NCBI GenBank assembly: GCA_019694755.1 | Contig: JAIBBI010000026.1 | Location: 1-46,353, forward strand | DNA length: 46,353 nt | Origin: Gemmataceae bacterium | GTDB taxonomy: Bacteria; Planctomycetota; Planctomycetia; Gemmatales; Gemmataceae | Direction of reading: 5' to 3' | Part shown: piece by piece, positions 1 to 46,353 of the stretch | Layout: the number at the start of each line of letters is the position of its first letter | Position numbering within the stretch: the first letter of the stretch is position 1 | Position numbers and translations under genes: made by a program | The notes under the pieces: generated by a model | Told to the model about the DNA's origin: nothing | Database searches by the model: none | Seen by the model: only the letters and a program-made list of their open reading frames with translations

Positions 1-3000
1 GCGCTTCGATGCCGAGCACCTGATTGCTCAGCACCGTCAGAGAATACCGCCCATCGACGAGCGACCCGAACTGCGTCCCCGGCCCGGAAAACGTCAGCGT
101 CACGGTGGTCGCGGTGCCGGTCGTCACGGCGGCCGACAGCGCGACCGTCTCGCTCCCGCGCCGCACCACAAACGCCCCGGCCGGGTCCCCCGCAAACATC
201 ACCGGCTGATCAAACGTCACAGTCAAAGACCGCACCACCGACCGCTGCCCGGACCCGTCCGCCACCTTCATCGAATTAATCGTCGGCGGCGGGGTGATAT
301 ACGCGAACACGTCGTCGAATCCGTTGTAATCCCGGATCACGAGGTCGCTGGCCGAACTTCGGAAGGCAATCACCGACCCCGTGCCGCTGATCTGGAGCGG
401 TTCGAGATAAGTCAGGCCGTTCCCAAACCGCATCGGGTCGTTGACCGATCGCGTCAGCAGCGTCACCTGGCCGGTGAGGCGATCGTACGTGTAAACCTGG
501 TCGTCGTTCCCCATCGGCGGATTCGCCAGCGCCATGCCCGGGGCGAGATCGGTCGCCTTGCTGAACCACGTCACGACCCGGCCGTTGCCGCTGATCGCGG
601 GAAACACGCTGGACCTGTTAGCCCCCACCAGCGGCTGCCCCGGGATGTGACTCACCAATTCGTAGTCCTGGCCGATCCGGTCGTACAGAATCATGTCGGA
701 ATACAGGGAGGTCGCACCGGGCACCGTCTTCGACGCGACGCCGCCGAACGCGATCCATCGGCCGTCGTCGCTGATGTCCGCGGCCCCGCCGCCGACCGCC
801 AGATTCGGGTCGTTGAAGCTCCGGCTGATGAGCGTATTTTCTCCCATCACACGGTCGTAAAGGAACAGGTCCGCGCCGCCGTTGGTATCGATCTGCCCGG
901 CAACGATGTTGGCGGCATTGTGGTTGTGTGCCACCCATCGCCCGTTCTGCGAAATCTTGTAGCCCTGCGAATAACCCCCGCTCGACACGGTATGCCCGGA
1001 GGCCGCGTGCGATACCATTTCGGTCGCGCCGGTCGCGGTATCGAACAGGAACGTCTGGTAGTTTGCGCTGCCCGAGTAGCCGGCTATGACGTCGAACGCC
1101 AGCGAGTAATAAAGGATCGCGCTGCCGTCGCCGCTGATCACCGGTGACGTGCTTTCCTGATTGCTGCTGGTGGTCGCGGAATCGAACCGGTGGTTGACCA
1201 GGACGTTCTGACCGGTCAACCGGTCGAACATGAACAGGTCGTTGCCGAGCAGACCGTACGTATCCGCCCCGTTGCCGTCGACGTAGCCGGGCACGAGGTC
1301 CGTCGCCTGGCTGCGGTAGACGACCCGCCGACCGGCGTCGTCGATGCTCTGTTCCAAGCTGTCGTAATCGGTGTACACGCCGCTGACGCCGTTGCCGCCC
1401 TGACTCAAAGCGCCCGCCGCTCGGCTCACGAGAGTATTGAGACCGGTGACGCGGTCGTAGAGGTAGACGTCGGTGCCCTTGTAATTGGTGATGACTTCGC
1501 CGTTGCCGTCGATGAAGCCCGGGACGAGGAGCGTCGAGCCGCTGCAATAGGCGACGTACCGCCCGTCGCCGCTGATGACTGGATTGGTCGACTGCCCCGC
1601 CGCCGTGGTCAGCGAATCGTGCGTGTGGCTGACCAGCGTGGTGATGCCAGTTTGCAGGTCCTTCAGAAAGATGTTCGATTGCACGCCGGGCGCCATCCCC
1701 GGCACGACGTTGGCGGCCATACTGGCAAACACGGCGTACCGCCCGTCGCGGCTGACCCCGGCACTGGTGGCCGCGCCGCCGGCAGTGACGGACGTCGGGC
1801 CGACCGGCCGGGTGATTGCGGTGTTGATCCCGGTCGCGGTGTCCCAGAGGAAGACATCGCTCGTTCCGTTGTAATCGTTCGCGACGATATCGGCGGCGTT
1901 GTAAGTGAACAGGACATATTGACCGTCCCGTGCGACGGAAAAGTCGTCCGGCCGGGAACCGTAGGCCGTGACCGTCAGCGCCCCGAACCGATGCGTGACG
2001 AGCCGAGTAGTTCCAGTCTGGGTATCAAAATAATAAATGTTCCACGTGTCAAAGCCCGTCGGCACGTAGCCGGTTATGAGGTCCGTGGCCATCGACATGT
2101 ACGCAATGTACCGGCCATTCCCCGACATCTTCACTTGAGCCGAAGAACCATTCGATACCATCCCGGACTGACCCGTCTTGCCGCTAACCAGCTGATACGT
2201 GTCCGTCGCAATGTCGTAAGCAATCGTCTGATAAACGTCGGTGAGCCACCCACTCGCACCCGGGACGAGATTCGTGGAGGTAGTCACCATCGCAATTACG
2301 CCTTTGCCTTCGCTGATCAAGAACGACAGATAAGACCCGTTGCTACCGCGAATTGTCGATCCGATCTCATGCGTCAGGAGCTTGACATCACCGTTCAGAC
2401 GATCGTATCGAAACCAATCCCCGTTCTGCACACCGTTCAGATCTACAAATCCCGATATTAGAGCATTGCCACTAACGACAAAGACGTACCTTCCGTCCGG
2501 ACTAAAGCCCCTCGAAGCAGATTGCCCTGCGGCAACTCCGGGGCCGCCTGACGGCACCTTGGAAATAAGAGTGGAAGCGTTTGACGATATCGAAAAGACG
2601 AATGCATTTCCCGATTCTCCAGTAAACCCGGAAACCAGATTTCGTGCATTGCTCGTAAATGCCACCATCTGTCCATCTAGCGAAAACTCTGCGCCAAAAC
2701 TGCCCCCATTGCCGCCTTTCATCGTGTTAGCGGCGTCGTGCGTCAGGAGTACCGTCTTGTCGATTGCGGTATCGTACAGGAATAAGTTATTAATCATCGA
2801 AGACGATCCGGTCCCAGATGTGTAACCTGAAATGAGGTCCGTTGCGGGACTGGCAAATACAATCTTCCCACCGTCGGAAGAAAACACCGGAGTTCCAGCC
2901 GCCTGATTAGCACCTGTTGAAGCCGTACCTGCTTTTCGAGAAATCAGACTGGTCGCTCCGGTCACGCAATCAAATCGATACAGGTTCAGGCGCCCTCCAT

Positions 3001-3430
3001 TCGCGCCGGGAACGAATCCTGGCACGAGGTTCGTGCCAGTCGACGTAAACGCGACATATCGGCCGTCGCTGCTAATCGTCGCGTCGCTGGCTATTGAGCC
3101 ATTTTCCAATTGATTAGTCGTTCCCGCAGCGCGATTAATCAATGTAGTCACGTTCAGCCAGTTGTCACGGCGATACAAACCTGCTTGCCGGATTCCGGCA
3201 TTGGGAAGTACTCCTAGTTCCTGCGACTCACTGTAGAAAATAAAGTACCTGCCATCTTGGCTCGAAACGCGCTGGGATCCGTCAGCGATTGTCGCACCAC
3301 CCATCGAAGCTGTCGCCGATACAGTTCCGACTGTGGCGAGCGCAGTCAGGCTGCTCGCCGGTAGGTTCCGTCGCTCCAGTTGACACACTTTGAGCATGTG
3401 CGACTTTTCCTGCACAATCGCGGACGCCAT
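1..3430 (-). CDS. Large exported beta-propeller repeat protein (partial, C-terminus outside window)
   Basis: One uninterrupted minus-strand frame runs from an ATG at 3430 to the window edge, giving 1143 residues; the C-terminus lies beyond base 1. A TGA stop lies in frame three codons upstream, so translation starts at 3430 or at Met12 (3397). Residues 18-26 read LERRNLPAS, matching the LExRxxP motif near the N-terminus of many large planctomycete exported proteins. About 16 repeats of roughly 65 residues follow, each centred on a variant of ISxDGRYVAFxS then LVPG and a D-x-F-L-Y-D-x-x-T strand. This is the TolB/PD40-type propeller pattern. After residue ~1045 the repeats give way to an Ig-like beta domain (TFDQPVMF, VTLTFSG). 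The role is unknown; a cell-surface or secreted binding protein is inferred. Sixteen blades would suit two stacked propellers. GC is clearly lower in the N-terminal part. Confidence 0.85.
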   Translation of the reverse strand, partial: MASAIVQEKSHMLKVCQLERRNLPASSLTALATVGTVSATASMGGATIADGSQRVSSQDGRYFIFYSESQELGVLPNAGIRQAGLYRRDNWLNVTTLINRAAGTTNQLENGSIASDATISSDGRYVAFTSTGTNLVPGFVPGANGGRLNLYRFDCVTGATSLISRKAGTASTGANQAAGTPVFSSDGGKIVFASPATDLISGYTSGTGSSSMINNLFLYDTAIDKTVLLTHDAANTMKGGNGGSFGAEFSLDGQMVAFTSNARNLVSGFTGESGNAFVFSISSNASTLISKVPSGGPGVAAGQSASRGFSPDGRYVFVVSGNALISGFVDLNGVQNGDWFRYDRLNGDVKLLTHEIGSTIRGSNGSYLSFLISEGKGVIAMVTTSTNLVPGASGWLTDVYQTIAYDIATDTYQLVSGKTGQSGMVSNGSSAQVKMSGNGRYIAYMSMATDLITGYVPTGFDTWNIYYFDTQTGTTRLVTHRFGALTVTAYGSRPDDFSVARDGQYVLFTYNAADIVANDYNGTSDVFLWDTATGINTAITRPVGPTSVTAGGAATSAGVSRDGRYAVFASMAANVVPGMAPGVQSNIFLKDLQTGITTLVSHTHDSLTTAAGQSTNPVISGDGRYVAYCSGSTLLVPGFIDGNGEVITNYKGTDVYLYDRVTGLNTLVSRAAGALSQGGNGVSGVYTDYDSLEQSIDDAGRRVVYRSQATDLVPGYVDGNGADTYGLLGNDLFMFDRLTGQNVLVNHRFDSATTSSNQESTSPVISGDGSAILYYSLAFDVIAGYSGSANYQTFLFDTATGATEMVSHAASGHTVSSGGYSQGYKISQNGRWVAHNHNAANIVAGQIDTNGGADLFLYDRVMGENTLISRSFNDPNLAVGGGAADISDDGRWIAFGGVASKTVPGATSLYSDMILYDRIGQDYELVSHIPGQPLVGANRSSVFPAISGNGRVVTWFSKATDLAPGMALANPPMGNDDQVYTYDRLTGQVTLLTRSVNDPMRFGNGLTYLEPLQISGTGSVIAFRSSASDLVIRDYNGFDDVFAYITPPPTINSMKVADGSGQRSVVRSLTVTFDQPVMFAGDPAGAFVVRRGSETVALSAAVTTGTATTVTLTFSGPGTQFGSLVDGRYSLTVLSNQVLGIEA

Positions 3431-3567
3431 TCCGCTTCAGCGAACCCGAGGTCGGCGAACGATCGCCGCTTCAAAAGAAGGCGGCGATTGCCCCGTATTC
3501 CCTTGCATGAGCCGACGGGCCGCAACCCCATTGCTGGGACACGATATCCCCCAACGCGACGGCTCTC

Positions 3568-3595
3568 ATTTTACACTAATACGGAATCCCCGCAA
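3568..3595 (-). promoter_or_regulatory. Possible sigma70-like promoter of the propeller gene
   Basis: On the minus strand TTGCGG (3595-3590) is separated by 16 bases from TAAAAT (3573-3568), about 140 bases before the ATG at 3430. It sits in an AT-richer patch of an otherwise GC-rich spacer. Planctomycete promoter consensus is poorly known, so this rests on the E. coli pattern only. Confidence 0.25.
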
Positions 3596-3690
3596 GCCCC
3601 GGCAGAACGCGCCCACCCACCCCGGCCGTCTCTGGCCGGGCTCGCAAAGAACTGCGACTCCACCCGCCACCCCGCTCCCTGAATTCCTCC

Positions 3691-3840
3691 ATTCGTCCAG
3701 TTCGTTTATTTCCTCCCCAGTGGGGTGGGCGATATGCCGAAAACGAATTTGTGAATCACCACCTCGGCGCGCAAGACCTGATCTTTTTGCCACTTGCGCC
3801 CGTTACCACTCCGGCCGAGTGAGAAATGCCTCCGGGGAGG
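3691..3840 (+). repeat. 150-bp dispersed intergenic repeat, copy A
   Basis: This aligns without gaps over its whole 150 bases to the reverse complement of 23914-24063, with about 97 of 150 positions identical by hand count. The first 60 bases have 50 identities and open with a shared 17-base block, ATTCGTCCAGTTCGTTT. A shared palindrome follows (CCCCAGTGGGG here, CCCCAATGGGG in copy B). The last 20 bases have 16 identities, ending CCGGGGAGG in both. Similarity drops to about half beyond each end. It begins 17 bp after the cheB-like stop and runs opposite to the flanking genes. Confidence 0.75.
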
Positions 3841-3857
3841 CAAATCGGCCGCGAGCA

Positions 3858-4877
3858 TTACCGACCAGCCACCCGAGTGCGGATAGCCGGACCGATCTCA
3901 TCGAGGGGTAGGACCTGCACGGCCGCGCCGAGTTCGGCGGCGGCTTTCGGCATCCCGTACACCACGCTCGTCGCCTCGTTCTGGGCGATCGTGTGCCAGC
4001 CGCGCTGCCGGAGGTTCAGCAGGCCTCGGGCCCCGTCGCTACCCATCCCCGTGAGCAGCACCGCGACGCCCGGCCGGGGCCAGTGGGCGGCCACGCTCCC
4101 GAACAGCACGTCCACGCTCGGGCGGTACGGATACTCGGCCGGCTCCACCGAATACTCCCACCGCCGATCCGGCCGGAGCACAAGATGATTGTCGCTCACG
4201 GCCACCACGACCTGTCCGGCCATCGGCGCCTCACCCGCCACCGCGGCCTGTGTCGTCAGCCCCGTTCGGCGGGCCAGCCACGTCACGAACCCGCCCGCGA
4301 AGTCCGGCCCGATGTGCTGCACCACCGCCACCGCCAACTTGGGTGCCGGAGCGAGCGTTTGCAACACCCGGCTCACCGCGTCCGGCCCGCCGGTACTCGC
4401 GCCGATCACGAGCAACTCCGGCAACCGACCAACATCCGGCCCGCTTGCCGCGCTCGAAGAGAACGCTGCTCCGGGCGGGGACGGTTGCTTCTGCCGGCCC
4501 AGCTTCGCCAGCCGATCGAGCAACGGCTGATGGCCGCGCATCTGGCCGTCCGGCCCGAAAGTCGGCGTCTTCACGGCATCGAGACCGCCCGCGCCGAGGG
4601 CTTCGTACACCTTGCCGAAATTCGCGCCGACACTGGCGGTGACAATGAGAATGGGGCACGGCGACTTGGCCATGATCTGCCGGGTGGCTTCGACACCGTC
4701 GACGCCGGGCATGATCAGGTCCATCAGGATCGCATCGGGCCGGTCGGCCGCGGCCTTGCGGATCGCCTCCGCCCCGTCCAGCGCGGACCAAGCCACGGAA
4801 TACCCGGGGACCGATTCCACCACCCGGCGCAACACCGCCTGGGCCAAAGCGAGGTCGTTGACAATGCCGATCCGCAT
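3858..4877 (-). CDS. CheB/WspF-type receiver-methylesterase
   Basis: This is a 339-residue chemoreceptor glutamate methylesterase/deamidase of the normal CheB length and domain order. The receiver domain (residues 1-~115) has phospho-acceptor Asp53 in LMDLIMPG. The methylesterase domain (~152-335) carries the catalytic triad Ser161 (GASTGG), His188 (VQHIG) and Asp281 (GMGSDGA). It removes methyl groups from receptor glutamates and resets adaptation when phosphorylated by the CheA partner. It is the last gene of the seven-gene operon, 6 bp after the CheA-like gene, which is the position of wspF in Wsp operons. In Wsp systems loss of this enzyme locks signalling on. All key residues are present, so it should be active. 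Confidence 0.95.
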   Translation of the reverse strand: MRIGIVNDLALAQAVLRRVVESVPGYSVAWSALDGAEAIRKAAADRPDAILMDLIMPGVDGVEATRQIMAKSPCPILIVTASVGANFGKVYEALGAGGLDAVKTPTFGPDGQMRGHQPLLDRLAKLGRQKQPSPPGAAFSSSAASGPDVGRLPELLVIGASTGGPDAVSRVLQTLAPAPKLAVAVVQHIGPDFAGGFVTWLARRTGLTTQAAVAGEAPMAGQVVVAVSDNHLVLRPDRRWEYSVEPAEYPYRPSVDVLFGSVAAHWPRPGVAVLLTGMGSDGARGLLNLRQRGWHTIAQNEATSVVYGMPKAAAELGAAVQVLPLDEIGPAIRTRVAGR

Positions 4878-4883
4878 CCTGAA

Positions 4884-7544
4884 TCAGGCCTTTCCCACGA
4901 GCGAGGTCACCGCCTCCAGGAACGTGTGATCGTGGAAGCTGCTCTTCGTCAGATACGCATTCGCGCCGACCTCCAGCCCGCGAATCTTGTCCTCCGGTCG
5001 GTCCTTGTATGACACGATGATCACCGGCACCTGCTTTAACTGGCCATCTTCCCGAATCCGGCGCACAAATTCCAGCCCGCCCATCCGTGGCATGTCAATG
5101 TCGCTGACCACCAGGTCGAACGACGATGCGCGAACTTTGTTCCAGCCATCCTGACCGTCGACGGCCACCTCAACTTCGTAGCCGTGCGTCCGCAGGATCT
5201 GCCGTTGCACCTCGCGGACGGTAATCGAATCGTCGACGACGAGGATCCGCTTCTTCGCCGCCGGCCCGGTCGACCGCTGGTCGCACCGTTGCAGTGTGCC
5301 ACTCTGGATGAACTGATCCATCGAGCGGATCATGTCTTCCACGTCGGCAATGAGCACCGGCGACCCGTCGTCGAGAATGGCGGCCGCACTCAGGTTGGGC
5401 ACTTTGCCAAGCCGGGGATCGAGTGGGCGGACGACCAGATCCTGCTCGCCGCGAAAGGTGTCGACGATGAGCCCGTACTGCCCGGAGGCATCGCTGAGCA
5501 GGACGACCGGCAGATGGTCCTCCGCCGCCCGCCCGGCCGGGAGGTCGAGCAGTTGCGACGCCAGCACCAGCCCAACGTGCTGTCCATCGACCGAGACGAA
5601 TTGCCGATGCTCGATCGAATGCACGTCCGACCGCGCGACTCGCAACAGCCGATTAATGCGATTGTGCGGAAAAGCGTACGGCTCGCCGGCAATCTCGACG
5701 AGCACTGCGCGGACCACGGAGAGCGTGATCGGCAGCGACAGGTGAAACGTGGTCCCCGCGCCGGGCCGGGTCGTCACATTCACCGAGCCGCCGATCTTCC
5801 GCAGCGTGTCCTGGACCACATCGAGTCCGACGCCCCGTCCCGAAGTCTCCGTCACCGCGGCCGCCGTCGAGAAACCGGGCAGGAACAGGAACTCGAGGAG
5901 TTCCGCCTCGTTCATCCGCGCGGCCATGTCGGCCGTGGCCAGTTTGCGGTCGGCAATCTTTCGGCGGATGACCTCGATATCGATGCCACCGCCGTCGTCA
6001 CCGACATCGATGGCCAGCATACCCGCGCGATGACGGACATTGATGCGAATCACACCCTCGGCCGGCTTACCCGTAGCCGCCCGCCGCTCGGTCGATTCGA
6101 GTCCGTGATCGACGGCATTGCGCAACAGGTGGGTCAGGGGTGCTTCGAGCTTGTCGAGAATGTCACGGTCGACTTCGGTCGCCAGTCCGTGAATATCGAG
6201 CCGGGCCTGCTTGCCAAGCCGCCGCGCCGTATCGCGGACAAGTCGTGGGAAGCCGCCGGCACCGTCGGAGAATGGCCGCATCCGACTGACGATGACTTCT
6301 CGGTACAGCCGGCTGTTGAGGTCCTCGGCCGCCCCGGCGTGATTCTCGAACTCGCCGATGCGCTCGCCCAGAATCTGCCGGCACCGGTTCAACTGCTGCC
6401 GGGCGTCGGCGAGTGGCGATTCGAGCAGATCACTCGCCGGCCCGGTGGCAACTCGCTGGGCCAACTGGTCGAGTTGTACGGTTAGAGTGTCCTGGTGCTT
6501 CTTGAGTCGGAGCAGCGACGACGTGAACGGCTGCAGCCAGCGGGCCTGCACGAGTGATTCGCCGGCCAGACTCATCAGCCTATTGAGACTCTGCGCCGTG
6601 ACCCGAACGACAGCCTCGGCCGACTCGGCGATCGACCCAGCCGGCGCCTCTGCAACCGGTTCCACAATGACTGGTTCGACGACTGGCACCGGCGTCGGTG
6701 GCAAGGCAGCGACCGACTCGCCGCGAGCCAATCCGCTGATGGCACCGCTGAGTTGAGTCACTTCGGCTAACCGCTTCCGCTGCCACTCTGACAGATCTTC
6801 GTCCGCCAGGGCCGCGAGCACGTCTGCGCCTTGAAGTAGCAGGTCGATATCTGTCGAAGTGAGCCGAATCCGGCCCGCCTGCGCCGCGACAAATGCGTCC
6901 TCCATTTCGTGAGCCAACTTGACGGCCGGGTCGAGCCCGACAATCCGGGCCGCCCCTTTCAGCGAATGTGCGGCCCTCATGAGTGGTTCGATACGCTGCG
7001 GATTGGTCGGCTCGCGCTCCAATTGCAAAAGCCCGCCATTCAGCCCGGCCGCGTGACTCCGCACTTCCTCGCGGAACAGCTCAACAAGCGAATGATCCAC
7101 CGCGACAACGCAGATCGGCGTCGGCGACTCTTCCGCCGGAGCGACGGCCGTGACCTCGGACTCTCCGGCCAATGATTGTGAGGCAGCCACAATCGCCTGA
7201 TGGATCTCGTCATTCCATTCTTCCGCTTGTAATGCCGCCAACGGTTCGAGTGTGGCGACCGCGGCAAGAGAGTCGTTGCACCGCTGCGCGGTCAACGACG
7301 TAGTGCCGGCGCGGGCGGCCGCGAGTTCCGCGTCGAGTACGATGGCCAGTCGCGCCGGCGCGTCGAGGTGGCAGATCCGCGACGCGCCGCGAATCGTGTG
7401 CAAGGCCTGCCCGGCTTCCGCGAGCGCCTTCGCGTTTGTCGGTGCGTCGGCCAGGACCGCATACGCTTCGCGCAGTACGGCCAGTTGCTGGGTTAACTCC
7501 GAGCGGAACAACTCCAGCATGGGATCCGGTTCGATATCGGTCAT
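4884..7544 (-). CDS. Hybrid CheA histidine kinase with C-terminal receiver (WspE-type)
   Basis: This is an 886-residue cytoplasmic kinase of the chemosensory array. Domains in order: a first HPt-like helical domain with His49 (HTIRGAS), a second canonical HPt domain with His193 (HSLKGAAR), a Pro/Val-rich linker (~280-305), a dimerisation/HATPase_c region with N-box Asn476 (LLRNAVDHG), G1 DDGGGID and G2 GRGVGLD, a CheW-like SH3 domain (~605-745), and a receiver (~766-884) with phospho-acceptor Asp815 (VVSDIDMP) and Lys868. The REC tail is the hallmark of WspE-type kinases, where it may act as phosphate sink or relay. The start ATG overlaps the upstream cheW stop as ATGA. Two HPt domains in tandem are more than classical WspE carries. 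Confidence 0.95.
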   Translation of the reverse strand: MTDIEPDPMLELFRSELTQQLAVLREAYAVLADAPTNAKALAEAGQALHTIRGASRICHLDAPARLAIVLDAELAAARAGTTSLTAQRCNDSLAAVATLEPLAALQAEEWNDEIHQAIVAASQSLAGESEVTAVAPAEESPTPICVVAVDHSLVELFREEVRSHAAGLNGGLLQLEREPTNPQRIEPLMRAAHSLKGAARIVGLDPAVKLAHEMEDAFVAAQAGRIRLTSTDIDLLLQGADVLAALADEDLSEWQRKRLAEVTQLSGAISGLARGESVAALPPTPVPVVEPVIVEPVAEAPAGSIAESAEAVVRVTAQSLNRLMSLAGESLVQARWLQPFTSSLLRLKKHQDTLTVQLDQLAQRVATGPASDLLESPLADARQQLNRCRQILGERIGEFENHAGAAEDLNSRLYREVIVSRMRPFSDGAGGFPRLVRDTARRLGKQARLDIHGLATEVDRDILDKLEAPLTHLLRNAVDHGLESTERRAATGKPAEGVIRINVRHRAGMLAIDVGDDGGGIDIEVIRRKIADRKLATADMAARMNEAELLEFLFLPGFSTAAAVTETSGRGVGLDVVQDTLRKIGGSVNVTTRPGAGTTFHLSLPITLSVVRAVLVEIAGEPYAFPHNRINRLLRVARSDVHSIEHRQFVSVDGQHVGLVLASQLLDLPAGRAAEDHLPVVLLSDASGQYGLIVDTFRGEQDLVVRPLDPRLGKVPNLSAAAILDDGSPVLIADVEDMIRSMDQFIQSGTLQRCDQRSTGPAAKKRILVVDDSITVREVQRQILRTHGYEVEVAVDGQDGWNKVRASSFDLVVSDIDMPRMGGLEFVRRIREDGQLKQVPVIIVSYKDRPEDKIRGLEVGANAYLTKSSFHDHTFLEAVTSLVGKA

Positions 7545-8224
7545 CGCAGCCTCGTCCGCAGCGCCTCAAACAGCCTGACTTCGTCGAGCAGACCGATTGT
7601 TCGATTGTTGCAGTCGAACACGCCCCGCGTCAGATGGCCCGACGCCCGACGAACGGTCGCCGGTACCGCCGCCAGTTGCGAACGGGGGAATCGATGCACC
7701 AGATCTACCTCATCGACAGGGAACACCCAGCGATCGGCATCCCGTCGCGTGACCAGCAACCGCTCCGTGGGGGAGGGCTCGCGGTCCTCAGTGCGCTGCC
7801 TCGAATCGAGATCACCGTTGCGAATACCGAGCATCCGGCCGATATTGACGCACAGGGCCAATTCGCCACGGATGTTAACGATTCCATCGAGCAAGCCGCC
7901 GCGGTGCGGTACGCGGTGAACGGTCCGCGGAGGCGTCACTTCCACCAGTGTGTGGACGGTCAACGCCAGCCACTCATCGTGCAGGCGGAAGATCAAAACG
8001 CTTTCGAGATCGGTCTCGGATTCCTGAGGTGAGGCCGCGAGGCGTTCGGTCCACTCTTCGAGGTATCCCGGAGGCGAAGGCGAGTTGAGAAACCGCCGGC
8101 CCGCATCGGTGAATACCGGGCAGTTGTGACAATGGACCACTTTGGCCAGTTCGGGGCATGATTGATCGCCGCGAATGCCAATCCGGTTCCAGCAATCGTC
8201 CACGACTACGGGGAGTGCCGTCAT
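7541..8224 (-). CDS. CheW-like scaffold with Cys-rich N-terminus (WspD-type)
   Basis: This is a 227-residue adaptor that should couple receptor to kinase. The CheW fold lies at ~75-222 (ILRF-like strand VLIFRLHDEWLAL, then GIVNIRGELALCVNIG). The N-terminal ~70 residues carry CWNRIG at 11 and cysteines 11, 23, 32 and 35 with a CxxC pair (HCHNCPVF). As I recall the family, this extension is the signature of WspD proteins rather than plain CheW. It overlaps by 4 bases with both neighbours (CheR-TPR upstream, CheA downstream), so translation is probably coupled. Whether the four cysteines bind metal or respond to redox is not known to me; it is an inference from spacing. Confidence 0.9.
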   Translation of the reverse strand: MTALPVVVDDCWNRIGIRGDQSCPELAKVVHCHNCPVFTDAGRRFLNSPSPPGYLEEWTERLAASPQESETDLESVLIFRLHDEWLALTVHTLVEVTPPRTVHRVPHRGGLLDGIVNIRGELALCVNIGRMLGIRNGDLDSRQRTEDREPSPTERLLVTRRDADRWVFPVDEVDLVHRFPRSQLAAVPATVRRASGHLTRGVFDCNNRTIGLLDEVRLFEALRTRLR

Positions 8225-9408
8225 GAATTCCCCCCGGCGACAGCAAGCCGATTTAATCGTTCTCGCAGCGACGCGGCCCGATCACCTTGCCCGCGCTGTT
8301 CGTACAACAAGGCGCCGTGTGTCAATGCTTCCGTGTGATTAGGATCCAGGTAAAGTGCCCGGCGAAAAGCATCGTCGGCGGCATCGAGGTTTCCCCGGGC
8401 CTGCTCGATGACGCCCAGTAGCGCATAGCCTTCGGCGTCATGGCCGGATGTGGCCAGAAGTCGCCGACATTCTGCACACGCCTCGTTAAGTCGACCGCTG
8501 TCCGCAAGCTGCCGGATCGCCTGCCAGGTAGCGACGACCGGTGGGCTAACAGGCATCTTCACGTTGATCTTTGGTGGAACTGTCGTCCGCCGCGGTGGCA
8601 ATGGCGCCACCATAACAGTTGGCGTGGCTGACATGTTTCGTCCTCGGCGAAACAGAAAGTCACCGTCCGCTCCCACGGATGTGAATGATCGATCCGCCAG
8701 AACGGAAGCGTCGGCAGGTCCCACAGCGAGAAAGCCCTCGGGCGTCAGCAGTCCTTCCAGTACATCCAGCGACCTCCGACGCGCCTCGGGAGTCAGGTAG
8801 ATGAAGAGGTTGCGGCATATCACCAGGTCATACAGGCCGGCCGGAAGCGTCCCGGCATTGAGCAGATTACTCACGTGAAACCGAACCCGCGAGCGGATCG
8901 TCGGCGACAACTCCCAGTCATCGCCTGCCTTCTGGAAATATCTGGCCCGGACCTCGGGCGTCGTCTGGCGGAATGAGAATTCCCGATACACACCATGCCG
9001 GGCGGTGGTCACGGCGCTGGCGCTCAGATCGGCAGCGTCGATGGAGCATTTTTCAGGCTCGATTCCCGCATCAGCCAGTGCCATCGCCACCGAGTACGGC
9101 TCCTCGCCTGTACTGCACGGTATGCTGAGTATTCGGAATGGAACTGCCGGTTTGCTTCGAACGAGGGCGGGCAAACTCATGAACAGTGATCCGCGGAAGA
9201 ACCACGTTTCCGGAACAACCAGACGACCCGCCAGATCGTCGAAGACGCCCATGGTATCTGTCAGCTTCTTCGAATACTCGGCGAGCTCAGTGATCCCCTG
9301 GCTTTCCATCGCGGCGGCGACCGCGGACTCGACGGACCGCGGGCCGAGCGAGGCCGGATCGAGCCCAATTCGGACCGAAAGCAAACGGCGAATCCGCTCC
9401 ATCGTCAT
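8221..9408 (-). CDS. CheR methyltransferase with TPR tail (WspC-type)
   Basis: This 395-residue SAM-dependent methyltransferase methylates receptor glutamates. The N-terminal helical domain is followed by VPETWFFR (~65-72), the SAM site SIPCSTGEEPYS and the CRNLFIYL motif, all typical of CheR. After a Pro-rich linker (~265-300), TPR-like helices occupy ~305-385 (EGYALLGVIEQARGNLDAA, then a second repeat). The CheR-plus-TPR architecture is the WspC form rather than chemotaxis CheR with its pentapeptide-binding flap use. The start ATG overlaps the stop of the upstream CheW gene, and its stop overlaps the next start. Confidence 0.93.
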   Translation of the reverse strand: MTMERIRRLLSVRIGLDPASLGPRSVESAVAAAMESQGITELAEYSKKLTDTMGVFDDLAGRLVVPETWFFRGSLFMSLPALVRSKPAVPFRILSIPCSTGEEPYSVAMALADAGIEPEKCSIDAADLSASAVTTARHGVYREFSFRQTTPEVRARYFQKAGDDWELSPTIRSRVRFHVSNLLNAGTLPAGLYDLVICRNLFIYLTPEARRRSLDVLEGLLTPEGFLAVGPADASVLADRSFTSVGADGDFLFRRGRNMSATPTVMVAPLPPRRTTVPPKINVKMPVSPPVVATWQAIRQLADSGRLNEACAECRRLLATSGHDAEGYALLGVIEQARGNLDAADDAFRRALYLDPNHTEALTHGALLYEQRGQGDRAASLRERLNRLAVAGGNS

Positions 9409-9851
9409 ACAAGTACCCCGCTATCCATTTGACGGGGGAAGAGCCGGTCCGGGTCGAGCAAACGCATGATCGTCGTTCCGTCGACCAGAGTCGGACCGAG
9501 ATTGATCGCCTCCCGACCGCTCAGCGGTTGCGCCGCGGTGAGATCACCATCGATTTCCCGGATGTCGGCCACGTGAGCCGCGAGCAATCCGAGTAGATTC
9601 GCGGTACCCGAAGAGTCGTCGCGGTGAATCAGGACTATTCGGCTGCTCAGTTCCGGCGGGCATTCACCCGCGCCGATGAGTTGACACAGGTCGACGACAG
9701 GCACCATCACGCCGCGATAGACAAACGCACCCGCGAGCCAGGCCGGCGACCCGCTGACTGGCTGGAGGCGCACGCGCGGCACAACCGCATGGACCCGACG
9801 AATATCGAGGCCAACCGATTCCGAGCCGACCTGAAACGCGAGGACCAGCAT
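9405..9851 (-). CDS. CheW-like scaffold (WspB-type)
   Basis: This 148-residue single-domain CheW protein begins MLVLAFQVGSESVGLDIRRV and continues with the conserved GAFVYRGVMVPVVDLCQLIG. It lacks the Cys-rich extension of the second CheW in this operon. The operon thus has two non-identical adaptors flanking the methyltransferase gene, the arrangement wspB-wspC-wspD. The start lies 4 bp after the receptor gene stop, and the stop overlaps the CheR start by 4 bp. It should bridge the receptor hairpin tip and the P5 domain of the kinase. Confidence 0.9.
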   Translation of the reverse strand: MLVLAFQVGSESVGLDIRRVHAVVPRVRLQPVSGSPAWLAGAFVYRGVMVPVVDLCQLIGAGECPPELSSRIVLIHRDDSSGTANLLGLLAAHVADIREIDGDLTAAQPLSGREAINLGPTLVDGTTIMRLLDPDRLFPRQMDSGVLV

Positions 9852-9855
9852 CGGG

Positions 9856-11502
9856 TCAGACCTTGAACTGTGCGATTTCCTGATTCAACTGCTCGATCGA
9901 AGACCGTAGATGGGTCGTCGCCTGGTTAAACTCCTCGAGCGACTTCGCGGTCGAACGGACATTACTGGCAATGTCTCCCATAGCCTCGTTGATCTGGCCC
10001 GCACCGACCGCCTGACTGCCCACGCCTTCATTGACCTGGCGGAAACGATCGTTGAGTGCGGCCACTTCCGTGATGATTTGACTCGTCTGGCCGTTGATCT
10101 CAGCAACCCGCCCGGCACCGACACGAACCTCGTCCGTGAATTTGTCCATCTGCATCACGCCCGCCGACACTGCGTCCTGCATCAACCGGACCATGCTTTC
10201 AATGTCGAGTGTGGCGACAGCTGTCTGGTCGGCCAGGCGACGAATTTCGCGGGCGACGACGAGGAATCCGCGGCCGTATTCACCAGCCTTTTCCGCCTCG
10301 ATGGCGGCATTGATCGAAAGCAGATTCGTCTGATCGGCGACCTTCGTAATGGTCGTGACCACCACATTGATATTGTCCGCTTTTTCGCGAATAATGGCGA
10401 GCTTGCCAGAAATGGAAGCAGTCGACTCCACGAGTTGGTGCATCGTGTGCTCCATCTGGCTGAGCCGATCCCGGCCCGACGAAGCGAGCGCGGCAGCCTG
10501 CCCTGCCCGCCCATTGACTTCGTTCATTGTCGAGGCCAATTCTTTGCCCGTGGCCGAGATTTCGCGCACGGCCGCGGCGATCTCCGTGGTCGAGCTGTTC
10601 AGTGAATGTACGGTCGACTCCTGCTGCCGGGCGGTCGCCGCGATCTGGGACGATGTCGAAAGTACTTGAAGCGTAGACTCGCGGACCTTGGTAACCACGG
10701 CGTGAATCTTGTCGATCATGGCGTTGATGCCGCGGCCCAGTCGACCAAGTTCGTCTTCCGACTCAATTTTCACCCGGGCCGTGAGGTCGCCGGCACCGGA
10801 GGCCATCTCGTCGACGCGACTCACGAGTTGGTGGGTGGATCGCGAAATGCTCTGAGCCAGCCACCAGCCAAACACGCCGATAGCTACGACCGTCGCGAAG
10901 CTCACGAGGAGCAGTATGAAGTTTCCGGTACGAATCTCTGAAAGTATGGCAGCACCTTCGTCGGCAAGTTTTTGATTATTGATCCCAACGGCCTTGGTAA
11001 TAGCCGCACGGTGCTCCTGGTAAAGCGGCCGCATCCGCGTCAGTAGGACCTGCGTCGCCCCTTCCTTGTCACCTTTGATCATGAGCGGGAGAAAGTCGTT
11101 ATTGGCAATACGGAGAAACTCGTCGGCAGGCGGAAGCACTTCACTTTCCAGGCATTTCTTGACGGGTCCCTCAAACATCTCCCGCCGCCAGTAGTTTTTC
11201 CGGTCTTCGTACTTTGCGCTCAGGGACCTGAATTCCGAGATCAGATTGCGGAGGTCTTCGGGCGTCTTCGCAATGAACATCGTGTTGATGGCCAACTTCG
11301 GCTCGACGATCGCCAGCGTTGATGGCTCCATTTCGGCATGAATGTTCTTACGTTTAATGGTCCGCTCGTATAACGGGCCGCCGACGTCGTACTTCGCTCC
11401 GATCACACTGTTGATGATCAATACCGCCGAGAAGCCGACGACGGCAATAATGACGAGAAGAAAGAGTCGGGCACGGATGCTCAAATCGCCGGGTCGGATC
11501 AT
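9856..11502 (-). CDS. Transmembrane methyl-accepting receptor (WspA-type MCP)
   Basis: This is a 548-residue receptor. TM1 spans ~12-31 and TM2 ~194-216; between them lies a helical periplasmic sensor domain of about 160 residues of the four-helix-bundle type. A HAMP domain (~217-270) leads to the cytoplasmic coiled-coil hairpin. The tip reads ADQTNLLSINAAIEAEKAG then GRGFLVVAREIRRLADQT, the SINAAIEAEKAGEY variant typical of Wsp-class receptors. No C-terminal CheR-docking pentapeptide is present; the protein ends IAQFKV. The sensed signal is unknown. It begins 19 bp after the REC-PP2C gene. Confidence 0.95.
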   Translation of the reverse strand: MIRPGDLSIRARLFLLVIIAVVGFSAVLIINSVIGAKYDVGGPLYERTIKRKNIHAEMEPSTLAIVEPKLAINTMFIAKTPEDLRNLISEFRSLSAKYEDRKNYWRREMFEGPVKKCLESEVLPPADEFLRIANNDFLPLMIKGDKEGATQVLLTRMRPLYQEHRAAITKAVGINNQKLADEGAAILSEIRTGNFILLLVSFATVVAIGVFGWWLAQSISRSTHQLVSRVDEMASGAGDLTARVKIESEDELGRLGRGINAMIDKIHAVVTKVRESTLQVLSTSSQIAATARQQESTVHSLNSSTTEIAAAVREISATGKELASTMNEVNGRAGQAAALASSGRDRLSQMEHTMHQLVESTASISGKLAIIREKADNINVVVTTITKVADQTNLLSINAAIEAEKAGEYGRGFLVVAREIRRLADQTAVATLDIESMVRLMQDAVSAGVMQMDKFTDEVRVGAGRVAEINGQTSQIITEVAALNDRFRQVNEGVGSQAVGAGQINEAMGDIASNVRSTAKSLEEFNQATTHLRSSIEQLNQEIAQFKV

Positions 11503-11521
11503 GGTTCGCCTCCTGGTGCGC

Positions 11522-12700
11522 TCAGCAGCGCACTTCCAATATCGAGAAATCGTCGTTGAGAACGGGACCGCCGCGGAGTTCGCGGACGTGGGAGTACAGT
11601 TGGTCCATCAGGTCGTCGGCCGAGCCGAGCGGACGCAGGAACTCGAGGAATTCCGGAAACTTCCACATACTCCCGTCCGCACAGTCGATCTCGAAAACTC
11701 CATCGCTGAACAGGAATAACCGGGCCCACGGTCCGACCGTGATGGACCGCTCCTCGAATGGCGTTCCGGGCGGGAGCATACCTATCAGCGGGTCGGTGGA
11801 TTCGAGCTGATCAAGAGTCAGGGTGTCCGGCGATTCCCCGTGAAACAGCAAGGCCGATGGGTGCGCGCCGTTGCAGTACCGCAGCAGGCGATTCTTCTTG
11901 TTGAACACGCCGTAGAAGATCGTGAAGTACTTTCCGTTCTGCTTGTCCATCTGAAACACATCGTTCATCCGCGAGACCACCTCGGCCGGTTCGCGAAAGT
12001 CCGTATTAGAGAGCGCCCTGGATGCCAGAACGTTGGAGGCCGATACGGCGAGCAGCGATGAGCCGACTCCGTGACCGCTCACGTCGAGCAGGTAAACGGC
12101 AAAGTGATCGCTGTCGATCCAATGGTAGCCGAACATGTCGCCGCCGAGTTGCGTCGAGGGCACGAATCGCCAATCGACCTTCACTTCGCCCTTGAGCTTG
12201 TTCGGAAGCAGCGACTGCACATATCGGGCCGCCTGAGACACCTCATTGGCCAGCTCCTGCTGGCTCTCAGCGAGTTGCCGATACGCCTCGTTACGCTCGA
12301 CGAGATTTCGATAGGCCCGCGAGTGATATCTGATTCGTGCCAGCAGTTCCAGCGGATCAGGGAGTTTCACCAGGTAGTCATTTGCGCCCAGAGCAAAAGC
12401 CCGTGCTTTGATGACTGGCTCTTCCTTGCTCGAAAGCACGATCATCGGCGTTTCGCGGGTGCCGGGATTCGCACGGAAGAACTTCACGAGCAGCAGGCCA
12501 TCGATCTCCGGCATGACCAGATCCTGGAGGATCACGGTCGGCTGCACGCGATTGGCGGTGGCAATGGCTTCGGCCGGATCGGCGCAGAAGTGGAATTCAA
12601 TGTCACCCTCGGCTGCCACCATTCGACGGACCGACTCGCCGACGAACGCCTGATCGTCGATCAGGAGCACGCGGACATCAGGCCGGGGACCGGCTTTCAT
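11522..12700 (-). CDS. Response regulator: WspR-like receiver fused to PP2C/SpoIIE phosphatase
   Basis: This 392-residue protein is the first gene of the chemosensory operon and should be its output. The receiver (~9-125) has acidic pair DD, phospho-acceptor Asp60 in ILQDLVMPEIDGL, and ANDYLVKLPD with RIRYHSR, a stretch I recognise as closely WspR-like. A coiled coil (~128-165, ERNEAYRQLAESQQEL) also resembles the WspR linker. The output is a PPM/SpoIIE phosphatase (~170-390) with metal motifs GGDMFGY, DVSGHG, FSDGVFE and the terminal NDDFS, all acidic ligands kept. Family members usually dephosphorylate STAS-domain anti-sigma antagonists. The start is the ATG at 12700; a TTG at 12721 preceded by AGGA is a possible alternative. 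Confidence 0.92.
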   Translation of the reverse strand: MKAGPRPDVRVLLIDDQAFVGESVRRMVAAEGDIEFHFCADPAEAIATANRVQPTVILQDLVMPEIDGLLLVKFFRANPGTRETPMIVLSSKEEPVIKARAFALGANDYLVKLPDPLELLARIRYHSRAYRNLVERNEAYRQLAESQQELANEVSQAARYVQSLLPNKLKGEVKVDWRFVPSTQLGGDMFGYHWIDSDHFAVYLLDVSGHGVGSSLLAVSASNVLASRALSNTDFREPAEVVSRMNDVFQMDKQNGKYFTIFYGVFNKKNRLLRYCNGAHPSALLFHGESPDTLTLDQLESTDPLIGMLPPGTPFEERSITVGPWARLFLFSDGVFEIDCADGSMWKFPEFLEFLRPLGSADDLMDQLYSHVRELRGGPVLNDDFSILEVRC

Positions 12701-12918
12701 TGGCGGAGGAACGGGTTTCAAGGGGTCCTATCACGCAGACCAGGGTGACTTCATCGTAAATTGTTTAAGACGCGGATTTAAGTCCGTCCGGTCGGCGAGT
12801 ATGGGAAAGGCCGGGCGACTCTTGCAGTAAGGCGGTCGAATGCAATTGTTCGGCTTGTATCAAACATGTCGATTGGGACTGATTGTGCGGGAGGGCCGAA
12901 GCGGCCGGTCGAAGGCCA

Positions 12919-14367
12919 TTATGCCAGCAGCGATTGAACAACTTTCGCTGGTTCGACTCCAGTGAGCCGTTGATCGAGCCCCAGGTAGCGAAAACTGAGC
13001 CGTGTGTGATCGAATCCGAGCAGGTGAAGTATGGTCGCGTGAAAATCGCGGACGTGGACCGGGTCGCGCGTAATGTTGTATGAAAAGTCGTCCGTTTCGC
13101 CGTGGACGTAACCCGGCCTGATCCCGCCGCCGGCCATCCATAGCGTGAAACATCGCGGGTGGTGGTCCCGGCCGTAATTATCTCGCGACAACTTCCCCTG
13201 TGAGTACACCGTTCGTCCAAACTCGCCACCCCAGACCACAAGCGTATCGTCGAGCAGGCCTCGCTGGGCCAGGTCGTTGATCAGCCCGTAACAGGGCTGA
13301 TCGACATCCCGACACTGATCGGGCAACCGGCCCTTCACGTTCCCGTGTGTATCCCAGTTGTTGTGATACACCTGAACGAACCTGACTCCCCGCTCAACCA
13401 GCCTCCGACACAATAGCGCTGTGTTCGCAAATGTACCAGCCTTCCGCACATCGGGGCCGTACATGCTCAAGGTCGCCTCGGTCTCTTTCGACAGGTCGGT
13501 CAACTCCGGCACGCTCGTCTGCATGCGGTAGGCCATCTCGTACTGTTGAATCCGCGTGTGTGTATCGGGGTCGCCGATCTGGTCGTATGTCATCCGGTTC
13601 AGGGCGTTCAAGCTGTCGAGCGTTTCCCGGCGAACATCGGATGAAACTCCGGGCGGGTTGTTGATGAACAGGATTGGATCACCCTTCCCGCGGAACGGAA
13701 CGCCGGCGTGCTCGCCCGGCAAGTAACCGGATTGCCAGAGTCGGGCCGAGATCGCCTGAGTCTGCTCCGTGTTCGACGGCTGTGCGACCAGCACGCAGAA
13801 TGTCGGCAGGTTTTCGTTGGCCGAGCCGAGCCCGTAACTAGTCCACGCGCCGAGGCAAGGCCGGCCCGTGACCTGATTGCCAGTCTGCATCAGAGTCATG
13901 GCCGGCTCATGATTGATGGCCTCGGTGAACATCGATTTCACGATGCACATCCGGTCGGCCATTCTCGCCTTCCACGGCAGCAGTTCGCTCATCCACGCCC
14001 CCGACGGTCCGTACTGAGCAAACTTGTACTTCGTCGGCGCAATTGGAAATCGGGTCTGCCCCGAAGTCATGGTGGTCAGCCGTTGCCCCCGGCGAATGGA
14101 GTCCGGCAAATCGGTATCGAACAGTTCATCCAGTTTCGGCTTGTAATCAAAAAGATCCAGTTGCGAGGGGCCTCCGACCATGTGTAAATAGATGACCCGC
14201 TTGGCCCTGGCCGGGTGGTGAGTGTTCACCTGCTTTTGGCTAGAACCGGTCGGAGCCGCACCGTGAATGCCAAGTGACGCCAATGCGGCCGTCCCGAGCG
14301 AAAATCCCGCCGAGGCAAAAAACTGCCTGCGGGTCTCAAGATGGATCAATTCATCGGCCGGGTGCAT
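12919..14367 (-). CDS. DUF1501 protein with Tat-type signal
   Basis: This 482-residue secreted protein belongs to the DUF1501 family (alkaline-phosphatase/sulfatase-like fold), which is hugely expanded in planctomycetes. The N-terminus carries TRRQFFASAGFSLG (Arg13-Arg14), a twin-arginine export signal followed by a hydrophobic stretch. Family motifs visible are HMVGGPSQLDLFDYKP near residue 65, GPSGAWMSELLPW and the C-terminal WGGEFGRT with DHHP. The start is ATG 14367 with GGGAG 7 bp upstream; the frame is open back to a TTG at 14385. It follows the cytochrome/DUF1549/DUF1553 gene by 25 bp, the usual operon partner. A hairpin at 12894-12906 (GGCCG-AAG-CGGCC) past the stop may end transcription. 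Substrate unknown. Confidence 0.93.
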   Translation of the reverse strand: MHPADELIHLETRRQFFASAGFSLGTAALASLGIHGAAPTGSSQKQVNTHHPARAKRVIYLHMVGGPSQLDLFDYKPKLDELFDTDLPDSIRRGQRLTTMTSGQTRFPIAPTKYKFAQYGPSGAWMSELLPWKARMADRMCIVKSMFTEAINHEPAMTLMQTGNQVTGRPCLGAWTSYGLGSANENLPTFCVLVAQPSNTEQTQAISARLWQSGYLPGEHAGVPFRGKGDPILFINNPPGVSSDVRRETLDSLNALNRMTYDQIGDPDTHTRIQQYEMAYRMQTSVPELTDLSKETEATLSMYGPDVRKAGTFANTALLCRRLVERGVRFVQVYHNNWDTHGNVKGRLPDQCRDVDQPCYGLINDLAQRGLLDDTLVVWGGEFGRTVYSQGKLSRDNYGRDHHPRCFTLWMAGGGIRPGYVHGETDDFSYNITRDPVHVRDFHATILHLLGFDHTRLSFRYLGLDQRLTGVEPAKVVQSLLA

Positions 14368-14392
14368 CGCCAACTCCCTGCTCAACGACAGG

Positions 14393-17300
14393 CTACTTGC
14401 AGATTGCTTCGTCGAGATTCAACAGTTCATTGCACAACATCGTCCACGCGGCGTGTTGTACGGGATTCAGTCGAGTGTCGCGGGGCGATTCGCCCACGGT
14501 CAGCAGCCGCACGGCCTCGTCCGGGTGCGCCTGATAATAGTCCGTTAAACGACCGAGGCTGACGAGGGTGATCTTTCGTTCTTCGGGGCTAAGCGGGCGG
14601 GCCAACACCCGTATGGCGATCCAGTCGATCGTGGCCGCGTCGCTCACATCCTCGTGGAGTGCATTTTCGGCGAGACGGCGGGCCGCTTCAACGAACTGTG
14701 GGTCGTTAAGCGTGACAAGTGCCTGCAATGGTGTGTTCGTCCGCTCTCGACGTACGGCGCACGTTTCCCGGTTCGGCGCGTTGAGAATCTCCATCGAGGC
14801 AGGCGGTGCGGCTCGCTTCCAGAATGTATACATGCTCCGCCGATACAGGTTTTCGCCCCGGTCCTGCTTGTAGTCCCGGGTATTGCTGCCGATCATGGCA
14901 ACCGCTTCCCAGACACCCTCGGGCTGATAGGGCTTAACACTCGGTCCACCGACAGTCCGAACCAGCAGTCCACTCGACGCCAACGCGGCGTCGCGAACCA
15001 TCTCCGCGTCCATCCGGAACCGCGGGCCTCGCGACAGAAGCCTGTTCGATGGGTCTTTCTCCCTCTTTTCAGTCGTCGTGACGGCTGACTGGCGGTAGGT
15101 ACTGGAACACACGATGAGCCGAACGAACTTCTTGACGTCCCAACCCGAATCGCGAAACTCGAGAGCGAGCCAATCGAGCAACTCCGGGTGGCTCGGCAGC
15201 TCACCGGCAATCCCGAAATCACCGCTCGTCCGCACGAGCCCCTGACCGAACATCTCTTGCCAGAAGCGGTTAACGGTGACACGTGCCGTCAGTGGGTGAT
15301 CGGGCCGGAACAGCCATTGCGCCAATCCCAGGCGGTTTCTGGGCAACTCGGGCATGAATGCCGGGAGTACCCGAGGCGTGTTCGGGCCAACGGCCTCGCG
15401 CCGCTGATCGTATTCGCCACGATGAAGCAAATGCGCGATTGGCGGCTTGGCCATTTCATTCATGACGTGTGCAACCGTACCGCGACCCAGAATGGCCGAC
15501 TCCTCCCTCTTCAGGGAGTCCGCTTTTGTGTCGAGAGCACGATACGGTGCATCAATCGTCGCAAGCCACCACGCAAACAGTTCGTCACGCTCGGCCGGAC
15601 TTCGATCCGACTTGGGACGACTCAGGATTTCGACGGCGCGAGACGAACTCGCCAGTTGCATGACCTCGCCGGCCGACAACGCTCGCCCGTAAAATCGGGC
15701 GTCATTCAGGTGCAGTCCTTTGACTCTATCAGTCGCGTGACGCTGACCAACGCTGAGTGGCACCGGCGATCTTGACGCTGTTTTGAGCCGGTCCGCTTCG
15801 ATATCGACCTGCTGTGCTTCGCCGTTGTAAAAGATCCGCAAGCCTTTGGCCGAGGCCGAACCGTCGTACACAACCGTCACATGAACCCAGGTGTCGAACG
15901 GAAGTGGCTTCCTAGTAACGACCTTCAGCGCATCGTCCGGCCAGTTGTGAATAATGTGGCATCCCACGCGATCGTTCTGGATCCACAAGTCCCAGCCGCG
16001 GAAGCCCCCGGGTACGTCCATCCGGGCCAACGCCGCACCGTTCTGGTTCTTTCTGCCATTCCTGAGCCAGACGCTGATCGAAAACGGCTCGCGAGTGTCG
16101 AAGTCCCCGACATCGGAAAGTTGCAACGCCGGGCCGGGCTTGATGTGCAGGCCTGCCCTCTTGTCCTTCGATGGCGACCACTCGTAGCCGGGTGTTAGCT
16201 CGACTTGTTTGGATTGCAGTCCAGTTTTCACGAGCGTCGATTGGCCTTTGCCTTCTGCGAGAGGCAATTCGGCGAGGAGACGGTCGCCGGGCAGCATGGC
16301 CGCCACCTTTTCGCTCGTGGTTTCCGATTGCCATCGATCGAAGTCCGGCCGGGCCGACTTCCTCCGCTCGGCAATTAGCCTCACGACAGAAGCCGTCTCA
16401 CGCTGGATCTCAGCGAGCCGAGCACGATCTTCCTTCTTCGCGACCGGCACGATCGGCGGCGTGTTATGAATATTGCCGTCCATCGCCCGCTGAGTCGTGT
16501 TGTTGAAGAACGCAGCCAGTTCGTAAAACTCGCGCTGACTCAGCGGATCGAGTTTGTGATCGTGGCAGACCGCGCACCCGGTCGTCAGCCCGAGCCACAC
16601 GAGCGAAGTCGTTTCCGTGCGGTCGCGCGTGTAAAGGACCAGGTACTCGTCGTCAATCGCGCCGCCTTCGTTCGTCGTGATATTGCAGCGATTGAAACCT
16701 GTCGCGATTCGCTGTTCCAACGTCGGCTGGGGCAGCAGATCGCCGGCCAACTGTTCGATCGAGAATTTGTCGAAGGGCATGTTGTCGTTGAATGCGCGGA
16801 TCACCCAGTCGCGGTACGACCACATTTCCCGGTAGTTGTCGAAGTGAATCCCGTGCGTGTCAGCATAGCGTGCCGCGTCAAGCCAGTACCGTCCCCGGTG
16901 TTCGCCCCAATGCGGCGACCGCATCAATTTGTCGACGTACCGCTCATACCAGTCCGGTGACCGGTCACACACGAACTCTTCGACCTCGGCCGGTTCGGGC
17001 GGCAACCCGATCAGGTCCAGACTGAGCCGGCGGGCAAGCGTCCGTCGATCAGCCTCGGCGTTCGGCTTCAAGCCGGCTTTGCTACACTCGGCCTCAATGA
17101 ACTGATCGATCGGATTTCGGCACCATCCAGAGCCTGCGGGCGGCGTCGGGCGCACCGGAGGAATGAAAGACCAGTGGGGTTGATAGGCAGCGCCCCCGGC
17201 GATCCATGAACGCAACGTGTCCTTCTGTGCAGTCGAAAGCGACTTGTGCGTCGATCGAGGAGGCATCACCGCGTCCGGATCCATCGACGAAATGCGCTCG

Positions 17301-17545
17301 ATCAGCGCGCTTTCGTCCGGCTTGCCCGGAACGAATGCCTCCGCTTTCAACGCAGTCTCTCGATTATCGAGTCGCAAGTCGCCCTTGCGGGCGGCACTAT
17401 CCGGGCCGTGGCAGGCAAAGCAATTTTCCGCGAGAATTGGTCGCACGTCGCGGTTGTATTCGATCGAGCGAGGCGACCCCGGCGGCGCAGTCAATGCAAC
17501 GGCGCAACAAATCAAAGTCGAGGCAAGTACAACGAGGCCACGCAT
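14393..17545 (-). CDS. Cytochrome c (PSD1)-DUF1549-LamG-DUF1553 exported protein
   Basis: This 1050-residue exported protein has a signal peptide (~1-20). A planctomycete cytochrome c domain follows with haem motif CFACH (Cys42, Cys45, His46) and distal Met in VMPPRS. DUF1549 spans ~140-345 and includes the family-conserved second CxxCH (Cys324-His328, GCAVCHDHKLDP). A LamG/concanavalin-like insert occupies ~445-640 (FSISVWLRN, WVHVTVVYDG, DARFYGRALS), and DUF1553 spans ~735-1000 (HPLTARVTVNRFWQEMFG, RRSMYTFWKR). The role is unproven; it is thought to act in periplasmic degradation or oxidation of complex carbohydrates with the DUF1501 partner. The LamG insert could bind glycan. It is transcribed just ahead of the DUF1501 gene. 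Confidence 0.94.
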   Translation of the reverse strand: MRGLVVLASTLICCAVALTAPPGSPRSIEYNRDVRPILAENCFACHGPDSAARKGDLRLDNRETALKAEAFVPGKPDESALIERISSMDPDAVMPPRSTHKSLSTAQKDTLRSWIAGGAAYQPHWSFIPPVRPTPPAGSGWCRNPIDQFIEAECSKAGLKPNAEADRRTLARRLSLDLIGLPPEPAEVEEFVCDRSPDWYERYVDKLMRSPHWGEHRGRYWLDAARYADTHGIHFDNYREMWSYRDWVIRAFNDNMPFDKFSIEQLAGDLLPQPTLEQRIATGFNRCNITTNEGGAIDDEYLVLYTRDRTETTSLVWLGLTTGCAVCHDHKLDPLSQREFYELAAFFNNTTQRAMDGNIHNTPPIVPVAKKEDRARLAEIQRETASVVRLIAERRKSARPDFDRWQSETTSEKVAAMLPGDRLLAELPLAEGKGQSTLVKTGLQSKQVELTPGYEWSPSKDKRAGLHIKPGPALQLSDVGDFDTREPFSISVWLRNGRKNQNGAALARMDVPGGFRGWDLWIQNDRVGCHIIHNWPDDALKVVTRKPLPFDTWVHVTVVYDGSASAKGLRIFYNGEAQQVDIEADRLKTASRSPVPLSVGQRHATDRVKGLHLNDARFYGRALSAGEVMQLASSSRAVEILSRPKSDRSPAERDELFAWWLATIDAPYRALDTKADSLKREESAILGRGTVAHVMNEMAKPPIAHLLHRGEYDQRREAVGPNTPRVLPAFMPELPRNRLGLAQWLFRPDHPLTARVTVNRFWQEMFGQGLVRTSGDFGIAGELPSHPELLDWLALEFRDSGWDVKKFVRLIVCSSTYRQSAVTTTEKREKDPSNRLLSRGPRFRMDAEMVRDAALASSGLLVRTVGGPSVKPYQPEGVWEAVAMIGSNTRDYKQDRGENLYRRSMYTFWKRAAPPASMEILNAPNRETCAVRRERTNTPLQALVTLNDPQFVEAARRLAENALHEDVSDAATIDWIAIRVLARPLSPEERKITLVSLGRLTDYYQAHPDEAVRLLTVGESPRDTRLNPVQHAAWTMLCNELLNLDEAICK

Positions 17546-17650
17546 CCGGCGACTCCGGGACGAGTCTCATGGTATCACGCCGGAAGGGCGGCATCGCCGC
17601 GGCAGGACTCCGGCACTACTAGCATGATATCGGGAATCGGCGCGCGGGCA

Positions 17651-17690
17651 CGCGGTCGCAGCCTCCCGGAGCCAGGAGGCTGCAACCGCG
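17651..17690 (-). terminator. Strong hairpin, probable terminator of the small lipoprotein gene
   Basis: CGCGGT (17651-17656) and GCAGCCTCC (17658-17666) pair with GGAGGCTGC (17675-17683) and ACCGCG (17685-17690), with one mismatch and an 8-base loop. It begins about 20 bp beyond the lipoprotein stop. No long T-tract follows, so it may be a processing or rho-assisted stop. Confidence 0.55.
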
Positions 17691-17710
17691 GGGCTATTGG
17701 GTGATTCCTG

Positions 17711-17974
17711 TTACTTGGCCGCGGCGACCGGTGCGGGGAGCTTGGACGCCTGGCCCGACTCGGCTGCCGCTGCTGCCGCGTTCTGGGCCTGCATCGTCGC
17801 CAGTTCACGGCTCAGCGGAAAGCTGGGCTCCGACGGAAAATACTGAGGGCGGTGCTGGAGGTAATAGCCGCTCGGCAAAGTCATGCCGGCGAGTTGCGTC
17901 TGGCACCCGGTCAACCCGAGCGAAAGCAGCCCGAAACCGGCCGCTGCCAGCCCCGTACGGCACAACGTGCGCAT
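17711..17974 (-). CDS. Small lipoprotein
   Basis: This 87-residue secreted lipoprotein starts at ATG 17974, with GGGAGGA about 7 bp upstream; an earlier in-frame ATG at 18007 would add an unlikely soluble extension. The signal peptide ends in LGLTGC, a good lipobox, so the mature protein starts at Cys23 or so. The mature part contains TLPSGYYLQHRPQYFPSEPSF then an Ala-rich helix (MQAQNAAAAAAESG). I recall similar short proteins with YYL...YFP in other Gemmataceae, but no function is known to me. The gene stands divergent to the metallopeptidase gene and ends before a strong hairpin. Confidence 0.75.
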   Translation of the reverse strand: MRTLCRTGLAAAGFGLLSLGLTGCQTQLAGMTLPSGYYLQHRPQYFPSEPSFPLSRELATMQAQNAAAAAAESGQASKLPAPVAAAK

Positions 17975-18200
17975 CGTCGCGTCCTCCCCCGCAGCCGACC
18001 ACGCCACCGGGGCCTGTCCCGTCCTTGGGACGCTCAGCCAATCCCTGGCCGGCAGCCCGTCGGTGGTCGTGATGCACCGGTTTTATCGGCCTGACGACGC
18101 CGCGGAGTTGAGCCGATTCGCCGGTTTGGGGCGATTCGGCCGGTTGACCCAACTGTTTCGCCGCCTTAGTATGGGCAGAACGGACGCCGAGGAACGTCTT

Positions 18201-18947
18201 GTGAGCACGGATGTTACGCCCGTTATGGAGCCGGCGGCGTGGCGGAAGCCGCCGTTCGTCCTGACGTGGAATTCGCCCGAAGACCTGCCCCGTGGCATCG
18301 TCCGTTCCCTCCGCGGCCCCCATTACTCTGATCCAGGGCCGCCTTGGATTGATTCAGGCTCGGTCGATACTGCTTTTGACTTCACGCGGGCACTGTCGCT
18401 TCTCACGGCCGATGTGTGTCGCCATGTTCCCGAATTCCAGCACATAGACCCGTCACGAATTCTGATCACCATGCTTCAGGCCAGAAATCCCCGAGGCCAT
18501 GGGCTTCAAGCGCGAGTAACTCCACTGAGGTTTGCCGGCGGCCACCTCGTCCGCACATCACGGGGTCGAATGTCGCAAGTTCAGCGGATTATCATCGGCG
18601 GCATCGAGATGCTTTATGTCATGACCTACTGCCTGCCCCGGTTCCTGGACCGCAACTTCGACGACAAAATGGTGACGCTGTTCCACGAACTGTTCCACAT
18701 CGGCAAAAACTTCGATGGCGACCTCCGCAGACATCGGGGACGCTGCAGCCTGCATACGGCATCGCAAGCCAGGTACGATGAGCACATGGCTCAACTCGCT
18801 CGCGCGTACCTCGCATCCGGGGCGAACCCTCGGCGGCACGATTTTCTACGGCTGAATTCAGCCCAGTTGCAGGCTCGCCACGGAAGGATCACAGGCGTTG
18901 TTGTGCCCCGGGTCAAGATTGTCCCGATTCCCGTAGCCGGTATGTAG
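18201..18947 (+). CDS. Putative zinc metallopeptidase
   Basis: This is a protein of about 248 residues carrying HELFH at residues 162-166, the HExxH zinc-binding and catalytic signature. FDGDLRRHRGRCSLHTASQARYDEHMAQ follows; its His and Asp residues may supply the third ligand. Upstream lies a strand-rich segment (IIIGGIEMLYVMTYCLPRFLD) and no signal peptide, so the enzyme is likely cytoplasmic. I chose the GTG at 18201 because GAGGA lies 7 bp before it; ATGs at 18171 and 18234 and a longer open frame back to 17883 also exist. Its stop lies 4 bp before the phosphoesterase-like gene, so the two are probably cotranslated. The substrate is unknown. Confidence 0.7.
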   Translation: MSTDVTPVMEPAAWRKPPFVLTWNSPEDLPRGIVRSLRGPHYSDPGPPWIDSGSVDTAFDFTRALSLLTADVCRHVPEFQHIDPSRILITMLQARNPRGHGLQARVTPLRFAGGHLVRTSRGRMSQVQRIIIGGIEMLYVMTYCLPRFLDRNFDDKMVTLFHELFHIGKNFDGDLRRHRGRCSLHTASQARYDEHMAQLARAYLASGANPRRHDFLRLNSAQLQARHGRITGVVVPRVKIVPIPVAGM

Positions 18948-18951
18948 GCCG

Positions 18952-19257
18952 ATGCCGCGATACGTCATTCTTCACCACGATTGGCCGACTTCGCACTTCG
19001 ATCTGATGCTTGAAGTCGGCCTCGTGTTAAAGACATGGCGTGTTAATCGCGTTCCGATCGCCGGCGAACCAGAGCAAGCCGAAGCAATCGACGATCATCG
19101 CCTGGAGTACCTGACGTACGAAGGCCCCATCAGCAGGGGACGCGGCAATGTCCGGAGGGTAGAATCCGGTGAATATCGCGACCTGGCCATAGCAGGCAGT
19201 GAAGTGTCGATGATTCTTGAGAATCGACGGGTGTTGTTGAAATCAGGCACGAACTAG
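18952..19257 (+). CDS. Stand-alone LigD-type 3'-phosphoesterase domain protein
   Basis: This 101-residue protein resembles the N-terminal phosphoesterase (PE) domain of bacterial DNA ligase D (DNA polymerase ligase N-terminal family). Visible features are YVILHHDWPTSHFDLMLEV, matching the HDxxxxHxDxRLE core with His9, His15 and Asp17, then LKTWRVNRVP, and DHRLEYLTYEGPISRG, matching the DHPLEYxxFEG motif that carries another metal-binding His. In LigD this domain trims 3' ribonucleotides and phosphates at DNA breaks. Here there is neither ligase nor polymerase, and it is coupled to the metallopeptidase-like gene 4 bp upstream. Its stop overlaps the convergent neighbour's stop in CTAG. The family call is good; the cellular role is inferred. 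Confidence 0.75.
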   Translation: MPRYVILHHDWPTSHFDLMLEVGLVLKTWRVNRVPIAGEPEQAEAIDDHRLEYLTYEGPISRGRGNVRRVESGEYRDLAIAGSEVSMILENRRVLLKSGTN

Positions 19258-19958
19258 TTGCCGGTGCCGTCGCTGGACGCGGGGGCGTTGTCACCCGTCG
19301 GTTTGCCGGTAAGCGTGGCCTGCCCGGCTGTCATTTCGAATTGCCGTAACTGCAGCGTCGGCCTGCTCTGATTGGCTTGCAACCGGATGATGGCGACCGG
19401 ATGGCTGTTGTGACGATACCACGTCACATCGGCATTCCACTCGCGGGCCGCCTCGGTGACATACTCCATCAAGGCATGCGATCCAAGCGGTACTCCACCG
19501 ACGCTCAATCCACACAACTCGAGCGCAATTGCGTTCGATTCCTTTGCCAGAAGCCACGTCCGCAGGTCGACGCTGACGATCGCACTGGCAGTCCCGGAAC
19601 CGTAACGGAAGCCGATGCGGATGCGGTCGGACTCGAACTCGACTCGGGGGTCAGTGACGTTTTCTGGGTAAGTGAACAATCCCGAAGAACTGGTATTCTC
19701 GTCCTGAAGGTAGGCGTTGAGTTGTTCCTGTGCGATGGTCAGTGTCCACGGCTGACCGTTGGCAACAAGGTTGTAGACGTCAGACGACCGTCGAAGGAAC
19801 TCCTGAGCCAATCGTTGACGGTCAGGGCCTTTGGGCAGGCCGGCCCGCTGATAAAACGCCGGCTCGTGGCGGACGCCAAACCACAACCCCGAACCGACCG
19901 TCCCAGCGAGGGCGGAGACGCACACCAAGAACAGGAACAACTGACGCCGACGTCGCAT
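19254..19958 (-). CDS. Membrane-anchored protein of unknown function
   Basis: This 234-residue protein starts at ATG 19958, with GGAGGG about 8 bp upstream; the frame is open further to 20057 but that would overlap the preceding gene. An Arg-rich start (MRRRRQ) and one hydrophobic helix (LFLFLVCVSALAGTVGSGLWF, ~6-27) make an N-terminal anchor with the rest outside the cytoplasm. The outer part has PKGPDRQRLAQEFLRRSSDVYNL, then beta-rich segments (VEFESDRIRIGFRYG), and ends in a low-complexity tail. No family is recognised. It lies 61 bp after the HEAT-repeat gene and may share its transcript. Confidence 0.7.
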   Translation of the reverse strand: MRRRRQLFLFLVCVSALAGTVGSGLWFGVRHEPAFYQRAGLPKGPDRQRLAQEFLRRSSDVYNLVANGQPWTLTIAQEQLNAYLQDENTSSSGLFTYPENVTDPRVEFESDRIRIGFRYGSGTASAIVSVDLRTWLLAKESNAIALELCGLSVGGVPLGSHALMEYVTEAAREWNADVTWYRHNSHPVAIIRLQANQSRPTLQLRQFEMTAGQATLTGKPTGDNAPASSDGTGN

Positions 19959-20019
19959 GCAATCCCTCCACAATCGCCTGCGACGATAGGCGAAATGGGC
20001 AATAGGGTCAATCCCGCTC

Positions 20020-20691
20020 TTACTGCGGTGGCCCGAGCGACGGGCCCTCCGGCTCAACTGGCGACGAGGGCTTAGCGGGTGTTATCGGGGGCTTTATCAG
20101 CTTCGGCGGGGAAACCGGCTTAAGCGAGGTCGTCGCGCCTTCACCGGCCAGCGGCGGCTCCTTCGTCTCGCCGGGCGTCCCGCGAGGCATTTTGGCGGTC
20201 ACGTGTGGCTTGGACGGTGCCGGCGCGACGGCTAATGCCGGCGTCGGAGCGCCGGCCTCGGGCGGCTTGCCGCTGCTCCGATAACCGAGCAGGTTGTACT
20301 GCCAGAGGGACTGTCGGGCGGCCATGCGCACCCGCAACGACGGGTCGTTCGACGCTGCCTGTTCCAGGGCGTACCCGGCCTGGGGGTTGATCGGTCGCAG
20401 TTTGGCGATAGTCGCAGCCGCTTCTGCGCGGACACTGACACTGCTGTCTTTCAACAGTGCGTCACTCAGCACCGTCATCATTTCCGGGAATGCCTTGGCG
20501 TCGAAGTGCCGAAGTTCTTCAGCAGCCGTGCTGCGTTTGGCTTCGTCTTTGTCGGTCTTCAACTGCATGATGAGAGACGGTACCTGCTCGGCCGGATCGG
20601 CCTTCGGCTTCCGCGAGAAGATCCCAGCGTCCGCTTGCCCGGCCAATAGACCACCGGTCACAACGGTCGCCATCGCGAACTTGAACCGCAT
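20020..20691 (-). CDS. Exported HEAT-repeat protein
   Basis: This 223-residue protein starts at ATG 20691 behind GGAGGTG; an open frame upstream to 20829 lacks a start signal. The signal peptide (~1-22) ends GQADA-G. Residues ~35-135 form two or three HEAT-like helical repeats (AEELRHFDAKAFPEMMTVLSDAL, SVSVRAEAAATIAKLRP, DPSLRVRMAARQSLWQYNL). The C-terminal third is Pro/Lys/Ala-rich and probably disordered. Such proteins are common in planctomycetes, and a scaffold role is likely. The gene is divergent from the membrane protein at 20853. Confidence 0.75.
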   Translation of the reverse strand: MRFKFAMATVVTGGLLAGQADAGIFSRKPKADPAEQVPSLIMQLKTDKDEAKRSTAAEELRHFDAKAFPEMMTVLSDALLKDSSVSVRAEAAATIAKLRPINPQAGYALEQAASNDPSLRVRMAARQSLWQYNLLGYRSSGKPPEAGAPTPALAVAPAPSKPHVTAKMPRGTPGETKEPPLAGEGATTSLKPVSPPKLIKPPITPAKPSSPVEPEGPSLGPPQ

Positions 20692-20734
20692 CACACACCT
20701 CCGTCGACGATCGTCCGAATCGCCTGACCTCCTA

Positions 20735-20763
20735 CCCATCGGCTGATGGGACTGTGGAGTCCC
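20735..20763. promoter_or_regulatory. Two overlapping, mutually exclusive inverted repeats
   Basis: CCCATC (20735-20740) pairs with GATGGG (20745-20750). GGGACT (20748-20753) pairs with AGTCCC (20758-20763) and shares three bases with the first. They lie between divergent genes, 44 bp upstream of the HEAT-protein start. This could be an operator or a 5'-UTR switch; there is no proof of either. Confidence 0.3.
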
Positions 20764-20852
20764 ACCGGCCCGTCCGCCCGGCTGACCGTTCCGTATGACG
20801 ACCCCTGACACGTCCGGCGCAGCCCGCAAAGGCGGGAAAGACGCCGGTCTGG

Positions 20853-21638
20853 TTGTACCGGCTGGTCAAACTAGCGAGACCGGGAATGTCGGGAGTGTGG
20901 GCACTGCTGGTGGCGTCGGCGGCAATTCCTTTGGGCCGCGCCTGGGTCTTAAACCGCGGCTGGACGGTCCGCCACGCGCTGGCGTGGGCGTGGGCCGCAT
21001 GGACGGGCTGGATAGTTCTTGCAATCACACCTGGCCGCGAATCCGCGTGGCTCGCTCTGACACTCACTTCGGCGGCCGGGATTGCCGTCCTTGGTGCCCG
21101 ACGACCAATCATCGGCATGTGGCACTTTCTTGTCGCGAGCCTGCTTGTGGTGCTGTGGCTGGGATTTGCCGAGGGGTTGCTCGACGGATCGGGTCTGAAG
21201 CTCGGTGCTTTTCGATTGACGTTTGTCGCCGTTCTGCTCTGCGTGGGTTTTGGCAATTACGTGATGACCCGGTGGGGCGTCATCGTTATGACAATGATCG
21301 CCCCTGCATTGACGGCTCTATTCCTGCAAGCGAAAGCGGGCATCGTTGTGCCCTGGCCGGCCGGGTTGGTCAGCCTTGGACTTTGGGCCGCAATGGTTTG
21401 GCCTTCGCCGAAGCATCGGAGTGAATGGCAGCGGTTTCGCGATCGGTACGGCGCGGTCTGGGCATTGCGACTTCGGGAGCAGTTTCAAGCGGCGGCCTTT
21501 CACCGCGGCTGGCCGGTGACATTGAGCTGGCGAGGATTGCAATCGACGAGTGACACGGTCGATCCGGCGTGGGAATCGGCTGTGGAAGTCCTGATGAAAC
21601 GGTTTCGGTCTACCGGAGAACTGCAGGATCTCGAGTAA
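20853..21638 (+). CDS. Multi-pass membrane protein of unknown function
   Basis: This protein of up to 261 residues has about five hydrophobic segments (around WALLVASAAIPLG, ALAWAWAAWTGWIVLAI, LTLTSAAGIAVLG, WHFLVASLLVVLWLGF, LTFVAVLLCVGFGNYVM and AGLVSLGLWAAMVW). A basic cytoplasmic C-terminal tail of about 70 residues follows (RSEWQRFRDRYGAVWALRLREQF). The start is unclear: TTG 20853 keeps the LVKLARPG lead, and ATG 20886 is the first ATG; neither has a clear ribosome-binding site. No family is recognised. It converges with hemC, leaving 3 bp between stops. Confidence 0.65.
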   Translation: MYRLVKLARPGMSGVWALLVASAAIPLGRAWVLNRGWTVRHALAWAWAAWTGWIVLAITPGRESAWLALTLTSAAGIAVLGARRPIIGMWHFLVASLLVVLWLGFAEGLLDGSGLKLGAFRLTFVAVLLCVGFGNYVMTRWGVIVMTMIAPALTALFLQAKAGIVVPWPAGLVSLGLWAAMVWPSPKHRSEWQRFRDRYGAVWALRLREQFQAAAFHRGWPVTLSWRGLQSTSDTVDPAWESAVEVLMKRFRSTGELQDLE

Positions 21639-21641
21639 TTC

Positions 21642-22550
21642 TCAACAGCAGGTCTGCAGCAACTTGTTTGCTCCCCGGGCCAGCAAATCATCCGCGAGTT
21701 GCCGGCCGAGCTCGTCGGCCGTGCCGATCGGGCCAATCACCTGCCCGTCGAGTCGCGATGTGCCATCGACTGATAATACGACGCCATGAAGGCTCAGTTC
21801 GTCTCCGACGACCTGCCCGGCCGCCGCGATCGGCACCTGGCAACCGCCGCCCAGCTCGCGGAGAAAGGCCCGCTCGGCCGTCACGGCAGCGTGACTGACC
21901 GGGCAATCGAGCGATGCGAGGGCGTCCTGCGTATCCGTGTCGTCGGCCCGGCATTCCAATCCGAGCGCGCCCTGCCCCACCGCCCGGACAAACCAGTGGG
22001 GGTTAAGGACTTCGCGGATGCGATCTTCCATTCGCAGTCGTACGAGCCCGGCCTCGGCAAGCACGATGGCGTCGAGATCGCCGTCGTCGAGTTTCTGGAG
22101 GCGAGTCTCGACATTTCCACGGAGGTCGACGAGGGTGATGTCGTTGCGCCGGTTCTTGATCAACGCCCGGCGACGCAGGCTACCGGACGCGACGCGGGCG
22201 CCGGGGGGCAAGTCATCCCAACGGGCATAGCGATTGCTCACAAGCGCATCGCCTGCTGGTCCGCGGAACGGTACCGCGGCGAGGACGAGGCCTCGGGTCT
22301 CTTCCGTGGGAAGGTCTTTTAGGCTGTGAACGGCCACGTCCGCGTCGCCACGCAGGACCGCCAATTGAACTTCCTTGGTAAAAACGCCCTGACCGCCGAG
22401 TACGGACAGGGAGACGTTCTGAACGCGATCCCCTTCAGTGCGGACAAAGACGAATTCGACCGGTCTGGGCGCGAGCAGGCCCGCGACATGGTCCGCCTGC
22501 CAGCGGGCGAGCGGACTGCCGCGGGTCGCTAGACGAATGGGTCGTGTCAT
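21642..22550 (-). CDS. hemC: Hydroxymethylbilane synthase (porphobilinogen deaminase)
   Basis: This 302-residue cytoplasmic enzyme joins four porphobilinogens into hydroxymethylbilane in haem and corrin synthesis. Motifs: ATRGSPLARWQ at the start, GVFTKEVQ, HSLKDLPT (residues 75-82, with the catalytic Asp79), SLRRRALI, DLRGNVETRL, and LGGGCQVP with Cys237, which holds the dipyrromethane cofactor. Length and motif order are normal. The start ATG overlaps the stop of a 33-codon gene as ATGA, so its translation is probably coupled to it. The other haem genes are not in the window. Confidence 0.97.
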   Translation of the reverse strand: MTRPIRLATRGSPLARWQADHVAGLLAPRPVEFVFVRTEGDRVQNVSLSVLGGQGVFTKEVQLAVLRGDADVAVHSLKDLPTEETRGLVLAAVPFRGPAGDALVSNRYARWDDLPPGARVASGSLRRRALIKNRRNDITLVDLRGNVETRLQKLDDGDLDAIVLAEAGLVRLRMEDRIREVLNPHWFVRAVGQGALGLECRADDTDTQDALASLDCPVSHAAVTAERAFLRELGGGCQVPIAAAGQVVGDELSLHGVVLSVDGTSRLDGQVIGPIGTADELGRQLADDLLARGANKLLQTCC

Positions 22551-22648
22551 CGATTCTGGCTTGCGTTTTGATCAGCCATGAGCTTGGAAAGAGTCCACAT
22601 CACAAAGCCAAAACCGACGGCAAACGCGCCGAAGCCAAGAACATTCAT
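22547..22648 (-). CDS. 33-residue membrane microprotein overlapping hemC
   Basis: A short frame reads MNVLGFGAFAVGFGFVMW then TLSKLMADQNASQNR. The start ATG is preceded by a near-perfect ribosome-binding site (AGGAGGTAACCCG-ATG), and the TGA stop overlaps the hemC ATG in ATGA. Residues 3-20 form one hydrophobic, Gly-rich helix followed by a polar, positively charged tail, as in a single-pass membrane peptide. The strong SD and the stop-start overlap support a real gene: either a functional microprotein or a leader that couples hemC translation. It follows the TPM-domain gene by 54 bp. No family is recognised. Confidence 0.65.
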   Translation of the reverse strand: MNVLGFGAFAVGFGFVMWTLSKLMADQNASQNR

Positions 22649-22702
22649 CGGGTTACCTCCTGGTTAAGTTCGTTCGTCCCTGAACGGATTCCGAGTGATT
22701 GA

Positions 22703-23767
22703 CTAATCGCCGCCGAAGTCGCCTCCGCCGCCGAAATCTCCGCCTCCGCCGAAGTCGCCACCGCCGAAATCACCCCCACCGCCACCCCAGTCGCCGCCCG
22801 CGCCCATGTCGGACTCGCCACCGAAGTCGCCGCCACCGCCCGAGGTGTCGTAGTCGCCGCCCGCGCTCTGGCCGTCGTACCGGCCGCCGCCGGCGTCATA
22901 GTCGCCACCCGCGCCCTGGGCCGGGCTGTCCCACGGCATACCGCCCCCGGAAGAATGATGGCCGCCGCCGAAGAAGTTGTTGTACATCCAATTTCCGGCC
23001 ATTGCGCCGAACATGCCGCTCATGAAGTTTGACATGAACCCGCCGCCGCCACCCCCGCCGTAGCCGTAGCCAGGGCCGTAACCGGGTCCGCCGCCCATCA
23101 TGTTCTGCCGGCTGCCACCGGTGAACCCGCGAATGAGTGCGAGAAGCACCCAGAAGAACAGGACGATTCCGCCGACGACACAGAGAAAGCCCATGATGGA
23201 CCAGCCTTTTTCTTCTGCTTCCGGTTTGATCACGGGGTCTTTGGCGGCTTTCGCCACTTCGGGAGCACGAACCTCGCGGTGCCGCTCCTGCATTGTCGAG
23301 CGGACCGATTCGAGTCCCTCCAGAAGACCCTTGTCAAACTGTTTTTCGCCGAAGGCGTCGCGTAATTGCGATTGAAGCTTGGACGCGTCGTCGAGCGTAA
23401 AGTCGAGTTGGCGGGTAGCGACGTCCGGTTCGACTTCGACCCGGCCCGGTTTCTTGGTGATCAGGATGAAAAGGCCCGACGCACCGTCGGCCCTGGCCCG
23501 CTCTCGGAGGAGGGCCTCGAAGACCTTGTTCCGCTCGACCTTGTTCTTGCCGGCCTTATCAAGGGCCTTCTGGGTCTCGGGCGAAACCTCGGCAATGGTC
23601 TCGATGACGACCCGCCGCTTGAAACGCGACTCGATGTCGCTGATGATCGTCCTTGCCTCGGAAACCGTCTCCGGGGAGAATAGCTTGGCCCCGTCTCGCA
23701 ACTCGGCGCGGACCGTGCCCGCGAAGAGTATGGCGAGAACGCAGGCGAGCGGCCGAAGGCAGGTCAT
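22703..23767 (-). CDS. TPM-domain membrane protein with Gly-rich tail
   Basis: This 354-residue protein has a signal peptide (~1-21) and a TPM/YgcG-type domain (~25-165: LFSPETVSEARTIISDIE, GLFILITKKPGRVEVEPDV, LQSQLRDAFGEKQFDKGLLEG). A membrane helix follows (~190-213, MGFLCVVGGIVLFFWVLLALI) and a Gly/Asp/Phe-rich tail (~215-354) ending in repeated GGGGDFGG units. TPM proteins include phosphatase-like and photosystem-assembly members; here the tail resembles the low-complexity ends of YgcG proteins. The start ATG 23767 is the first in frame. The tail is repetitive at DNA level (GCCGCCACCGAAGTC-type units), which makes it prone to length variation. Confidence 0.85.
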   Translation of the reverse strand: MTCLRPLACVLAILFAGTVRAELRDGAKLFSPETVSEARTIISDIESRFKRRVVIETIAEVSPETQKALDKAGKNKVERNKVFEALLRERARADGASGLFILITKKPGRVEVEPDVATRQLDFTLDDASKLQSQLRDAFGEKQFDKGLLEGLESVRSTMQERHREVRAPEVAKAAKDPVIKPEAEEKGWSIMGFLCVVGGIVLFFWVLLALIRGFTGGSRQNMMGGGPGYGPGYGYGGGGGGGFMSNFMSGMFGAMAGNWMYNNFFGGGHHSSGGGMPWDSPAQGAGGDYDAGGGRYDGQSAGGDYDTSGGGGDFGGESDMGAGGDWGGGGGDFGGGDFGGGGDFGGGGDFGGD

Positions 23768-24107
23768 GCAGTTCCTCTCATTTCGCTGGACTCCCTACCA
23801 TTATTCTCAATCGGCGCAAAGATGGAAAGCATGTTCCGCCTTCCCGCCAGGGAATTTCCACACTGGGCGAGTCGGTTGTTTCCTGCCCGGCTGGGGTGGT
23901 CGTGGCTGGGATTCCTCCCCGGGAGCATTTTTTGCAGGGGTAAGCCCCGGTACAGTGCAAGGAACTATCAAAAAAGGACTTGTGCGCCGATCCACGGGAT
24001 CCCACATTTGTTTTTGCCGTATCGCTCACCCCATTGGGGACGAATGAAACGAACTGGACGAATAAACGAATCTGCGGCGAAGCCGCGTGGAACGCGCGAG
24101 AAAGCGG
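23768..24107. other. 340-bp intergenic region upstream of the TPM gene
   Basis: No gene is supported here. It contains copy B of the 150-bp dispersed repeat (23914-24063). A GCGGC-TTC-GCCGC hairpin at 24075-24087 (minus-strand sense) lies 20 bp past the lipoprotein stop and may terminate that gene. The promoter of the TPM/hemC unit is probably in 23768-23913, but I see no clear hexamers. Confidence 0.55.
23914..24063 (-). repeat. 150-bp dispersed intergenic repeat, copy B
   Basis: Read on the minus strand this matches copy A (3691-3840) end to end without gaps. The conserved landmarks are ATTCGTCCAGTTCGTTT at the 5' end, the CCCCAATGGGG palindrome, GGCGCACAAG near the middle and CCCGGGGAGG at the 3' end. 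The central ~30 bases (positions 110-130) are not conserved. It runs in the same direction as its flanking genes, unlike copy A. Confidence 0.75.
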
Positions 24108-24506
24108 CTACTTCGCTGAAATGGCCAAGGTGACCGGGGTCATTCCGCGGGAGACTGTGATTTCGAGTTTCGTCCGGCCCGCGACGTAATGCCCGGCGAA
24201 GCGGTCAGTGGATTGTTCGCGATCGGTTAGCATTGACTGCAAGGCGACTTTGTATTTGCCGGGCAGGACGCCGGTGCCGTCGGCCGCACCCATGATGATG
24301 AACGATCCGTCCCGGCCGACCGAACCGGAGAGGGGGCCGCCCTGGTTCGGGATCAACGACAGGAGTACCGCTTCGTTTTCTGCCAGTGAAAGGTTGACGC
24401 CGTCGAGCACGATCTGACCTCGGACGACCACGCCGGAACATTGTTCACCGCACCCGAATGCGACGAACAACGACAGGCAGGCGTACACACGGGTCAGAAA
24501 GCTCAT
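24108..24506 (-). CDS. Small lipoprotein with transthyretin/carboxypeptidase-regulatory-like domain
   Basis: This 132-residue protein is taken from ATG 24506 (MSFLTRVYACLSLFVAFGC); an upstream frame to 24638 would run through the rpsT terminator and is unlikely. FVAFGC forms a lipobox-like site. The rest is a beta-sandwich-like segment (VVVRGQIVLDGVNL, GSVGRDGSFIIMG, GVLPGKYKVALQS, LEITVSRGMTPVTLAIS). The VxG-x-V-x-LDG and LPGKYKV pattern is typical of small planctomycete lipoproteins with a carboxypeptidase-regulatory or transthyretin-like fold. Function is unknown. It is separated from rpsT by a strong terminator, so it probably has its own promoter. Confidence 0.7.
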   Translation of the reverse strand: MSFLTRVYACLSLFVAFGCGEQCSGVVVRGQIVLDGVNLSLAENEAVLLSLIPNQGGPLSGSVGRDGSFIIMGAADGTGVLPGKYKVALQSMLTDREQSTDRFAGHYVAGRTKLEITVSRGMTPVTLAISAK

Positions 24507-24600
24507 GAACGGCCCCGGGGAGTCGAATTCCGGGTGGGTGTTTAGTGGCCAATGATAAGAGAGCCGAAAATGGCCTTTACCGAACACCGGCGCAAAAGGA

Positions 24601-24628
24601 CAGCGGGAGGCCGACTGGCCTCCCGCTG
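24601..24628 (-). terminator. Rho-independent terminator of rpsT
   Basis: CAGCGGGAGGCC (24601-24612) pairs perfectly with GGCCTCCCGCTG (24617-24628) around the loop GACT. On the minus strand it is followed by TCCTTTTGC, a short T-rich tail. It lies 27 bp after the rpsT stop and closes the rpsB-tsf-rpsT unit. Confidence 0.85.
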
Positions 24629-24655
24629 GGTTGAACATTCAATTCGCTTCAGGAC

Positions 24656-24922
24656 TTACGGCTTGGCCGAAAGCTTCTTTGCGAGTTGACTCTTCTTGCG
24701 GGCGGCAGCGTTGGGGTGGATCGTCCGCTTGCTGGCAGCCTGATCAAGCTTGCCGACAGCCGCACGGAACGCTGTCTTCGCTTCGTCTGAGCCGGGCTTG
24801 GCCTTGGCCGCGTCTTCAAAGTTCTTGATGAGCTTCTTCAAGGCCCGGAGGCGGGCCTTGTTCCGCAGGCGACGCTTTTCGTCCTGACGAATGCTCTTCT
24901 CGGCCGACTTCGTATGAGGCAT
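24656..24922 (-). CDS. rpsT: 30S ribosomal protein S20
   Basis: This 88-residue basic helical protein of the small ribosomal subunit has the S20 pattern: MPHTKSAEKSIRQDEKRRLRNKARLRALKK at the start, an Ala-rich middle (AFRAAVGKLDQAASKRTIHPNAAARKKSQL) and a Lys-rich end. Length matches the family. It follows tsf by 21 bp and is closed by a strong terminator, so rpsB-tsf-rpsT is probably one transcript. Confidence 0.96.
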   Translation of the reverse strand: MPHTKSAEKSIRQDEKRRLRNKARLRALKKLIKNFEDAAKAKPGSDEAKTAFRAAVGKLDQAASKRTIHPNAAARKKSQLAKKLSAKP

Positions 24923-24943
24923 CTTCTGGAGTCCTTAAAAGTC

Positions 24944-25801
24944 TCAGTTGGCTTCGCCGACCTTGAGGCGGACGAACTTCACGGCCTCGAGCTTCGCCTC
25001 GGCGAGCAACTGGCCGACCGTCTTTTTCCCGTACTTGGCCTGGTTGGCGATCGGCTGATCGAGCAGCACGTTTTCAGCGAGCCAGGTGTTGAACTTGCCT
25101 TCTGCAATCTTTTCGATGACGTTGGCGGGCTTGCCGGCCGCACCCTGCTCGGCCTGCTGCTTCGCGAACGCCTTTTCGCGGTCGCGAATGTCCGCGGGCA
25201 GTTCGTCGGCTTTCAGGTAGCCGGGCCGGAGCGCGACGACGTGGGCGCAGATGTCCTTGAGCATCTCGGGGTCGGGCGTGCCTTCGCCCTTGACCTCGAT
25301 GATGACGCCGACCGTACCGTCGTGATGAACGTAGCTGCCGCTCGCGCCGCCGACGCGGGCGAATCGGGCCACCCGCATGTTTTCGCGGATCAGTCCGACG
25401 ATGTCCTCCAGCTTCTGCTGGTTGGTTTTCGTCGGGTCGTCGATGTTCGTCTCGGCGAGAAAGGCGTCGACGTTGGCCGGGTTCTTGATCGCGATGTGCT
25501 TGGCGAAATCGTTGCCCAGCGCGACAAAGCGGTCGTTCTTCACGACGGACGGCGATTCGCAGCGGATCTCGACGATCGCGCCCACCTTGCCGGGAATGTC
25601 GGTGTAGGCCGCGATCCGGCCTTCGGCGGTGTCGCGGGCCCCCTTGTCGCTGGAGAGGAACTTGCCACCCTCTTCGCGGAGGATCAGGATGGCCTTGTCC
25701 ATGTCGCCGCCGGCCTTTTCGAGGGCGGCTTTGCACTTCATCATCGGCATATCGGTCCGGTCGCGGAGGTCGCGGACGGCCGTGGCGGAAATCGCACTCA
25801 T
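24944..25801 (-). CDS. tsf: Elongation factor Ts
   Basis: This 285-residue nucleotide-exchange factor recycles EF-Tu-GDP. The start is taken at ATG 25801 (MSAISATAVRDLRDRTD) with AGGTGAG upstream; the 12 extra codons to 25837 are not family-like. The UBA-like N-terminus carries the hallmark DMPMMKCKAALEKAGGDMDKA, followed by LREEGG. The dimerisation domains contain GAIVEIRCESPSVVKNDRF and GVIIEVKGEG. It follows rpsB by about 75 bp, the usual pair. Confidence 0.96.
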   Translation of the reverse strand: MSAISATAVRDLRDRTDMPMMKCKAALEKAGGDMDKAILILREEGGKFLSSDKGARDTAEGRIAAYTDIPGKVGAIVEIRCESPSVVKNDRFVALGNDFAKHIAIKNPANVDAFLAETNIDDPTKTNQQKLEDIVGLIRENMRVARFARVGGASGSYVHHDGTVGVIIEVKGEGTPDPEMLKDICAHVVALRPGYLKADELPADIRDREKAFAKQQAEQGAAGKPANVIEKIAEGKFNTWLAENVLLDQPIANQAKYGKKTVGQLLAEAKLEAVKFVRLKVGEAN

Positions 25802-25876
25802 CGTCTCACCTGGAATATCGAAATCGGTCCCCGACACCAGAAGGGGGACACTGCGGGCGCGGGCAATGTTCGTGGA

Positions 25877-26722
25877 TTACTGCTGGGGCGGCGTGACGCC
25901 GGGCACACGCGGGCGGTGCTGCTGCGCCGCCTGCTCGGGCGACAGGGCCGCCTTGCCTTCCAGTACCGCGTCGGCCAGCCGGTTGATGACCAACTCGATA
26001 GACCGGAGGCTGTCGTCGTTGCCGGGAATCGGCAGGTCGACCATGTCCGGGCTGCTATCAGTGTCGATGAGGGCCAAGGTTGCCAAGCCCATCCGCTTGG
26101 CTTCCTTCAGGCCGATCTCTTCGCGACGCGGGTCGACGAAAATCACCGCGTCGGGCAGGCGGTTCATGTCGCGGATGCCGAGCAGGTTGCGGCGAATCTT
26201 CGTCAGTTCGCGGCTCAGCGTGCTGACCATCTTCTTCGAGTAGCCGCGGATAGGGGCCGTCTCGGGAGCCTTGGTCAGATCGAGCTTGCCGGCCTCGTTG
26301 AGCATCGAGCGGATATACGGCGTCATGTCAACGCGGGCGGGGTTCTCGCCGGCGGGCAGCCAGAGTGACTCGAGTTCGGCGAGGCGCTTAAGGCGGTTGC
26401 GGATCGTGCGGAAATTCGTCAGGCATCCGCCCAACCAGCGCTCGGAAACGTAAGGCATACCGCACCGGCCGGCTTCCCGCTCGACGATCTCGCGGGCCTG
26501 CCGCTTGGTGCCGACGAAAAGAACCAGTCCGCCTCGGGACACCGTCTGGGCGACGAACTTATGAGCCCGGAGCAGCCCGCGGACAGTTTCACGCAAGTCG
26601 ATGATATGAATGAGGTTGCGCTTGCCGTAGATATACGGCCGCATCTTCGGATTCCAGCGGCTGGCGCGGTGCCCGTAATGCACACCGGCTTCGATCAAAT
26701 CCTTTACCTGAACGATCGCCAC
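25877..26722 (-). CDS. rpsB: 30S ribosomal protein S2
   Basis: This 281-residue protein starts at a GTG (26722) reading [18 protein letters not shown], with GGAGGTG immediately upstream; no ATG is suitable, and the TTG further up at 26749 contains the SD itself. Typical S2 features are [56 protein letters not shown] and [19 protein letters not shown]. The C-terminal ~30 residues ([17 protein letters not shown]) are a low-complexity extension. It begins the rpsB-tsf-rpsT unit. Confidence 0.96.
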
Positions 26723-26770
26723 GCACCACCTCCGAAAAATCAACCTCAACCCGGCAATCGGGGAACAGCT

Positions 26771-26799
26771 AGCTTAGGGAACAAAGCCCCGCGCATCAA
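26771..26799 (-). promoter_or_regulatory. Possible rpsB promoter
   Basis: On the minus strand TTGATG (26799-26794) is followed after exactly 17 bases by TAAGCT (26776-26771), about 50 bp before the rpsB GTG. The -35 match is fair and the -10 match weak, so this rests mainly on spacing and position. Confidence 0.25.
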
Positions 26800-26913
26800 T
26801 GAGTTATAGGAAAATTGGCCGGTCCTGTCCTGCTCACGGAATTGCTGATGCCAGCCGCCCCGAGTCTGGTTATCGTCTCCCGGAGCCTGAAGTCCCTGCC
26901 ACCGCGAGCGATC

Positions 26914-27648
26914 ATGCAGATTACCCCGGTCATCGACATCAAAAAGGGCGAGGTCGTCCGCGCGGTCGGTGGCGACCGGGCGGCATACGCCCCCATCGAG
27001 AGCGAATTGTGCCCCACTGGGGAGCCGTTACCCTTCGCCTTCGCGCTCCGCGAGCGATTTAACTGTACGGAACTTTACCTCGCGGACCTCGATGCCATTG
27101 CCGGCGATCCGATGGACGGGGAACTGATTGCCGGGCTCGTCGAAATGGGATTTGTGCCGTGGGTTGATGCCGGGGTGCGCGACGCCCAGGACGCCCTTCG
27201 AGTCCGCAGCTACGGCTGCGCGGTCGTGGTGGGCACCGAAACGCTAGCCGGGCCGGATGCCTGGGAGCGGATCCTGCGGTGCGTTGATGGCCGAAAGCTC
27301 GCGCTGTCGCTGGACCTCCGGGATGGGCGCGTCGTCGCTCCCGGGTTTGATGAGACCGATCCCGTCTTATTAGCTACGCATCTACTCCAAATGGCGGGTG
27401 AAGTGACGACCGATGCTCCGTCCCGCGTGTTTGTGATCGACATTGACCGCGTCGGCGCAGGGAGGGGAGTCGGCACCGAATCGCTTCTGCAACAAATTTC
27501 CCGCCAGTTTCCGGAGTGCGCCGTCCATGCCGGCGGCGGAGTCCGCGGCCCCGCTGACGTGGCAAGGCTCGAGCGCTTCGGGCTGGCAGGCGTGCTCGTC
27601 AGCACGGCGTTGCACGAGGGGACGCTTCAGCCGGCGGTCCACGTGTAA
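26914..27648 (+). CDS. HisA/HisF-related TIM-barrel protein
   Basis: This 244-residue protein is taken from ATG 26914 (MQITPVIDIKKGEVVRAVGGDR); the frame is open upstream to 26815 but that stretch is not family-like. It resembles HisA: VIDIKKGEVVR at the start, ELYLADLDAIAGDP in the position of HisA DLDGA, WVDAGVRDAQDA, VVVGTETL, then FVIDIDRVGAGRG and HAGGGVRGPADVARL. It does not look like the true histidine enzyme but like the HisA-related group that accompanies tetrahydromethanopterin genes in methanogens, methylotrophs and planctomycetes. It converges on that cluster, its end overlapping the PTPS-like gene by 22 bp. The exact reaction is not known to me. Confidence 0.8.
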   Translation: MQITPVIDIKKGEVVRAVGGDRAAYAPIESELCPTGEPLPFAFALRERFNCTELYLADLDAIAGDPMDGELIAGLVEMGFVPWVDAGVRDAQDALRVRSYGCAVVVGTETLAGPDAWERILRCVDGRKLALSLDLRDGRVVAPGFDETDPVLLATHLLQMAGEVTTDAPSRVFVIDIDRVGAGRGVGTESLLQQISRQFPECAVHAGGGVRGPADVARLERFGLAGVLVSTALHEGTLQPAVHV

Positions 27649-28118
27649 GTCGCCGCCTGACCGAAGCTCTCCTCCACTTCAACGCTCAGCGAACCCGGCA
27701 CGAAGCTGTGTTTCCTGCGGAGCGTCTCCAGCAGCATGTCCACAATGTGTCGTGCCAGCAACTCCGCGGTTGTGTTCGCGATCGGCAGGATCACACAATC
27801 CTCGCGCGGAAACGACCAGGTGCGATTCTCGAACCGCAAGGTCACCTGCTCGCCTTCCACCGTGTGACGGATGCGCGTGCTCGTGCCCGGCACGAGCATG
27901 CGGTGATCGAGCCGGTCCGTAATCTCCTTCAGGTAGTTCTTGAGTGCGATGAAATCGAATACGTATTGGTTCGGATCGAGCCCGGCCGTCAGTTCGCAGG
28001 CGACCCGGTAGTTGTGGCCGTGCAGCCGTTCGCAGGTGTTGCCGTCGTATGTGATGAAATGCCCGGAGCAGAAGACGAGGTAGTCTTTGGTCACGCGGAC
28101 GGAGTAGCGTTGTGTCAT
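27627..28118 (-). CDS. 6-pyruvoyl-tetrahydropterin synthase/QueD-family protein
   Basis: This 163-residue protein of the PTPS fold has zinc ligands visible as His20 (CSGHFITYDG) and the pair in LHGHNYRVAC. YVFDFIALKN and LDHRMLVPG follow, and the family Glu (SVEVEESFGQAATY) is near the C-terminus. The spacing is that of PTPS/QueD. It is the last gene of a four-gene set with mch, a RimK-like ligase and a CitG-like protein, overlapping the latter by 4 bp (ATGA), so a role in making the pterin part of tetrahydromethanopterin is more likely than queuosine. The enzyme's exact substrate is not shown by the sequence. Confidence 0.85.
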   Translation of the reverse strand: MTQRYSVRVTKDYLVFCSGHFITYDGNTCERLHGHNYRVACELTAGLDPNQYVFDFIALKNYLKEITDRLDHRMLVPGTSTRIRHTVEGEQVTLRFENRTWSFPREDCVILPIANTTAELLARHIVDMLLETLRRKHSFVPGSLSVEVEESFGQAATYTWTAG

Positions 28119-28900
28119 GGCAGGTACGGCGGCCAGGGAGGAGTGAGCGGCATCGAAATGATACCCTCCTTCAAAGCGCGGAACAATGACGCGGCCACCA
28201 GATCCGCGACGGCCCCGGGGTTACGGCGCGGGAATTCCGCCGCGAACCACCCGCCTGGGTCTTCACCACGTTTGACGATCAATTGAAGTTCGGCCGCCTC
28301 GGCCAAGCCCCGCTTCCGGGCGATGAGGGAATCGGGGTGTCGCCGCAGAAAGAACTGCTGCAACTCCACGACTGCGGCCTCGGGCGCTTGCCCACGCGAC
28401 GCCCGCAACCGTTCCGCACCTGCGATGACGTCCTCGAACCCTGTGGCGTACTGGCGGGCGATGAGGTCGCGGTCGGACGCCAGCCGCATCGCCTCCAACA
28501 GCGTCACTTCCGGTTCGTCCGCGACGTCCTGCCGTGGCACGCGGCCGAGCCCTCCCGGATTCGCGAGTCGGATCGCGGAATAGACATCCCGGCAATCAGC
28601 CACCGTCAGGTTGGCCATCGCCGATTCAATGTCCGGGCCCGCAGCCATCGGCGCGAACAGCAGGACAATGCCGAGGTTGGTGTTCGTGGACACGACCCGG
28701 CGTGTCGCTTCGATGCAGGCCAACACGGTCTGGCCGACGCTCCGCGTTTCGGCCCGATCGATTTCGGGGGCGATGGCGGCCGCGCTCAGCAACAAGTCAA
28801 CGAGCGTCAGATCCGGAAAGTCTTGTAAGCGATGGACGTTGCCCGGTTTGCGTGCGACCGCTTCCAGGATGCACGCGATCTGGGCGTGGAGGCCAATCAC
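28115..28900 (-). CDS. Triphosphoribosyl-dephospho-CoA synthase (CitG/MdcB)-family protein
   Basis: This 261-residue protein starts at GTG 28900, which overlaps the ligase stop as GTGA. CitG-family motifs visible are RKPGNVHRLQDF, VSTNTNLGIVLLFAP, NPGGLGRVP and GEDPGGWFAAEF. No citrate or malonate lyase genes are near. Homologues of this protein recur in H4MPT gene clusters of methylotrophs and planctomycetes, so a transfer step in cofactor assembly is inferred instead of the classic prosthetic-group synthesis. Confidence 0.85.
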   Translation of the reverse strand: MIGLHAQIACILEAVARKPGNVHRLQDFPDLTLVDLLLSAAAIAPEIDRAETRSVGQTVLACIEATRRVVSTNTNLGIVLLFAPMAAGPDIESAMANLTVADCRDVYSAIRLANPGGLGRVPRQDVADEPEVTLLEAMRLASDRDLIARQYATGFEDVIAGAERLRASRGQAPEAAVVELQQFFLRRHPDSLIARKRGLAEAAELQLIVKRGEDPGGWFAAEFPRRNPGAVADLVAASLFRALKEGIISMPLTPPWPPYLP

Positions 28901-29733
28901 GATCGAGCCTCCCGAATGAAGTCGAGAATTGCCCCGGCGATGTCGATGCCCGTGACTCGGCTCAGGGCCCGCCAGCCCGGGACGGCATTGACTTCCAGCA
29001 CCCGTAATCCCGATTGGCCGCGAATCAGGTCGACGCCGGCAATGGGACAGCCGACGGCCTTTGCCGCCGAAATGGCGAGTCGCTCTTCGTCGGGGTCCAA
29101 TCGCACAGGCTCGGCCCGGCCGCCTTGCGCGACGTTCGTCCGCCAGTCTTCCCCGGCGAACCGGCGCATCGCGGCTAGGGTTTTTCCGCCGATTACGAAC
29201 GCTCGCAGGTCAAACCCCTCGTGTCGGACGAACTCCTGAAGGTACAACACGCCACCGGTCTGCGCCACCGCGTGGCAGACACGCCAGGCCGTCTCGGGGT
29301 CCGCGACGCGGACGATCCCGCGCCCTTCGGAGCCGAACAGCGGCTTGATGACGACGTCTCCACCGAGCGAGGCGAATGCCGACAGCGCGTCCTCGGCCGA
29401 CTGCCCGCACCATGTCCGGGGCGTGGGCAGATTCGCCTCGGCCAGCCGCACCGTTGTCAGGTATTTGTCGATACAGCATTCGAGGGCGCGGGGCGGGTTC
29501 CAGATTCTCGTGCCACGGGCCTCGGCGGCGTGCAGCAGGTCCATGCGGAGGATCACCTGCTCCAGCGAGCCGGCCGGCATGGTACGAACGACGATGTTCT
29601 CAATTTCACGGATCGAGTCGGAGTGCAGGGTCCGGAAGTCGCTGACTGCGATAGCTTGGCCGGACTGCCGGCCCGCGCGGAGTAGATCCAGAACGTGCCA
29701 ACCTCCGCCGGCCGACAGGATCATGGCGTTCAC
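28897..29733 (-). CDS. RimK/MptN-like ATP-grasp ligase
   Basis: This ATP-grasp protein of about 278 residues has a central nucleotide-binding region VVIKPLFGSEGRGIVRV, a lid, YLQEFVRHEGFDLRAFVIGG and metal ligands in GVDLIRG and VLEVNAVPGW. This is the RimK-like alpha-L-glutamate ligase pattern, as in enzymes that add glutamate to tetrahydrosarcinapterin or F420. I take the GTG at 29733, which overlaps the mch stop as GTGA in the same way as the next junction; ATGs at 29724 and 29751 are alternatives. In this operon it probably adds an amino acid to the H4MPT side chain or builds it. Confidence 0.85.
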   Translation of the reverse strand: MNAMILSAGGGWHVLDLLRAGRQSGQAIAVSDFRTLHSDSIREIENIVVRTMPAGSLEQVILRMDLLHAAEARGTRIWNPPRALECCIDKYLTTVRLAEANLPTPRTWCGQSAEDALSAFASLGGDVVIKPLFGSEGRGIVRVADPETAWRVCHAVAQTGGVLYLQEFVRHEGFDLRAFVIGGKTLAAMRRFAGEDWRTNVAQGGRAEPVRLDPDEERLAISAAKAVGCPIAGVDLIRGQSGLRVLEVNAVPGWRALSRVTGIDIAGAILDFIREARS

Positions 29734-30665
29734 GGGAGTTGTCCCGTGCATCGGCGAATCAGGGAATCGTCAGTCCGGCCGAAGGTGTGGCTCCGGCCCG
29801 ATTCGAGATTGTGCAGTGTGACGATGGCCGGGGCGAACAGTGCCGGGTCCATCGCATAAAAGTCGAAGTTCGCTGCCTTGAGCAGCTCGAGGAACGGGGT
29901 GCCGAACGCGGGCGAAGCGCTGGCAGGGATCAACGGGCCGATGGCTGCCAGGCGGTCTTCCGAGTCATGGACCCAAAGCTGGACCCGACTGCCGTAGAGG
30001 ATCGCGTCGTTGGTTCTGCCCAAAGCGACAAGGTCATCGCTTCCCGGGTTGGGCAACGGAGCGGAACCGAAACCCGCGCGGACCCGGGTGAGGTCGTATT
30101 TCAGGGTGTGGAGTTTGTGCATCGCCACTTCGACGCTACGGGCGACCACCTGCACGCAACCGGCCAGGCTGGCCGTCGGCGCGATCCAGAGAGTGATGGC
30201 CGAGGTGGGGATTTGAAGGCGGGCCGCGAGGTATTCGATGATCTCGGGAGTGGGGAATTTCGCCCCTTCGAGCACACCGACGACTCGCTCGGCCGACTCG
30301 CGGTGGCCGACCTCATCGAAGATTTCCTCTTTGCCGTAGTGGGCGCGGAGGGGGCCGCTGCACATCCCGAACCAGCTCCCGAGCTTGACCTGCCAGCCGG
30401 CGTATTGCGATGCCAGGCAGGCCGCGACCGGATGATCGGTACGTGCTGACACGGCCGGGCCGTCGATCACCGCGACCTCGCCGAGGTCGGCCAGGCCGAG
30501 GCGGGCGGCGGCCAGCCCGGCCGCGAGGCCGCCCGGCGCGTTGATCCCGGCGTCGATGACCTGCGCGCCGGCGACGGAATGCTCCGCGACGCCCAGCCCG
30601 GCAAAGTCCGCGAGCAGCGCATCGCTGAGCCGTCCGGCACGGTCGTTCAGAAAAAACCGGGGCAT
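29730..30665 (-). CDS. mch: Methenyltetrahydromethanopterin cyclohydrolase
   Basis: This 311-residue cytoplasmic enzyme interconverts methenyl- and formyl-H4MPT in formaldehyde oxidation or formate assimilation. Motifs: GINAPGGLAAGLAAAR, LGSWFGMCSGPLRAHYGKE, PTASLAGCVQVVARSVEVAMHKLH, GRTNDAILYG and ANFDFYAMDPALFAPA. Length is that of the family. It is the first gene of the overlapping mch-ligase-CitG-PTPS unit. Other pathway genes (fae, mtdB, fhc, mptG) are not in the window. The gene is divergent from the DUF1571 gene. Confidence 0.95.
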   Translation of the reverse strand: MPRFFLNDRAGRLSDALLADFAGLGVAEHSVAGAQVIDAGINAPGGLAAGLAAARLGLADLGEVAVIDGPAVSARTDHPVAACLASQYAGWQVKLGSWFGMCSGPLRAHYGKEEIFDEVGHRESAERVVGVLEGAKFPTPEIIEYLAARLQIPTSAITLWIAPTASLAGCVQVVARSVEVAMHKLHTLKYDLTRVRAGFGSAPLPNPGSDDLVALGRTNDAILYGSRVQLWVHDSEDRLAAIGPLIPASASPAFGTPFLELLKAANFDFYAMDPALFAPAIVTLHNLESGRSHTFGRTDDSLIRRCTGQLP

Positions 30666-30739
30666 GGGTGGGAATTTCTCAAGGAACCGGGGATAGGCTC
30701 ATGAATGTCCGATCGCCCGCCGTCCGATAGTACAGCGTA

Positions 30740-31588
30740 ATGACCCCGCCGGAGGTCGCCAAGCGAATGCTTCGTCTGACCGCGTGTCTGATCTTCTGCT
30801 TTGTCGTGGGGACGGACCGCCCGTCCGTCGTGCCGACTCGCCGGCCCGCACCGGTCGCGGTCGTCGTCGATCTCTCGACGGCTCTGCCTACCAACGAGCA
30901 ATTCCTGGAGTTGGCGAAGACCGACCCCTTGCTCTGCCTGAAGGCCGTAATCGCAAAATCGCAGCGAGAGATCCGCGGTTACACGACGGAACTTGTCAAG
31001 CGCGAGCGGATCAATGGCAAGCTGAACCCGGAAGAGACGTTCGAAGCGACGTTTCGCGCGTCGCCGCACTCGGTATTGCTGCGATGGAAAACCGACCCCT
31101 CGGGTCAGGCCGACCGCGTTCTGTACATCGAGGGGGCCAATGGCGATCAGATGCTCGTCCGGCCGAAATCGGCGATCGCACGGGCCGTGGCCGGCGCGGT
31201 GGTGACGGTCGACCCCGAGGGGAAGGAAGCGCGGGGCGGCGGGCGGGTCAGCGTCCGCGACTTCGGATTGCAAAAGGCGACCGAGCGGCTCCTGGCCGCC
31301 TGGTCGGCCGCCCACGACGCGGGGGTTCTGCACGTCCATTTCCTCGGCGTGAAACCTATCCCGGAATTGGACGGCCGGCCGTGCATCCTCCTCGAGCGCA
31401 TCATGCACACGCCTGACGAGGAGAACCTGCACAAAGTGCTCGTCGGCCTCGATCCCGAGAACTGGCAGCAGGTCATGTCGGTGATGACTGACACGAAAGG
31501 CAACCTGATTGCCAGCTATTACTTCCGGAACGTCGTGCTCAACCCGGAGATTCCGGCGACCGTGTTTGACAAGGCGTCGTTGAAGTAG
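30740..31588 (+). CDS. DUF1571 exported protein
   Basis: This 282-residue protein has an N-terminal signal (RMLRLTACLIFCFVVG, start at ATG 30740 or ATG 30767). A Pro/Val linker follows, then the DUF1571-like body: CLKAVIAKSQREIRGYTTELVKRERINGKL, then ETFEATFRASPHSVLLRWK and RVLYIEGANGDQMLVRP. The pattern also recalls LolA/LolB-type lipoprotein carriers (tyrosine-rich beta barrel that holds acyl chains), which is only a structural guess. It directly precedes the MCE lipid-transport operon on the same strand, 98 bp away, so envelope lipid traffic is a reasonable context. Confidence 0.8.
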   Translation: MTPPEVAKRMLRLTACLIFCFVVGTDRPSVVPTRRPAPVAVVVDLSTALPTNEQFLELAKTDPLLCLKAVIAKSQREIRGYTTELVKRERINGKLNPEETFEATFRASPHSVLLRWKTDPSGQADRVLYIEGANGDQMLVRPKSAIARAVAGAVVTVDPEGKEARGGGRVSVRDFGLQKATERLLAAWSAAHDAGVLHVHFLGVKPIPELDGRPCILLERIMHTPDEENLHKVLVGLDPENWQQVMSVMTDTKGNLIASYYFRNVVLNPEIPATVFDKASLK

Positions 31589-31686
31589 CGCTCCCGCCGG
31601 CCGACCGAGTCGCACATCCGGCCCATCCGGCCCTGTAGCGGGCCAGCCTGCGCAGTTCCTGTTGCTGGGCGGCCCTATGATGTCCG

Positions 31687-32532
31687 ATGACAGGAAGTTG
31701 TCCGAGGCATGGCCGCATGGCACAAGGCATTATTCTGGGCCGGGATATCAACCGGGCGATGATCGCCCTGGGTGACTGGTCCGCGTTTGCGGGCCACGCC
31801 CTCCGCGGGCTCGTCGGCGCCCGCACACGCTCGGGCACGCTGATCAGCATCTGCTACTCGATTGGCGTGATGAGTGTGCCGGTGATCGTCATTACCGGGT
31901 TCTTCATCGGGATGGTGCTCGCTGTCCAAGCATATGCCCAGTACCACAACCTCGGCCTCGACACATGGCTCGGCTCGATGATTCACCAGAGCGTGATCCG
32001 CGAGTTGGGGCCCGTGCTGGCGGCCGTGATGCTCGCGGGCCGGGTCGGCAGCGCGATGGCCGCAGAACTCGGCACGATGAAGGTCACGGAACAAATTGAT
32101 GCCCTCGCCTGCCTCGGCGTCGACCCGGTGCATTACCTCGTGGTGCCCCGGTTCCTGGCCTGCGTGCTGCTGATACCGCTCCTGACGGTGCTGGCCAACG
32201 TCGCCGGGGTCATCGGGGCGGCGGTCATCTGCCTGAGCATTTACCACATCGACGCACACCATTACTGGCAGCACGGGCGGGATTTCATTGACCTGTCAGA
32301 CGTCATCCTGAACCTGATCAAGCCGGTGTTTTTCGGGGCGTTTATCGCACTCATCAGTTGCCATCGCGGTTTCCGCTGCCGGGGCGGGAGCGAGGGCGTG
32401 GGCCGGGCCTCCACGGAGGCGTTCGTCTGGTCGTTTCTCGCCATTCTCGTGCTCGACTTTTTCCTCGGGCTGACGATCAACTCCATCAAGAGCCGCTGGC
32501 TCGACCTCGACATGGTCAAGCTGACGTCATGA
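31687..32532 (+). CDS. MlaE-family ABC permease (lipid transport)
   Basis: This 281-residue inner-membrane permease has five or six hydrophobic segments. The MlaE hallmark is clear: FIGMVLAVQAYAQY, then RELGPVLAAVMLAGRVGSAMAAELGTMKVTEQIDAL and GVDPVHYLVVPR. With the ATPase and MCE protein that follow it forms a phospholipid transporter between the two membranes. The start could be ATG 31687 or 31717; neither has a clear SD. Its stop overlaps the ATPase start as ATGA. Confidence 0.93.
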   Translation: MTGSCPRHGRMAQGIILGRDINRAMIALGDWSAFAGHALRGLVGARTRSGTLISICYSIGVMSVPVIVITGFFIGMVLAVQAYAQYHNLGLDTWLGSMIHQSVIRELGPVLAAVMLAGRVGSAMAAELGTMKVTEQIDALACLGVDPVHYLVVPRFLACVLLIPLLTVLANVAGVIGAAVICLSIYHIDAHHYWQHGRDFIDLSDVILNLIKPVFFGAFIALISCHRGFRCRGGSEGVGRASTEAFVWSFLAILVLDFFLGLTINSIKSRWLDLDMVKLTS

Positions 32533-33314
32533 AACAGCCCGCCGCGTTCGAACTGCGCGAAGTCGCCGTGTCGTTCGGCCGGCAGGACGTGCTCCGCGGC
32601 GTGACCACCCGCATCCCTGCCGGCGAGACGATTGCGGTGATTGGTGAGAGCGGCTGTGGGAAGACCGTGTTTCTCAAGCTGCTGGTCGGCCTGCTCGCGC
32701 CGACCAGCGGGACGATCCACTTCGACGGCCTGCGGATCACCGGCAGCAGTGAACGCGAGCTGTTTCAGGCCCGGCTGCGGATCGGGTTTCTGTTTCAGAG
32801 CGGTGCCTTATTCGACTCTCTGAGCGTGTTCGACAACGTGGCGTTCGGCCTGCGGGCCCAGAAGAAGTGGACCGACAAGGAAATTGCCGACAAGGTCCAC
32901 GAACGGCTGACGGAAGTGGGTATGCCGGACGGGGCGGCTGTGAAGATGCCGGCGGAGTTATCGGGCGGGATGAAAAAGCGGGTGGGACTGGCCCGCGCGC
33001 TGGCCCTCGACCCGGAAGTGATGCTGTACGACGAACCCACGACCGGCCTCGACCCGATCATGACCGATGTGATCAATCGGCTGATCGTCGCCGTGCGTCG
33101 CCGCCGGCCGATCACGAGCGTGATCGTCACTCACGAAATGCGGACGGTGCGGGCCGTCGCCGACCGCGTCGTGATGCTCTACCCCCTGCGGCACCTCGGG
33201 CCCGACCAGGCGCAGGTCATTTACGACGGGCCGCCCACCGGCCTCGAGGGGCATGCGGACTCCCGCGTGCGCAACTTCGTGGCCGGGGATTCGGAAACCG
33301 CCATCGTGGAATGA
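32529..33314 (+). CDS. MlaF-family ABC ATPase
   Basis: This 261-residue ATPase powers the MCE transporter. The Walker A motif GESGCGKT is at residues 39-46, followed by a Q-loop (FLFQSGALFDSLSV, the MlaF-type variant), signature LSGGMKKRVGLARAL, Walker B VMLYDEPTTGLDP and switch His in IVTHEM. The start ATG 32529 overlaps the MlaE stop (ATGA); an open frame further upstream lies inside mlaE. The C-terminal end (VRNFVAGDSE) resembles the MlaF tail that contacts neighbouring subunits. Confidence 0.95.
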   Translation: MKQPAAFELREVAVSFGRQDVLRGVTTRIPAGETIAVIGESGCGKTVFLKLLVGLLAPTSGTIHFDGLRITGSSERELFQARLRIGFLFQSGALFDSLSVFDNVAFGLRAQKKWTDKEIADKVHERLTEVGMPDGAAVKMPAELSGGMKKRVGLARALALDPEVMLYDEPTTGLDPIMTDVINRLIVAVRRRRPITSVIVTHEMRTVRAVADRVVMLYPLRHLGPDQAQVIYDGPPTGLEGHADSRVRNFVAGDSETAIVE

Positions 33315-33359
33315 CCCGTCGCCCGGGATCTGCCGGGGCCGGCGGATCGGGGATTTTTC

Positions 33360-34769
33360 ATGGACTCGGATAAACAGAAATTCCGGCTCGGCGCAATGGT
33401 GGTCGGCAGCGGCCTGCTGCTTGCGATCATGGCCGTGTTCTTCGGCGGCTCCCCCCGGTTTCTGCAGAACCGCACGCGGTACACGATCCTGTTCGACAAC
33501 GCGCCGGGAGTCGTCCGCGGGACGCCCATCCGCAAGTCCGGCGTCCGCATCGGCGAAGTCGAAGTCGTCGCGCTCGACAACTCCAACGGCAAGGTTCGCG
33601 TCACCATTGCCCTCGACCCCAAGTATTCGTTGCGGGATAACGAAGAGCCTGTGATCGTCCCCGATCTGCTGAGCCGGGATACGACCATCGACTTCGTGCC
33701 GATCGTCCCCCACAAGATCGAGAAGAACAAGAACCAATCCCGCGCTCCCGCGGTGCTTCCGGTATCGCATCTTCAGGGGCCAGAACCGGGGCTTGTGCCC
33801 GCCCCGCCGACGGGGCAGGTACTGCCGCCCGGGTCTGAAATTCGGGGTAGCGCGCCGCCCGATGCCCGGGCCCTGATCGGCCAGGCGGGTGAATTGCTCC
33901 CGTCGGCCCAGATGTCGATCAACCAGATCAGCAAGTCGGTGGCCCGTTTCGAAAAGCTCGCCCCGGTACTTGAAGACACGTTGCGCGAGTATGCGGAACT
34001 CGCCCGCTCGCTGCACGAGGCGGTACCCGAACTCCGGCGGACCAACGACGAGATCCGCGCCGCAGTCAAGAAGACCGGCGACCTCGATCCGGTCGTGCGG
34101 AAGACGCTTGGCGAAATCGAAGACGTGGCCCGGCAATACAAGCGGGTCGGCGAGCGGGTCGATGTATTGCTCCAGACCAACCAGGACGCCATCGACAAGA
34201 CGATCAAGAACTTCGCCAACGTGGCCCAGCGACTCGGCGACCTGCTGAACGAAGAGAATCAGAAGAACTTCGCCGCGTCGCTGAAGAGCATGCAGGGCTT
34301 GTCGCGGAGCCTGGAATCGCTGGCCGGGCAGGCCCAGAAGGAGACGCTGCCGCGCTTTCAGGACACGCTGGCGAAGCTGGATTCGGTGTTGCTGAGTATC
34401 AACCGTTCGGTCGCGCCGTTCGCCGATCGCAGCGACCGGATCGCCAAGAATCTGGACACGTCGATCGAGCAGGTGGCCCGGGTACTCGGCACGTTCTCGG
34501 CATCGTTCGGCACGCCCGGGCAGGCCGAGGGCACTCTGCAGAAGTTCCTCACCGATCCGTCGCTGTTCAACAACCTGAATGACGCATCGCTGATGGTCGC
34601 CCGCATCCTGCCACGGGTGGATCGGATTCTGAAAGACGTCGAAGTGTTTGCCGACAAGATTGCGAGGCACCCCGAGTCGCTCGGCGTGGGCGGTGCGGTC
34701 AAACCGAGCGCGGGGTTGAAGGACCCGCCGGGCGCTCCGATCACGAATTACAAACCGCGGTCGCCTTGA
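33360..34769 (+). CDS. MCE-domain protein with long helical tail (MlaD-like)
   Basis: This 469-residue protein has an N-terminal membrane anchor (~9-28, LGAMVVGSGLLLAIMAVFF) and one MCE domain (~38-118: RYTILFDNAPGVVRGTPIRKSGVRIGEVEVV). A long, mostly helical region of about 260 residues follows (~170-430, with heptad-like AELARSLHEAVPELRRTNDEI, QRLGDLLNEENQK). E. coli MlaD has only a short tail; the extended helices recall actinobacterial Mce and PqiB/LetB-type proteins, in which they form a tunnel or needle across the periplasm. It lies 45 bp after the ATPase gene and is followed by a lipoprotein gene, which may be the outer-membrane contact. Confidence 0.92.
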   Translation: MDSDKQKFRLGAMVVGSGLLLAIMAVFFGGSPRFLQNRTRYTILFDNAPGVVRGTPIRKSGVRIGEVEVVALDNSNGKVRVTIALDPKYSLRDNEEPVIVPDLLSRDTTIDFVPIVPHKIEKNKNQSRAPAVLPVSHLQGPEPGLVPAPPTGQVLPPGSEIRGSAPPDARALIGQAGELLPSAQMSINQISKSVARFEKLAPVLEDTLREYAELARSLHEAVPELRRTNDEIRAAVKKTGDLDPVVRKTLGEIEDVARQYKRVGERVDVLLQTNQDAIDKTIKNFANVAQRLGDLLNEENQKNFAASLKSMQGLSRSLESLAGQAQKETLPRFQDTLAKLDSVLLSINRSVAPFADRSDRIAKNLDTSIEQVARVLGTFSASFGTPGQAEGTLQKFLTDPSLFNNLNDASLMVARILPRVDRILKDVEVFADKIARHPESLGVGGAVKPSAGLKDPPGAPITNYKPRSP

Positions 34770-34812
34770 TGCGCTCTTGACCGGCCAGTTCGCTCACGGT
34801 ATTCACCCGCTC

Positions 34813-35076
34813 ATGAAGTGGGGGAAACTAGCGCACGGGTGTCTTCTCGCGGTCGCACTGGCTGGTTGCCGTGCGCCGGGGCCGAACCTTCGGACACCCG
34901 TCCCTGAGACGTTTGCGATACCGCCGGAAGACGATCCGCGGTACTCGAAGCCACTGGAATACCCGAAGGAACTGCTCAATCGGCCGCCGGTCAAGCCGAC
35001 CTCGCCGCAGGGCATCCAAGGTATGAAGGGCGGAGCGGGCGCGGCTGGCAACGCCATGCCTGGCGCGGCGTTTTAG
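34813..35076 (+). CDS. Small lipoprotein at end of MCE operon
   Basis: This 87-residue protein is taken from ATG 34813; the open frame extends to a TTG at 34777 without a better start. The signal peptide MKWGKLAHGCLLAVALAGC ends in a clear lipobox (ALAGC). The mature part is Pro-rich (PETFAIPPEDDPRYSKPLEYPKELL) with a Gly/Ala-rich end. It lies 43 bp past the MCE gene on the same strand and may be an outer-membrane-anchored partner of the transporter, as some Mce operons encode; this is inference from position only. Confidence 0.65.
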   Translation: MKWGKLAHGCLLAVALAGCRAPGPNLRTPVPETFAIPPEDDPRYSKPLEYPKELLNRPPVKPTSPQGIQGMKGGAGAAGNAMPGAAF

Positions 35077-35081
35077 GAAGT

Positions 35082-35108
35082 AAAAAACCCCGCCGGCATC
35101 GCGGCGGG
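35082..35108 (-). terminator. Rho-independent terminator of yacG unit
   Basis: On the minus strand CCCGCCG-CGATGC-CGGCGGG (35108-35089) plus one further G is followed by TTTTTT (35087-35082), a textbook intrinsic terminator. It stands 53 bp beyond the YacG stop. A second hairpin, CGGTCGG-TACAG-CCGACCG, lies next to that stop at about 35141-35159. Both are also positioned to stop readthrough of the convergent lipoprotein gene. Confidence 0.8.
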
Positions 35109-35160
35109 CAGCCAACGACACCGGCGGGAGTATGGGGAACGGTCGGTACAGCCGACCGGC

Positions 35161-35361
35161 TCAGGAGAAGGGCGGCTCGCCGTCGAGTTCGTCGACCGTT
35201 GCCGCACCGGCATCATCCGCCGGCATTCGATAACGCTCACCCAGCCAGCGACCGAGATCGATCAACCGGCACTTCTCGCTGCAGAACGGGTGCTGGGGCA
35301 GTTCCTGCAGCGAAGCCCCGGAAAACTTCCGGTCACAGATGGGGCAGCGTCCGGTTATCAT
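35161..35361 (-). CDS. yacG: YacG/DUF329 zinc-binding protein (DNA gyrase inhibitor family)
   Basis: This 66-residue protein has the YacG treble-clef zinc site: CPICDRKF (Cys6, Cys9) and FCSEKCRLIDLGRWLGE with the second Cys pair about 18 residues later. The acidic C-terminus (DDAGAATVDELDGEPPFS) is usual. E. coli YacG binds GyrB and inhibits gyrase; the same role here is assumed from family only. It follows the FmdB-family gene by 52 bp and is closed by a strong terminator. Confidence 0.88.
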   Translation of the reverse strand: MITGRCPICDRKFSGASLQELPQHPFCSEKCRLIDLGRWLGERYRMPADDAGAATVDELDGEPPFS

Positions 35362-35413
35362 CGTCTCCCCGTTCCGCCGCCTTCGGCCTAACTTCCCGAA
35401 ATCCTCGATAACA

Positions 35414-35743
35414 TCAGTCTTTCTTCGCAGCAGCCTTCGGCTTCTCCACCTTTGCGGGTTTTGCGGCCGGTTCGCTCGCAGTCTCGGACTTGGTCTCAGC
35501 CGGCGAGTCCGACTTCTTCGTTGCCTCGGAGTCGGCTTTGGCCCCGCTCTTATAGGAGTCGCTGCGGTAGTCGGTTTCGTAAAAACCTGATCCCTTGAAC
35601 AGTACGGCCGCGCCAGTGCCGAACAGCCTGCGGAGCTTCTTCTTCTTGCAACTCGGGCATTTCGTCAGCGGTTCGTCGGAAAACGACTGCATCTCGTCAA
35701 AACGGTGCTCGCAAGCATCACAGACGTATTCGTAGGTCGGCAT
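35414..35743 (-). CDS. FmdB-family zinc-ribbon protein
   Basis: This 109-residue protein is taken from ATG 35743 (MPTYEYVCDACEHRFDEMQ), the standard FmdB-family start; seven further codons upstream to 35764 are not family-like. The zinc ribbon has CxxC pairs at CDAC and CPSC, followed by LRRLFGTGAAVLFKGSGFYETDYRS. The C-terminal 50 residues are a Lys/Ala/Glu/Pro-rich, probably disordered tail. Members are small putative regulators; no target is known. Confidence 0.88.
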   Translation of the reverse strand: MPTYEYVCDACEHRFDEMQSFSDEPLTKCPSCKKKKLRRLFGTGAAVLFKGSGFYETDYRSDSYKSGAKADSEATKKSDSPAETKSETASEPAAKPAKVEKPKAAAKKD

Positions 35744-35803
35744 TCTTGGCAGTCTCCCCATCAATTTCAGCTAGCATAGCAAACCGCGTGCCGAAGGAAT
35801 CGA

Positions 35804-38710
35804 CTACCTCAATGTCATCAGATAGCTGAGCAGGCGGGCGAATTCCTCGTCGTTCATCACCTCGCCGACGTTTGCGGGCATGGCCGAGAGTAAGGACGTT
35901 GTCCGCCGCTCGATCCGTTCGCGGGCCACCGTTGTCTCCTTGCCGAGCGAGTCGGTAATGGTCACGGTCGCGCCCTCGTCGCGGATGACGAGCCCCGTCA
36001 GCGACCGGCCGTCGTCGAGTTGCATCGTGGTCTGTCGGAAGCTCGGGTCGACGTTGCGGTTCGGGTCGAGCACATCTTCCAGCAGGCGGTCTGAACCGCG
36101 GACTCCGATGCCGTCGAGGTGCGGGCCCACTTTTGCCCCCTGACCGCCGACCTGATGGCAGATGGCACAGTGCTTGGTGAAGAGTTCCTTCCCGGCCGCT
36201 GGGTCGGGCTTGGCCTTCGCGAATGCGGCCCGCCGGCGGTTGATCAGATTTTCGGTGAGTTGATCAGCCGGTGGCAGCGCGGCGGTCAGTTTGGAGACCC
36301 GGTCCTTGAGCCCGATCGATTCCAGCCTGGCCCGCACGGCCCGGTCGATGAGCAACTGCGGAGACGCCTTGCCCTGCTCCACGAGATCGCACAACTGATC
36401 CGCGCCCGGCTTCCCGCCCGCGAGGCCAAGTGCAATCGCTACGGCAACCGGTTTTGGCGCGGTGGGCAGCGCGGAGAGCATTGCGGTCCGTGATTCAGGG
36501 CGGTTCAACTGGCCCAATGTCCGTGAGGCAGATTCGCGGATTGCAATCGATTCGGACGCGTCACTGAGCAGGCGTGCCAGCGCGGAGACGTTTCGGGCAG
36601 TTAGTCGTTCCATGGCCGCACACCTTACGCTATCGTTTCGCGAACGGTCTTCGGCCAGGCTCAGCACCATGGCGTCCACACTCGGTGAACGCATCAGGCC
36701 CACCAGTACCAATCCACGCTGCACGCCGGGCAGGTCCGGCGACTTCATTGCCCGGGCTACGACGGATTCGCACCATGAGGCGGCTTCCGGCACTAACTCC
36801 TGATTCCCCGCCCGACTTCCTTCCAACAAACCTCCGGCCAAAGCGCATTGGCGACTCAGGTCCCGATCCCCGATGGCTCGCATCCGTGCGAGCAGGTCCG
36901 ACTGCTGCATCGTTTCCGATCCGCAGAATTGGGCGAGAATCGAGACATGCTCGGCAGTCAATTCCGCACCGGGGACATCGCGAAGCCAAGCCACAATCCA
37001 CTGTGCCCCTCGAATACTCCTTGCGGACCGAGCGGCATCGGCAATGACCGGCCAGAGGGATTGGTTCCCCAACATGGGTGATGGTTCCTGCACCTTTAGC
37101 GATTCCTTAAGCGCCATCCGGGCCGCGTAGACCACGAAAGGGTCGCTGGCATCATTGATGACCCGATCCGCAGCTACATCAATGCCTCGTACGTTCCCGC
37201 ATTGCACTCCGAGCGCTTCCAACGCCATTCGCCGGACTGTCGCGTGTTCGTGGACGCAGAATCTAGCGAGCGGAACGATGTCCACGGCCGACCAACGCGG
37301 TGACTCCATTGCGGCTCGGAGCCTGTGAACCGCGACGACCGGCGACTGTGTTTCGACCAAGTCCGGCTTCTGCGGGCCCGACCTACGGAACACCAACCAG
37401 TTGTTTGCGATTTCCAGATGCTCGTCGCGGTTAATCTCCGGCATGTCCGGTGTCAGACCGCGGTCCGCGAGTTCGTTGATGGCCGTCAGTCTCACGGCAA
37501 TGTTGTTCGAGCTCAGATCAGCGGACAACGATTTGAAGGTCGACTTCCGCCTGTCCGGCACGGCCGCCAGCGGCACGTCCTTGCGCACGATCCGCCAGAT
37601 TCGGCCGCTCGTTCTGTCCCGGCCCGGGTGGTCGAGCGGGACTTCGTAGTGCCCGATGATCCGGTTGTAGAAGTCGGCCACATACAGCGCGCCGTCCGGC
37701 CCCAGCTTGATGTCGACGGGCCGAAACCACGGGTCTTTTGAGGTCAGCAGGTCGCTCGCCTGTTTTGCCGTCGGAGTCGCGCCCTCCCAACTCACTGTGA
37801 ACATGTTGATGCAGTTGTTGACCACGTCGCCCAGGTAGAACCGCTCCTGATACTCCTTCGGGAAATGGTCCGCTTCGTACCAGGCCAGCCCGCAAAGGGC
37901 CGTCGAGCCGCGGTACTCATGCACCATCGGCGGGCCGAACCCCAGCCCGTCGTGCGGCTTGGCAAAGCTCTCGTAGACCGCGCCGCGCATGACGAGCGTG
38001 ATCGGACGCGAATGACAGCAGGCAGTGAAAAGGTTGCCCCACTTGTCCATGCAACTGCCGAACGGATTGACCTGCCCCCGGGCATACAGTTCCACCCGGG
38101 TGCCGTCGGGCCGGAAGCGAAAGACGTTTCCGGAGTTCATGCGGATCTCGTGGCCATCGGTCCCGCGGACCACCGAGTCGTTGGCGTATCCGTGATTGGC
38201 ATAGATCCAGCCATCGAAGCCGCGGAACAAGCTGTTGACCATGCCGTGCGTGTCGCGGTGGCCGAACCCGGAGTACAGGACCTCGCGCTTGTCGCACTTA
38301 CCGTCGCTGTCGGTGTCGCGGAGCATCCACAAGTTCGGGATCGAGTAGACGATGGCCCCGTCCTGATACGGCAGGATGCCGATGGGGATGTTGAGCCCCT
38401 CGGCAAATGTCTCGACTTTGCGTGCCCGACCGTCCGGCCCGAAGTCGGAGAGGATGCGGACGGTGTCTTTTCCCTTCCCGTCCGGTGCGGGGAAAGGATA
38501 GTCGGTTGTGCAGGTGACCCAGAGACGGCCACGGGCGTCAAAGGCCAGGTTGATCGGTTTGGTGATCTCGGGCTCGGCCGCGACTAATTGCACCTCGAAG
38601 CCGTCCGGCACTGTAAAGCCCGCCCGCTCGGCCGCAGGCGACTGATGCGGTGCTTCCGAGACGTGCGGCTGCGCGACCGCGAGTGCGCCGAGGAGTAGGA
38701 CTGCGTTCAC
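35804..38710 (-). CDS. PVC-type haem-binding dehydrogenase with HEAT repeats and C-terminal cytochrome c
   Basis: This 968-residue exported protein starts at GTG 38710 with CGGAGG about 9 bp upstream; the signal peptide is short (MNAVLLLGALAVAQP). An N-terminal six-bladed propeller of the glucose/sorbosone-dehydrogenase type spans ~30-400 (FEVQLVAAEPEITKPINLAFDARGRLWV, LGPDGALYVADFYNRIIGHYEVP). HEAT-like repeats fill ~430-790. The C-terminal cytochrome c domain has CAICH, GPHLDGIG and a distal Met region (LSAMPANVGEVMNDEE). This planctomycete membrane-bound dehydrogenase family probably oxidises sugars in the periplasm and passes electrons to the haem; substrate unknown. Confidence 0.93.
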   Translation of the reverse strand: MNAVLLLGALAVAQPHVSEAPHQSPAAERAGFTVPDGFEVQLVAAEPEITKPINLAFDARGRLWVTCTTDYPFPAPDGKGKDTVRILSDFGPDGRARKVETFAEGLNIPIGILPYQDGAIVYSIPNLWMLRDTDSDGKCDKREVLYSGFGHRDTHGMVNSLFRGFDGWIYANHGYANDSVVRGTDGHEIRMNSGNVFRFRPDGTRVELYARGQVNPFGSCMDKWGNLFTACCHSRPITLVMRGAVYESFAKPHDGLGFGPPMVHEYRGSTALCGLAWYEADHFPKEYQERFYLGDVVNNCINMFTVSWEGATPTAKQASDLLTSKDPWFRPVDIKLGPDGALYVADFYNRIIGHYEVPLDHPGRDRTSGRIWRIVRKDVPLAAVPDRRKSTFKSLSADLSSNNIAVRLTAINELADRGLTPDMPEINRDEHLEIANNWLVFRRSGPQKPDLVETQSPVVAVHRLRAAMESPRWSAVDIVPLARFCVHEHATVRRMALEALGVQCGNVRGIDVAADRVINDASDPFVVYAARMALKESLKVQEPSPMLGNQSLWPVIADAARSARSIRGAQWIVAWLRDVPGAELTAEHVSILAQFCGSETMQQSDLLARMRAIGDRDLSRQCALAGGLLEGSRAGNQELVPEAASWCESVVARAMKSPDLPGVQRGLVLVGLMRSPSVDAMVLSLAEDRSRNDSVRCAAMERLTARNVSALARLLSDASESIAIRESASRTLGQLNRPESRTAMLSALPTAPKPVAVAIALGLAGGKPGADQLCDLVEQGKASPQLLIDRAVRARLESIGLKDRVSKLTAALPPADQLTENLINRRRAAFAKAKPDPAAGKELFTKHCAICHQVGGQGAKVGPHLDGIGVRGSDRLLEDVLDPNRNVDPSFRQTTMQLDDGRSLTGLVIRDEGATVTITDSLGKETTVARERIERRTTSLLSAMPANVGEVMNDEEFARLLSYLMTLR

Positions 38711-38835
38711 GGGCCGGCCTCCGGGTTGGGATCATCCTAAATGCCGGGTCCGCGGGCCGACAGGGCCGGCCCGTTGTCCAACGGCGTGGTCGGCCCGATA
38801 ATGCACTTGCACCGGCCCGCGGAGCGGACTCTTTC

Positions 38836-40629
38836 ATGGCGATCGCTTTCAACTGTCCGAACTGCAACACGGCCTACAAGGTCAAGGACGATCTCGCAGG
38901 CAAGAAGGCGGCCTGCAAGAAGTGCAAGCACGTGATGCTGGTCCCCGCCGCCCAACCCGCCGCGGCTCACGTCGATTCGCACGCTCTCGAAGCGCTGGCG
39001 ACGGCGGCCCTCGGCGACGAGACGGCTACGACCGAAGCACAGGTGGCTGAGGCGGCAATCAAGTATGAATGCGAATTCTGCTTCGAGACCGTCGAATTCT
39101 CCGCGGACAAGGCCGGCAAGAAGTCACCCTGCCCGTCGTGCCGGCGGATCGTCACGGTGCCGGTGCCGAAGACCAACCAGCCGAAGAAAGACTGGCGGGC
39201 GGTCGACCACAACCTGACGATGGCCCTCAAGAATGCCGAGGCCGCGCCGCAGGACGCCTGGGGCAATCAGCAGAAGAGTATCGTGAGCCGGGAGGCACTG
39301 GTCGAGGCGGCGGTGGTCGAAGACCGCAGCAAGGCGGGCCTGCGCGACTGGTCGAAAATCTTCATGTGGTCCGGGCTGGGCGTCGCGGCACTCGTCGCGA
39401 TCGGGTTCTGGTGGTCGCGCGGGAAAGCGGCCGACGACCGACGGATGGGTCTGATGGTCGACGCGATCGCGGCGGCCGGCCCCAAGGCGGCGACGGCGTT
39501 ACCACCGGGTTGGGCCGCGGCGATCCAATCGGCAGCAGGAGAGTTCTACCTCGGCGAATCGGATCTCAAGAACGCGACCAAACATCTGCAACTGGCCCGT
39601 GCCGCCGCGCGACAGGTCGAGTCGCCCGGCGACCGGGCAGCCCTGCTCCGCAACGTGGCTTCCCGCCAGACCGGCCTGATCGGCGACGCGAACAAAATCG
39701 TCGAGAAGAAGGCGCTCGACTGGGAGGAGGCGCATCGCGAACTCCGACAGACGCTCCAAGCGTTTCGGGAGTTGCCGCGGGAAGAAGGTTGGCTGGTGCT
39801 CGAAGAACTCGGTCGGAAGCTGGGGCCGGCCGGGCCGGACAAGCCGATCCTGATGCTGGTCGGTGGCGAAGCGCTGCCGCCCGACTCGGATCGGGCGGAC
39901 GCGATGGCCTGCGTCGGCCTCGCCAACCCGGAAGTGTCGGAGAAGTTCCTGGAAGAGGCGAAACGGGTTTACGGCGCTGTCGGGGAAGGTGTGCCGGCCC
40001 CGCGCTACGCCGCCCTGTTGATCTCGAAGAAACAACTGCCGGCCGCCCGCAAAGTAATTCCCGAGCCGACCGGGGCGGAGCCGAACCTGAACCAGCGACT
40101 CGCCTATGCCGAGGGCTACGCCCGAACCGGCGACGCCAACGACCTGACCGCGGCCAAAAAGGTCGCGAATGCCGAGGGACCAGTCGAGCACAAAGTCGCC
40201 GCTTGGTGCATGCTCGCCGACGGGTGCGGGCAGCCGGCCGAACTCGAGGCGGCCGTAAAGTATGTCTGTGAACAAGGGCAGAAGTTCACGCTGCCATCAT
40301 GGCCGATCATTCGACTCGGCGAAGCCTGCAAGCGGGCCAATCGAGGCGACCTCGTCCGGCAACTGGCCGACGGGATGAAGCAGGCCAACATCAAGCCGTG
40401 GATTGAACTCGATGCACTGCGGACGGCCGGCACCGTCGACGCGGCGATGGTGGATAAGGTCGGCGACAAGTCCGCAGCACAGGCCTTTGCCTGGGAACTG
40501 TTCGCCCGCAGCGCGACTCGCGCGACCGGGGGCGATCCGCGGGCGATGGTGGCCGGGTGGTCCACAGCCGCGGCCCGGCCGCTGGGCCTGGCCGGGGCGG
40601 CGCTCGGGCTTCAAGATCGCGGTCGGTAG
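38836..40629 (+). CDS. Membrane protein with two N-terminal zinc ribbons and helical repeat domain
   Basis: This 597-residue protein starts at ATG 38836 behind GGAG; the frame is open upstream to 38650 but overlaps the divergent dehydrogenase promoter. Zinc ribbon 1 has Cys7, Cys10, Cys27 and Cys30 (CPNCNTAYKVKDDLAGKK, CKKC). Zinc ribbon 2 lies at ~77-102 (CEFCFETVEFS, CPSC). A single membrane helix (~176-194, FMWSGLGVAALVAIGFWW) leads to a ~390-residue TPR-like helical region (LAYAEGYARTGDANDLTAAKKVA). The MJ0042-like ribbons and TM-plus-TPR layout recur in planctomycetes without known function. It lies 20 bp before the GAF-PP2C gene, suggesting a shared role. Confidence 0.8.
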   Translation: MAIAFNCPNCNTAYKVKDDLAGKKAACKKCKHVMLVPAAQPAAAHVDSHALEALATAALGDETATTEAQVAEAAIKYECEFCFETVEFSADKAGKKSPCPSCRRIVTVPVPKTNQPKKDWRAVDHNLTMALKNAEAAPQDAWGNQQKSIVSREALVEAAVVEDRSKAGLRDWSKIFMWSGLGVAALVAIGFWWSRGKAADDRRMGLMVDAIAAAGPKAATALPPGWAAAIQSAAGEFYLGESDLKNATKHLQLARAAARQVESPGDRAALLRNVASRQTGLIGDANKIVEKKALDWEEAHRELRQTLQAFRELPREEGWLVLEELGRKLGPAGPDKPILMLVGGEALPPDSDRADAMACVGLANPEVSEKFLEEAKRVYGAVGEGVPAPRYAALLISKKQLPAARKVIPEPTGAEPNLNQRLAYAEGYARTGDANDLTAAKKVANAEGPVEHKVAAWCMLADGCGQPAELEAAVKYVCEQGQKFTLPSWPIIRLGEACKRANRGDLVRQLADGMKQANIKPWIELDALRTAGTVDAAMVDKVGDKSAAQAFAWELFARSATRATGGDPRAMVAGWSTAAARPLGLAGAALGLQDRGR

Positions 40630-40649
40630 TCCGTTTCAAGGGAGAACCC

Positions 40650-41957
40650 ATGTCTGCCGACCCGGCCCCTGCCCGCCTGTTTGCTCCCAAAGCCGACGAT
40701 TGGCGAGACCGCCTGAGCGCGATCGTCGACACGATGCGCGAGCTTAGCCGGCAGACTGATCCGCTGGCCATGAGCAAGGCGTACGCCGAGCGCATCCGCC
40801 GGATCTTCCCCACCGACCGGTTCCTGGCACTCAGCCGGCGCGATCTCGATTCACCGCGCGTGCGCGTGACGCGGTGCAGCGATTGGACGGAAGAGATCAA
40901 TCCGTGGAAGGAGCGGGACCGCCTGCCGGTCTACGACTCGGGGCTGCTCTCCGACCTGATCTACTCCGACGAACCGCAAATCATCGACGAACTGAAGTGG
41001 GCGACCGACGATCCGACCGCGCAGTACTTCACCGGCATGGGTTCCCTGATCGCGATCCCGCATTACGACCACGGCGTTGCGCTCAACATGGTCATCCTCA
41101 TGCGGCAGCAGAACCGCGGTTTTCCGCACGAAGAGCTGCCCGAACAAGTGTGGATCAACAATTTGTATGGCCGGGCCACGCTGAGTCTCGTGAAAGCGGA
41201 AGAGGCACGCTCGGCTTACGACACGGTCGACCGCGAACTGATTACGGTCGCTGACATGCAGCGATCGCTCCTGCCCAGGAAGTTGCCGACGATCCCGACG
41301 CTCGGCATCGCGGCTCACTACCAGACCTCACGCCGCGCGGGCGGCGACTATTACGACTTCTTCCCGCTCCCGAACGGACAATGGGGTATCCTGATCGCGG
41401 ACGTGAGCGGGCACGGTACCCCGGCCGCGGTGATCATGGCTGTGACCCACGCCATCGCTCACACGTATGCCGGGCCCGCGACGCCGCCGGGTGAACTGCT
41501 GGCGCACATCAACCGGGTGCTCTCGGCCAAGTACACGGCTCGCAGCGGGACTTTCGTGACAGCGTTTTATGGCATCTATGACCCGGCTACGAAAACCATC
41601 ACATACTCGAGTGCGGGTCACCCGCCGCCGCGACTGAAACGGTGTCAGGACGGGTCGCTGGGGTTGCTCGATGCCGTGCAGCGGTTGCCGCTAGGCGTGT
41701 ACGACGACGAGTCCTATCCCGAGGCGACGGCCCAACTCATCGCGGGTGATCAGCTCATCTTCTATACCGACGGAATCACGGAGGCGCATAATTCCCGGGG
41801 CGAGATGTTCGGACTCGATCAGCTTGACAGAGTGCTGGAGAATTGCGGCGTCGGAGCGGCCGACATCCTCAAGGAAGTGTTGGCGGCAGTCGACCGGTTT
41901 ACCGAAGGCAAGCCGGCCGACGACGACAGGACGGTACTTGTCGCGAAAGTGAAATAG
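40650..41957 (+). CDS. GAF-PP2C (RsbU/SpoIIE-type) serine phosphatase
   Basis: This 435-residue cytoplasmic protein starts at ATG 40650 with GGGAG 5-6 bp upstream. A GAF-like sensor (~20-180) has FPTDRFLALSRRDL and FTGMGSLIAIPHYDHGVALNMVIL. A short coiled coil (~185-205) with DMQRSLLPRKLP introduces the PPM phosphatase. Its metal motifs are GGDYYDFFPL, DVSGHGTPAAVIM, FYTDGITEA and DDDRT, all kept. Such enzymes dephosphorylate STAS-domain regulators in partner switching. No STAS or anti-sigma gene is nearby. It is the second PP2C in the window; the other is the output of the Wsp-like operon. Confidence 0.93.
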   Translation: MSADPAPARLFAPKADDWRDRLSAIVDTMRELSRQTDPLAMSKAYAERIRRIFPTDRFLALSRRDLDSPRVRVTRCSDWTEEINPWKERDRLPVYDSGLLSDLIYSDEPQIIDELKWATDDPTAQYFTGMGSLIAIPHYDHGVALNMVILMRQQNRGFPHEELPEQVWINNLYGRATLSLVKAEEARSAYDTVDRELITVADMQRSLLPRKLPTIPTLGIAAHYQTSRRAGGDYYDFFPLPNGQWGILIADVSGHGTPAAVIMAVTHAIAHTYAGPATPPGELLAHINRVLSAKYTARSGTFVTAFYGIYDPATKTITYSSAGHPPPRLKRCQDGSLGLLDAVQRLPLGVYDDESYPEATAQLIAGDQLIFYTDGITEAHNSRGEMFGLDQLDRVLENCGVGAADILKEVLAAVDRFTEGKPADDDRTVLVAKVK

Positions 41958-41980
41958 GGCGGGCCGACCCGACCCGCCCT
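41956..41980. terminator. Bidirectional terminator hairpin between convergent genes
   Basis: AGGGCGGG (41956-41963) pairs with CCCGCCCT (41973-41980) around a 9-base loop. It begins at the last bases of the phosphatase stop codon and ends 14 bp before the VOC-gene stop, so it can serve both convergent genes. There is no T-tract. Confidence 0.55.
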
Positions 41981-41994
41981 GACGTCGCGGTGAA

Positions 41995-42528
41995 TCAGAT
42001 CCCCCGGGTCGATTCCATCAAGGCCCGGACGTTGTCCTTGCAGAAGCCGAACGCTTCCCGCTCGATGAACTCGAAGATCACGCCGACCAGATCGCTAGGC
42101 TTGGTAAAGACTTGCGTTAGCCCCTCACAGTGCAATGGCTCGTCGGTGCTGAATTCCGCCCATCCCTTAGCTTTCCACTCCGCCATCGTGTCCTTGACCG
42201 AGTCGACCTGGATTGCGATGTGGTGGATTCCCGGGCCCCGCTTTTTTACCCACTCGTAGACCACGCTGCCGGGCGTGCCTTCCGAGACGAAGATCTCGGG
42301 CGGCATGTGGTATTCCTGCTCGATGTTCGGCACCATGTGCGTCCACGGCACGGGCCGGTCCAGCTTTTCCGGCGGTTCCAGAGCCGTGCATTCAGCGCAA
42401 TCCGTCTTCTCGTCGTTGAAGTAGATCGTGAAATCCTGCTGCGGCTTATAGCCGAGGGCTTCACAGAAGAACTTCACGGCTTTCGCCCGGTCGGGCACTC
42501 GAAACGCGATATGGTCGATGCGAGCCAT
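41995..42528 (-). CDS. VOC-family (glyoxalase/dioxygenase fold) protein
   Basis: This 177-residue protein is taken from ATG 42528 (MARIDHIAFRVPDRAKAVKFF). Two beta-alpha-beta modules show likely metal ligands His6 (IDHIAFRV), a second His in GIHHIAIQVDSV, and Glu in GVIFEFIE. This is the VOC pattern of methylmalonyl-CoA epimerase, glyoxalase I and HPPD-like enzymes. The middle carries CAECTALEPPEKLDRPVPW, unlike the epimerase I know, so the substrate is open. The gene is divergent from the methyltransferase gene. Confidence 0.82.
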   Translation of the reverse strand: MARIDHIAFRVPDRAKAVKFFCEALGYKPQQDFTIYFNDEKTDCAECTALEPPEKLDRPVPWTHMVPNIEQEYHMPPEIFVSEGTPGSVVYEWVKKRGPGIHHIAIQVDSVKDTMAEWKAKGWAEFSTDEPLHCEGLTQVFTKPSDLVGVIFEFIEREAFGFCKDNVRALMESTRGI

Positions 42529-42634
42529 TGTCCACGATCTCCATGGAGGTTGAGGACATTTTATCCTCCCCCGACCGGTCGGCCAAGCCGGTTCGACTTC
42601 CGCGGGGCCGGGCGGCGCGGTAGCATTCCACCCC

Positions 42635-43270
42635 ATGAATGCCCGAATTACCCGCGAACGCCAGTATCACGACGCCGAGGCCGCCGCCCGGGCCATCACG
42701 TTTTCACTTCAGCCGTCCCGATTGCGATTCAACGATGGCGAGTATCTGGACCACGCGCCTTGGGTGCGACCGGCCGTCGTCGCGCTCGGCGAACTGACCG
42801 GCCGGCGGTTGCTCGATTTCGGCTGCGGGCACGGCATGGCCTCCGTCGTGTTTGCCCGCCGGGGCGCGCACGTCACGGCAACCGACCTCTCGCCAGGCTA
42901 TGTGGCCGAAGCCGGACGGCGGGCGATGGCCAATGAATCGGAGGTCGCAATGGCGGTCGCGGACGGACACGAGTTGCCGTTCGCCGCCGGCTCATTCGAC
43001 CTGATCTGGGGCCACGCGATCCTGCACCACCTCGACGTGCCGGTCGCCGCCCGCGAACTGCGCCGGGTGCTGGTGCCGGGTGGTCGAGTCGTGTTGTGCG
43101 ACCCGTGGGACGGTAATCCGCTGGTGCGCTGGCTGCGCCGCGGCCGGCGGCACACTGCCGACGAACACGCACTCCGGCCCGCGGATATCGATGCGTTGAA
43201 GGGTGTGTTCAAGAAAGTTACGGCCACGACGCACCAATGGGGCCGGTACGTCGTGACCGTCGCGGAATAG
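42635..43270 (+). CDS. Class I SAM-dependent methyltransferase
   Basis: This 211-residue protein has the Rossmann methyltransferase motifs: I, LLDFGCGHGMASVVFARRG (~59-77); II, VTATDLSPGYV; III, ADGHELPFAAGSFDLIWGHAILHHL; and LRRVLVPGGRVVLCDPW. The HLD and post-motif region resemble UbiE/Methyltransf_11 proteins. The substrate cannot be told. Its stop leaves 3 bp to the convergent sdhB stop. Confidence 0.88.
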   Translation: MNARITRERQYHDAEAAARAITFSLQPSRLRFNDGEYLDHAPWVRPAVVALGELTGRRLLDFGCGHGMASVVFARRGAHVTATDLSPGYVAEAGRRAMANESEVAMAVADGHELPFAAGSFDLIWGHAILHHLDVPVAARELRRVLVPGGRVVLCDPWDGNPLVRWLRRGRRHTADEHALRPADIDALKGVFKKVTATTHQWGRYVVTVAE

Positions 43271-43273
43271 TCG

Positions 43274-44035
43274 CTACTTCGTTCCCGCCAGAGTCGACTT
43301 CACGTACTCGCGATTCAGCGCGGCAATGTGCTTGACGCTGATCTCCTTCGGGCAGACCGCTTCGCACTCGTACTGGTTGGTGCAGCCACCGAACAGCTCC
43401 CTGTCATGCTGCTCGACCATGTCCTTGGCCCGGGCGGCCCGCTCCGGCTGGCCCTGCGGGAGCATGGCCAGTTGGGTGACCTTGGCCGAGACGAAGAGCA
43501 TCGCCGAAGCGTTCTTGCATGCGGCCACGCATGCCCCGCACCCGATGCACGCGGCCGCGTCCATCGCGGCTTCGGCCGTGACGTGGCTGATGGGCACCGC
43601 GTTGCCGTCCGGTGCGCCGCCGGTGTTGCAGCTCACATATCCACCCGACTGGATGATGCGGTCGAAAGCACTGCGATCGACGACGAGGTCCTTGATGACC
43701 GGGAAGCCCTTGGCCCGGAACGGCTCGATGTAGATGTGCTCGCCGTCGCGGAAGTTCCGCATGTGGACCTGGCAGGTGGTCGCGCCTTTGACCGGTCCGT
43801 GCGGCACGCCGTTGACCACGACGCCGCAAGTGCCGCAGATGCCCTCCCGGCAATCGTAGTCAAAGGCGACGGGTTCCTGCCCCTTGCGGATCAGATCCTC
43901 GTTCAGAAGGTCGAGCATCTCGAGGAACGAGCAATCGGGGCTGACATCGAGCCGGTATTCGACCAGTTCCCCGGCCGCGCCGCGGTTTTTCTGTCGCCAG
44001 ATGTGCAGGACGAGATTCAACGTCTTATTCGCCAC
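43274..44035 (-). CDS. sdhB: Succinate dehydrogenase/fumarate reductase iron-sulfur subunit
   Basis: This 253-residue subunit carries electrons from FAD to quinone. The start is GTG 44035 ([15 protein letters not shown]) with AGAGGA upstream; the open frame to 44059 contains that SD. The [2Fe-2S] ligands are in [10 protein letters not shown] and a following Cys, the [4Fe-4S] site is [11 protein letters not shown], and the third cluster site lies in [14 protein letters not shown]. It is the last gene of an sdhCAB operon. Confidence 0.95.
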
Positions 44036-44080
44036 AGCCCGGTCCTCTGATTGCTTCAATCTTCCCTGGCGGAAAGCGGT

Positions 44081-46000
44081 CTACTTGTAGCTCCGCACGG
44101 CCGGCTTCACTTCCTCGTACACGAGCGGCTCCTTGTGCATGGTCGGGGTCTTGCCCGGCCCGCCGTATTCCCACGCCGCCGCGTACATGAACTGTTCGTC
44201 GTTCCGCTTCGCTTCACCGTCGGGGTACTGGTGTTCCGTGCGGAAGTGCCCGCCGCACGACTCGTCGCGGGCCAGCGCGTCGCGGCACATCAATTCGCCG
44301 AATTCGATGAAGTCGGCGACGCGCCCGGCCTGCTCGAGGGCCTTGTTGAAGTCGGCCCCGCTGCCGGGCACGCTGACGTTTTTCCAGAACTCCTCGCGGA
44401 TCGCGGGGAACTTCTGAATCGTCTCCTCGAGCCCTTTCTTATCGCGGGCCATGCCGCAGTTTTCCCAGAGCAGCTTTCCGACCTCGCGGTGGAACTCGAT
44501 AGGCGTCTTTTTGCCTTTGATGCCGAGCAGGCGATTCGTGCCCTCGGTGACTTCGGCCATGCACTTCTTGAATTCGGCGTGATCGGTCGGCACCTTGCGC
44601 CCGCCTGCGTCGGCGAAGTAAGCCCCCAGAGTGTAGGGGATGACAAAGTAGCCGTCGGCGAGGCCCTGCATCAGCGCACTCGCGCCGAGGCGATTGGCAC
44701 CGTGGTCGGAGAAGTTGGCTTCGCCGAGCACGAACAAACCGGGCACCGTGCTCATCAGGTTGTAGTCGACCCAGAGGCCGCCCATGGTGTAGTGCGGGGC
44801 CGGGTAGATCCGCATCGGGCGGGTGTAGGCGTCTTCGCCGGTGATCTGAAAATAGATGTCGAACAGGTTGCCGTACTTTTCGCGGACCTTGTCCGCGCCC
44901 AGCCGCTTGATGGCGTCGGCAAAGTCGAGGAACACGCCGCGACCTCCGGGGCCCACGCCCCGCCCTTCGTCGCAGACTTCCTTGGCGGCCCGGCTCGACA
45001 CGTCGCGCGGGGCGAGGTTGCCAAAGCTCGGGTATTTTCGCTCGAGGTAGTAATCGCGTTCCGAATCCGGAATCGAGGCCGGCTCGCGGGTGTCGTTCGG
45101 CTTCTTTGGTACCCAGACCCGACCATCGTTGCGGAGCGACTCACTCATCAGCGTGAGCTTGAACTGGTGGTCGCCGGCAACGGGGATGCAGGTCGGGTGA
45201 ATCTGGGTGTAGCACGGGTTGGCGAACAACGCTCCCCGCTTGAACGCGCGGTAGGTGGCCGTGACGTTGCAGCCGGCCGCGTTGGTGCTGAGAAAGAACG
45301 CGTTGCTGTACCCGCCGGTGCAGAGCAGGACGGCGTCGGCCGAGAAGCTCTCGACATAGCCTGTGACGAGATTCCGCGTCACGATCCCGGCGGCCCGCCC
45401 GTCGACGACGACGAGGTCGAGCATTTCCGTCTGTGGAAACATCTTGACCGCGCCGGAGTGGATCTGGCGGCTGAGCGCCTGATACGCTCCGAGCAGGAGT
45501 TGCTGGCCGGTCATGCCGCGACAATAAAACGTCCGGCTCACTTGTGCCCCGCCGAACGAGCGGTTCGCAAGTTGGCCGCCGTATTCCCGCGCGAACGGTA
45601 CACCCTGGGCCACGCACTGATCGATGATCGCCTGACTGCATTCGGCCAGGCGGTAGACGTTGGACTCGCGGGCGCGGAAGTCGCCGCCTTTGATCGTGTC
45701 GTAAAAGAGACGCCAGACGCTGTCGCCGTCGTTCTGGTAGTTCTTGGCGGCGTTGATGCCGCCCTGGGCGGCGATTGAGTGGGCCCGTCGCGGGCTGTCC
45801 TGGTAGCAGAAGCACATCACCTGGTAGCCCAATTCGGCGAGCGTCGCCGCGGCCGACGCGCCGGCCAGGCCGCTGCCGACAACGATCACGGAGTATTTCC
45901 GTTTGTTCGCCGGGTTGACCAGTTTCATGGACGCTTTGGTCTTCGTCCACTTATCGCGGAGCGGTCCGGCGGGGACTTTCGCGTCGAGATTGATACTCAT
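44081..46000 (-). CDS. sdhA: Succinate dehydrogenase flavoprotein subunit
   Basis: This 639-residue catalytic subunit oxidises succinate to fumarate. FAD-binding [19 protein letters not shown] follows a ~35-residue lead. The covalent-FAD His lies in [14 protein letters not shown]. Active-site segments include [48 protein letters not shown] and the C-terminal [11 protein letters not shown]. The length and [10 protein letters not shown] form fit the B. subtilis/Bacteroides-type (sdhCAB, cytochrome b558) enzyme rather than the E. coli sdhCDAB type. Start ATG 46000 lies 22 bp after the sdhC stop. Confidence 0.96.
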
Positions 46001-46022
46001 CGAAGTGACCGTGAGTCGAGGA

Positions 46023-46353
46023 TCAGTGCACCAGGCCGAGCAGTACGGACAGCGGGATCGAGCAGTTGCCGGCCACCAGGATAACCGTCAATCCGAGGGC
46101 GGCCCGGCGAATGAGCGGCCACCAGCGCGGGGCGTTCCAGCCCAACGTCTGGAAGACGCTGCTGATTCCGTGGCTGAGGTGCAGCCCGAGAATCAACTGG
46201 GCGATGATGTAGGCGGCCGAGACGTACCACTTCTGGAAGCCGTACACAACCATGCGGTAGACATCCTGCCGGACGTCCATCTCGCCGTTGTGCTTGTACG
46301 GCTGGGTGATGCTGTGGAAGTTGTTGCCGTCGGGCGTCGTCTGCGTCACGCAG
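46023..46353 (-). CDS. sdhC: Succinate dehydrogenase cytochrome b558 subunit (partial, N-terminus outside window)
   Basis: The last ~110 residues of the membrane anchor are present; the gene starts beyond the window. Two membrane helices are visible ([20 protein letters not shown] with a likely haem-ligand His, and [27 protein letters not shown]). [17 protein letters not shown] and [16 protein letters not shown] match the single-polypeptide, five-helix cytochrome b558 type that goes with an sdhCAB order. Confidence 0.9.

Follow-up and report, generated by a model that had tools for sequence, protein, structure and literature searches.

A fixed-length 163-bp intergenic repeat family in a Gemmataceae genome, probably mobile and non-autonomous

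Two related intergenic sequences in the window (the whole 46,353-nucleotide stretch of Gemmataceae DNA analysed here) are copies of a 163-bp element that almost certainly belongs to a dispersed repeat family, with 15 copies in the source genome. The element is likely to be mobile and non-autonomous, and we consider it probably a dispersed MITE/BIME-type repeat in which the conserved blocks serve as recognition sites on the DNA; that these blocks are recognised by protein, rather than acting as RNA, is the view we lean towards.

Copy number and genomic setting

Aligned with each other, the two starting copies (A, 3691-3840, plus strand; B, 23914-24063, minus strand) show 64.7% identity without a gap, 83.3% over the first 60 bases and 80% over the last 20, confirming the values of about 65%, 83% and 80% in the initial annotation. 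Identity falls to 14% at positions 110-130, but the middle is still homologous in register and has not, as was claimed, diverged completely. True element edges were taken from the alignment of 11 copies (Table 1). BLASTN of the whole genome with copy A as query found copy B and 12 other places, all at E < 1e-9, and copy B as query recovered the same family. A profile (R1) built on the 11 full-length copies matched these 11, L010, L011, L005 and a divergent copy (L038/L087), with nothing else convincing. The 15 copies comprise 11 full-length, gap-free copies of 163 bp, two 3' variants, one with the 5' part only and one that is divergent. A search for many intergenic copies had been proposed, with a genome devoid of further copies named as the contrary outcome; run on the whole genome, it yielded 13 beyond A and B. 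Given these 13, and an E of about 3e-12 for the 5' 72 bases alone in a whole-genome search, chance similarity is excluded. Triple clusters of the TTCGT unit match the genome 16 times (some overlapping), against 0 for a reversed-pattern control.

Table 1. Positions of the element, its parts and neighbouring genes in the window
Feature	Position	Strand	Basis
Copy A, full 163-bp element	3683..3845	+	11-copy alignment within the source genome; model match 3684-3843, E 4.5e-37
Copy A, TTCGT-type unit array (ATTCCTCC, ATTCGTCC, AGTTCGTTT, ATTTCCTC)	3683..3714	+	Near-invariant among copies; triple-TTCGT cluster counts
Copy A, CCCCAGTGGGGTGGG block, containing GGGGTGGG	3715..3729	+	GGGGTG invariant in 11 copies; GGGTGGG common to other genera
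Copy A, inverted unit AAACGAAT	3741..3748	+	Each position kept in 9-11 of 11 copies
Copy A, middle inverted pair CGCAAG ... CTTGCG	3770..3798	+	CAA and CTT conserved amid the diverged middle
Copy A, 3' block AAATGCCTCCGGGGAGGCA	3824..3842	+	AAATGC at +134 in 11/11 copies; minus strand forms hairpin and T-rich tail, hairpin intact in some copies only
PD40-repeat protein, other neighbour of copy A	starts 3430	-	Pfam
CheB (receiver and methylesterase), neighbour of copy A	3858..4877	-	Pfam PF01339, PF00072; stop codon 12 bp from the element
Copy B, full 163-bp element	23909..24071	-	11-copy alignment within the source genome; model match 23911-24070, E 4.4e-29
Copy B, inverted unit AAACAAAT, one change	24006..24013	-	Alignment
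Copy B, 3' block AAATGCTCCCGGGGAGGAA	23912..23930	-	Alignment and AAATGC spacing; plus-strand terminator-like match 23906-23922
TPM-domain protein, neighbour of copy B	22703..23767	-	Pfam PF04536; start about 140 bp from the element

The genes adjoining the copies are unrelated (cheB, gcvPB-like, Hsp70-like, a kinase; Pfam supports the neighbour identities of cheB, PD40 and TPM only). As first described, the two starting copies differ in orientation to their flanking genes, copy A being antiparallel to both neighbours and copy B parallel to both of its own, the second of which encodes an unassigned 176-aa protein. Flanks common to L001/L005, L003/L004 and L002/L004, via duplications, are what would be expected were the family nothing other than an old segmental duplication whose copies travelled in larger duplicated blocks. 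This is very improbable, as about ten copies have mutually unrelated flanks, dissimilar apart from short local repeats, and the element edges are sharp.

The left flanks of L003/L004 and window positions 1-3430 (minus strand) encode large similar proteins, of the PD40 type in the window, with the element in front, and at two loci of this group the upstream regions are near-identical, indicating that duplication accounts for the spread of some copies. Another repeat, a 30-bp hairpin (CCCACCCCGGCCATGACTGGCCGGGCTCGCC), occurs at 3613-3646 of the window and upstream of L002, L005, L012 and L008, 37-244 bp upstream of the five copies concerned; it looks like a REP-like family of its own. Many copies border, on either side, on arrays of imperfect heptamers, with GACACCC at L003, L006, L008, L009, L012 and L014, and AGCGGAT at the edges of L007, L010 and L011. 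Elsewhere in the genome L065 and L068 hold inverted arrays, CACGAAGACACGAAG ... CTTCGTGCCTTCGTGTCTTCGTG, between genes; these are unrelated to the 163-bp family.

Element anatomy and fixed length

The element opens at its 5' end with arrayed TTCGT-type units, each 8-9 bases long (ATTCSTCC, ATTCGTCC, AGTTCGTTT, ATTCSTCC), nearly all copies starting with WTTC. The array is followed, in 5' to 3' order, by CCCCANTGGGGTGGG, a short variable stretch, the inverted unit AAACGAAT, a variable stretch containing CGCAAG and CTTGCG, and AAATGCCTCCCGGGAGGCA. CCCCANTGGGG and the GGGGAGG block are real and recur among copies, but they are conserved as sequence and not as co-varying base pairs.

The distance from CATTCG to AAATGC is exactly 134 bases in 11 of 11 full-length copies. 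In diverged copies the middle has a mean identity of 0.438 at zero offset against 0.23-0.30 at every other offset, i.e. about 44% in register compared with 23-30% out of it, so the middle parts are homologous, substituted but free of indels. Counted by parsimony, at least 329 substitutions have accumulated across the 11 copies, with 0 indels. Duplicated flanks in the same genome have accumulated 5 gaps per 88 substitutions, about 1 per 18 (the pairs partly overlap), a rate at which roughly 19 indels would be expected in 11 copies. As the 11 were chosen as full-length, and the four other copies differ in length or are truncated, the length constraint is strong but not absolute.

This organisation suggests how the element might work. 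A 163-bp unit encoding nothing would have spread to roughly a dozen independent sites between genes, carried in part by segmental duplications. Its recognition blocks, held at fixed distances (the TTCGT-unit array, GGGGTGGG, inverted AAACGAAT, CGCAAG...CTTGCG and AAATGCCTCC), would be read by a mobilising enzyme and/or a host protein, and the bases between them would drift. We infer that the copies in this genome moved by transposition and that the conserved blocks bind a protein.

Coding potential and RNA structure

Of the 11 copies, 10 keep one reading frame open, as might be expected of a short coding sequence or an in-frame insert. Such an origin is scarcely credible, since no codon-position signal was found (differences are even across positions, with no third-position excess in any pair) and genes called by codon score lie next to nearly all copies rather than over them.

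The fixed length of the element would also suit a structured RNA (a small RNA or one resembling a riboswitch) present in many copies, its ends conserved and its middle variable. Folding of the related g30 elements is indeed stronger than that of shuffles (mean z -1.7 and -2.5), and their unit pairs co-vary. Copies in the source genome behave differently: their mean folding energy (z -0.2 and -0.4 against dinucleotide shuffles) is like that of random pieces of the window (-0.15), paired cells in the named helices amount to 85.5% compared with 85.2% in shuffles, and two-sided changes in these helices number 1 against 1.2 expected. Neither an Rfam match to the element nor a promoter-like site at copy A was found. 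We regard a structured RNA as quite unlikely. For the source genome, coding sequence and folded RNA were both rejected on the codon-position, fold and covariation tests, and the small RNA suggested by the initial annotation is not supported there, covariation being absent and folding on both strands no better than that of shuffled sequence.

Position at gene 3' ends

On the minus strand the sequence of the 3' block is TGCCTCC..GGAGGCA and then ATTTCTC, an intrinsic-terminator-like hairpin 8-63 bp past a stop codon. The stop codon of an antiparallel gene faces the element 3' end at 8-63 bp in 11 of the 14 copies with a near right-hand neighbour, and in 26 of 37 when the source genome is pooled with relatives (one-sided P about 0.01), the genes in these counts being codon-score calls and not annotation. 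The tail is richer in T on the minus strand (4.6 of 8) than on the plus strand (1.9), and QMITE2 is known mainly in 3' untranslated regions (PMC10969869). Judged on sequence, a role of the element at gene 3' ends is possible, and were transcripts to stop at the 3' block, the element would amount to a mobile modifier of gene ends. That it is a domesticated, REP/SPRITE-like gene-3'-end element, retained for a 3' block that terminates or protects the incoming gene's transcript, is nevertheless unlikely. Of the 11 copies, only four have an intact, strong hairpin and at least three have lost it, with no compensating changes, and copies B, L007 and L012 are not placed after a gene in this way; the 5' array and the fixed 134-base spacing would, moreover, be left unexplained.

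Mobility and relatives in the taxonomic family

The reading of the element as a mobile repeat with recognition blocks draws on both the source genome and its relatives. The 11 source-genome copies show no terminal inverted repeats (TIRs) beyond a loose TTnCCTCC and no target site duplication at any offset; an 11-bp direct repeat at L003, the only edge case, adjoins a duplicated flank and was not counted. No transposase was recognised in the 1.5-kb flanks read. A link to tyrosine (RAYT/IS200) transposases was considered and rejected, as the five Y1 genes of the genome (G000) lie on contigs free of element copies and those inspected are flanked by other repeats. L143 and L148 hold Y1 (RAYT-like) transposase genes with REP-like repeats of their own, e.g. 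GGTCGGTCCTTCGGACC.

By direct DNA similarity the element reaches no other genome and is private to its own at that level. The R1 profile, however, gives weak matches in two family members (one with E 0.0085), and relatives in the family have elements built on this plan (ATTCGTNNCA units, GGGTGGG, inverted unit) in multiple copies. The pattern TTCGT..GGGTGG..ACGAAT has 33 matches in 95 family genomes, 8 of them in the source genome, against 2 for a reversed control, and three other genera carry the plan at 25, 14 and 8 copies in single genomes. One of the two members matched by R1, G029 (g30), has its own family, with at least 12 closely similar copies and 25 profile matches (a few overlap on opposite strands). 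Its elements, near-fixed in length (90-92), contain TTCGTTYCA units, GGGTGGGTGTCTG, TGRAACGAAT, a CTGTAAGT...ACTTACAG pair and a further direct unit; in several copies both sides of a unit pair have changed, so that the bases differ but the fold-back or dyad symmetry persists. A model built from G029 (R2) matched 8 elements in G095, 14 in G099, 2 in G025 and one each in G096, G098 and G012, and none in the source genome; the matched elements outside G029 carry the unit ATTCGTTGCA and then an inverted unit TGCAACGAAT. The shared plan and weak profile match suggest that the source-genome and g30/g13 families may have a common ancestry. Searches of plasmids, phages, viral contigs and named genomes found no relevant relative: around the single viral-contig pattern match the other parts of the element are missing, and a Desulfobulbus match is a different TTCGT array.

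In genera g13/g26 several cores lie inside MITE-like elements with 14-bp TIRs and perfect 8-bp target duplications. The copies of group A (G095, G025, G012) have the ends GGCNTGGTTCAAAA ... TTTTGAACCATGCC, and perfect 8-bp duplications, read from the alignment, at L165 (TATAGATG), L179 (AGATTATC), L166 (TCCAAATT) and L169 (TTGGATCA). G095 has in addition a 271-bp element with the group A TIR and the duplication GGCATTTC, and an 890-bp element with group A ends (L225 2504-3393), 14-bp perfect terminal repeats and a 7-of-8 duplication. The open reading frame of the latter encodes 79 aa and is HTH-regulator-like, with no Pfam match and no transposase seen; this gene was discarded as a general partner, being absent from the source genome. 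Distant relatives occur in G098 and G097. Group B copies, also in G095, have the same core with different ends, indicating that the core resides in more than one type of transposon-like carrier. Two group B elements of G095 (L172, L191) seem to be inserted into GCCG-TAA-ACGGC palindromes with TAA duplication, an apparent insertion into terminator-like hairpins.

The core (TTCGT-unit array, GGGTGGG, inverted unit, further direct unit and rigid spacing) could conceivably be a portable recognition cassette with varied carriers across genera, a proposal to which we give a rather low probability; within one genome it does occur in MITEs with different ends (groups A and B of G095). If the proposal is true, the match between direct and inverted units, kept despite change in the unit, would suggest that the unit array or its fold-back is read by a factor, of the host or of the element, not yet described. 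The target duplications in the relatives offer a handle for tracing the mobilising enzyme. The initial annotation had offered a constrained element, either a MITE-like unit or a protein-binding array, beside the small RNA; this part of its interpretation stands, given the many intergenic copies and the relatives that hold the same core within elements bounded by TIRs and target duplications, whereas the RNA part is not supported in this genome.

Comparison with known repeat classes

The source-genome element is multi-copy, short, non-coding, intergenic and transposase-free, like prokaryotic MITEs (Correia, ERIC, QMITE2, BrickBuilt), which are described as short, non-coding, multi-copy, strictly or mainly intergenic and transposase-free (PMC4596501, PMC10969869); BrickBuilt also has tandem units inside, as here (PMC4596501). 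Unlike those MITEs, its copies have neither TIRs nor target duplication and its length is rigid despite a diverged interior, although the g13/g26 relatives do show the terminal hallmarks. Strict MITE membership is not claimed for the source-genome copies, as these two defining features were looked for and are absent.

REP/BIME sequences (GTAG and CGTC families) are likewise extragenic and built of short units in alternating orientation, the CGTC class having no linked transposase (PMC3733652), but the unit here is ATTCGTNNCA-like without a GTAG tag, and the Y1 transposases of the genome are flanked by other repeats. A CGTC REP is defined by a CGTC tag, a stem of 8-9 bp starting with A/T, a loop of 4-5 nt and a CCA tail (PMC3733652); in the present units CGTC is followed by CCCAGTGGGG, a 4-bp G+C stem. 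A GTAG/RAYT REP has a GTAG-tagged hairpin flanking a Y1 gene, and the elements are absent from the contigs of the five Y1 genes. The pneumococcal BOX, RUP and SPRITE repeats are also modular and intergenic, one of them terminator-like (PMC3049150, PMC10969869), but have other modules in another host and are set apart by description. Lack of TIRs and target duplication, together with subterminal palindromes, would fit a palindrome-associated element of the IS200/IS605 type, a class that also has a fixed short target 5' of the element; nearly all copies begin with WTTC, and neither an empty site nor matching transposase ends were found. Most likely the family is new and taxonomically narrow, no published description having been found, and represents a familiar kind of bacterial repeat, to which it adds a family with a fixed-length core and a plan common to several genera and carriers.
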